A DNA stretch of 41,011 bases from a bacterium (lineage in GTDB: Bacteria > SZUA-79 > Acidulodesulfobacterales > Acidulodesulfobacteraceae), in assembly GCA_021795355.1 (NCBI GenBank), contig JAJYPL010000012.1:1-41011 (forward strand). Reading direction: 5' to 3'. Position 1 is the first letter of the stretch; the number at the start of each line of letters is the position of its first letter. The notes beneath the pieces are model-generated. The model was not told where the DNA came from, searched no databases, and worked only from the letters and a program-made list of their open reading frames with translations. Below are positions 1-41,011 of this stretch, in pieces. The translations under genes were made by a program, and so were the position numbers.

Positions 1-1
1 T

Positions 2-145
2 ATTTCTCATCTTGTAATAGGAGCGACAAACGAAAAAAGAAAATTTTTCGGCATATTTCCAAAGAAAAGCATAGTGAACCGCCTTATAGACAGTTTGCCG
101 AACGTTTCTTTCCACGTCATTCCGACGACTTCAGCCGGCATTTAA
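2..145 (+). CDS. C-terminal end of a KdpD/universal-stress-type protein (partial)
   Basis: The gene enters from the left edge, and only its last 47 codons are visible, ending in TAA at 143-145. The visible protein contains ISHLVIGATNEKRKF, then VNRLIDSLPNVSFHVIP. This is the layout of the final strand and helix of the UspA-like domain at the end of the KdpD sensor N-terminal region, where a THLVIG-type strand is followed by VDRLLR and a DVHVI-type strand. The protein ends straight after this domain, so it may be a stand-alone KdpD-N/Usp protein rather than a full histidine kinase. It is convergent with rarA. A plain universal stress protein is the main alternative; the rest of the gene is outside the window. 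Confidence 0.55.
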   Translation: MSHLVIGATNEKRKFFGIFPKKSIVNRLIDSLPNVSFHVIPTTSAGI

Positions 146-210
146 TTTTAATAATATAATTTAACTTGTCTTCAACGCAATTTATCTTGCATTGCCGTGT
201 GTCAATCGCG

Positions 211-1581
211 TCAATCGTCTCCGCCGTAATCCTTACTCTTTTCCCATAACGTTTTAAGCCGGTTTTTAATCTCTTTTTCTTTTCCGATGTTTTCCGGACG
301 GTAGTATATGCGCGACGAAAGTTCTTTCGGAAGATAAGTCTGTTCGGCAAAATGGTCTTTATAATTGTGGGAATACTTATAACCTTTGTGATAATCCAGG
401 TCTTTCATAAGCTTTGTAGGGGCGTTTCTCAGGTGAAGCGGAACTACGGCGGAGGGAAATTTTTTAACGTCGATTAAAGCTTCTTCGATTGCAAGATAGC
501 TTGCGTTTGATTTCGGGCAAGCCGCAAGATACGTTGCCGCCTGCGACAAAATAATCCGCGCTTCCGGCATCCCGACGGTATTTACCGCGTTAAAACAGCT
601 TACCGCTAAATTAAGCGCGTCAGGTTCGGCGTTCCCTATGTCTTCCGAAGCTAAAATTATCATTCTTCTCGCTATAAATTTTACGTCCTCTCCCGAGTCC
701 AGCATCTTGGCAAGCCAGAAAACCGCTCCGTCGGGGTCGCTTCCCCTTAAACTTTTTATAAAAGCCGAAATAGTATTGTAATGTTCTTCGCCTGTCTTAT
801 CGTATCTGGATTTTCTAAGATAGGCATCCTCAACGGTTTTTGCGGTAAGAACTATATTACCTTTATCGTCCTGCTTTGAAAGATTAACGGCCATTTCGAG
901 AGCGTTCAGCATTATTCTCGCATCGCTTCCGGAATATCTTATAAGCGCGTTTCTGCCGTCATTTTCAAGTAAAATTTTCTTTTTGTTTAAAACTTCGTCC
1001 GTATTAAGCGCCCTGTCGATAATAAGGTTTAAATCTTCCTCGAATAAAGGGTTTAAAGTAAATACGGTTACCCTTGACAGAATCGGGGAGTTTATCTCAA
1101 AAGACGGGTTTTCGGTGGTAGCCCCGATTAATATAAGGCTTCCTTCCTCTACAGAATGAAGGAGCAGATCCTGCTGGGACTTATTAAAACGGTGAATTTC
1201 GTCTATAAAAATAATTAACGGCTGTTTGTAGTGCTTAAAGCTTATATTTGCCTTATCTATAATTTCCCGCAGTTCTTTGACGCCGGAAGAAACGGCGGAA
1301 ATCTTATAAAACTCGTAACCTGCGGCGTTTGCTATGATACCGGCGAGAGTAGTTTTTCCGCTTCCCGGCGGTCCCCATAATATCATCGAGCGGATAAATC
1401 CGGAATCGAGCATATTCTTTAAAGGCTTGTCTTTGGCGAGAATATGCGTTTGGCCTATAAATTCAGACAAATTTTTAGGTCTTAGCCTTTCCGCAAGCGG
1501 CGGCAAAAAACCGCCCGCAGTTTTGCCGCCCGCAGTTTTTTCTTTTATTTTATCGCCGTCATCATTTCCGAATAGATCCAT
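211..1581 (-). CDS. rarA: Replication-associated recombination protein A (RarA/MgsA), AAA+ ATPase
   Basis: A 456-residue AAA+ ATPase of the RarA/MgsA/WRNIP1 family, which acts in the cytoplasm at stalled replication forks. Walker A is GPPGSGKT at residues 70-77 and Walker B is IIFIDEIHRF around 123-132. A sensor-1 GATTENPSFE motif and the RarA-specific C-terminal tetramerisation region (SDPDGAVFWLAKML, then LPKELSSRIYY) follow. The length is normal for the family. The start ATG is followed by MDLFG, a typical RarA N-terminus. Residues 16-24 contain an exact repeat of KTAGG encoded by a tandem DNA duplication in the plus-strand interval 1511-1545. It reads towards the KdpD-like gene end; its own upstream region holds a REP-like palindrome. 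Confidence 0.95.
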   Translation of the reverse strand: MDLFGNDDGDKIKEKTAGGKTAGGFLPPLAERLRPKNLSEFIGQTHILAKDKPLKNMLDSGFIRSMILWGPPGSGKTTLAGIIANAAGYEFYKISAVSSGVKELREIIDKANISFKHYKQPLIIFIDEIHRFNKSQQDLLLHSVEEGSLILIGATTENPSFEINSPILSRVTVFTLNPLFEEDLNLIIDRALNTDEVLNKKKILLENDGRNALIRYSGSDARIMLNALEMAVNLSKQDDKGNIVLTAKTVEDAYLRKSRYDKTGEEHYNTISAFIKSLRGSDPDGAVFWLAKMLDSGEDVKFIARRMIILASEDIGNAEPDALNLAVSCFNAVNTVGMPEARIILSQAATYLAACPKSNASYLAIEEALIDVKKFPSAVVPLHLRNAPTKLMKDLDYHKGYKYSHNYKDHFAEQTYLPKELSSRIYYRPENIGKEKEIKNRLKTLWEKSKDYGGDD

Positions 1582-1640
1582 ATTTATATATTACCATAAG
1601 ATGAGGTAATATAAAAAAATACCGAGACTGCCTATATCAA

Positions 1641-1688
1641 AGGATTGCTTCGCTTCACCGGACTCCGTCCGCTGTCGCTCGCAATGAC
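1641..1688. repeat. REP-like palindrome, GTCATTGCGAG family
   Basis: The interval starts with AGGATTGCTTCGCTTC and ends with GCTCGCAATGAC, so the outer arms (GGATTGC / GCAATGAC) are inverted. Related copies lie at 18643-18662, 28570-28605, 35417-35446 and 39176-39206. It sits between the rarA start and the nickel/cobalt permease stop. Confidence 0.6.
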
Positions 1689-1701
1689 TACTTACAAGCA
1701 G

Positions 1702-2730
1702 CTACCTGAAATTTTCTTCTATTTTAGCAAATTTATAAACGGCAAGCGACCCGAACCATGCTATAATTAATGTTGTCGCTATTATTCCGCCGAGCATGGA
1801 AAACGATACGTTCTGTATAAAATTCCAGACCGGAGAATGAAGGTTGAGTTCCATTGCGACGACTTGAAGCCATTCCAAAGTTCCTATGCATAATGCTAAA
1901 AAAACGGATATGCTTGTTATAGAAATATTATAGAATATTTTGCGCACCGGATTAACGAATGCCCAACTGTATGCAAACTGCATTATTACTCCGTCCGTAG
2001 AATCTAAAAAAATCATTCCCGCCGAAAAAATAAGGGGCAAAATAAATACGTCTATTAAAGGGTGTCCTGAAAGGGCAAACATTGCCGACATAGAAAGTAT
2101 GGCGACCTCGGTTCCCGTATCGAATCCTAATCCGAAAAGAATGCCGACGAACAGCATCTGCCAGCTGGAAGTTATCAGTTTCATAATTCTGTGGAAGTAT
2201 CTGTACATAAAGCCGCGTTTTAGAAGTTCTTCCTCTAAAGATTTATCCTTATATTTTTTAAAATTTTTTGCGATTCGTATTATGCTTAAAAGTATAGCTA
2301 TATTCATAATTGCAATTAAATACAGAAAAAGAGCGGAAACACCGGTACCTATAACGTTGCTGATTCTTGAAAAAGCCGGATAAGATTTTACTACGTATGC
2401 CCCTATCGAAACCGTCATAAAAGTAAGAAAGAAAACAGATAAAGAATGCCCGACCGAAAAGAAGAAACCAACGCCCGCAGGCTTTTTACCGTCGTTCATT
2501 AATTTTCTCGTCGTGTTGTCTATTGCCGCAATGTGGTCGGCGTCGAGCGCATGTTTTATGCCGAAGAAAAAAGCAAGCGCGCCGAGGCTTAAAAGTTTTG
2601 GAAACACCTGCGACCTGCCGATTAAAATAGCCGTAGAAATAAATAAATAGGAAATTAACAAAGAATAAAGAATAATTACCCTTTGTTTAAAAGTGATCGA
2701 AGCGATAAAATTAGAAATGCGCGAAAACAT
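1702..2730 (-). CDS. NiCoT-family nickel/cobalt permease, probably cobalt importer
   Basis: A 342-residue polytopic inner-membrane protein of the NiCoT (HoxN/NixA/NhlF) family. The helix-2 signature HALDADHIAAID begins at residue 60 (His60, Asp63, Asp65, His66). The second signature LGFDTGTEVA begins at 201. Hydrophobic stretches predict about eight transmembrane helices, as usual for NiCoT. The start is supported by a GGGAGG ribosome-binding site just upstream. The leader carries a cobalamin riboswitch (2781-2953) and a sigma-70-like promoter (3007-3034). NiCoT genes under B12 riboswitches are generally taken to be cobalt transporters, so Co2+ is the likelier substrate here. That substrate choice is inferred from regulation, not from the protein sequence. 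Confidence 0.9.
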   Translation of the reverse strand: MFSRISNFIASITFKQRVIILYSLLISYLFISTAILIGRSQVFPKLLSLGALAFFFGIKHALDADHIAAIDNTTRKLMNDGKKPAGVGFFFSVGHSLSVFFLTFMTVSIGAYVVKSYPAFSRISNVIGTGVSALFLYLIAIMNIAILLSIIRIAKNFKKYKDKSLEEELLKRGFMYRYFHRIMKLITSSWQMLFVGILFGLGFDTGTEVAILSMSAMFALSGHPLIDVFILPLIFSAGMIFLDSTDGVIMQFAYSWAFVNPVRKIFYNISITSISVFLALCIGTLEWLQVVAMELNLHSPVWNFIQNVSFSMLGGIIATTLIIAWFGSLAVYKFAKIEENFR

Positions 2731-2780
2731 AATTAGACCTCCCGCTAATTAATTAAAATTAATTAAATTAAATTAATCTC

Positions 2781-2953
2781 AAAGGCAGGTCTTCCGGCTT
2801 AAACATGCGGATAATCCGCCTTCCCGGCATAAAATAGCCAGTGGCAAATAGAATTACCCTTAACGGTTATAGTGAAACTAATTAGTAAAAATAACCGCCA
2901 GTTATTACGGCTGCGGGTACAGCACGGGCTTTTAACCCGTTTCCCTACACCTT
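2781..2953 (-). promoter_or_regulatory. Cobalamin (adenosylcobalamin-type) riboswitch
   Basis: Read on the minus strand, the interval has the conserved cobalamin riboswitch parts in order: GGTGTAGGGAA and GTACCCGCAGCC near its 5' side (about 2908-2953), the B12-box GCCACTGG (about 2838-2845), then GGGAAGGC and AGACCTGCC at the 3' side. It lies in the leader of the NiCoT permease with its 3' end about 50 bases before the start codon. It is expected to lower permease expression when B12 is plentiful. No intrinsic terminator was seen in the short gap, so control at translation is the simpler guess. Confidence 0.92.
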
Positions 2954-3006
2954 TAAGTTTAAAATTTAATGTTTAAAATTTAATGTAAAAATATTATATA
3001 TAATAT

Positions 3007-3034
3007 AATATACCCGATAAAATTATTAAGTCAA
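3007..3034 (-). promoter_or_regulatory. Predicted promoter of the B12-riboswitch leader
   Basis: On the minus strand TTGACT (3029-3034) is followed after 16 bases by TATATT (3007-3012). The predicted transcript would start near 3000 and run directly into the riboswitch. Sequence match only. Confidence 0.5.
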
Positions 3035-3051
3035 TAAAAATTATGACTTTA

Positions 3052-3141
3052 GGAAAAGGTGTCAGATTAATTTTCCGCAAGCAAATTATACGTATTGATT
3101 CGCTTTTTTGAATGCGAAAAATAAAATCTGACACCTTTTCC
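3052..3141. repeat. Long palindromic repeat, GGTGTCAGATTAA family
   Basis: The left arm GGAAAAGGTGTCAGATTAAT starts at 3052, and its complement (AATCTGACACCTTTTCC) ends at 3141. The loop between them is about 40 bases and has its own weak inverted structure. A near-perfect relative lies at 37787-37874 and a decayed one at 15081-15238. This type of element resembles palindromes spread by REP-associated (Y1/RAYT) transposases; no such transposase is in the window. Confidence 0.75.
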
Positions 3142-3163
3142 TTCCCAAAATGTCCAATTTGCG

Positions 3164-3192
3164 ACGGGGACAGAATTGAATTCTGTCCCCGT
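3164..3192. repeat. Short palindrome, ACGGGGACAGAATT family
   Basis: A 29-base perfect palindrome with arms ACGGGGACAGAATT / AATTCTGTCCCCGT around one central base. Copies occur at 9968-9996 and 31261-31295. It lies between the NiCoT leader and fur. Confidence 0.8.
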
Positions 3193-3212
3193 ATTTAAAA
3201 AAAATAAAAAAT

Positions 3213-3241
3213 TTGTTTTTGTCTGTTAAAAATTTTATAAT
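3213..3241 (+). promoter_or_regulatory. Predicted fur promoter, giving a leaderless or near-leaderless mRNA
   Basis: TTGTTT (3213-3218) is followed after 17 bases by TATAAT (3236-3241). The predicted start point falls at about 3248, next to the fur ATG at 3250. No Shine-Dalgarno sequence precedes that ATG. Confidence 0.45.
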
Positions 3242-3249
3242 TTATTCTT

Positions 3250-3696
3250 ATGGACAATATAAATAAAAAAGAATTTAAAAGTACTTTTATTAAATACATT
3301 GAGGAAAAAGGCCTTAGACATACCAAGCAGAGAGATGTTATCGTAGATGCTTTTTTTTCGGCGGGGAGGCATATTACTTCCGAAGAACTATTTAATATAG
3401 TAAAAAAGAAATATCCCGAAATAGGATATGCTACAGTGCAAAGGAATTTAAATTTATTATGTAAATGCAGTTTAGCTGAAGAAATAAAAATAGGAAAGCA
3501 AAAAACAAGATACGAGCAAAAATACGGTAACACGCATCACGACCATCTTATATGTTTGCAATGCGGACGGCTTATCGAAGTTAACGACGATAAAATAGAA
3601 AAACTGCAAGAAAAACTTGCAAAAAAAAATAATTTTACCCCCGTAAAACATAAATTAGAAATATACGGAATTTGCGCCGGCTGCAAATCGAAATAA
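3250..3696 (+). CDS. Fur-family metalloregulator
   Basis: A 148-residue cytoplasmic DNA-binding regulator with the Fur fold. The N-terminal winged helix has GLRHTKQRDVI (21-31) and the recognition helix region GYATVQRNLNLL (59-70), where Fur proteins usually have TVYRTL. The metal-binding segment HHDHLICLQCG starts at residue 96, and a second Cys pair, C142 and C145, forms the usual structural zinc site with C102 and C105. Length is normal. It stands directly before an Nramp-like metal transporter whose promoter carries a Fur box, so iron is the likeliest signal. PerR, Zur and Mur are alternatives that sequence alone cannot exclude. Confidence 0.9.
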   Translation: MDNINKKEFKSTFIKYIEEKGLRHTKQRDVIVDAFFSAGRHITSEELFNIVKKKYPEIGYATVQRNLNLLCKCSLAEEIKIGKQKTRYEQKYGNTHHDHLICLQCGRLIEVNDDKIEKLQEKLAKKNNFTPVKHKLEIYGICAGCKSK

Positions 3697-3735
3697 TCGT
3701 TAAAATTTATAAAAGCAACAAATAAATTAAATCGG

Positions 3736-3764
3736 TTGACATTATAAAATTATTTTCGTATTAT
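3736..3764 (+). promoter_or_regulatory. Predicted promoter of the Nramp-like transporter
   Basis: TTGACA (3736-3741) and TATTAT (3759-3764) are spaced by 17 bases. A TATAAT at 3762-3767 is an alternative -10. The Fur box at 3768-3786 lies immediately downstream and would cover the start point. Confidence 0.6.
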
Positions 3765-3767
3765 AAT

Positions 3768-3786
3768 GATAATGATTTTTATTATC
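3768..3786. promoter_or_regulatory. Fur box
   Basis: GATAATGATTTTTATTATC matches the classical 19-base Fur consensus at 16 of 19 positions, with the mismatches confined to the centre. It overlaps the predicted transcription start of the Nramp-like gene and follows fur, so repression by Fur with metal is expected. Confidence 0.8.
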
Positions 3787-3862
3787 ATTTAGTATCGATA
3801 TAAATTCGATATAATTTTTAAAAAACATACATAATTATAATATAATAACATACGTATAATTT

Positions 3863-5212
3863 ATGAACAATTCAGCTATTGAGGGTCAGGATTACACGAA
3901 AGAAAACACACATAAAGGAAAAAGACGGAAAAGAAGGCGGTTAAGAGGCAGATTTCCTTTATTTAACAAGAGGTCGTTATATAAAGGACTTCATTTTTTA
4001 AAGGTGTTAGGTCCCGGTTTCATAGTTATGATAGCCGATATGGATGCAGGTTCGGTTACGACTGCCGGCGTTTCCGGCGCACAGTGGGGATATAAGCTCA
4101 TTCCCTTGCAAATACTTCTTATACCGATTTTATATCTGATACAATCTATGACGTCGAGGCTTGGATGTGTTACAAGGAAAGGCCACGGCGAGCTTATAAA
4201 AGAATATTACGGTAATAAATGGGCGGCGTTCGCAACGGTTACGCTTTTTTTAGTCGTTTTTTCCGCTCTTATTACGGAATTTTCCGGTATAGCGGCAAGC
4301 GGGGAGATATTCGGGATACCGAAAGTTTTCAGCGTAGGAGTAAGTTTCTTAATACTTTTGTTCGTGGTTTTTACAGGAAGTTACCGCAGGGCGGAAAATA
4401 TAGCTCTTATTTTTTCTCTTACAGGGTTCGTATTCATACCCGCTGCTATTTTTGCGCATCCGGATTATCATCAGCTTGTTTTTAAAGGATTATTCGGTTC
4501 GCAGCCGCTCGGCAACAAAGACTATATATGGCTTATAGCGGCAAACGCCGGAGCGGTTATAATGCCATGGATGATTTATTACCAGCAAAGCGCTACCGTC
4601 GATAAAAACTTGTGTAAAAAAGACGTTAAACTGGCTGAAACGGATACTTTAATAGGAAGCATAGCGACGCAGGTTCTTATGATAGCGGTTATAGTTATGA
4701 CGGCGGCGACTTTATACAAAGCCCATATAGTTCCGTCCACCGCAAAAGCTATCGGACAGTCCTTAATACCTTTAGCGGGAAAATACGCGGGAGCTTTGTT
4801 CGCCGTCGGTCTTTACAGTTCAAGCCTTTTGGCGGCTTTCGTAGTTTCTATGGCGTTTACTTGGGCAGCTGGAGAAACCTGGGGATATAAGCACAGTTTA
4901 AATAACCGTTTCAGCGAAGCAAAACTTTTTTATTTTGTATATATAGCGTTAATTTTCATATCGGCAATGATAGTGCTTATACCCGGAATACCATTAGTAA
5001 CTATTATGGTTGACGTAGAAGCATTTAACGGGTTTATTCTTCCGATAGTCCTCGGATTTTTAATAGCTCTTGCAGGGAGTAAAAGAATACTCGGAGAATA
5101 TGCGTATTCTAAAAAATCGATTGCCGTCGTCGGGGTACTAGGCTTAGTTATGGTAATTCTGGGGATAATCACAGCGTTTCCGCAAAGCTGGTTAAATTAT
5201 ATGCATATATAA
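3863..5212 (+). CDS. Nramp-related divalent metal transporter
   Basis: A 449-residue inner-membrane carrier of the Nramp superfamily with about eleven hydrophobic segments. The start of helix 1 is GPGFIVMIADMDAGSVTTAG (50-69). The canonical metal-binding DPGN tetrad of helix 1 is DAGS here (61-64), so the coordinating Asn is Ser. In helix 6 the usual MPH is MPW (234-236), followed by YYQQSATVDK. Other Nramp-like landmarks include GHGELIKEYYG. The first 35 residues form a strongly basic extension (KRRKRRRLRGR) not needed for the fold. The changed site places it outside the classical Mn/Fe MntH group, in an Nramp-related clade, so substrate is uncertain. The Fur box upstream favours iron or manganese. 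No good Shine-Dalgarno precedes the ATG. Confidence 0.85.
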   Translation: MNNSAIEGQDYTKENTHKGKRRKRRRLRGRFPLFNKRSLYKGLHFLKVLGPGFIVMIADMDAGSVTTAGVSGAQWGYKLIPLQILLIPILYLIQSMTSRLGCVTRKGHGELIKEYYGNKWAAFATVTLFLVVFSALITEFSGIAASGEIFGIPKVFSVGVSFLILLFVVFTGSYRRAENIALIFSLTGFVFIPAAIFAHPDYHQLVFKGLFGSQPLGNKDYIWLIAANAGAVIMPWMIYYQQSATVDKNLCKKDVKLAETDTLIGSIATQVLMIAVIVMTAATLYKAHIVPSTAKAIGQSLIPLAGKYAGALFAVGLYSSSLLAAFVVSMAFTWAAGETWGYKHSLNNRFSEAKLFYFVYIALIFISAMIVLIPGIPLVTIMVDVEAFNGFILPIVLGFLIALAGSKRILGEYAYSKKSIAVVGVLGLVMVILGIITAFPQSWLNYMHI

Positions 5213-5277
5213 AACTATATAAAATAAAATAAAAAACGAAAAGTCTTTGATATTATAAATGTAAATGTAATAGTAAT

Positions 5278-6567
5278 ATGAAAAACATAGTCTTAATATT
5301 ATTCTGCATTTTATTTTTTTGCGCCTCCACCGTTAATTCGTATGCAAAGAGCGGCCCTTTTTTGTCGCAAATAAAGCTTTTCGGCACTTTTGCTTCATCT
5401 TATACTTATAATTTTGCGAATCCGGTCGCAAATGAGGAATATCCCGACGGCAACTATAACGGAAACTACATAGATAATTATAAAGCAAACGGTTTTACCG
5501 TCAACGAATTAGATATAACGGCTTCAAAAAATGCTTTTTCAAACGGTAGAAATAATTTCGGCATCGGTTTTAAGGTATCTTTAGACACCGGAGAAAACAT
5601 TCAGGCAGTAGGACCTTACACCGGAAACTATAATTATTATACGGAATCCGTTTATAACCGCCCCTTATACGGGTTCAGGCAGTTCTACGTTTCTTTCGGA
5701 ATTCCCGTAGGAAACGGATTAAAAATTTATTTAGGCGAAAAAAATTATTTGATAGGTTTTGAATCCTATAATCTTTCAAGATTATAGGAAAATACCTATT
5801 CGCCTATAACGGCGATAGAACCGGGGGAACTTACGGGAATATTTTTTAAATATCCTTTTACGAAAAGGCTGAATATGGTTTTCGGCATTGCTATGACGGA
5901 TAACGCTTTGTCGCCTATAAACAGATACCCGACATTCGAATATATTGCTTCATACAAGCCCTTTAATTTTTTAAAACTGCATGAAGGCATTGTTTACGGC
6001 GCCGAAAATTTCGTTATATACGACAACAATCTTTATCAGGACAATTTAAACAAATTTTTTTATAATTTCATTGATGCGAAGTATAAATTTTTAAAATACT
6101 GGACTGCCGTTTTAGATTACGAAGTAGGTTTAAACGGAGGCATAAATAAATCTATAATATATAGCTCAGGCATAAATACAGCCGAATTTAATTCTTCGCA
6201 AAATATTTATCCTTCCGTTCTTATTTCGACTTCGGATTCTACTTTCGACAAGTCCCGCTTTTCAGGAATAGCGTTTTATCTGCACCATTACTACGTATCG
6301 CATTACGGGAGGTTTTCGCAGACTATCAGGGAAGCGGACGTTTCCGATCCGCAAGGCATGTGGGAGGAGGAAAGCGTTCCGGGGATAGCGTATCGTTATT
6401 TCGACTCCACGTTTACTTTAGGATACAGGCCGCCTGCCAAAATACTTAAAGACGTAAAGTTTAGGCTCGAATTTGAAAACCAGATAGCAAACCATCCTGT
6501 TTATGGCGACGGAAACAGTTTTCAGGATACTGTAAATGCCATGGCGGTTTATACTTTCGGCAATTAA
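5278..6567 (+). pseudogene. Outer-membrane beta-barrel porin (BBP2/OmpL-like), interrupted by in-frame TAG
   Basis: Two open segments lie in one reading frame: codons 1-169 (5278-5784) and everything from codon 171 to the TAA at 6565-6567. They are separated only by a TAG at 5785-5787. Bridged, they give a 429-position protein with a signal peptide (hydrophobic segment, then STVNSYAKS), followed by alternating aromatic and polar strands such as KLFGTFASSYTYNF and GFRQFYVSFGIP, and ending in AVYTFGN. This resembles the putative beta-barrel porin-2 (OmpL-like) family. The sequence straight after the stop (ENTYSPITAIEPGELTG) fits the family without a gap. A recent nonsense mutation, readthrough or a base-call error would all explain it; TAG ends other genes in this window (35368-35370, 37767-37769). 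Confidence 0.75.
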
Positions 6568-6576
6568 TTTTGCAAC

Positions 6577-6732
6577 AATTCGGCACAATTTTTAAAATTT
6601 ACACGCAATTCGGCACACGCAATTCCTTTAATCCTGTAATAGAAAATATATAGATGTTCCCGCTATACGTAAATCCAGAAAATTAAATTTCTATTGCAGG
6701 ATTAAGGAATTCGGACAAGGAATTCGGCACAA
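6577..6732. repeat. Intergenic inverted-repeat element with AATTCGGCACA direct repeats
   Basis: An inverted repeat of about 24 bases (6621-6645 with 6688-6711; AATTCCTTTAATCCTG against CAGGATTAAGGAATT) encloses 42 bases. Copies of AATTCGGCACA flank it at 6578-6588, 6607-6617 and 6721-6731. The part TTTCTATTGCAGGA recurs at about 32116-32129. No coding sequence was seen in the 270 bases between the porin and the OmpA-like gene. Confidence 0.6.
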
Positions 6733-6837
6733 CTTGACATAAAAAAAATAGATAGTAAAATTAAATAGTATAGTTTTTTAATAATTATTTATAGGTATAT
6801 ATCGATTAAAATTTTATTTTTTTTATTGGAGGAAGAG

Positions 6838-7485
6838 ATGTTAAAAAAATTGAAAATTACGATAATTTCTAATTTGATAGTTCGAGTTTTTATGATTGCT
6901 TTTGCGGTTATTTTTCCCGCTAGCGTTTACGCTATTTCTTCTTCGACGTGGAATACGCCATGCGGTTCCGGAAGTTTTGCCGGCACTTCATATTTATCTA
7001 CCCCGTGCAGTTCTTCATATAACTGCTGTATAGCTCCTAATAAACCCGCAGTAAAAAAAGTTCAACCCGTCGTAAAAAAGCAGATTAAAAAAGTTGCGGC
7101 TGCCGAAAAACCGATCATTGCAAAAAGAGTTTCGACTTATAATATTTCCGCAAATTATAACGATATTCATTTTCCGTATAATTCTGCTATGCTAACGTCA
7201 AAAGATATTGCTATTTTGCACAGAGACGCCGAATACTTAAAGCACAATAAAAACGTCGTCGTTCAGATACAGGGTAATTGCGACAGGAGAGGCTCTGAAG
7301 CTTATAATATGGCTCTTGGCTGGAGAAGGGCTAATATAGCAAAATCGTATTTAGAAAAATTAGGTATAAGCGGCAACAGGCTTAAAACAATAAGCTTCGG
7401 GAAAGAGAAACCTATCTGCTCAGCCCATACTTTAGCATGTTATGCTATAAACAGAAGAGACCATTTCGCGGTCGTTTCTAAATAA
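6838..7485 (+). CDS. OmpA/Pal-like peptidoglycan-binding protein with cysteine-rich linker
   Basis: A 215-residue exported protein. The start chosen is ATG 6838, because the GGAGG ribosome-binding site at 6828-6832 lies just upstream; an in-frame TTG at 6826 would put that site inside the gene. A signal peptide is followed by ASVYA and a likely signal-peptidase-I cut near residue 32; no lipobox is seen, unlike true Pal. Residues 33-66 are Ser/Thr-rich with five cysteines (C42, C57, C63, C64 and nearby), then a Lys/Ala/Val-rich linker. The C-terminal OmpA domain (about 101-215) has IQGNCDRRGSEAYNMALG, RRA and NRRDHFAVV, close to the Pal pattern GHTDERGSxEYN. His is replaced by Asn and Thr by Cys. 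It probably tethers the outer membrane to peptidoglycan. Confidence 0.8.
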   Translation: MLKKLKITIISNLIVRVFMIAFAVIFPASVYAISSSTWNTPCGSGSFAGTSYLSTPCSSSYNCCIAPNKPAVKKVQPVVKKQIKKVAAAEKPIIAKRVSTYNISANYNDIHFPYNSAMLTSKDIAILHRDAEYLKHNKNVVVQIQGNCDRRGSEAYNMALGWRRANIAKSYLEKLGISGNRLKTISFGKEKPICSAHTLACYAINRRDHFAVVSK

Positions 7486-7520
7486 TACAATAAAACGGAA
7501 GCTGAAAAGCATATAGTCTT

Positions 7521-7580
7521 AAAATCCTCTAAATGCTATTATAAGAATGCTATTATAAGAGTTAGAAGATTTTTTATTTT
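7521..7580. terminator. Predicted terminator with a 14-bp tandem duplication in its loop
   Basis: AAATCCTCTAA (7522-7532) can pair, with one mismatch, with TTAGAAGATTTT (7562-7573), followed by a T-rich run. The loop contains AATGCTATTATAAG twice in tandem (7532-7545 and 7546-7559). It lies after the OmpA-like gene and before the end of the convergent HAD gene. Confidence 0.6.
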
Positions 7581-7596
7581 GTATTTTTAATTTATA

Positions 7597-8217
7597 TTAT
7601 ATCGTATCGTTTTTTAAACCGTATTGAGCTAATTTTTCTTTGGTCGTGTCGTAATCTTTATGCTGAAATGCGTTCATGCCCAATTTGGCGGCGGTTTCGA
7701 CGTTAACATACCTGTCGTCTAAAAAGAGGCTTTCTTCGCACGCAGCGTATGCAAGATCCATTGCAAGCTTATAAATATTTTCGTCAGGCTTCTTCATCTT
7801 GACGAAACAAGACGTTACGAAAAAATCGATTAATTCGTTTAATTTAAACGTTTCCACTCTATATCTTGAAAGCTCAAGCCCTTCGTTGTTTAATGCGACT
7901 ACCTTTAATTTATATTTAGATTTTAAATGCTTAAATAACTCTATCATTTTAGGAAAGGGTTTTGACCGGCTGAACATAAAATTTTTAAAGTCGGCCTTTG
8001 AAAAATTCCTCTCGTCGTAAAAGATTGCTTTATCGAGATAATCGTTCAAAGTTATCCTTCCTTCTTCGTATAAAGACGATAAATAGCCGTGTCTTTCGGC
8101 AAACTCTTCGTAATCTAGATTGAATGTTTTAGAAGCTAGTTTCCTCGAAGCGGTATCCCAGCCGTTTGTAAGAAGAATATTACCTATGTCTAAAAATAAA
8201 GTATTAATTTTATCCAA
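7597..8217 (-). CDS. HAD-superfamily hydrolase
   Basis: A 206-residue cytoplasmic HAD hydrolase. Motif I is FLDIGNILL (nucleophile Asp10, with Gly in place of the usual second Asp), as in the YihX/epoxide-hydrolase-like HAD subgroup whose motif is DLGNV. Motif II is VVALNNEG, motif III is KKPDENIY, and motif IV is LFLDDRYVNVETA. A helical cap (about residues 15-85) fits subclass IA. A phosphatase on small sugar phosphates is plausible for this subgroup, but the substrate cannot be read from sequence. It is followed 17 bases upstream on the same strand by the FmdB-type gene, so the two may share a transcript. Confidence 0.8.
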   Translation of the reverse strand: MDKINTLFLDIGNILLTNGWDTASRKLASKTFNLDYEEFAERHGYLSSLYEEGRITLNDYLDKAIFYDERNFSKADFKNFMFSRSKPFPKMIELFKHLKSKYKLKVVALNNEGLELSRYRVETFKLNELIDFFVTSCFVKMKKPDENIYKLAMDLAYAACEESLFLDDRYVNVETAAKLGMNAFQHKDYDTTKEKLAQYGLKNDTI

Positions 8218-8234
8218 AATATATTAATTTAATT

Positions 8235-8519
8235 TTAATGTCCGCAAGTTCCGCCGGAACAGCTGCATGCAGGCGCAGGAGATGCGGCTTTGCTTTCATC
8301 GGCCGTTTTTTTTGATTTGCTTCCGCTTGCCGAACTTCCTGAACTTGCATAATCCGTCTTGTACCAGCCGGAGCCTTTTAATACGAAACTTGAGTTGGAA
8401 ATTAGTTTTTCTAATTTTCCGCCGCATTTTTCGCACTTTTCAAGCGGTTTTTCATTAATACCTTGAATTACCTCGACGTAATTTCCGCAGTCTTTACATT
8501 TGTATTCTCTAATAGGCAT
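8235..8519 (-). CDS. FmdB/CxxC-type zinc-ribbon protein
   Basis: A 94-residue protein of the FmdB putative regulatory family. It starts with [12 protein letters not shown] and has a single zinc ribbon with cysteine pairs C8/C11 and C29/C32. The tail is low-complexity (Ser/Ala/Lys) and ends in [10 protein letters not shown], a common feature of the family. The start is supported by AAGGAGG a few bases upstream. The family name comes from a proposed regulator of the formamidase operon; the role here is unknown. It is divergent from the Crp/Fnr gene and upstream of the HAD gene. Confidence 0.88.
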
Positions 8520-8684
8520 TTAATTAACCTCCTTATTAAATATATATATTTAATCATATTAATTATAACATAAATTTTATATTATTTACATATCGGCAAA
8601 GTTTATACTATAATGTTAACAGTATATTCAATTAAATTTATAAAATGTTTACGCCGTTTCATAGTTTATAAAAAAATTCAGGTT

Positions 8685-9317
8685 ATGGAAAACTTTAAAA
8701 TTCCGGAATATTTCAAATCTTTAAACGCCGATATACTTAACGATATTAAAGCTTTATTTAAAGCAGAAAATTATACCGGCGGAGAAAATATTTTTCTGGA
8801 AGGAGATAAATCGAAGGGAATATATTTCGTAGCCGAAGGAACCGTAAAGGTTTACAAATCTTCTAAAGACGGCAAAGAGCAGATTTTAAAGTTGATTTAT
8901 CCCGGCGAATCATTCAACGATATAACTGTTTTCGTGAAAGACGTAAATCCCGCTTCAGCTGATGCCGTTACCGACGTAAAACTATATTTATTGTCCCGCG
9001 AAAATATGATAGAGCTTATTTACAAATACCCTGAAGTATCTATCAATATTATAAAAAGTATGTCGGAGAAATTGAGGCATCTTACTAATGCGATAGAAGA
9101 CCTTTCCCTTAAGCATACGCAGGAAAGAATCGCTAAAATTCTGCTTTTATTCGACGGCGAAAAGCTTAGCCAGAAAATAATAGCGGATATCGCCGGAACG
9201 GCAAGAGAGGTAGTGTCGCGCGCTCTTAAGGACTTTGCGGAAAAAAATATTATAAAATTAGACAAAAGAGATATCATAATATTAGACAAGGAAAAGCTAA
9301 AAGATTTAAGCGAATAA
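8685..9317 (+). CDS. Crp/Fnr-family transcriptional regulator
   Basis: A 210-residue regulator. The frame is open further upstream, but ATG 8685 is preferred because homology begins there; the upstream codons look non-coding. Residues 15-115 form a cyclic-nucleotide-binding-like beta roll (NIFLEGDKSKGIYFVAEGTVKVY, with positions written in family order). A long dimerisation helix follows, then a winged HTH with SQKIIADIAGTAREVVSRAL. The N-terminal domain lacks the four-cysteine pattern of oxygen-sensing Fnr, and the classical cAMP-contact PGE-RSA signature is not intact (PGESFND), so the effector is unknown. It precedes rsmD by about 50 bases. Confidence 0.88.
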   Translation: MENFKIPEYFKSLNADILNDIKALFKAENYTGGENIFLEGDKSKGIYFVAEGTVKVYKSSKDGKEQILKLIYPGESFNDITVFVKDVNPASADAVTDVKLYLLSRENMIELIYKYPEVSINIIKSMSEKLRHLTNAIEDLSLKHTQERIAKILLLFDGEKLSQKIIADIAGTAREVVSRALKDFAEKNIIKLDKRDIIILDKEKLKDLSE

Positions 9318-9366
9318 TTACCAAATAATAATATAAATAATACAGATAAAGTTTGCCTGCCTATAT

Positions 9367-9957
9367 ATGCGTATTATAGCCGGTTCATTAAAAGGAAGAA
9401 TAATACCTAACGTATTCGATATCAAAAACGTTTCTCCGTCATCCGATTTCTTAAAAGGTGTATTATTTAACGTAATAGGAGACGATATAAAGGGGGCCGT
9501 TTTTTGCGATTTATACGCCGGAACGGGCAACATCGGTTTCGAAGCTGTTTCGAGAGGCGCCGCTTTCTGCATTTTCGTCGAAACGTCGCCTGAATTGATA
9601 TCGATAATTATCAAGCTTTCAAAGCAGTTCGGTATAGAGGAAAAAGTAAAAATTATAAAAAAGGACGCGTTAAAGGCTTTAGAAAAAGGTATATTAGACG
9701 AATACAAGCCGGATTATATATTCGTCGATCCGCCTTACAATAAAGGTTTTTGCGAAACTGCGATTAATAAAATAATTGCCGGATATTATCCTCATAAAAA
9801 GACTGACGGCGGCGAAAAATACTGCGAGGAAAACAATATGAACATAATAGTCCAGCATGATAAACGCGAAATATTATCCCCTGAATATCCGCCCTATAAG
9901 CTTATAAATAAAAAAGCGCACGGCAAATCTTTTTTATCGTTTTACCGTGCGGATTAA
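9367..9957 (+). CDS. rsmD: 16S rRNA (guanine(966)-N2)-methyltransferase RsmD
   Basis: A 196-residue SAM-dependent methyltransferase that modifies G966 of 16S rRNA. It begins with MRIIAGSLKGR, the standard RsmD start. The SAM-binding motif is CDLYAGTGNIGFEAVSRGA, and the catalytic motif is FVDPPY. Length is normal. In many genomes rsmD is followed by coaD; here coaD is about 11 kb away in another operon. The gene ends just before a palindrome (9968-9996) and a convergent phosphoketolase. Confidence 0.93.
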   Translation: MRIIAGSLKGRIIPNVFDIKNVSPSSDFLKGVLFNVIGDDIKGAVFCDLYAGTGNIGFEAVSRGAAFCIFVETSPELISIIIKLSKQFGIEEKVKIIKKDALKALEKGILDEYKPDYIFVDPPYNKGFCETAINKIIAGYYPHKKTDGGEKYCEENNMNIIVQHDKREILSPEYPPYKLINKKAHGKSFLSFYRAD

Positions 9958-9967
9958 TCAAGTTGTG

Positions 9968-9996
9968 ACGGGGACAGAATTAAATTCTGTCCCCGT
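9968..9996. repeat. Short palindrome, ACGGGGACAGAATT family; possible bidirectional terminator
   Basis: A 29-base palindrome identical in its arms to the one at 3164-3192, with AATTAAATT in the centre. It lies between the convergent ends of rsmD and xfp and is followed by a few T on the plus strand, so it could end both transcripts. Confidence 0.75.
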
Positions 9997-9999
9997 ATT

Positions 10000-12396
10000 T
10001 TAGGAATTCCAACTGCCTTTCCAGTTTTTAATTTCCGGCATATCGTCGTCGTATTTAAGTATATACTGTTTGTGTTCGATTAGCCTGCTTTCCATCTCTT
10101 TTTTAATATACGCCGCCTTATATTTAAGCGATTCTACTCTGTCGGCAGCGTCCATAACGAGATGGAACCTGTCTAATTCGTTTCTGACCGCCATATCGAA
10201 AGGCGTAGTCGTAGTTCCTTCTTCTTTGTATCCCCTGACATGGAGATTCGGGTGGTTTTTGCGCCTGTAGCACAGCCTGTGTATCAGCCACGGATAGCCG
10301 TGAAATGCAAAAACAATATGCTTGTTTTCGGTAAACAACGTATTGAATTCTTTATCGGATAACCCGTCTGGATGTTCTTCTTTAGGCGTTAAAGTCATAA
10401 GGTCTATGACGTTTATAACCCTTATTTTAAGCTCCGGAACGAGTTCGTTTAAAATAGAAACGGCGGCAAGCGTTTCCAGCGTCGGAACGTCGCCTGCGCA
10501 AGCCATTACGATATCCGGCTCTTCGCCTTTGTCGTTACTTGCAAATTCCATAATACCTAAACCTTTATCGCATATTTTAATTGCCGAATCCATATCGTAC
10601 CACTGAAGCTCTTCCTGTTTTCCTGCGATGATTACGTTTACCCTGTTTTGGCTCCTGAAACACTCGTCCGCCGTTACCAGAAGCGTATTCGTATCGGACG
10701 GCAGATAAATTCTTATATATTTTGGTTTTTTTGTAATCACGTGGTCTATAAAGCCGGGATCCTGGTGCGAAAAACCGTTATGATCCTGTCTCCACACATG
10801 CGACGTAAGAAGATAGTTTAAGGAAGGTATAGGTCTTCTCCATTCCACTTCGTCGGCCTCTTTGAGCCATTTTGCATGCTGGTTAAACATGGAATCTATT
10901 ATGTGTATAAAGGCCTCATAACATGAAAAAAAGCCGTGTCTTCCGGTCAGCAGATATCCTTCGAGGAGCCCTTCGCAAGTATGTTCGCTTAAAATTTCTA
11001 TTACCCTTCCGCTGTGTGCGAGATGGTCGTCGAAATTAAAAATATCGCCCCACCATTGTCTGTCCGTCGTATCGAAAACAGCGTTAAGCCTGTTGGAGTT
11101 ATGTTCGTCCGGACTGAATATCCTGAAATTATCCATATTTTTTTTAACTATATCGCGCAGGTAATATCCTAAAGTTGTAGTAGCTTTTCCGTTAACGTTT
11201 GCCGGTTTTTCGACTTTTTCGGCATAATCTTTAAAATCGGGAAGAATGAGGCCTTTCGTCAAAAGTCCGCCGTTTCCGCGGGGGTTTGCACCCATTCTTT
11301 TATCTTTTTTAGGCGGAAATTCTTTAATTTTATCTATTAACGAACCGTTTTCGTCGAATAATATTTCCGGCTTATACGATTTCATCCAGTTTTCCAATAT
11401 TTTAATATGCTCAGGTTTTTCTTCAAAATCGGTAATAGGAACCTGATGGGCGCGCCAGAAACCTTCTAATTTAAGTCCGTCTATTTCTTTAGGGCACGTC
11501 CAGCCTTTAGGAGTTCTTAATATCAGCATAGGATAAAGAGGCCTGGACTCAGCGGACGTTCCGGTTTTTCCTTCATATTCTTTTTTTATTTTTTTTATTT
11601 CCCGAGAAATTTTATCCATTATTGCAGCCATTTTATTATGCGCCGAATTTACCGACTCGTCTTCAAGTATGTAAGGTTTATAACCGTACCCTTTAAACAG
11701 CGCCGTCAGCTCTTCTTCGCTGATTCTTGCGAGAATAGTTGGATTATTAATTTTATATCCGTTTAAATGAAGAATAGGAACTACTATACCGTCGGTTTTA
11801 GGGTTTAAAAATTTATTAATATGCCAGGATGCAGCCATAGGTCCGGTTTCCGCTTCGCCGTCTCCTACGGTGCAGAATACAGTTAAATCCGGATTGTCGA
11901 GCGCCGCTCCGTAAGCATGGCTAAGTGCATAACCAAGTTCGCCGCCCTCGTGTATAGAGCCGGGCGTCATAGGCGAAACATGGCTTGGTACGCCGCCGGG
12001 GGCGGAAAATTGCCTGAAAAGAGCCTTGACGCCGTCATAGTTTTGAGGAATATTAGGATAATATTCGCTGTAAGTTCCCTCGATATAAGTATTGGCGATA
12101 ACAGCGGGGCCGCCGTGTCCGGGTCCCGTTATAAATAAAGCGTTTAAATCAAATTTTTTAATAATTCTGTTTATATGTGCATATATGAAATTAAGTCCGG
12201 GAGACGTTCCCCAGTGACCCAACAGCCTCGGTTTAATATGTTCAAGTTTTAGAGGTTCTTTTAGAAGCGGATTATCCATAAGATATATTTGCCCTATAGA
12301 AAGATAGTTTGCGGCATCAAAATATAAATTTAAAATTTCAAGTTCGTCTTCGGTAAGATAATTTTGATAATTAGAATTTGACGGTTTTTCTTTCAT
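10000..12396 (-). CDS. xfp: Xylulose-5-phosphate/fructose-6-phosphate phosphoketolase
   Basis: A 798-residue thiamine-diphosphate enzyme that splits xylulose 5-phosphate (and often fructose 6-phosphate) with phosphate into acetyl phosphate plus glyceraldehyde 3-phosphate or erythrose 4-phosphate. Family motifs include [12 protein letters not shown] (59-70), GPGHGGPAV (91-99), [19 protein letters not shown], the ThDP loop GDGEAETGP, and [17 protein letters not shown]. Length matches the family. GAGG precedes the ATG. It is convergent with rsmD and lies 45 bases after copA on the same strand. No acetate kinase or phosphotransacetylase is in the window, so the fate of acetyl phosphate is not visible. 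Confidence 0.95.
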
Positions 12397-12441
12397 TTTT
12401 TACCTCTATATTTTAAATTAAATTATAAAATTATTTCCTTA

Positions 12442-15021
12442 TTACATCCTGTCCATTACTTTTGAATACCTCCTTAGCAGTATCGAATTTAATGAAACCG
12501 TTATGCTGGAAACCGCCATAGCCGCTCCGGCAAAAGCCGGAGGTATTAAAAATCCCGTTAATCCGTAAAAAACCCCTGCGGCTAATGGTATGCCGAGACC
12601 GTTAAAGAAAAAAGCCCAGAAAAGATTTTGTTTTACTTTAAATAAAGTTTTTCTGCCGAGGGATACGCTTTTATATACGTCGTTAACATCGTTTCTTACC
12701 AAAATAACGTCGCCGGTTTCTCTTGCTACGTCCGTTCCGCTTCCTATTGCGATTCCTACGTCCGCCGCAGCTAGAGCCGGAGCGTCGTTGATGCCGTCGC
12801 CTACCATTGCGACTTTTAAACCTAAGTTCTTTAATTTTTTAATTTCATTAAGCTTTTCGTGCGGCAAAACGTTAGCGATAACGTTTTTTTCGTCTATCCC
12901 TGCCTGGTCTGCGGCGTTTACCGCAGAGTTTATATTGTCGCCCGTTAAAAGGTAAACGGAAATACCGAGAGACTTTAATTTTGATACGGCTTGTTTTGCC
13001 GTTTCTTTAACTTTATCGGATAAAGAAATAATGCCTGCGATATCGGAACCTACGGATATTCCGATAACCGTTTTTCCTTCTTTTGCGAATTTTTCCTCAA
13101 ATTCGTTAAATTTAGCCGTATCGAAATTTACCGTTTCGGATTCGTCGAATATCTCTTTTTTGCCTATAATTATCTTTTTGCCTTCGTAATTTAATTTTAT
13201 GCCGAACCCGCCGATTTCTTCAAAATTTTCCGGCACGGATTTGTCTTGGGTATTTTCCGATTTAAATTTATCTACTATTGCGGCGGCTATAGGATGCGAA
13301 GAAAAGCTTTCTGCATATGCGGCAATTTTGAGTATTTCGTTTTCAGGCATGCCGTTAAGTGAAACTATATCGACGACCTCCGGTTTTCCATACGTAATTG
13401 TTCCCGTTTTATCGAAAACTACCGCATTTATTCTTGCAATCTCTTCTAAGCTGGACGACTTTTTAATAAGTATCCCTTTTTCTAAGCCTATTGAACTTCC
13501 GACCATAAGAGCCATAGGTGTTGCAAGTCCCATAGCGCACGGGCAGGCTATGACTAAAACCGCAATGGAGGCGGACAGGGCAAATAAAAAATCGTAATGA
13601 AAAACGAATTTCCAAGCAATAAACGTTATCAACGATATTATAACTACAGCAGGAACGAAATAATTGGTTACTTCGTCGGCTATACGCTGAATAGGGGCTT
13701 TATCGGCTTGAGCGTCCTCGACCAATCTGACAATTTGGGACAGCACCGTATCTTTTCCGACCCTTAACGCTTTAATTTTAACCGCCTGCCCTTTATTTAT
13801 GGTAGCCCCGCTTACCGAGCTTCCTTCGCCTTTTTCTACCGGAACGGGTTCTCCGGTAAGCATAGATTCGTCTATTTGAGTCTGCCCGTAAGTTATTACG
13901 CCGTCGACCGGAATTTTATCGCCTTTTTTAACCAGCAGAATATCGCCGGGTTTTACTTCGGAAGTATCAATTTCTTTAACCGTCCCGTCGGGTTCGACCA
14001 AGTTTGCTTTATTTGCCTGAAGTTTAAACAGCGCCTTAAGAGACGAAGCCGCCCTCTGTTTCGATATTTTCTCTAAAAGTTTTCCGGTTCTTATAAAAAG
14101 AATAAGCAAAACGGAAGTATCGAAGTAAAGTTCGCCCTTGAATAAAAAAACGGAAGCGACCGAATAAAAGTAAGCCGCCGAAATACCGAGTGAAACCAGA
14201 ACATCCATATTGGACGAAAAACTTTTTAAAGAATAATATGCGCCCTTATAAAACGTAAGTCCGGCGGTGAACTGTACTATAGTTGCCAGTATAAACAAAG
14301 CAAGTATTCTGTATATACCTAATGTATCGATATACGTCAGTATGACTGTCGGAATTGCGATTATTAAAGTAAATATCAGCCAGTAAAGATCTTTTTTCCA
14401 GTCGGGTATTTTGCGTCGTTTTCTAATTTTTTTTACAGAGTTCTGCGTTTCGTTTATTTCGTTTGTATCGTGTTTTATATTGCTCTCTTTGTTTTCGTCT
14501 TCAATTTCGTCTATAGGTGTATATCCGCTCTCCACTACTGCTTTAAATATCACATCCTTAGAAGTTATGGCAGGGTCGTAAAATACGGACCCGCTTTCTC
14601 CGACGAAATTTACGACTATCGAGTTTACGCCGTTTAGTTTCCCGACGTCTTTTTCGATTGCTTTTGCACAGTTAGTGCAGTGCATTCCTTCTATTTTAAA
14701 CTTGATGTTTTTAGAATTTACGGCCGCAGATGATGCAGTAGATGCGGCATCTGAATTAACGATAAGGTTTGGAGTTGTTTCGCCTGAATCCGTCAAGTCG
14801 GCTTCGAAACCGGCAAATTCAATCATTTTAATAATTTCTTCAGGGGAGGGCTTACCGCTTTCGGTCTCGACATAAAGAGTTTCGTTAATAAAATTGAGTT
14901 TTGCGTCCGTTACGCCTTCTATTCTTTTTGCCGTATCCGTAATAGTTGCGGCGCAGGCGGCGCAGTCCATTTTGCCGATTTTAAACTTATAGTTTTTACG
15001 CGGCGCGTTTGCATATTCCAT
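12442..15021 (-). CDS. copA: Copper-translocating P1B-type ATPase CopA
   Basis: An 859-residue inner-membrane Cu+ exporter. Two N-terminal heavy-metal-associated domains have the Cys pairs C20/C23 (MDCAACA) and C115/C118 (MHCTNCA). A highly charged linker (about 171-206) precedes the membrane part. The actuator loop is TGEP at 389-392, the transmembrane metal site is CPC at 493-495, the phosphorylation motif DKTGT starts at Asp537, and the hinge is GDGINDAPAL. The last helices carry NGLGIP and MAVSSITVSLNS, the pattern of P1B-1 copper pumps. No Shine-Dalgarno is seen, and a TATTAT hexamer lies only six bases before the ATG on its strand. No CueR or CsoR gene is adjacent. Confidence 0.95.
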   Translation of the reverse strand: MEYANAPRKNYKFKIGKMDCAACAATITDTAKRIEGVTDAKLNFINETLYVETESGKPSPEEIIKMIEFAGFEADLTDSGETTPNLIVNSDAASTASSAAVNSKNIKFKIEGMHCTNCAKAIEKDVGKLNGVNSIVVNFVGESGSVFYDPAITSKDVIFKAVVESGYTPIDEIEDENKESNIKHDTNEINETQNSVKKIRKRRKIPDWKKDLYWLIFTLIIAIPTVILTYIDTLGIYRILALFILATIVQFTAGLTFYKGAYYSLKSFSSNMDVLVSLGISAAYFYSVASVFLFKGELYFDTSVLLILFIRTGKLLEKISKQRAASSLKALFKLQANKANLVEPDGTVKEIDTSEVKPGDILLVKKGDKIPVDGVITYGQTQIDESMLTGEPVPVEKGEGSSVSGATINKGQAVKIKALRVGKDTVLSQIVRLVEDAQADKAPIQRIADEVTNYFVPAVVIISLITFIAWKFVFHYDFLFALSASIAVLVIACPCAMGLATPMALMVGSSIGLEKGILIKKSSSLEEIARINAVVFDKTGTITYGKPEVVDIVSLNGMPENEILKIAAYAESFSSHPIAAAIVDKFKSENTQDKSVPENFEEIGGFGIKLNYEGKKIIIGKKEIFDESETVNFDTAKFNEFEEKFAKEGKTVIGISVGSDIAGIISLSDKVKETAKQAVSKLKSLGISVYLLTGDNINSAVNAADQAGIDEKNVIANVLPHEKLNEIKKLKNLGLKVAMVGDGINDAPALAAADVGIAIGSGTDVARETGDVILVRNDVNDVYKSVSLGRKTLFKVKQNLFWAFFFNGLGIPLAAGVFYGLTGFLIPPAFAGAAMAVSSITVSLNSILLRRYSKVMDRM

Positions 15022-15080
15022 ATATTTATAATATCACATATTTTTCGGGTTGTGAAATTACGGATTATGCTTTTACTTTT

Positions 15081-15238
15081 AAAGGTGTCAAGATTTATTT
15101 ATTCTCTCACTCCTGCCTGCATTTGTGGGTATAGACAATAAAAATAGCACTGTCGAAAAAGTCGGATTAATTTTACGCAAGCTCTTTTCTTGTTAATCGA
15201 CTATTTCGTCTATGTAAAATAAATCAGGCACCTTTTCC
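15081..15238. repeat. Degenerate palindromic repeat, GGTGTCAGATT family
   Basis: AAAGGTGTCAAGATTTATTT near 15081 is the inverse of AAATCAGGCACCTTTTCC ending at 15238. An inner block (GGATTAATTTTACGC, about 15163-15177) repeats the usual arm sequence. A further partial copy (AAATCAGGCAC) follows at 15240-15250. It looks like nested or decayed copies of the family at 3052-3141. Confidence 0.55.
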
Positions 15239-15285
15239 TAAATCAGGCACATCCTAAGACACCCATATATAAAGTCTGGCAAATT

Positions 15286-15313
15286 TTGATATTATTATTT
15301 TTAGGTATATAAT
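15286..15313 (+). promoter_or_regulatory. Predicted promoter of the Lpd-like gene
   Basis: TTGATA (15286-15291) and TATAAT (15308-15313) are separated by 16 bases. The predicted leader is about 80 bases and ends with GGAGG at 15389-15393 ahead of ATG 15401. Confidence 0.6.
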
Positions 15314-15400
15314 ATTTTAGTATTCTATGGATAATAATTGATAATAAATAATTTATATTTAATTTTTATATTTTTTAATTAAATTTTTGGAGGCGTTATT

Positions 15401-16801
15401 ATGGAACAAGTGGACTTATTTACTATCGGTGCCGGAGGAGGAGCTTATCCCGCCGCTTTCAGGCTTGCTAAAGCAGGAAAAAAAGTCGTTATGGCCGACA
15501 TTAAAGGGGTTATGAGCGGCAACTGTTTGGAGCAGGGATGTGTTCCTTCAAAAACTATAAGAGAAGCCATTGAAGTGTACAGACTTGCAAAAAAAAGGGA
15601 ATATTTTGGCTTAAAAGGCGAAAATATAGGATTTGATTATGCTAAAATTATCGATTTTAAAGACAACGTGCAAAAATTCAGGTATGCTCAACATGCAAAA
15701 GAACTTGAAGAAGCCTCTGCGAATTTAAAACTCGTCAAAGGTACTGCGTCATTTATAGATGAACATACGGTTAATGTAACAGGCGAAAAGTTTGAAGAAA
15801 CATATAAGGCCGGCAGCATAATAATTGCAAGCGGCGCAGAGCCGTATATACTTCCCATAGAAGGTAAAGAACATTGTATTACTAGTACCGATATTTATAT
15901 TTTAGGAACAAAGATTAAGTCTCTTCCAAAATCTATCGCGATACTTGGAGGAGGCTATATAGGCATTGAAACGGCTACGTTTTTTAACGAACTCGGCGTG
16001 GACGTAACCTTAATTCAAAGAAGCAAAAGAATACTTACAGCTATGGACGAAAGATTTGCTTTACTTCTTCAAAATTCGCTCGACCCGAAAATTAAATTAG
16101 AACTAGGAACGGAAATTAAAAAAGTAGAAAAGATACAGGCGGGCGGAGCTTATAACTATAATGTTGCATATACGAAGGACGGAACTTTAAAAACGGTAAA
16201 CGCAGATATGGTGCTTATGGCATATGGAAGAAAACCCATCGTACCGGAAGGCGCCGATAAGTTAGGTGTAGAATTTAATAAAAAAGGCGTTATAAAAATA
16301 AACAGCGCTATTCAGACTAATATTCCGCATATTTATGCATCCGGCGACGTAAACGGACTTTCGATGCTTTTTCATTCGGCGGAAAGACAGTCCTTAGTTT
16401 GCGGAAATAATATTTTTGCAGGTAATACTCCTATAGATTATATGGATTTTAACGCCGTGCCTACTACCGTGTTTACTTTTCCTAAAGCCGCATATGCAGG
16501 CATTATGCCGTCGCAGGCGGAAAAAATGGGCATCGATATCCTTGAATGTTCATACGACTTCGTAGTCGATGCTAAAGCCCAGATTTATAACGAATTAAAC
16601 GGAGAAATAAGGGAATTTTTCGATGCTAAAACATTAAAAATAATCGGCGCATGGGTAATTGGAATAGATGCCGAACTTTTAATAGGCGAATTGGTAACGG
16701 CAATACAAAATTCTTTAGACATCCATACCGTAGCCGGACTTGCAAACCAGCATCCCACAAGCAGCGAAGGCGTTGCCAAAGCGGCAAGAAAATTGCTTTG
16801 A
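15401..16801 (+). CDS. Dihydrolipoamide dehydrogenase-like flavoprotein disulfide reductase
   Basis: A 466-residue class-I pyridine nucleotide-disulfide oxidoreductase. The FAD-binding turn is GAGGGA (10-15). The redox pair is in CLEQGCVPSKT (C42, C47), where typical Lpd has CLNVGCIPSK. The NAD(P)-binding turn is GGGYIGIE, the second FAD motif is YASGDVNG, and the C-terminal dimer motif is QHPTSSEG with the catalytic dyad His451/Glu456. Lpd is the best name, but mercuric-reductase-like or other lipoamide-like reductases are possible because no 2-oxoacid dehydrogenase or glycine cleavage gene is adjacent. The start is firmly set by GGAGG eight bases upstream. Confidence 0.85.
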   Translation: MEQVDLFTIGAGGGAYPAAFRLAKAGKKVVMADIKGVMSGNCLEQGCVPSKTIREAIEVYRLAKKREYFGLKGENIGFDYAKIIDFKDNVQKFRYAQHAKELEEASANLKLVKGTASFIDEHTVNVTGEKFEETYKAGSIIIASGAEPYILPIEGKEHCITSTDIYILGTKIKSLPKSIAILGGGYIGIETATFFNELGVDVTLIQRSKRILTAMDERFALLLQNSLDPKIKLELGTEIKKVEKIQAGGAYNYNVAYTKDGTLKTVNADMVLMAYGRKPIVPEGADKLGVEFNKKGVIKINSAIQTNIPHIYASGDVNGLSMLFHSAERQSLVCGNNIFAGNTPIDYMDFNAVPTTVFTFPKAAYAGIMPSQAEKMGIDILECSYDFVVDAKAQIYNELNGEIREFFDAKTLKIIGAWVIGIDAELLIGELVTAIQNSLDIHTVAGLANQHPTSSEGVAKAARKLL

Positions 16802-16903
16802 TATTGATATTTAAGATTTAGCTAAATGAGGTATAAAGTTTATAAAACTAAAAAAATGACGGACTTATTTATTCCAATACTCTCTGCTTCGTTTAAACCG
16901 TAA

Positions 16904-17464
16904 TTATTTATTTTGATTATGCAGAATAATTTTTGCGGCTTCTTTTAAATCTTTAACGTAAAAGTCGGGAATAATACTTTCGTCGTGTTCATACATATCG
17001 TTTTTTATATAGAACGATTTTAAACCAGAATTTTTTGCAAGCATTATATCGCTGTCTTTATCGCCTACCATGAAGGACATTCCGGTATCTATATCGAACT
17101 TTGCGGCTCCTTTAAGCACCATTCCCGCCGACGGCTTCCTGCAAGAGCATTTTATATTATAAGGTTCTACCGTTCCCTTATCGTGGTGAGGGCAGAAATA
17201 TAAATCGTCTATTCTAATTCCGTTATTTTCGTATATTTTAAGCAGTCTTTCGTGAACCGCCGCCAAATCGTCCATACTAAAAAATCCCTTTGCTACTCCC
17301 GCTTGATTAGTCACTATTACAAGCAGGTACCCCGCAGCTTTTAAGTCTTTAAGAGCCTCTAAAGAGCCCTGCAGTATAATAATATCTTCCGGATTTTTTA
17401 AATATCCTACATCCTTAATTAATACGCCGTCTCTGTCCAAAAAAACGCATTTGTTATTATTCAT
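16904..17464 (-). CDS. gmhB: D-glycero-D-manno-heptose 1,7-bisphosphate 7-phosphatase
   Basis: A 186-residue HAD phosphatase of the GmhB/HisB-N type that removes the 7-phosphate on the way to ADP-heptose for the LPS inner core. Motif I is FLDRDGVL (Asp10, Asp12), motif II is IVTNQAG, a zinc-binding loop has CPHHDKG and CSCRKP, and motif IV is MVGDKDSDIMLAKN. Length is normal. It is the last gene of the leftward lipid A cluster and lies about 240 bases after lpxL. Histidinol phosphatase is the related alternative, but the LPS setting favours GmhB. Confidence 0.9.
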   Translation of the reverse strand: MNNNKCVFLDRDGVLIKDVGYLKNPEDIIILQGSLEALKDLKAAGYLLVIVTNQAGVAKGFFSMDDLAAVHERLLKIYENNGIRIDDLYFCPHHDKGTVEPYNIKCSCRKPSAGMVLKGAAKFDIDTGMSFMVGDKDSDIMLAKNSGLKSFYIKNDMYEHDESIIPDFYVKDLKEAAKIILHNQNK

Positions 17465-17540
17465 ATTATTTATCTATTATCTTTTCCATAATTTTATATT
17501 ATATCATATATTCCGTTAATCCATATTAATACATAACTTT

Positions 17541-17565
17541 TAAGCTTTGGTTTAGCTAAAGCTTA
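17541..17565. terminator. Small AT-rich hairpin between lpxL and gmhB
   Basis: TAAGCTTT and AAAGCTTA form an eight-base stem around a nine-base loop. No long T-run follows, so it may be a processing or attenuation hairpin within the operon rather than a terminator. The rest of 17465-17702 holds only a short doubtful open frame. Confidence 0.35.
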
Positions 17566-17702
17566 TTAATAATAAAGACGGTAGTAATGCCATATTTCAA
17601 ATGGAAGATTTCAGTATTTTCGGAGAAAAATGGATGCTCGAATCTGCAAAAAATAAATTAAAGGACATAATAAGAGTTGCCGAAACATTAAATTTTATTG
17701 AT

Positions 17703-18614
17703 TTATTCATCATCCGGCCTTGTTTTCCACCTGTTGTGTATCCAGAACCATTGTTCGGGATACTGTGTTATTATGTCTTCTATTTTTTCGTTAAACATTT
17801 TTAAAATATTCATAGTGTCGGTCTTCCTGTCTCCCGTATATTTTATATCGATAGGCTGTCCGACTATCAGGCGGTGTTTCGAGTAATTTCCGTACTTTTC
17901 GTTAATTCTCACGATAAAAGCGGGGACGACGGGAAGTTTAGTTTTTGCGGCGATGTTTGCCATACCCGGCATAGTGCAGGCTTTAACGCCGAAGAAATCG
18001 GCGAAAACGCCTATGCGTTTAGAGGCATTTTCGTCGGGCAGAAATCCTACGATTTCGTTTGCGTTTAACGCCGAAATTATATTTTTTACGGCATTTTCCC
18101 TATTATAGATAACTTTGTTTCCCGAAGCGGTTCTTAAATTGTATAAAATTTTTTCTATATATGGATTATCGAGCGGTCTTGCAAGTACGTTGCCCTTATA
18201 GCCTTTCAGTCCGAAGGTTTTTGCAAGAAGCTCCCAGTTGCCGAAATGAGCGGTAAGCAAGAGTACCCCCTGTTTGCCGTATATATTTTTAATATTTTCA
18301 AAATCGGATTCCACGAAATTGTCTATATCGTTTTCGTTATATTTATTGAGCCTGAAAATTTCGACGAACACCATGCCGAGATTTTTATAAAATTTTATCG
18401 CAATATCGCTCAGCTCCTTTTCGGTTTTATCGGGAAAAGCTATTTTTAGGTTATTTAGGGTGTGTTTTCTGTGCTTTTTGTCGATTTTATAAAATAACAG
18501 TCCGAGAAATCTGCCGATTTTTAACGACAAATCCTGAGGCAATATATTCAAAAATGTGTAAAAAGAATATACCAAAACGTATTCCGAGTAAGCAAGAACT
18601 TTATTTTTTTTCAT
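17703..18614 (-). CDS. Lipid A late acyltransferase (LpxL/LpxM family)
   Basis: A 303-residue inner-membrane-associated acyltransferase that adds a secondary acyl chain to lipid A. It has an N-terminal hydrophobic segment. The catalytic motif HFGNWE has His123 and Glu128. Downstream are FLPDENASKRIGVFADFFG, MPGMANIAAKTKLPVVP, and the typical C-terminal block YPEQWFWIHNRWKTRP. Length is normal (about 300). It follows lpxK by 19 bases on the same strand. Whether it is the first (LpxL) or second (LpxM) acyltransferase, and which chain it adds, cannot be told from sequence. Confidence 0.9.
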   Translation of the reverse strand: MKKNKVLAYSEYVLVYSFYTFLNILPQDLSLKIGRFLGLLFYKIDKKHRKHTLNNLKIAFPDKTEKELSDIAIKFYKNLGMVFVEIFRLNKYNENDIDNFVESDFENIKNIYGKQGVLLLTAHFGNWELLAKTFGLKGYKGNVLARPLDNPYIEKILYNLRTASGNKVIYNRENAVKNIISALNANEIVGFLPDENASKRIGVFADFFGVKACTMPGMANIAAKTKLPVVPAFIVRINEKYGNYSKHRLIVGQPIDIKYTGDRKTDTMNILKMFNEKIEDIITQYPEQWFWIHNRWKTRPDDE

Positions 18615-18633
18615 AATTTTATTTTAGCTATGC

Positions 18634-20096
18634 CTATTTACAGTCATTGCGTGCGCAATGACGATTGTAAGTATCGTAAATATATTCAAAAAAATTTCCG
18701 TCTATAATAATATCGAAGTCTAAATAATAAATTTTATCGAATGCGCCATTATACAAGTCGATTATATCGGTTGGAGATGCATCTGGAACAGATGCATCTC
18801 CTTTGTATAATTCATTAAAGTTTTGAAAATTAAACCGTTTTAATTTTACGTAGTCCTTTAAAGTAGTAACGGCTATATATTTATCGTCGGAATTAAGAAT
18901 GTTTGCAATATCTTTGAAATCATTTTCCGTGTATTCGTAATGGTCGGCAAATTCCATTTTATAATCCGCAGGCGCTCCGCAGTCCGTCAAATTTTCGTAA
19001 AAATAATCGGAATTGCCGATTGCGCATACTGCAAGGATTTTTCCGCCTTTAGCCTTTAATGCTTTTAAATCTTCAACAGGCAAAACGTTTTTTTGAGATA
19101 TAAGTTTATTAGGCTTGTAATAGGAATAAAATATAGGGCAGTTTTTATTGTATTTTTTTAATTTATTTTCTATGCCGGCTTTAAAAGACGATTGATTTTC
19201 CAAAAGCTCCGGTCTGCATTTGTTTATAACTATAATATCTGCATATTTTAAAGCGCTTAACGGTTCTCTTAAAATTCCGGCGGGGATGATGTTTTGTATG
19301 AATATATCGATATTTGCGTCGATGAGAATTACGTTGATATTTTTTTTGATGTTTAACGCCGTGAAGCCGTCGTCTAAAATAGCTATTCGTTTATTTCCGT
19401 CGAATTCATCGTGAACGTCTTTGTAGGCGCATTTATATGTTAAATCTATTGTTTCTGTTTCAGTTTTAGTTTCTGCCCCTGTTCCTAATCCTGATTCTGC
19501 CGTTTCGTCTGGAATAATTTCGTTATTTTTTGCACGAGTCGCATCCGAAAAGTCTAAGTTTATCCCGTCCGCATCCGCATTTCCGCTGCCCGCCATCCAT
19601 TCCATTTCCGCAAGGTTGTAATATATTTCGTTGTTGTTAAGGCAGGTTTGAGCCGCTGCGAGCCTGTTTTTCGATACGATAACCGGAATATCTATCTTTT
19701 TTGATTTAAATTTTTCGATTAAAAGGAGGACTTCGTCTGGTAATTTATTTCTTGATTCCGGAATTTCATATTCCCATGCGGCTATATAGACTTTTTTTTT
19801 AAGCGTCCTTTATATCCGCGGGTTATAATGCAGGGTTTTAATTCTTTTTTATATAAATATTCGGCTAAACTATAAGAAAAAGGAGTTTTTCCGGACCCGC
19901 CCATATTTATATTTCCGAAGCTTACCGTGAATAATCCGGGTTCTTCGGCTTTAACGCTTCCGGATGCTCTTTTTATTTTAGAAAATGCTATAAAGGCAAA
20001 AGATAATATAATAAGCGGCAGTTTAGCGCAAAATTTTAATGCGGGTTTTTTTGATTCGTTGGTTAAAAAATTTAGGATATATTTATAAAGTTTCAT
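18634..20096 (-). CDS. lpxK: Tetraacyldisaccharide 4'-kinase LpxK, split by a -1 frameshift at a poly-A tract
   Basis: LpxK phosphorylates the 4' position of the lipid A disaccharide at the inner membrane. Frame 1 (from ATG 20096) encodes an N-terminal hydrophobic region and the Walker A GNINMGGSGKTP, then RGYKGRLKKK, and stops at 19782-19784. The rest of LpxK is in the -1 frame, open from the A9 tract (19792-19800) to 18634: VIVSKNRLAAAQ, AILDDGF, AGILREPL, IGNSDYFYENL, and VTTLKDYVKL. At the junction, codons 100-102 contain the heptamer A AAA AAG (19797-19791), and a -1 slip there joins both parts into 487 residues. Usual LpxK is about 310-360; the excess includes a low-complexity insert (about 19390-19600). 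It starts seven bases after the aminotransferase stop. A real pseudogene or an assembly error is possible. Confidence 0.8.
18643..18662. repeat. REP-like palindrome overlapping the lpxK 3' end
   Basis: GTCATTGCGTGCGCAATGAC is a perfect 20-base palindrome of the GTCATTGCGAG family. It encodes part of the final residues of LpxK (NRHCARNDCK), so the stop of lpxK is supplied by or next to the repeat. Confidence 0.7.
19791..19800 (-). other. Candidate -1 frameshift site (A AAA AAG) in lpxK
   Basis: On the coding strand the bases read TTA AAA AAA AAG TCT in the incoming frame. A AAA AAG is the slippery heptamer of E. coli dnaX. AAAGGA, a Shine-Dalgarno-like sequence, ends eight bases upstream of the heptamer, comparable to the dnaX stimulator. 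A downstream stem (GGAAT / ATTCC) is weak and about 17 bases away. Transcript slippage adding one A to the A9 run would give the same protein. Confidence 0.55.
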
Positions 20097-20102
20097 CTTT
20101 AT

Positions 20103-21302
20103 TTACACCAAATCCGCCGATTCTTTTATCCTGTTTAATCCTTCTTTAATAACGTCGAGCCCTGTTGCGAAAGACAATCTTATGTAATTATCGTTGCCGA
20201 ATTCTACTCCGGGGACCGCCGCAACAAGATATTTATCTAAAAGATGACCGCAATATTCGGAGGAAGAATTTATAGTTTCGCCTTTCGAGTTTTTTAATTT
20301 TCCGAAGACTTTTGAAATATCGACGAAAAGATAAAAAGCGCCGTCAGGTTTTACCGGAGCCATACTTTTTATGTTTTTTTCAAAAAAATCGAGCATATAA
20401 TCCCTTCTTTTTTGAAACTCGCCGCGCATCATATCGGTGAATTCGTATCCTCCCTTTAATGCCGCAAGCGCGCCGTACTGTGCGAAAGTAGTCGGATTAG
20501 AGGTGCTCTGCGACTGGATGTTGTTCATAGCGGCGATTAAATCTTTAGGGCCTGCTGTATAGCCTATCCTGAAGCCCGTCATGGAATAAGTTTTAGACAC
20601 GGCGTTGACGGCTATAGTCCATTCTTTCGTCGATTTATCCGCCATTAAAACGTTAAAAAACTTTTTACCGTCGAAAATAATTTTTTCGTATATATCGTCG
20701 GTTATAATATATAATTCTTGTTTTTTTGCAAAATCGGCTACTTCTATTATATCCTTTTCGTCCATCATAACGCCGGTGGGATTTGACGGACTGTTTATTA
20801 TAACGCCCCTTGTTTTGCCCGTCAGGCTGTTTTTCATTATTTCAAGGTTGAATTTAAAACCGTTTTTTGAGGTATCCGCTATTACGGGAACCCCGCCTGA
20901 AAGTTTTATAATTTCCGTATATGAAACCCAGTAAGGCGAAGGAACTATTATTTCGTCGCCTTCGTTCAGCATAGCCGTGAAGATATTATATAAAGAATGT
21001 TTGCCGCCGCAGGACACTATTATTTCCGAATTTTCGTAACGTATTCCGTAATCTTCCGAAAACTTTTCGGCTATGGCGGTTTTTAGTTCGTTTATTCCCG
21101 AAACCGGCGTATATTTCGTCTGACCTTTGTCAAGCGAGTCTTTTACCGCTTTTTTTATATAGTCCGGCGTGTCGAAATCTGGTTCTCCGGCGCCGAAACC
21201 TACGACGTTTTTACCTTCGCTTTTTAGTTTATTGGCTTTAGCCGTTATGGCAAGGGTGGCCGACGGCTTTATTAAAGAAGCTCTACATGAGAGTTTCATC
21301 AT
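20103..21302 (-). CDS. Class I aminotransferase, aspartate aminotransferase type (AAT-Ib)
   Basis: A 399-residue PLP enzyme. It has GAGEPDFDTPDYI (38-50), YTPVSGINELK, SPSNPTGVMM, TDDIYEKI, and the PLP-lysine motif SKTYSMTGFRIGY with Lys237. The final domain has the Arg motif NYIRLSFAT. This pattern is that of bacterial class Ib aspartate aminotransferases, some of which also use prephenate. An AAGGAGAAA ribosome-binding site precedes the double ATG (21302 and 21299). The start overlaps the coaD stop by 20 bases, and lpxK follows after six bases, so it is translationally embedded in the envelope operon. Confidence 0.92.
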   Translation of the reverse strand: MMKLSCRASLIKPSATLAITAKANKLKSEGKNVVGFGAGEPDFDTPDYIKKAVKDSLDKGQTKYTPVSGINELKTAIAEKFSEDYGIRYENSEIIVSCGGKHSLYNIFTAMLNEGDEIIVPSPYWVSYTEIIKLSGGVPVIADTSKNGFKFNLEIMKNSLTGKTRGVIINSPSNPTGVMMDEKDIIEVADFAKKQELYIITDDIYEKIIFDGKKFFNVLMADKSTKEWTIAVNAVSKTYSMTGFRIGYTAGPKDLIAAMNNIQSQSTSNPTTFAQYGALAALKGGYEFTDMMRGEFQKRRDYMLDFFEKNIKSMAPVKPDGAFYLFVDISKVFGKLKNSKGETINSSSEYCGHLLDKYLVAAVPGVEFGNDNYIRLSFATGLDVIKEGLNRIKESADLV

Positions 21303-21819
21303 TTTCTCCTTTTGCGTAAATTTTTGAAAGCTCTTCCGCTATAGCCGGAGGAACCATGCTCGATACGTCTCCTCCAAGCCGAGAAATTTCTTTGACTATC
21401 GTGGAACTTAAAAAAGAATACTTTTCCGCAGTCATCATAAATATAGTTTCGATATCTGAATTTAACGTTCTGTTAGTCGTCGCAAGCTGAAGCTCGTACT
21501 CGAAATCCGAGACGGCCCTTAGTCCCCTTATTATAACTTTTGCGTCAATACTTTCGACGTATTTTACTAAAAGACCTTTTAAGCCTACCACTTCGACTCT
21601 TCCTGAATCGATATCCTTATCGTCTTTGATAGTCCCGTTTATCAGTTCTATGCGTTTAGACTGAGAAAAAAGATACGGTTTTTTTTTATTGCAAGCTACC
21701 GCGATTATAACTCTGTCGAATATATTAAGGCTTCTTTTTAAAATGTCTAAATGACCGTAAGTTACCGGATCGAACGAGCCCGGATAAACCCCTGTCTTAT
21801 ATTTAATTGAATTTGACAT
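21283..21819 (-). CDS. coaD: Phosphopantetheine adenylyltransferase
   Basis: A 178-residue nucleotidyltransferase that makes dephospho-CoA from 4'-phosphopantetheine and ATP. The ATP-binding motif YPGSFDPVTYGHLD (12-25) has the TxxH-type His23. RGLRAVSDFEYELQLATTNR and the C-terminal EKYSFLSSTIVKE motif are standard. The frame is open to 21885, but the family starts close to the YPGSFDP motif, so ATG 21819 is preferred; the upstream 22 codons look non-coding. No clear ribosome-binding site is present at any candidate start. It heads the leftward coaD-aminotransferase-lpxK-lpxL cluster. Confidence 0.92.
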   Translation of the reverse strand: MSNSIKYKTGVYPGSFDPVTYGHLDILKRSLNIFDRVIIAVACNKKKPYLFSQSKRIELINGTIKDDKDIDSGRVEVVGLKGLLVKYVESIDAKVIIRGLRAVSDFEYELQLATTNRTLNSDIETIFMMTAEKYSFLSSTIVKEISRLGGDVSSMVPPAIAEELSKIYAKGENDETLM

Positions 21820-22007
21820 AAACTTTATTTTTACCATAAAACCGATAAAATTGCAATTACGTAAATTTTTAATTTTGAGATACAAAAATTTTTATTGATT
21901 TATTTTTAAAAATTTGATAAATTTAAAAATCTATCTAAACTAAACTAAAATAAATAATTTATTTATGTTATGAAAATTTTTTAATATAAAATAAGGAGCA
22001 TTTTATT

Positions 22008-22274
22008 ATGGCGAATCATAAATCTGCCGAAAAAAGAGCAAGACAGACTGAAAAAAGAACGGAAAGAAACAGGCACAGTATTTCTAAAATGAAAACAGGC
22101 ATAAAGAAATTTCAGGCTGCGGTTGCCGAAAGCGACAAAGAAAAAGCCTTATCTCTTTTTAATTTAAACGTATCTTATATTATGCAGTTAACCGCAAAAA
22201 AAATTATACACAAAAACAATGCATCGAGAAAAGTCTCGGCTCTTGCTAAACTTAAGAATTCTATAAACGGTTAA
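22008..22274 (+). CDS. rpsT: 30S ribosomal protein S20
   Basis: An 88-residue basic helical protein that binds 16S rRNA. It begins MANHKSAEKRARQTEKRTER, and the C-terminus has KKIIHKNNASRKVSAL, both S20 signatures. AAGGAG lies nine bases before the ATG. It overlaps the 3' end of holA by 14 bases in tail-to-tail orientation. Confidence 0.97.
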   Translation: MANHKSAEKRARQTEKRTERNRHSISKMKTGIKKFQAAVAESDKEKALSLFNLNVSYIMQLTAKKIIHKNNASRKVSALAKLKNSING

Positions 22275-23250
22275 GTTTAAAAATAAATTCTTCGAAAATC
22301 AGATCCGGCGGATAAGACGTCGTTTTAAGTTTTAAATCGGCGTCTTCCAAAAGTTTTACCGCATTTCTTAATTCTGCCTCGTTAAATAAAGAAAGACGCT
22401 TTACAAATTTGCCTTTAAGGAACGGCAGGACGGCATTAATGCTTAATATCGTTTCGATATTCATGCCCGATTTCTCCTGCATTTTAGCCCTGTGAAGTTT
22501 TTTTGCCTCTCCGTATAATATAGATATAATTTTTATAGGCTCTTCTCCGTCCGCATAAAGAACATCGAACATAGAAAAGGCCGCCCTGAAATCTCTGTCT
22601 AATATTTTGTCGGTTAAATCGAATACGCTGAATTTTTTTGAAAAAGATATAAGAGATTTTATTTTTTCTATAGGTATTTCGGTTTTAACTTTTGAATCGG
22701 CCGATTTTGATCCGGCGTTAATCCCCGAAGATATTTTGTCTAATTCGGAATCTATGTTAAGCAGGTTATTTCCGGCATACCGCATTATATAATAGGCAGA
22801 TTCTTCCGATATAGAGAACCCTTTTTCCTTTGCCAAATTTTTAATATAAGACGGTATTTCGTTGTCGTATAACTTCCTGACCTTATTTAACTTAAAATAA
22901 CCTTTATTTTTTAATTCCTTAAAAAATTTCCAGTTTTCGTTTATTTTGGGTTCGTTAAAATAAAAGATGACTATTGTAGAAGGCGAAGGAGATTTTACGT
23001 ATTCAAGTATGCTATCGTCGTTAAGGAACGAATCGTCGAAATCTTCCGCCTGAACTACTCTTTTCTCCGCAAAAGCCGGATAGCTTTCCGCAATATTTAA
23101 AAAATCACTCGGAGACGGAGCGATAAGCTTGTCAAAATTGAAGTCGTATTCGTTTTCCGAAAGCGTGCCGGATTTTATTTTCTCTATTTCTTTAGTTATT
23201 CTGAAATTGTCTTCGCCGAAAAAAAAATATATTAAAACTTCGTTATTCAT
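22261..23250 (-). CDS. holA: DNA polymerase III subunit delta
   Basis: A 329-residue clamp-loader subunit that opens the beta sliding clamp. It begins with a strand and FFGEDNFRITKEIEKIK, matching the HolA start, and has SYPAFAEKRVVQAED (the region contacting the clamp), an AAA-like domain without Walker motifs, and a C-terminal helical collar ending DLKLKTTSYPPDLIFEEFIFKL. It is adjacent to rpsT, a pairing found in many bacteria. It is divergent from secG. Confidence 0.92.
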   Translation of the reverse strand: MNNEVLIYFFFGEDNFRITKEIEKIKSGTLSENEYDFNFDKLIAPSPSDFLNIAESYPAFAEKRVVQAEDFDDSFLNDDSILEYVKSPSPSTIVIFYFNEPKINENWKFFKELKNKGYFKLNKVRKLYDNEIPSYIKNLAKEKGFSISEESAYYIMRYAGNNLLNIDSELDKISSGINAGSKSADSKVKTEIPIEKIKSLISFSKKFSVFDLTDKILDRDFRAAFSMFDVLYADGEEPIKIISILYGEAKKLHRAKMQEKSGMNIETILSINAVLPFLKGKFVKRLSLFNEAELRNAVKLLEDADLKLKTTSYPPDLIFEEFIFKLNRL

Positions 23251-23302
23251 ATTATGATTGTATAATAAAAATTTTTTTTTTAAAAGGTTAGCGTTTTATA
23301 GG

Positions 23303-23334
23303 TTGACAATTTTAATATATTTTATTAATATAAT
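23303..23334 (+). promoter_or_regulatory. Predicted secG promoter next to the start codon
   Basis: TTGACA (23303-23308) and TATAAT (23329-23334) are 20 bases apart, longer than ideal; TTAATA at 23325-23330 gives 16. The start point would fall on or within a few bases of the secG ATG at 23340, and there is no Shine-Dalgarno. Confidence 0.4.
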
Positions 23335-23339
23335 CTATT

Positions 23340-23666
23340 ATGATTATGTTTTTAACTATTTTATTGATTGTATCCGCCGTATTTTTAGTTATCGTTATTC
23401 TTATGCAGCAGGGTAAAGGGCAGGAGATGGGAGCGGTTTTCGGCGGCAGTTCGCAGACTGTTTTCGGGGCGTCCGGAGCGGGGAATTTTTTAACCAAAGC
23501 TACTGCCGTAATAGCTATTATTTTTATGGCTTCCGCTTTTTTTATTTCTTATATTTCCGCCCAGAAGGAAAAAGGAATTAATATTTCTTCAAAATATACT
23601 GCGGCAAAAACTGTAAAATCTTCCATGGCAGCCAAAAAAGCGCCGGTTAAAAACAAGTCGAAATAA
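23340..23666 (+). CDS. secG: Preprotein translocase subunit SecG
   Basis: A 108-residue inner-membrane protein that assists the SecYEG channel. It has two transmembrane segments flanking the signature LMQQGKGQEMGAVFGGSSQTVFG. The cytoplasmic-side tail after residue 80 is Lys/Ala-rich. Length is normal. The ATG at 23340 and an in-frame ATG at 23346 are both possible; neither has a ribosome-binding site. A tRNA-Leu gene follows ten bases after the stop, the same secG-tRNA-Leu arrangement as in E. coli. Confidence 0.95.
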   Translation: MIMFLTILLIVSAVFLVIVILMQQGKGQEMGAVFGGSSQTVFGASGAGNFLTKATAVIAIIFMASAFFISYISAQKEKGINISSKYTAAKTVKSSMAAKKAPVKNKSK

Positions 23667-23676
23667 TATTCATGAT

Positions 23677-23762
23677 GCCGAAGTGGTGGAACTGGTAGAC
23701 ACACCATCTTAAGGGGGTGGCGGACAAAATCCGTGCCGGTTCGATTCCGGCCTTCGGCACCA
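23677..23762 (+). tRNA. tRNA-Leu, anticodon AAG
   Basis: The acceptor stem GCCGAAG (23677-23683) pairs with CTTCGGC (23752-23758), followed by discriminator A and an encoded CCA. The D arm has GGTGGAACTGGTAGACAC. The anticodon stem CCATC (23704-23708) pairs with GGTGG (23716-23720) around the loop TTAAGGG, placing AAG at 23711-23713. A long variable arm and the T arm GCCGG-TTCGATT-CCGGC complete a class II tRNA-Leu. AAG reads CUU. Reading the anticodon as TAA would break the anticodon stem. Confidence 0.9.
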
Positions 23763-23807
23763 CCTTTTATTTTAATTAATTACCCTTTTTTCCAAATTTA
23801 CCGCAAC

Positions 23808-24776
23808 TTATTGCATTATCGTATTACCGGTCAAATTCTTTTTCGACATCAAAATAATAAATTCTCTTAGAAAAGCGACGTTATAAAGTTCAGAGTTTTT
23901 TTCCATAAAGTTTAAAGCGTCGGCTACGCTCATTTTAATTCTGAACGGCCTGTTTCGCGTAAGCGAATCGAATCGGTTGGCGATAATAATTATTTTTCCG
24001 TATGTCGAAATATCTTCTTCGGTTTTGCCGAAAGGATATCCCGTTCCGTTTGAAGCTTCATGGTGTTCAAGGACGCCGTTTATTATATTTTTATTGTCTA
24101 TGCCGTTGGCGATTAAAATTTCTTTGGAATATATAGGGTGCATTTTGATTTCTTCAACCTCTTTTTCGGATAAGCCGTTCTTCGACAATATTTCTTTATG
24201 TATTTTTAATTTTCCTATATCGTGCGTTAATCCTGCAAAACCTATTTCATACAAAGATATTTTACCGGAAAAACCCAGCCTGTTTGCTAAAGCCATGGCG
24301 TATATGCTTACGTTCATACCGTGTCCGACTTCATTATAGTCGTAACTGGAAAGATTAAGCAAATTCATAAAAGCGAATTCGCTCATCAATAAATATTCTA
24401 TGGTCGTTTCTATCGATTTTTTAATATTTTCCTTATTGTCTTTAAGATTTCCGGTCGTTATAACGTATTCGGCGTAAATTTTTGAATACATATAAATTTT
24501 AACGGCTTTTTCTTCAAAATTGTAATCGGGAGATTTAATAATATAGTCGATATGCTCAAGCATATCGGTGTCATATTTATCTTTATCTTTTGTTTCTATA
24601 TAGAGGTGTTCGACGCCGTTATTTTTAAGCCTTAATGCGTCGCTCTGGGAAAAAATCAGCGCTTTAGACCTGTATAAAATATAATTATCTCCGGATTTTA
24701 GGTATAAAGGATAATCGGAATTTTTGCCGAATATCAAACTTTCTATAACTATAGGCGTATATTGCTTTTTTTCCAT
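23808..24776 (-). CDS. HD-GYP domain protein, probable cyclic di-GMP phosphodiesterase
   Basis: A 322-residue cytoplasmic protein without transmembrane segments. The N-terminal part (about 1-140) looks like the small domain that often precedes HD-GYP (VIESLIFGKNSDYPLYLKSG). The HD-GYP domain has His152, the HD pair at 185-186 (THDIGKL), and HHEASNGTGYP from residue 238, close to the consensus HHExxDGxGYP with Asn in place of Asp. The metal ligands look intact, so hydrolysis of c-di-GMP is likely. It forms a leftward pair with the metallo-hydrolase gene upstream of it (18-base gap). Confidence 0.85.
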   Translation of the reverse strand: MEKKQYTPIVIESLIFGKNSDYPLYLKSGDNYILYRSKALIFSQSDALRLKNNGVEHLYIETKDKDKYDTDMLEHIDYIIKSPDYNFEEKAVKIYMYSKIYAEYVITTGNLKDNKENIKKSIETTIEYLLMSEFAFMNLLNLSSYDYNEVGHGMNVSIYAMALANRLGFSGKISLYEIGFAGLTHDIGKLKIHKEILSKNGLSEKEVEEIKMHPIYSKEILIANGIDNKNIINGVLEHHEASNGTGYPFGKTEEDISTYGKIIIIANRFDSLTRNRPFRIKMSVADALNFMEKNSELYNVAFLREFIILMSKKNLTGNTIMQ

Positions 24777-24794
24777 TTATTATGTTCTTTGCAT

Positions 24795-25460
24795 TTAAAT
24801 AATTTCGGATTTTAGTCCCTTCTTACGGACGTTTTCCGCAAATTCCTCGGCCTGTCTTTTTTCGCCGACTATCGTTCCGTAGTGCATAGGTATAGACGTA
24901 TCGGCTTTTATAACCGCCGCCGCTTCAACCGCCTCGCTTGGAGTCATAACGTAAGTTCCGCTTACCGGAATAAACAGAAGGTCTATTTTTTCTTTTGACA
25001 GGCCGTTCATTTCCGGTATGAGATCGGTATCGCCGGTGTGGTATATTTTAACTCCTTTAAACGTAACTATAAAACCTAATTTTTTGTCTTCTTTAGGATG
25101 ATAAACCTTCCCCGGCTCCCTAAATTTGTTAATATTATAAGCCGGTACGCCTTTAATATGCAAATCTTTAAAATCTAAAGAATCTCCCGGTTTTATAATT
25201 ACGACTTCATTGTCGTATAATCCGTCTATTTCGTCGTTAGTCATCTCGTTCATAAACAGGACGGTGGAATCTTTAAGTATTTTATGAATATCGTCGGGGG
25301 AGAAATGGTCGAAGTGCTCATGGGAAACAAAAATGTAATCCGCTTTAGGCTCGTCTCCATGTAATTTGAAAGGGTCAAAATATAAGTATTTTTTGCCGTC
25401 GCTGACTAAAAAGCTGTCGTGGCAGAATCTTTTAATTTCTAATCCTTTATATTTAAACAT
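24795..25460 (-). CDS. Metallo-beta-lactamase-fold hydrolase (UlaG-like)
   Basis: A 221-residue cytoplasmic hydrolase. The metal-binding motif HEHFDH occupies residues 47-52, followed by a YHTGDTDLIPE motif and a C-terminal MHYGT. This is the layout of the UPF0173/UlaG-like branch. GGGAGG lies just before its ATG. Substrate unknown. It is divergent from gapA and transcribed with the HD-GYP gene. Confidence 0.85.
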   Translation of the reverse strand: MFKYKGLEIKRFCHDSFLVSDGKKYLYFDPFKLHGDEPKADYIFVSHEHFDHFSPDDIHKILKDSTVLFMNEMTNDEIDGLYDNEVVIIKPGDSLDFKDLHIKGVPAYNINKFREPGKVYHPKEDKKLGFIVTFKGVKIYHTGDTDLIPEMNGLSKEKIDLLFIPVSGTYVMTPSEAVEAAAVIKADTSIPMHYGTIVGEKRQAEEFAENVRKKGLKSEII

Positions 25461-25783
25461 AATAACCTCCCAATGAATGATATATTATTATAAATAAACG
25501 ATTAAAGTAAACAAAATTAATTATCTTTTTTAATTTTATCATATATTTTAACGATTTGTTAAAATTTTAAAAATTTGCTTAATTTAAATAAAGCTAAATA
25601 AAATATGTATTGTAATTATATACGTTTGTCATATATAATAATTTTATGTTTAAGGTTTTTAAACATATGCGGAAATTGAAATTGTAAATATCAACGTTAA
25701 TATTAAAATATATTCATTATTGAAATAAATAAAAACAAGTTAAATAATTAAAATTATAAAATAATAGAGGCAAGGAGAAAATT
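25461..25783. other. Intergenic region upstream of gapA
   Basis: A 323-base, very AT-rich stretch between divergent genes. It contains a plausible rightward promoter (25610-25639) and the gapA ribosome-binding site. No coding sequence, tRNA or palindromic repeat of the other families was seen. Confidence 0.65.
25610..25639 (+). promoter_or_regulatory. Predicted gapA promoter
   Basis: TTGTAA (25610-25615) and TATAAT (25634-25639) are spaced by 18 bases. The predicted leader is about 135 bases. The base composition makes chance matches likely here. Confidence 0.35.
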
Positions 25784-26797
25784 ATGGCAAATTTAAGAAT
25801 TGCGATTAACGGGTTCGGAAGAATAGGCAGAAACGTTTTTAGGGTTTTTCAGGAAATGATTGCCAAAGGGGAGCAGATTGAAATCGTTGCGATTAACGAT
25901 ATTACTAATCCGCAGGTGCTCGCCCATCTTCTTAAGTACGATTCCGTGCACGGCAAAGCCCCTTTTTACGTAGGTTACGATGTGGACCATATAATTGCGG
26001 ACGACAGAGAAACATTGATAACCGCCATAAAAGACCCGTCGGAACTTTTATGGAAGCATCTCGGCGTCGATTTAGTAATCGAATCTACAGGACTTTTCAC
26101 TAAAAGAGACGATGCCGAAAAACATTTAAAGGCAGGCGCTAAAAAGGTTTTAATTTCAGCCCCCGCCCATGACCCGGATGCCACTATCGTTCTCGGCGTT
26201 AACGATAAAAATTACGATAAAAGTAAACATTTTATAGTTTCTATGGCATCATGCACCACAAACTGTCTTGCTCCCGTAGCAAAAGTGCTTAATGAAAATT
26301 TTACCATAGAAAAAGGCAATATGACCACCGCCCATTCTTATACCAACGACCAGAAAATATTGGATTTGCCGCATAAAGATTTGAGAAGGGCAAGGGCGGC
26401 GGCAGTTTCTATAATTCCGACCACTACGGGCGCAGCGAAAGCTCTGTGTGAAGTTCTGCCCGAGCTTAAAGACAAGCTTGACGGAATGTCCTTAAGAGTG
26501 CCTACGCCTGATGTTTCCATTAACGATCTTGTCTGTAAAGTTTCTAAAAAAACTACCGTTTTGGAAGTTAATTCAAAATTGGAGGAGGCTGCCGATACAT
26601 ATTTGAAAGGAATTTTAGGATTCAGCAAAGAACCGCTTGTTTCTATAGACTACAGGGGCGATTCCCATTCTTCTATAGTCGATTCTTTAAGCACTAAAGT
26701 TATCGGCGACGACCTCGTTAAAGTTCTTGCCTGGTACGATAACGAGTGGGGTTATTCTACCCGGCTTGCAGAAATGGCTGTCTTTATGACGAAATAA
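25784..26797 (+). CDS. gapA: Type I glyceraldehyde-3-phosphate dehydrogenase
   Basis: A 337-residue NAD(P)-dependent GAPDH. The N-terminal Rossmann motif is INGFGRIGRNVFR, the catalytic motif is SMASCTTNCLAP with Cys157, the base His is in TTAHSYTNDQ, and RRARAAAVSIIPTTTGAAKA and WYDNEWGYSTR are present. Asp39 after the second beta strand (AINDIT) favours NAD+. CAAGGAGA precedes the ATG. It heads the gapA-pgk-lspA-leuS-lptE run, a common gapA-pgk pairing. Confidence 0.97.
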   Translation: MANLRIAINGFGRIGRNVFRVFQEMIAKGEQIEIVAINDITNPQVLAHLLKYDSVHGKAPFYVGYDVDHIIADDRETLITAIKDPSELLWKHLGVDLVIESTGLFTKRDDAEKHLKAGAKKVLISAPAHDPDATIVLGVNDKNYDKSKHFIVSMASCTTNCLAPVAKVLNENFTIEKGNMTTAHSYTNDQKILDLPHKDLRRARAAAVSIIPTTTGAAKALCEVLPELKDKLDGMSLRVPTPDVSINDLVCKVSKKTTVLEVNSKLEEAADTYLKGILGFSKEPLVSIDYRGDSHSSIVDSLSTKVIGDDLVKVLAWYDNEWGYSTRLAEMAVFMTK

Positions 26798-26848
26798 ATA
26801 TATTTATAATTTAGCGATGATTATATATAATAAGCAATAAGGAATTTA

Positions 26849-28072
26849 ATGATGAATAATATCGTTTACTTAGACGAAATAGACATAAAAAACAAAACGC
26901 TTCTTATAAGAGTCGATTTTAACGTTCCGCTTGACCAGAACGGCAATATTACCGACGATACGCGCATAAGGGCCGTCCTGCCGACTATTAATTATTGTCT
27001 CGACGAAAATGCAAAAATTATTTTAATGTCCCATATGGGACGGCCGAAAGGCAAAAAAGTTCCCGAACTGTCCCTTTTAGTCGTTGCTAAGAGGTTGAGC
27101 AGGCTGTTGGACAAGGACGTAAAATTTGTCGGCGAATGCGTCGGCGAGTTAGCGGAAAGCACCGTTAAATCTGCAGGTTTGGGCGATATAATACTGCTTG
27201 AAAACTTAAGATTTTACGACGAAGAAACGAAAAACGACGAAGAATTCGGCAAAAAATTAGCCTCGCTCTGCGAAATATACGTTAACGACGCATTTGCGAC
27301 CGCGCATAGATCACATGCTTCAAATGTAGCGGTTACTAAATTCGTAGGTAAATGCGCCGCAGGTTTTCTTATAAGAAAAGAACTTAACTATTTTACCAGA
27401 GCCATAGAAAACCCCATGAAACCGTTCGTCGCTATAGTCGGCGGAGCCAAAGTATCCGGAAAGATAGAAGTGCTTTCAAATTTAGCCGATAAAGTTGATA
27501 AACTTATTATAGGCGGAGCGATGTCCAATACTTTTCTTAAAGCCTTGGGGCATGACGTCGGAGCTTCTTTAGTCGAAGACGAAATGCTGGAATACGCAAA
27601 GAAAACATTAGAAAAAATAAACGATAAAAAAATTAAACTTTATCTTCCGGTAGACGTGGTCGTAGCCGACAGATTAGCGCCGGATGCCGAAACTAAGGTT
27701 ACGACTATTCAGGAAATTCCTAAAGGCTGGATGGCTTTAGATATAGGGCCTGCTACGGTCACTCTTTTTACGGAAGCTATACAAAACGCGAAAACTATAG
27801 TATGGAACGGTCCTATGGGCGTATTTGAAATGGATGCTTTCAGCAGAGGTACGTTTGCTTTAGTTTCAAGCGTAGCAAACGCTTATGCTATGACTATAGT
27901 CGGAGGCGGCGATACGGACGTTGCGCTTCACAGAGCAGGAGAATTTGCAAAAATGTCTTACGTTTCTACCGGAGGAGGCGCTTTTCTTGAACTTTTAGAA
28001 GGAAAAAAACTGCCCGGTATCGAAGCATTAATCGAATGTTCCAAAAAAAATAATTTAAAACCGCAAATTTAA
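26849..28072 (+). CDS. pgk: Phosphoglycerate kinase
   Basis: A 407-residue two-domain kinase making ATP from 1,3-bisphosphoglycerate. It has RVDFNVPLDQNGNITDDTRI, the SHMGRPKG motif, the hinge GGAKVSGKIEVL, WNGPMGVFE, and the C-terminal GGGDTDVALHRAG and STGGGAFLELLEGK. Length is normal. AAGGAA lies before the two adjacent ATGs at 26849 and 26852. It follows gapA by 51 bases. Confidence 0.97.
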   Translation: MMNNIVYLDEIDIKNKTLLIRVDFNVPLDQNGNITDDTRIRAVLPTINYCLDENAKIILMSHMGRPKGKKVPELSLLVVAKRLSRLLDKDVKFVGECVGELAESTVKSAGLGDIILLENLRFYDEETKNDEEFGKKLASLCEIYVNDAFATAHRSHASNVAVTKFVGKCAAGFLIRKELNYFTRAIENPMKPFVAIVGGAKVSGKIEVLSNLADKVDKLIIGGAMSNTFLKALGHDVGASLVEDEMLEYAKKTLEKINDKKIKLYLPVDVVVADRLAPDAETKVTTIQEIPKGWMALDIGPATVTLFTEAIQNAKTIVWNGPMGVFEMDAFSRGTFALVSSVANAYAMTIVGGGDTDVALHRAGEFAKMSYVSTGGGAFLELLEGKKLPGIEALIECSKKNNLKPQI

Positions 28073-28090
28073 AAATCCAATTTAATCTTA

Positions 28091-28552
28091 ATGAAGAAAA
28101 AAATAACAGTTTTAATATCGGTTTTTTTCCCCGTCTTAATTTTAGACCAGTTATTAAAATATATAGTTAATAATAAAATATCCTTAATAGGTAAAATTAC
28201 GATAATCAGGCATTATTTTAATATCGTACACGTCGATAATACCGGCGTCGCTTTCGGACTTATGAGTCAATATTCCAACCTGTTTATCATACTTCTTACC
28301 TCTTTAATAATTTTAGCTTTAATAATTTTCCTGTTCAAAACAAAAATAGATTCCGTTTTATTAGACATATCGGCTTCTTTAGTAATTTCCGGCGCTTTTT
28401 CTAACCTTTTAAGCAGAATATTTCAAAAATATGTCGTTGATTTTTTGGATTTTCATTTTTATGCCTATCACTGGCCGAGTTTTAACGTAGCCGACAGCTG
28501 CGTGGTAGTCGGTACTATACTGTTTTTTATATCTATAATGAAATATATTTAA
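28091..28552 (+). CDS. lspA: Lipoprotein signal peptidase
   Basis: A 153-residue inner-membrane aspartic protease that cuts prolipoproteins, relevant to the LptE lipoprotein downstream. It has four hydrophobic segments, the conserved DQ at 19-20, and HVDNTGVAFGL (47-57). The catalytic aspartates are Asp117 in VVDFLDF and Asp135 in FNVADS. The usual GNxxDR motif is SNLLSR here (104-109), so the conserved Asp-Arg pair is partly lost, though the two catalytic residues are intact. It starts 18 bases after pgk with no clear ribosome-binding site. Confidence 0.92.
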   Translation: MKKKITVLISVFFPVLILDQLLKYIVNNKISLIGKITIIRHYFNIVHVDNTGVAFGLMSQYSNLFIILLTSLIILALIIFLFKTKIDSVLLDISASLVISGAFSNLLSRIFQKYVVDFLDFHFYAYHWPSFNVADSCVVVGTILFFISIMKYI

Positions 28553-28569
28553 TTTTAAAATATGCAAAC

Positions 28570-28605
28570 GTCATTGCGAGGAGCGAAGCGACGAAGCAAT
28601 CTCGC
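28570..28605. repeat. REP-like palindrome, GTCATTGCGAG family
   Basis: GTCATTGCGAGGAGCGAAGC begins the element, and GAAGCAATCTCGC ends it, the same parts as at 1641-1688 in the opposite orientation. It lies between lspA and leuS. Confidence 0.65.
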
Positions 28606-28674
28606 ATTTACTAAAATAATAATTATTAAACTTCTATCTTAAAATATCAAAAAAAAGGAAAAATATCGATAAGT

Positions 28675-31248
28675 ATGTATAATTTTCAAGAAATAGAAAA
28701 AAAATGGCAAAATATATGGGAAAACGATAAAGTTTTTTTTGTTAAAAATGAAAAAGACTCTTTAAACATTCCTAAATTTTACTGTTTAGAAATGTTTCCT
28801 TATCCTTCAGGAAGAATACATATGGGGCATGTCAGAAACTATGCTATAGGAGACGCAATAGCCAGGTTTAAACGCTTAAAAGGCTATAACGTCCTGCACC
28901 CGATAGGTTTCGACAGTTTCGGACTTCCCGCCGAAAATGCGGCGATAAAGCATAAGACGAATCCTGCCGAATGGACCAAAAGCAATATCGAATATATGGT
29001 AAAACAGCTTAAAGAACTGGGTTTTTCTTACGACTGGAGCAGGCTCGCAATTACTTCCGAACCGGAATATTACGGTTGGGAACAGCTGTTTTTTATAAGA
29101 ATGTTTAATAAAGGATTAGCTTACAAGAAGAACTCCATTGTTAACTGGTGCGAATCATGCAATACTACCCTTGCCAACGAACAGGTCGAAGACGGAAAGT
29201 GCTGGAGGTGCGGCGGCGGCGTAACCGTTAAGAATATGGACCAGTGGTTTTTGAAAATTACGGATTATGCGGAAGAACTGCTTAAAGATATAGATACTTT
29301 AGAAGGCTGGCCGGATAAAGTAAGAACTATGCAGAAAAACTGGATAGGTAAAAGTTCCGGTTTAACCGTAATGTTTAAGATAACAGGTTCAGGCGATAAT
29401 AAAGACGGCAATAATTCTATAGAGATATTCACTACGCGCCCGGATACCATATTCGGCGCAACTTATATTGCTATGTCTCCGTTTCATCCCGCCGCTAAAA
29501 GCTTAATTGAAAATTCAAAAGATTTAGAAAAATTGGAGACGATGAGGCATAACTCGTTAGTTTCTAAAGACGTTGCGGAAAAGGAAGGATTTTTTACCGG
29601 TTCTTATGCCGTTAATCCGTTTACTAATAAAACGATACCCGTATTTATAGCAAATTTTGTATTAATGGATTACGGAACCGGCGCTATTATGTCCGTTCCG
29701 GCGCACGATGCAAGGGATTACGAATTTGCAAAAAAATACGGAATAGAAATAATGCAAGTCATAGAGCCGGCAAAAGAAAGCGCAAAAAATACTGCGGAAA
29801 ACCCGGCGGGCCTGCCTTATACGGGCGGCGGAATACTAGTAAATTCAGGCGATTTTAGCGGCATCGATTCCGAAGAAGCAAAAGAAAAAATAGCCGATTT
29901 TGCCGAAAAGAAGAATATAGGAAAAAAGGTTACCAACTACAGGCTGAGGGACTGGGGAATATCGAGACAGAGATACTGGGGGTGTCCTATACCCGTCGTT
30001 TATTGCGAAAAATGCGGAATAGTCCCGCTGAACGAAAGCGACCTGCCTTTAATACTGCCGGACGACGTCGTATTTACGGGAGAAGGCGCTTCGCCTCTTA
30101 AAAAGCATAAATCGTTTATAGATACAAAATGCCCCAAATGCGGAGGAAAAGCCGAGCGGGAAACCGATACCATGGATACGTTCGTAGAGTCGTCGTGGTA
30201 TTTTTTAAGATATACCCTTTCCGAAGAAAAAGAAAAAAATCCCTTTAAAAGAGAAGACGTAAGTTACTGGCTGCCTGTTGACCAGTATATAGGCGGCGTT
30301 GAACATGCAGTTATGCATCTTCTGTATTCAAGATTTTTCGTGAAGGCTTTGAGGGATTTAAATTATATAACATTAGGCGAACCTTTTAAAAATCTTCTTA
30401 CGCAGGGTATGGTAATAAAAAACGGCGCAAAAATGTCGAAATCCAAAGGCAACGTCGTCGATCCCGACGGACTTATTAAAAAATTCGGCGCAGACACGGT
30501 AAGATTGTTCGTGCTTTTTGCCGCTCCTCCCGAAAAAGATCTTGAATGGAGCGATTCGGGAGTTGAAGGGGCATATAGATTTATAAATAAATTTTATAAA
30601 ACCGCAGTCGATTTTTCCGAAATATTAAAAGACACGAAAGGTCAATTTTACATAGAAGGATTAAATGATGACGAATTCTGCGGCGGCGAAGATAAACCTT
30701 ATGAAATAAAAAAAACCGACGTAAATCCGTCTGTTAAGGAATTAATTTACAGATTAAACGGCGTAATAGAAAAAACCGAAACCGAAATGAACGGACGATA
30801 CCATTTTAATACGGTTATCAGTTCGTCGATGGAATTGATTAACGCTTTTAACGATTTTACGGCCGCTTTAAACGAGGAAAAACTTGCATTATTAAATAAA
30901 TCCGATAAATATCTGCTTAAATATTTTTTAAATTCGGTCGTTTTGATATTATATCCTTTTATTCCGCACGTATGTTCCGAAATATTTGAAATTTTAAACG
31001 GCTCTTTCATAGAAGACGAAAACTGGCCTGAAAAGATAGATGCCGGATATTTGAAAGAAAGCTGCAATATAGCGGTGCAGGTAAACGGAAAAATGAGAGA
31101 CGTCGTTATCGCGGATATTGATTCGGATGAACAAACGGCATTAAATGTCGCTATGGACAGCCCAAAAATCAAAAAATACGCGGAAAATAAGAACGCAATT
31201 AAAAAAGTTATATACGTAAAAAATAAACTGTTAAATATTATCGTTTAA
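28675..31248 (+). CDS. leuS: Leucyl-tRNA synthetase
   Basis: An 857-residue class I synthetase. The HIGH-type motif is in FPYPSGRIHMGHVRNY, a zinc knuckle has CESCNTTLANEQVEDGKCWRC (split here by position, ligands at both ends), the CP1 editing domain has TTRPDTIFGATY and a SVPAHDARDYEFA motif, and the KMSKS motif is AKMSKSKGN. A C-terminal anticodon-binding helical domain and a final small domain complete it. Length is normal. AAGGAAAAA lies some 15 bases before the ATG. It charges the tRNA-Leu seen at 23677. The leuS-lptE order matches E. coli. Confidence 0.97.
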   Translation: MYNFQEIEKKWQNIWENDKVFFVKNEKDSLNIPKFYCLEMFPYPSGRIHMGHVRNYAIGDAIARFKRLKGYNVLHPIGFDSFGLPAENAAIKHKTNPAEWTKSNIEYMVKQLKELGFSYDWSRLAITSEPEYYGWEQLFFIRMFNKGLAYKKNSIVNWCESCNTTLANEQVEDGKCWRCGGGVTVKNMDQWFLKITDYAEELLKDIDTLEGWPDKVRTMQKNWIGKSSGLTVMFKITGSGDNKDGNNSIEIFTTRPDTIFGATYIAMSPFHPAAKSLIENSKDLEKLETMRHNSLVSKDVAEKEGFFTGSYAVNPFTNKTIPVFIANFVLMDYGTGAIMSVPAHDARDYEFAKKYGIEIMQVIEPAKESAKNTAENPAGLPYTGGGILVNSGDFSGIDSEEAKEKIADFAEKKNIGKKVTNYRLRDWGISRQRYWGCPIPVVYCEKCGIVPLNESDLPLILPDDVVFTGEGASPLKKHKSFIDTKCPKCGGKAERETDTMDTFVESSWYFLRYTLSEEKEKNPFKREDVSYWLPVDQYIGGVEHAVMHLLYSRFFVKALRDLNYITLGEPFKNLLTQGMVIKNGAKMSKSKGNVVDPDGLIKKFGADTVRLFVLFAAPPEKDLEWSDSGVEGAYRFINKFYKTAVDFSEILKDTKGQFYIEGLNDDEFCGGEDKPYEIKKTDVNPSVKELIYRLNGVIEKTETEMNGRYHFNTVISSSMELINAFNDFTAALNEEKLALLNKSDKYLLKYFLNSVVLILYPFIPHVCSEIFEILNGSFIEDENWPEKIDAGYLKESCNIAVQVNGKMRDVVIADIDSDEQTALNVAMDSPKIKKYAENKNAIKKVIYVKNKLLNIIV

Positions 31249-31260
31249 TTATTTCAATTT

Positions 31261-31295
31261 AATACGGGGACAGAATTGAATTCTGTCCCCGTATT
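31261..31295. repeat. Palindrome, ACGGGGACAGAATT family, between leuS and lptE
   Basis: A perfect 35-base palindrome with 17-base arms (AATACGGGGACAGAATT) around one base. It begins 12 bases after the leuS stop and ends 10 bases before the lptE start, so it could attenuate lptE transcription or place a hairpin near its start. Confidence 0.8.
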
Positions 31296-31305
31296 AAAAA
31301 TTTAT

Positions 31306-31887
31306 ATGAATTTTAAAAAAAAAGCATTATTATTATCGGTTATAATTATTCTTGCCGCAGGTTTTTCGTCTGGGTGCGGTTTTAGAGTATTAAACGGCAG
31401 CGAAAGTTCCGTTAAGGCGGGTTTGCCGGCAAGCGGCGGTAAAAAATCAAAAAGATATAACGGCATATCCGGAATTTACATAAAACCGTTTAAAAATATT
31501 ACCTATAAGAGCGGCGTCGGCGTTTATTTTTCAAATAATATAGCAAAATTTTTGAATACGCAGACGGATATGTTTACTTCAAACGAAAATGGCGCTTTTT
31601 ATTATCTGTCCGGAAAAATAACCTCCTTACAAAATAACGTAATGTCGTATACGGGCGTGGCGGCGGCGGTTGATTACGATATTACCGTCAACGTAACCGT
31701 CAGTATGTATAATACCGACGGAAAGATAATTTTCAGGAACGTAAATTTTTCCTCAAGCGCTACGTATTATAATTATATAAATCCCCTTGTAGCCCATAAA
31801 CAGGAGAAAGAAGCTATAATAAGAGCTTCCAGAAGAATTGCCAGAAAAATAGTTATATATATAGAATCTAAAAAATTAACCTCCTAA
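31306..31887 (+). CDS. lptE: LPS assembly lipoprotein LptE
   Basis: A 193-residue outer-membrane lipoprotein that plugs LptD and delivers LPS to the surface. ATG 31306 is chosen because it opens a lipoprotein signal (MNFKKKALLLSVIIILAAGF, then SSGC with Cys24); an earlier in-frame ATG at 31276 lies inside the palindrome. The mature part has GCGFRVLNG, IYIKPFKNITYKSGVGVYFSN and an LptE-like beta/alpha layout. Sequence similarity in this family is low, so the position after leuS is part of the evidence. Length is normal. The stop is followed by a large inverted-repeat element. Confidence 0.85.
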   Translation: MNFKKKALLLSVIIILAAGFSSGCGFRVLNGSESSVKAGLPASGGKKSKRYNGISGIYIKPFKNITYKSGVGVYFSNNIAKFLNTQTDMFTSNENGAFYYLSGKITSLQNNVMSYTGVAAAVDYDITVNVTVSMYNTDGKIIFRNVNFSSSATYYNYINPLVAHKQEKEAIIRASRRIARKIVIYIESKKLTS

Positions 31888-31913
31888 TACGTGATACCTT
31901 TTCTTTATATTTC

Positions 31914-32077
31914 CTTAAATCACCGTTAGAAATTTATCTATCTGGATTCCCGCTTTCGCGGGAATGACAATACATAAATTTAACTTTTAACCCAAGGGGT
32001 GTCATTCCCGCGTAGGCGGGAATCCAGTGTTTATTATGTGTTGAAGCAATTTTAATAGTTTTTAACGGTGATTTAAG
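31914..32077. repeat. Composite inverted-repeat element enclosing two GTCATTCCCGCG hairpins
   Basis: The outer arms CTTAAATCACCGTTAG (31914-31929) and TTAACGGTGATTTAAG (32062-32077) are inverted, 15 of 16 matching. Inside are two copies of a known-looking REP motif in opposite orientation: 31942-31968 (minus) and 32001-32027 (plus), each with arms ATTCCCGC / GCGGGAAT. The whole is about 164 bases and non-coding, between the convergent lptE and PAP2 genes. Confidence 0.7.
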
Positions 32078-32135
32078 ATATTTTATTTATACGAACAAAA
32101 AAAATGTATAAAAATTTTCTATTGCAGGAAAAAGG

Positions 32136-32717
32136 TTACCGTTCAAAATTATAATTTTTATAATTTTTTATTTTTTTGTATAAGAAGAGCGTTATCTTAG
32201 CGAATAAATATCCTATTATGCCGCCGGCGATAACGTCCAAAGGATAATGCTCGCCGTCGTAAACCCTTGAAAACCCGACTACGAAAGCTAGTATATAAAA
32301 TATTTTTTTATGTTTAGGAAACATATAAGACAGTGCGACGGCAAGGGAGAAAACGGTTACGGTATGTCCCGAAGGAAAAGAATTTTCGGTTAAGTGCCTG
32401 CCTAAAATATCGACATGGACCTTTCCGGATTTTATAAGAGAGTGAAGCGCTATGACTGGTCTCGGCCTGTGGACGGTTTTTTTTATTGCAATATCTATTA
32501 CACCAGGAACTATTTGAGTTAAAAAAAGCAAAAAAAACGATTCCTTAAATTTTTTACGGTTATAATAATAAGCGTACAAAAGCGCCAGCCAGTAAACGAC
32601 CCACCCGTTGCCGAGATTAGTAACCGCCCTCATATTGTCGTTAAGAAAAGAAAAGTGGAAATTGTTATTAATAAGTAAAAAAAGCGCAGTATCTAAATGC
32701 AGAATGTAAGAAAGCAT
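32136..32717 (-). CDS. PAP2-superfamily membrane phosphatase
   Basis: A 193-residue inner-membrane protein with about five hydrophobic segments. The three phosphatase motifs are KKTVHRPRP (79-87), SFPSGH (113-118) and SRVYDGEH (150-157), with active-site His118 and His157 on the periplasmic side. The family includes undecaprenyl-pyrophosphate phosphatases (BacA-independent, PgpB/YbjG type), phosphatidylglycerophosphatases and lipid A phosphatases. In this envelope-rich region any of these is plausible. It is convergent with lptE and divergent from the nucleotidyltransferase gene. Confidence 0.88.
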   Translation of the reverse strand: MLSYILHLDTALFLLINNNFHFSFLNDNMRAVTNLGNGWVVYWLALLYAYYYNRKKFKESFFLLFLTQIVPGVIDIAIKKTVHRPRPVIALHSLIKSGKVHVDILGRHLTENSFPSGHTVTVFSLAVALSYMFPKHKKIFYILAFVVGFSRVYDGEHYPLDVIAGGIIGYLFAKITLFLYKKIKNYKNYNFER

Positions 32718-32850
32718 AATTTTTTATTTTGATTTTATTATTTAATAAGATATAATTTTAGTAGAATAATCGCCTTATTGCAATATTAAAAGTTGTCTCA
32801 TTAAAATTTAAAATTGTATTAAAAGTTTAAAAACTATCGGAGAACAAAAT

Positions 32851-35370
32851 ATGCAGGCCGTTATTATGGCAGGAGGTTTTGGAACAAGGCTTAAACCTTT
32901 AACTAACAATGCTCCTAAACCGATGATACACATAGCTAACAAACCCATGATGGAGCATGTCGTCAACCTTCTTAAATCGCACGGAATAAACGACCTTATA
33001 GTGCTTCTTTACGTGCAACCCGACCTGATTAAAAATTATTTTAAAGACGGTTCCGATTTCGGCGTAAAAATTGAATACGTTCTTGCCGAAGAAGATTACG
33101 GAACGGCGGGGGCGGTAAAAAACGTCGAAAAAATAATTAAAGACGACGATTTTATGGTGATAAGCGCCGATATAATTACCGATATTAATCTTTCAAAACC
33201 GATAGATTTTCATATAGGCAAAAAAAGCGACGCTACCATAGTCCTTACGCACGTCGAAAACCCGCTGTCTTTCGGTATAGTTATAACCGATTCCGAAGGC
33301 AGAATAACGAAATTTTTAGAAAAGCCGACATGGTCCGAAGTTTTCAGCGATACTATAAATACCGGCATTTACATATTAAACCGGTCCGTATTAAAAATGA
33401 TTCCGGAAAAAAGCGAATTCGATTTTTCCAAAGACCTTTTCCCGCTCTTATTAAAAGACGGCAAAAAACTTTTTGGGCATATATCTAACGGATACTGGAA
33501 AGACGTAGGGACGCTTTCGGAATACAGGCAGAGCCACCTCGATATTATCGCCGGCAAAATAAATCTTAATATAGACGGCGAAAAGATAGGCGATAAAAAT
33601 ATAACCGTAGGCGCAAAGAGCATAGTGGATATAACCTGCGATATAGAAAATTCTATTCTCGGCAAAGACGTTCATATTCTACAAAACTGCAAAATTAAAA
33701 ATTGCGTTATCGGAGACAACTGTACGGTTGGGGAAAACACCTCTATCAGCGGTTCGGTCATAGGCAAGGCGTCAAAAATAGGCGCAAACTGCGACATCCA
33801 GGAATCTATACTCGGATACAAAACTTATGCCGGAAACCACGTATTTATAGGCGCCGGTGCGGTAGTTTCCGACGTATGCCATATAGGAAACGGCGCAGTG
33901 ATTAATCCTAACGTAAAAATTTGGCCGTTTAAAAACGTAGAAGACGGGGCAATATTATCCGAAAGCCTGATATGGTCGGACAAATGGAGCGCCAAAATAT
34001 TCGGTCAATACGGAATAACCGGTCTTGCAAATTTAGAAATAACGCCCGAGTTTGCGTCTAAACTCGGAGCGGCGTTCGGAGCAACCGTCGGCAAAAACAG
34101 GACGATATCCGTGTCAAGGGACAGCCATAAAACGTCCCGCCTTTTTTCAAGAGCCATGATGTCGGGCGTTCTTTCGGTTGGAGTTAACGTCAACGATTTC
34201 AGCGATACCCCTATTTCCATAGTCCGCTATCAGGCGAAACAGTTTAAAAGTTCCGGCGGAATACACGTCAGGAAGCACCCTTTCGATAAAAAACTTTTAA
34301 ATATAAAATTTTTCGATTCTAACGGTTTGGATTTTTCTACTCTTGGAGAACAAAAAATAGAAAGGTTGTTTTTCAGGGAAGATTATGCGAGGGTCGGCTC
34401 CGAAGAAACCGGAGAAATTTTTTATCCTACGCACGGTACGGAATATTATACCGACGGATTTCTTAAAACTATCGATGCAGAAAGGATTATTAAAAGAAAA
34501 TTTAAAATAGTAATAGATTATTCTTACGGCAGTTCCAGTAAAATTTTTCCTGCGGTAATAGGAAAACTTGGAATAGACTCCGTTCATTTAAACGCTAATT
34601 TAGACCAGACTAAAATAACGAAGACCGAAAGGGAATTCAAAAAATCGCTTAAGGAACTGTCGAGCATAGTAAGGTCGATTAACGCCGACCTTGGAATTTT
34701 TATAGATAACGGCGGGGAAAAGATATATCTTTGCGACGAAAACGGCGATAATATAGACGGCAACACCGCTTTAACTTTAATGTCTATGCTGGTAATGAAG
34801 ACCGAGAAAAAGCTTCAATCTATTTCCGTACCCGTTAATTCTTCTTTTAATATATCTAAGATGGCTAAAGAACACGACTACGAGATAATTTACGCAAAAA
34901 ATTCGTCAGGCTGTCTTATGGAAAAAGCCGGAAATTCAAACATATATTTTGCGGGCGACAATGAAGGCGGCTATATTTATCCGGGTTTTATGCCGGCTTT
35001 CGACGGAATGTATTCGTCTATAAAACTGCTGGAAATGCTTGCAAAACTTGACAGTTCGATAAAAAATGAGATGAGGTTCATAGAACCTACGTATTTTGAA
35101 TATAAAAAAGTCCCGTGTCCGACGGAACTGAAGGGCTTTATTATGAGGAAGTTTTTTGAAAAATATTCTGACGAAAATGTTTTATTGATAGACGGAATAA
35201 AGCTGATGAAGCCGCAAGGCTGGGTTCTTGCGTATCCGGCTTCCGAAGGCGCTCATTTTGAAATTTTTTCGGAAAGCAAGGATAAGGATGCCGCCGGAGC
35301 TTTAATAAACGAGTTCAGCAAGGATATCGAGTCTTGGAAAGCGGAAAGGGATATCAGCGCGCTGTCGTAG
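32851..35370 (+). CDS. Sugar-nucleotidyltransferase fused to a degenerate phosphohexomutase domain
   Basis: An 839-residue three-part protein. Residues 1 to about 230 are a nucleotidyltransferase (MAGGFGTRLKPLT, NKPMMEHVV, DIITDINL) of the mannose-1-phosphate guanylyltransferase type. About 250-370 is a left-handed beta-helix of hexapeptide repeats. From about 375 it is a phosphohexomutase-like module. There the phosphoserine loop (normally TASHNP) is SSGGIHVRKHPFD, so the phospho-acceptor serine motif is gone, and no DGDxDR metal loop is visible. This matches a known family found in several phyla, where the mutase part is presumed inactive or regulatory. GDP-mannose or a related NDP-sugar is the likely product. 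Stop is TAG. An intact mutase gene follows 152 bases later. Confidence 0.85.
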   Translation: MQAVIMAGGFGTRLKPLTNNAPKPMIHIANKPMMEHVVNLLKSHGINDLIVLLYVQPDLIKNYFKDGSDFGVKIEYVLAEEDYGTAGAVKNVEKIIKDDDFMVISADIITDINLSKPIDFHIGKKSDATIVLTHVENPLSFGIVITDSEGRITKFLEKPTWSEVFSDTINTGIYILNRSVLKMIPEKSEFDFSKDLFPLLLKDGKKLFGHISNGYWKDVGTLSEYRQSHLDIIAGKINLNIDGEKIGDKNITVGAKSIVDITCDIENSILGKDVHILQNCKIKNCVIGDNCTVGENTSISGSVIGKASKIGANCDIQESILGYKTYAGNHVFIGAGAVVSDVCHIGNGAVINPNVKIWPFKNVEDGAILSESLIWSDKWSAKIFGQYGITGLANLEITPEFASKLGAAFGATVGKNRTISVSRDSHKTSRLFSRAMMSGVLSVGVNVNDFSDTPISIVRYQAKQFKSSGGIHVRKHPFDKKLLNIKFFDSNGLDFSTLGEQKIERLFFREDYARVGSEETGEIFYPTHGTEYYTDGFLKTIDAERIIKRKFKIVIDYSYGSSSKIFPAVIGKLGIDSVHLNANLDQTKITKTEREFKKSLKELSSIVRSINADLGIFIDNGGEKIYLCDENGDNIDGNTALTLMSMLVMKTEKKLQSISVPVNSSFNISKMAKEHDYEIIYAKNSSGCLMEKAGNSNIYFAGDNEGGYIYPGFMPAFDGMYSSIKLLEMLAKLDSSIKNEMRFIEPTYFEYKKVPCPTELKGFIMRKFFEKYSDENVLLIDGIKLMKPQGWVLAYPASEGAHFEIFSESKDKDAAGALINEFSKDIESWKAERDISALS

Positions 35371-35416
35371 GTGTTAATGAATAAAACGCTATATATTGCT
35401 GCAGAACGGTTGAACG

Positions 35417-35446
35417 GTCATTGCAGTCAAAGATGCAAAGCAATCT
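35417..35446. repeat. REP-like palindrome remnant, GTCATTGC family
   Basis: GTCATTGCAGTCAAAG begins it and GCAAAGCAATCT ends it, with weaker internal symmetry than the other copies. It lies between the nucleotidyltransferase and the mutase genes. Confidence 0.45.
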
Positions 35447-35522
35447 ATATATAAAAAACTGCCGTTTAAAAATATATAAATATCCTTAAATAAAATATAC
35501 AAAGCGTAAAAAAGGAGAACGA

Positions 35523-37058
35523 ATGAGCAGCTCTTTTGAAATAGAATTCGGAACTTCAGGCTACAGGGGAAAAATAGCCGACGATTTTACCTATGAATCC
35601 GTAAAAGTCGTTTCGCAGGCTGTCTGTGATTTTTTAAACGAAAAATATAAGGGGACTTTTCCTTCGAAACAGATAGTAATAGGTTACGATACCCGTTTTT
35701 TATCGGAAGAATTCGCAAAAATTAGCGCCTGCGTATTCTGCGCGAACGGTTTTAACGTACTTTTCGCCGATACTTTCACGCCTACGCCGGTTATCGCAAT
35801 TAAAATTTTAAAAGAAAAAGCTCTTGGCGCCATAAACATTACGGCAAGCCATAATCCTTACAATTATAACGGCATAAAATTTTCGCCGGAGTGGGGTGGG
35901 CCTGCTCTTCCCGAAGATACCGAAGTTTTAACTAAAAAATCCAACGAACTTCTTAAAAATCCAAGATATAATTTCATGGATTTTAACGAAGCAAAGAAAG
36001 CCGGACTATTAAAAGAAGAAGATTTTATCGGCTATTATGCCGAACTCGTAAAATCAAAACTTGATTTAAAACTTATAAAAGAAAATGCAGGCAGTTTATA
36101 TCCGTTCATTACTTCCCTTCACGGCACTTCTAAAGGCATAATAGGAAAAATTCTCGGAGAAGCCGGTTATCAATTTAAAGAAATATACGAAGAAAGAGAT
36201 GCCTTTTTTAAACCCGGATTTGCGCCGGACCCGTCCGCTAAAAATTTAAAAGAGATGGGCGGATTAATTAAAGAATATAACGGATACGACGGAAAAAACG
36301 GCGCCGGCAGCCGTGAAGAAGAGGGAATGATAAATGCAGCAAAGGTTGAAAAGTCGGAAAAAGGCAAGAAAACCGCGATAGGCCTTGCGGCCGACGGAGA
36401 CGCCGACAGATACGGCATATTGGACGAAGACGGCGAATTCGTCGAGCCTAATATTATATTTCCGCTTCTTTACAATTATTATATCGAAGGAAAAGGGATA
36501 AAAGGAGACGCCGCAAGAAGCGTCGCTACTTCGGCTTTATTGGACAGGATAGCAAGGCATTACGGATTTAAAGTTTTAGAAACGCCGGTCGGCTTTAAAT
36601 ACCTCGGCAAGCTTATATCGGAAGAAAAAGTCGTTATAGCCGGCGAAGAGTCTTCCGGACTTACGGTTATCGGACATACGCCCGACAAAGACGGAATTTA
36701 TACATGCCTTTTAGTTTTAGAAATGCTCGCTTATTACAAAAAACCCCTTAAGGTTTTAGTAAAAGATATTCTTGAAAAATTCGGTCCTATTTTTACTAAA
36801 AGAATAAACGTACCGGTCAATAAAGAAAAGTTTAAAGCCGAAATAGACGAAAAAATGGAAAAATTTCCCGACGTTTTTAAAGGCAGGAAAGTTACCGGAA
36901 AAAACCTTACCGACGGATATAAAGTCTTTTTCGACGACGATTCATGGCTTTTGGCAAGACTCTCCGGTACGGAAGACCTAATGCGCATATACGGAGAAGC
37001 GGACACCGAACAAAACCTCGACGTTCTAATTAGCGCTTTTCAGAAATATTTAATTTAA
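35523..37058 (+). CDS. Phosphohexomutase (phosphoglucomutase/phosphomannomutase)
   Basis: A 511-residue alpha-D-phosphohexomutase. The phosphoserine loop is TASHNPYNYNGIKFS with Ser109, the metal loop is ADGDADRYGI, the sugar loop is GEESSG, and the phosphate-binding loop is RLSGTEDLMRIYGE. A charged insertion (about residues 255-285, rich in Gly/Glu/Lys) precedes the metal loop. AAAGGAGAA lies before the ATG. It probably supplies mannose-1-phosphate or glucose-1-phosphate to the nucleotidyltransferase just upstream; sequence does not settle which sugar. Confidence 0.92.
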   Translation: MSSSFEIEFGTSGYRGKIADDFTYESVKVVSQAVCDFLNEKYKGTFPSKQIVIGYDTRFLSEEFAKISACVFCANGFNVLFADTFTPTPVIAIKILKEKALGAINITASHNPYNYNGIKFSPEWGGPALPEDTEVLTKKSNELLKNPRYNFMDFNEAKKAGLLKEEDFIGYYAELVKSKLDLKLIKENAGSLYPFITSLHGTSKGIIGKILGEAGYQFKEIYEERDAFFKPGFAPDPSAKNLKEMGGLIKEYNGYDGKNGAGSREEEGMINAAKVEKSEKGKKTAIGLAADGDADRYGILDEDGEFVEPNIIFPLLYNYYIEGKGIKGDAARSVATSALLDRIARHYGFKVLETPVGFKYLGKLISEEKVVIAGEESSGLTVIGHTPDKDGIYTCLLVLEMLAYYKKPLKVLVKDILEKFGPIFTKRINVPVNKEKFKAEIDEKMEKFPDVFKGRKVTGKNLTDGYKVFFDDDSWLLARLSGTEDLMRIYGEADTEQNLDVLISAFQKYLI

Positions 37059-37083
37059 ACAAAAACAATAATATATATCATAT

Positions 37084-37110
37084 GTCATTCCCGCGAAAGC
37101 GGGAATCCAG
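37084..37110. repeat. REP-like hairpin, GTCATTCCCGCG family
   Basis: The element runs from GTCATTCCCGCG to CGGGAATCCAG with the stem ATTCCCGC / GCGGGAAT around AAA. It is the same motif as at 31942-31968 and 32001-32027. It ends 11 bases before the next ATG. Confidence 0.7.
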
Positions 37111-37121
37111 AAAAATCAAAT

Positions 37122-37769
37122 ATGAAATTTTACACTATACCCGCAGGACCTTTCGAAGTTAATACCTATATAGTATTTAACGATAAAGTCGAAGAAAGCA
37201 GCAAAAACGGCAAAAAAGCAGGATTTATAATAGACCCGGGCGGACAGGAAAAGAAAATAGAAAAAATAATTAAGGACGAGAATATCGATTTAAAATTCAT
37301 ACTGAATACCCATTGTCATATTGACCATGTCTTAATGGACAACTATTTTAAAGAAAAATACGGTATCGATATTATAGCTGCTAAAGAAGAAGAATATATA
37401 CTTAAAAATCTGGAAGAGCAGGCGGAATATCTCGGTTTTGAATATACCGGCGAAGTTAAAATCGACAGATATTTAAAAGACGGCGAAATTATCGAAACCG
37501 AAGGCATTAAGATTCTTCCTATTTTTACGCCGGGACATTCGCCCGGAGGCGTCTCGTTTTTAGCAAACGATGAGCATCTTTTCAGCGGCGATACGCTTTT
37601 TAGGAATACCGTCGGAAGAACCGACATACTCGGCGGCTCGCAGGAGCAGTTAATAAGTTCTATTAAAAATAAGCTTATGGTTTTAGACGATGCGTTAAAA
37701 GTTTATCCGGGTCACGGCGAACCGACGACTATAGGATACGAAAGAAAATTTAACCCGTATTTGATATAG
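37122..37769 (+). CDS. Metallo-beta-lactamase-fold hydrolase, glyoxalase-II-like
   Basis: A 215-residue cytoplasmic hydrolase. The dinuclear metal motif is HCHIDH (64-69), followed by FTPGHSPGG, SGDTLFRNTVGRTD and YPGHGEPTTIGYERKFNPYL. This is the YcbL/glyoxalase-II-like pattern, acting on thioesters such as S-D-lactoylglutathione or related metabolites. The length is that of the short YcbL group that lacks the C-terminal helical domain of true GloB. A REP-like hairpin stands right before the start codon, and no ribosome-binding site is evident. Stop is TAG. Confidence 0.88.
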   Translation: MKFYTIPAGPFEVNTYIVFNDKVEESSKNGKKAGFIIDPGGQEKKIEKIIKDENIDLKFILNTHCHIDHVLMDNYFKEKYGIDIIAAKEEEYILKNLEEQAEYLGFEYTGEVKIDRYLKDGEIIETEGIKILPIFTPGHSPGGVSFLANDEHLFSGDTLFRNTVGRTDILGGSQEQLISSIKNKLMVLDDALKVYPGHGEPTTIGYERKFNPYLI

Positions 37770-37786
37770 TTATATATTTACAGCGG

Positions 37787-37874
37787 GGAAAATGTGTCAG
37801 ATTAATTTTCTGCATATGCAAAAGTGAATTAATTTTAAAAGCTTATTTCGGAAAATTAATCTGACACATTTTCC
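37787..37874. repeat. Long palindromic repeat, GTGTCAGATTAA family
   Basis: The arms at 37787-37810 and 37851-37874 (GGAAAATGTGTCAGATTAAT and complement) match perfectly over 24 bases with a 40-base loop. Best-preserved copy of the family at 3052-3141. It lies between the hydrolase and coaBC and may end transcription of the former. Confidence 0.85.
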
Positions 37875-37898
37875 GATAAAATTTACTTTTTTAAAACA

Positions 37899-39131
37899 AT
37901 GAGCCTGAATAACAAAAACATACTGCTCTGCATTACCGGTTCTATATCGTGCTACAAAAGCGTCGATTTATACAGAAGACTTAAAAAAGCCGGAGCAAAC
38001 ATAAACATTATCGTAAGCGCCTCCGCCGCAAAATTTATTTCGCCTTATATTTTTGAATCTTTCGGCGAACAGGTTTTTGAAGACGATGCTTTTAAAAGTC
38101 CTCTTTCGCATATCGAATTGTCGAAATTCGCCGATATTATACTCATAGCGCCTGCGACTTATAACACGATTAATAAAATTGCCGCCGGTATCGCCGATAC
38201 GCTTATTACTTTAACTGTTGCGGCTGCGCCGGATAAACCGAAATTGCTTGTCCCCGCGATGAATCCCAATATGTATGCAAATAAAATATTAAAAGAAAAT
38301 ATTAAAAAGCTTTGCGAGTTTAATTTTTCTGTTGTTTCTCCGGCAACAGGCGCAGCCGCCTGCGGCGATTACGGAGAGGGTAAATTTCCGGAAATAGACG
38401 ACATTATTTTCGAAGTAGAATCCGCTTTTAAAGAAAAAACGCTTAAAGGCAAAAAGGTTTTGGTTACCGCCGGAGCTACGAGAGAATATCTCGATCCCGT
38501 CAGGTTTATGTCCAACGGCTCAAGCGGGAAAATGGGTATAAGTCTGGCGAATGCTGCGCTTAAAGCCGGAGCCGAAGTTACGCTTATCGCCCTTAATATC
38601 GAAAGCGGAGGCAGCGCTAAATACATAAACGGGCGTATAAAGATTATAAAACGCGCAGACTTTGCCGGACTAAAAGAGGCATTGCTCGCCGAATTTAAAA
38701 AAACGGATATTCTTTTTATGGCGGCGGCGGTTTCCGATTACAGTTTTAAAGAAAAAAGCCCCGTGAAGATTAAAAAAAGCGGCATTAGCGAAGCTTCAGG
38801 AAATAAAAGTTCTAATGATAATGCAGCGTCTCCAACCCTTAACGTAGAACTCGTTCAAAACGAAGATTTATTAAAAACCGTCTCCGGAATAAAACGAGCC
38901 GGACAGATAGTTTTCGGCTTTGCCGCCGAAACAGATTCCGTAATAGAAAACGGACGAAAAAAACTTTCCGAAAAGTCCTTAGACTACATTTTCATAAACG
39001 ACGTATCGAAAGATATTATAGGCGGCGAAGAAAACGAAGGCTTTTTAATAAATAAATCCGGTGAAATAAAAAGTTTCAAAAGGGAAAACAAAGAAATACT
39101 CGCTGAAAAATTAATCGGCGAAGTAGCATAA
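37899..39131 (+). CDS. coaBC: Bifunctional phosphopantothenoylcysteine decarboxylase/phosphopantothenate-cysteine ligase
   Basis: A 410-residue fusion for two steps of CoA synthesis. The CoaC flavoprotein half (1 to about 180) has ITGSISCYKS, the active-site His71 in SHIELSKFAD, PAMNPNM (119-125), and the active-site Cys155 in ACGDYGEGKFPE. The CoaB half (from about 183) has VLVTAGATREYLDPVRF, SNGSSGKMG, and later FGFAAETD. Length is normal. With coaD it supplies CoA. No clear ribosome-binding site lies before the ATG. Confidence 0.95.
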   Translation: MSLNNKNILLCITGSISCYKSVDLYRRLKKAGANINIIVSASAAKFISPYIFESFGEQVFEDDAFKSPLSHIELSKFADIILIAPATYNTINKIAAGIADTLITLTVAAAPDKPKLLVPAMNPNMYANKILKENIKKLCEFNFSVVSPATGAAACGDYGEGKFPEIDDIIFEVESAFKEKTLKGKKVLVTAGATREYLDPVRFMSNGSSGKMGISLANAALKAGAEVTLIALNIESGGSAKYINGRIKIIKRADFAGLKEALLAEFKKTDILFMAAAVSDYSFKEKSPVKIKKSGISEASGNKSSNDNAASPTLNVELVQNEDLLKTVSGIKRAGQIVFGFAAETDSVIENGRKKLSEKSLDYIFINDVSKDIIGGEENEGFLINKSGEIKSFKRENKEILAEKLIGEVA

Positions 39132-39175
39132 AAGATATTAAGGAATATCTCTGCGTTTGATGTCGCGGTTTTTTA

Positions 39176-39206
39176 TCGTTATTGCGAGTTTAAGTGAAGC
39201 AATCCC
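39176..39206. repeat. REP-like palindrome remnant, GTTATTGCGAG family
   Basis: The interval has CGTTATTGCGAGTTTAAGTG followed by AAGCAATCCC, a diverged copy of the family at 28570-28605. Confidence 0.5.
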
Positions 39207-39501
39207 TAAAATAAAAATAAATCAGCCGTCGGTTTTCCTTTTCAGCGTAAAAACAATGTTGTTTTATGCTTAATTTATTTCAAATTCGGTATTTGGGTTA
39301 CAATTTACCGGGTTTTCAATTGTTGTCAACTTTTAATTTGTCTATTGATTTTAACTTTTAATATGTCATAATATTATTTAACTATTATTTACTGCTAAAA
39401 TATCAACTTTTTATTTTTCTTAAATTTCAACGCCTATTTACTTAATGCTTATTTAAATCTAATCACCTCCTTTTATAAACTTTTTGATTAATTTATACGC
39501 C

Positions 39502-39653
39502 TTATAACCCCCTTTTTGTGATTAAATCTAAAACCTTAAATTATGCATTTGTAAAGGGCGGGCTAACGCCCGTGCTTCGCATAAGGCCTGACGGCCTTAC
39601 CCTTGACAAATGCATTTAAGGTTTTATTCTTTGGTCAAGGGGGTTATAAGGGT
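39502..39653. repeat. Large nested inverted repeat inside the insertion sequence
   Basis: CCTTATAACCCCCTT (from 39502) is the inverse of AAGGGGGTTATAAGG (to 39653). Farther in, AAACCTTAAATTATGCATTTG (shortened by two bases on the other side) is the inverse of CAAATGCATTTAAGGTTT. In the centre are two GC-rich hairpins, GGGCGGGCTAACGCCCG and AAGGCCTGACGGCCTTA. It lies directly after the transposase stop on its strand, so it may be a strong terminator or a small element inserted in the IS. Confidence 0.7.
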
Positions 39654-39667
39654 AAAATTAATCTGTT

Positions 39668-40888
39668 TTAGGCAGTTGCGTAGAGTTCCTTTGATTCCTT
39701 AAACATCCTTTGTCTTTTTATTTTTTTAATCGGTACTGCGTTTTCATCGTAAATGCCTATAGTCTTATGCCCGTAGGATATAGAAATAGTTCCGTTTATA
39801 TGTTTATTTACCGTAACGCGGGCTTTTGCGAAAGAGTATCTGAAGTCCTGCCTTTCTATCTGAAAGACTTTGCCGTTCCATTTTACGCAGTTTGCATTAT
39901 CGACTATCCTTTCTTCTTTTACGCAAAATATATTGTCTAAATCGACTGTCGTTTTTAAGAAAAAAGAATCAGGCGACAGCGGTTCTTTTTTAAACTTGTT
40001 GTTATAGTCCGGCAGAAAGACTTTTTCAATGTAATCATTTGCTTCATCCATACTGTTTATATTGTGCAATTTTAATTCTTTAACGAGCCTGTCCTGAAAA
40101 GTTTTAAAAAGCCTTTCGACTCTGCCTTTAGCCTGGGGAGAATTTGCATTTATCATAGTTATATTTAAAGATTTTAAAGCTCTTTGAATCTGAGTATCTT
40201 CCTGTTCTTCTTTTATATTTACGTGAACTCCGCCGCGTCTTGTCGTAGTGAACATAGAAGCCCTGTCCACATATAATGAGCCGAATATACCTTTTTCTTC
40301 CACAACCGATTTAATTACGGACATATTGTTTAGCGTTGAATCTGAATCAAAGATACGGGCTTTGTATATCTCTGAGGCCGCATCGTCCATTATTGCTATA
40401 AGATGTGACTCGTAATCAGAAAACCATATATGGTCTGAAGTATCCATTAAAAGCATCATGCCTGTTTCCGGTTTTCTTTCCCTTTTTCTTCTATGTACCT
40501 TTTTTCTTGTTTTCATTATAAGCCCTGCGTTTAATAAAGTTTTATAAAGATGGGTGTAACTTATTTCTATGTTTTCTTCTTTCTTTAGAATATCTCTGTA
40601 ATGAGCGACGTTAAAACCCTTGTATTTGTCTTTATAAAGCGTAAGAATCTTTTCCAGCACTTCCATATCTATAAGCTTTGGTCCCGTTTTCGTCCTTCTA
40701 TCGTAGAGTCCGTCAAAGCCGTACTTTTCATATCTTCTTTTAATTCTTGACATATGTCTTGGAGTATAACCAAGTATATATGCCGCCTGACTCCATGTGT
40801 AAATCTTTGCCACTGCTTTTAAAATGACCTCTCTTATTAACATAACTTTTTCTACTCCTTTATCAGAATAATCTGATATAATTTTCAT
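39668..40888 (-). CDS. IS1202/ISNCY-type DDE transposase
   Basis: A 406-residue transposase. The N-terminal helix-turn-helix region (about 16-60) has WSQAAYILGYTPRHMSRIKRRY, followed by a second HTH (KGFNVAHYRDILKKE). The integrase-like core has the acidic triad Asp149 (LLMDTSDHIWF), Asp208 (LYVDRASMF) and Glu258 (SPQAKGRVER). This pattern matches ISNCY transposases of the IS1202 group. No frameshift or missing catalytic residue, so it looks functional. AGGAGG (minus strand, 40899-40904) precedes the ATG by about ten bases, next to a hairpin arm. Confidence 0.9.
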   Translation of the reverse strand: MKIISDYSDKGVEKVMLIREVILKAVAKIYTWSQAAYILGYTPRHMSRIKRRYEKYGFDGLYDRRTKTGPKLIDMEVLEKILTLYKDKYKGFNVAHYRDILKKEENIEISYTHLYKTLLNAGLIMKTRKKVHRRKRERKPETGMMLLMDTSDHIWFSDYESHLIAIMDDAASEIYKARIFDSDSTLNNMSVIKSVVEEKGIFGSLYVDRASMFTTTRRGGVHVNIKEEQEDTQIQRALKSLNITMINANSPQAKGRVERLFKTFQDRLVKELKLHNINSMDEANDYIEKVFLPDYNNKFKKEPLSPDSFFLKTTVDLDNIFCVKEERIVDNANCVKWNGKVFQIERQDFRYSFAKARVTVNKHINGTISISYGHKTIGIYDENAVPIKKIKRQRMFKESKELYATA

Positions 40889-40889
40889 A

Positions 40890-40932
40890 AGCGGATAACC
40901 TCCTTTAATTAGCGTTAATGGTGTTATCCGCT
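40890..40932 (-). promoter_or_regulatory. Hairpin flanking the transposase ribosome-binding site
   Basis: AGCGGATAAC and GTTATCCGCT (40890-40899 and 40923-40932) form a perfect ten-base stem around a 23-base loop. On the transposase strand the loop carries most of the AGGAGG and its last G is in the stem. It could limit translation of the transposase, as leader hairpins do in several other insertion sequences. Confidence 0.55.
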
Positions 40933-41011
40933 ATTTTATTATTATTTTTAGTTAAGGAATAGACATTTTGAAAGTTATTTTGCTATAGACATTTTAAAAG
41001 TTTTTAACATT

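Follow-up and report, generated by a model that had tools for sequence, protein, structure and literature searches.

The lpxK gene of Candidatus Acidulodesulfobacteriota, a group of acid-mine bacteria, is split over two reading frames that meet at a conserved stretch of nine or ten adenines (A9/A10). Comparative sequence analysis indicates that its expression probably depends on recoding at this run, with slippage of RNA polymerase as the most likely route. Under this proposal, RNA polymerase would slip on the run and give some transcripts one extra A; these transcripts alone would yield full-length LpxK, while unslipped transcripts would yield a short N-terminal fragment that carries the P-loop and lacks the downstream motifs. 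The case for recoding is built on a layout shared by 25 genomes, selection that switches frame at the run, the invariance of the run itself, the lack of an ATG or GTG start for the C-terminal part and the depletion of long A runs in coding sequence, and together these make assembly error, decay and phase variation unlikely. We infer from the comparisons below both that the polymerase rather than the ribosome is the slipping machine and how efficiently it may slip.

In the window, by which we mean the whole 41,011-nucleotide stretch of DNA that was analysed, lpxK lies on the minus strand as a 0-frame N part and a -1-frame C part that meet at an A9 run (Table 1). The source MAG (G000) is 1.31 Mb, 66% complete and in 54 contigs. 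The junction codons read TTA (codon 99), AAA AAA AAG (100-102), TCT ATA TAG. The first-pass annotation had described two frames differing by -1, A_AAA_AAG in 0-frame phase over codons 100-102, AAAGGA eight bases upstream of this heptamer, a stop two codons past the site and a continuous 487-residue protein after a -1 shift, all of which we confirmed (102 + 385 residues for the joined protein). What it had called the N-terminal third amounts to roughly one fifth of the protein, 102 of its 487 residues lying before the junction. No second lpxK was found in the window's own assembly, at its 66% completeness, in agreement with the same annotation.

Table 1. Features of the lpxK locus in the window.
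Feature	Position	Strand	Remarks
lpxK N part	19782..20096	-	0-frame ORF, 104 codons, ATG 20096 to TAG 19784-19782
AAAGGA, Shine-Dalgarno-like	19806..19811	-	8 bases 5' of A_AAA_AAG; encodes part of RGYKG
A9 slippery run	19792..19800	-	starts on third base of TTA (codon 99)
TCTAT	19786..19790	-	3' of the A run and variable base 19791
0-frame stop TAG	19782..19784	-	placement differs between genera
lpxK C part	18634..19806	-	-1 frame, 391 codons open, stop 18636-18634
lipid A acyltransferase gene (PF03279)	17703..18614	-	downstream of lpxK; lipid A synthesis context

Both parts are recognizable as LpxK. The N part matched the Pfam LpxK family (PF02606) over profile positions 3-81 (E 5e-16, 59 bits) and the C part over 130-301 (E 3e-34, 119 bits), each exceeding the family cut-off of 27 bits, and profiles of the two parts matched Aquifex LpxK (4ehx) over residues 3-79 and 133-303, respectively. 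The N part holds the Walker A motif GNINMGGSGKTP together with RGYKG, while PDE, ILDDGF and DHYEY are found in the C part. Using eight aligned single-ORF LpxK sequences as the motif reference (P-loop, GDE, DDGF, DH), we located the P-loop in the N part and DE and DDGF (invariant), as seen in the 25 phylum sequences that cover the junction, in the C part; the DH motif is kept in more than 90% of the 25 (two rows are truncated), and the G of GDE is here P or S. As the motifs of the single-ORF enzyme are divided by the junction, each part on its own amounts to an incomplete enzyme. Two local peculiarities of the C part were also seen: an inverted repeat (18773-18801) with perfect 13-base arms around a 3-base loop, which lies in an insert absent from most relatives and possibly represents a small palindromic repeat, and a low-complexity stretch in mid-LpxK (about 19430-19605, C-part residues ~64-122) whose length is very variable across the phylum alignment.

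The two-frame layout is a property of the phylum. Our set comprised 30 genomes from six genera, 0.9-3.0 Mb in size, with LpxK present in 26 and the junction covered in 25; G011, the 26th, was left out of the junction counts because its gene is cut by a contig end, and the four genomes with no LpxK match (G007, G010, G024 and G045) are incomplete (59-86%). At every one of the 25 junctions TTA-AAA-AAA-AAN occurs in the same phase with the C part in the -1 frame, and the junction motif was found once per genome in 25 of the 30. A single-ORF lpxK was found in none of the 30 genomes searched. One weak second LpxK-like match, at G014:C28:24828-24983 (profile 260-310), fell below the cut-off. Outside the phylum, PF02606 was matched in 88 of 116 genomes, none of which has an adjacent two-frame split. 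Six of these outside genomes carry two PF02606 matches: in three the matches share the same open-frame length and thus lie in one frame, in two they are on different contigs, and one genome has two copies. Two other outside genomes have PF02606 fragments only, and one has an internal TGA.

We evaluated whether the gene is alive from its pattern of substitution. Over the 78 of 300 genome pairs with pS below 0.65, the N part had a median dN/dS of 0.22 and the C part one of 0.18. In the 60 bases 3' of the run, pooled pairs from one genus (7 genomes), whose 0 frame stays open for about 20 codons beyond the run, gave dN 0.031 and dS 0.894 when read in the -1 frame and 0.158 and 0.068 in the 0 frame; a second genus (2 genomes) gave 0.022 and 0.918 versus 0.165 and 0. 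Since the sequence right after the run evolves as protein in the -1 frame, the frame under selection switches at the run. The first-pass annotation had proposed a programmed -1 frameshift in a working lipid A gene, and net -1 recoding of a live lpxK is upheld by 25 of 25 junctions in six genera, by purifying selection on both parts and by the lack of a single-ORF copy in the phylum set. LpxK is normally essential, being needed for lipid A, and the full-length protein is probably the functional and needed product here as well.

An assembly error or a decaying pseudogene would be the simplest account of a split gene, as long homopolymers are error-prone and the window's MAG is fragmentary, but the identical layout recurs across species in 25 genomes, purifying selection acts on both parts and no other lpxK copy was found. 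Sequencing coverage of the relatives' contigs runs from 1.4x to 477x where stated, the highest value belonging to one relative, and the contigs belong to several accession series, though one naming scheme covers most of them. We therefore regard error or decay as a negligible prospect. The first-pass annotation had named reads with 7 or 10 adenines, as a mark of assembly error, or an intact lpxK elsewhere together with decay of this copy as grounds for giving up its proposal; the assembled runs are nine or ten long with a constant frame relation, and the search of the 30 phylum genomes for an intact copy returned none.

LpxK could in principle also be assembled from two separately translated polypeptides, given that there are two ORFs and that in 8 of the 25 genomes the C part has a TTG ahead of its DE motif (at residue 18 in six and residue 14 in two). 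Against this, ATG and GTG codons are absent from the first 21 residues of the C part, which include the PDE motif, in all 25 genomes, and in the window the first ATG of the C part is its residue 64, with no GTG or TTG between the run and that point. Moreover, K, Y, A, W and E of a KxYxAxWE motif directly after the run are invariant in all 25 (Y3, A5, W7, E8), selection in the -1 frame begins right at the run, and the run itself is free of synonymous change. These observations make a two-piece enzyme quite improbable.

The run stands out from its surroundings. Synonymous variation over all 25 sequences was 0 across TTA-K-K-K, compared with 0.416 for the gene, 0.416 for the ten codons before the run and 0.389 after it. 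Lys codon conservation alone is weak evidence because AAA makes up 85% of Lys codons, and the invariance of the four run codons within one genus is not rare: four-codon windows as invariant, the site itself counted, numbered 3 of 144 in genus g1 and 19 of 227 in genus g2, against 1 of 62 over all 25. The run is A9 in 13 genomes and A10 in 12, which differ by the base 3' of the run and not in length, so that the spacing never changes. The last run codon is AAG in 12, AAA in 12 and AAC in one (G018), with the nine A's invariant. Homopolymer tracts serve phase variation in other systems, and A9-A10 runs can mutate, which would allow replication slippage in the run to switch lpxK on and off; however, lpxK is out of frame in the same way in all 25 species, and what separates A10 from A9 is the base following the run rather than a change of length, leaving a phase switch scarcely credible.

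Conservation extends past the run on its 3' side. TCTAT follows the run in 24 of 25 genomes and TTTAT in one; an NTC codon comes directly after the run in 24 of 25, though codons ending in C make up only 17, 15 and 5% for Val, Ile and Leu (CTC), respectively, in these genes, and TAT is present in all 25. TCTAT is thus conserved beyond codon preference and may be part of the slippage signal, but this flank is also conserved more than a bare A run needs, which counts against polymerase slippage. On the 5' side, AAAGG, AAGGG or GGGG lies about 8-10 bases upstream in most genomes and is largely forced by the coding of RGYKG or RGYGA; the third base of the Gly codon in the AAAGGA stretch varies among relatives. 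Within genera, synonymous variation in the ten codons preceding the run is below that of the gene (g1, 0.176 versus 0.306; g2, 0.190 versus 0.254).

We compared these lpxK runs with A runs elsewhere in coding sequence. Counts were limited to ORFs of at least 150 codons, and the lpxK run is absent from them because the N part is shorter than this and the first start of the C part comes after the run. Runs of at least nine A's numbered 42 in G000 against 73.2 expected (308 ORFs, 408 kb) and 37 in G016 against 57.9 expected (273 ORFs, 400 kb), with none of 100 codon shuffles as low in either genome. Runs of at least ten numbered 0 against 21.6 in G000 and 3 against 14.0 in G016, one of these three at a start codon; the lpxK run is A9 in G000 and A10 in G016. 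Runs of exactly nine were mildly low (42 versus 51.5 in G000; 34 versus 43.9 in G016), suggesting that slippage at A9 may be modest, and runs of five to eight were over-represented relative to codon shuffles in G000. Long coding A runs are hence avoided, as expected if they slip, and the phylum keeps one in lpxK despite this avoidance. The depletion could, on the other hand, reflect replication slippage.

Lineage-wide breakage of genes at A runs was considered and rejected: a heuristic screen at runs of at least eight A's flagged three loci in G000 (408 kb), lpxK among them, and lpxK alone in G016 (400 kb). The other two G000 candidates were L137, a short pair of 81 + 112 codons, and L127, where an A8 at about position 2463 (G000:C13, ~22463) marks the change from a frame of 370 codons to one of 391, probably two neighbouring overlapping genes. 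None of the 28 runs of at least nine A's in the first 30 A9 loci of G000 was flagged, and lpxK is the sole clear split gene in the screens of the two genomes. When dnaX was checked for recoding, 29 of 30 genomes had it in a single frame of 484-638 codons; among the 13 of 20 dnaX loci read, no A run was common to all, and an A8 close to codon 372 recurs in several g1 genomes.

The same -1 outcome could be reached by the ribosome, slipping on A_AAA_AAA or A_AAA_AAR with perhaps some aid from the upstream purine-rich stretch and giving the same full-length product. A_AAA_AAA lies in phase over TTA-AAA-AAA in all 25 genomes, so the invariance of nine A's by itself has no power to separate polymerase from ribosome. 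The purine-rich stretch upstream in most genomes, the reduced synonymous variation before the run within genera and the conserved 3' flank are likewise in keeping with a ribosomal signal. The direction is always -1, and constant direction is described as a ribosomal sign (PMC3711429), but common descent also explains it. One IS element with a proven shift at A_AAA_AAC is described as having no established stimulator (PMC4066793).

A conserved stimulatory fold was looked for downstream of the run: RNAalifold predicted 0 pairs on the 25 sequences, and single folds of 8 of the 25 gave z values from +1.96 to -1.21, none of them unusual. An Rfam search of positions 17000-24000 returned 0 matches. 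tRNA-Lys(CUU), which weakens slippage at AAG in E. coli, was found in 23 of the 30 genomes, that of the window included. Several 3' fragments of this tRNA, about 45-50 bases long, occur in G005, G023, G021, G042 and G019, some at contig ends, a pattern that looks like repeated integration of mobile elements at this site. The comparison of junctions that the first-pass annotation had called for kept one half of its picture and lost the other: the two-frame layout holds throughout, whereas A_AAA_AAG is not a conserved element (12 of 25, with AAC in G018). Over all 25 sequences, the flanks vary like the gene, and the third base of the upstream Gly codon is free. With the tRNA present and the stem-loop missing from these folds, these points weigh against the ribosome, which we consider a possible agent of the shift.

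Since the nine A's are invariant and A_AAA_AAG is not, an extra A in the transcript is judged likelier than a ribosomal slip. A conserved A run at the frame transition in non-identical homologues is described as a criterion for transcriptional slippage genes (PMC1088944). In lpxK, at least nine A's lie at the frame transition with the same layout in non-identical homologues in 25 of 25 genomes, and runs of this length are under-represented in the coding sequence of both genomes counted. The marks of dnaX-type ribosomal frameshifting, a conserved A_AAA_AAG and a downstream stem-loop, were not found at these junctions.

The distance from the run to the 0-frame stop is two codons in 14 genomes and 20-23 in 11. 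As the stop position is variable and the tail shows no protein selection in the two genera (9 genomes) in which it was measured, the short 0-frame product is most likely a by-product. The first-pass suggestion that the ratio of short to full-length product could tune lipid A output finds no support in these data.

Most known cases of recoding come from mobile elements and viruses and from the genes dnaX and prfB. E. coli dnaX resembles lpxK in having A_AAA_AAG in phase (in 12 of 25 lpxK genes) and an SD-like stretch upstream; it differs in that lpxK has no stem-loop that we found and a variable heptamer, and in that recoding lengthens rather than shortens the lpxK product. The prfB gene, encoding RF2, differs from lpxK in the direction of the frameshift and in its signal, and no feedback loop is evident for lpxK. 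The two are alike as housekeeping proteins whose full length depends on recoding, in prfB through a +1 programmed frameshift described over wide taxa (PMC12421855).

Slippage on A runs has closer parallels. Thermus thermophilus dnaX is described as carrying a nine-A coding run at which polymerase slippage yields mixed-length transcripts and two product lengths (PMC1088944). It shares with lpxK the nine A's at the slippage site, but its unslipped product is the full-length one, whereas that of lpxK is a fragment and the enzyme needs the predicted slippage. In Citrobacter rodentium tssM1, as described, an A11 run is followed by a premature stop and an added A restores the frame at about 20-25% (PMC4256274). 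The premature stop 3' of the poly-A run is common to both genes; tssM1, however, belongs to a secretion system and requires both forms, while the short tail of lpxK is not conserved. Slippage at long poly-A runs is reported to correct the frame in 12-50% of transcripts of insect endosymbionts (PMC5009743), which have reduced genomes, in contrast to one gene and one site in the 25 readable genomes of a phylum with genomes of 0.9-3.0 Mb. A GeneTack cluster named 'Tetraacyldisaccharide kinase /acyltransferase' is listed among those with a possible programmed frameshift and translational coupling (PMC3711429); judged by its name alone, it joins two neighbouring genes and is not a site inside lpxK, and it is the only LpxK-like frame transition we found in print. 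Our literature search, which subscription papers mostly fell outside, found no report of lpxK recoding, so that its absence from print is not proven. As far as that literature goes, poly-A slippage is a known kind of event; what is new is the gene concerned, the dependence of a whole phylum on recoding and the strength of the comparative evidence.

Metatranscriptomes of Acidulodesulfobacterales exist (PMC6776010), which makes the recoding of lpxK directly testable; a term search of the main text of that paper found neither frameshift nor lpxK. Gene callers would likely output two fragments or a pseudogene at this locus, and the lineage could in consequence be judged to lack LpxK. It is conceivable, though doubtful, that polymerase slippage at the one A9/A10 site with its TCTAT flank sets, throughout the phylum, how much of an essential lipid A enzyme is made, as a built-in throttle, possibly sensitive to ATP level or polymerase pausing, that has persisted since the common ancestor in spite of being easy for evolution to remove. 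Every readable genome of this candidate phylum appears to rely on recoding for a cell-envelope enzyme, and its lpxK site offers a natural comparative series, with A9 or A10 runs, AAG, AAA or AAC codons and near or far stops, on how slippage is maintained and whether it has a regulatory role.
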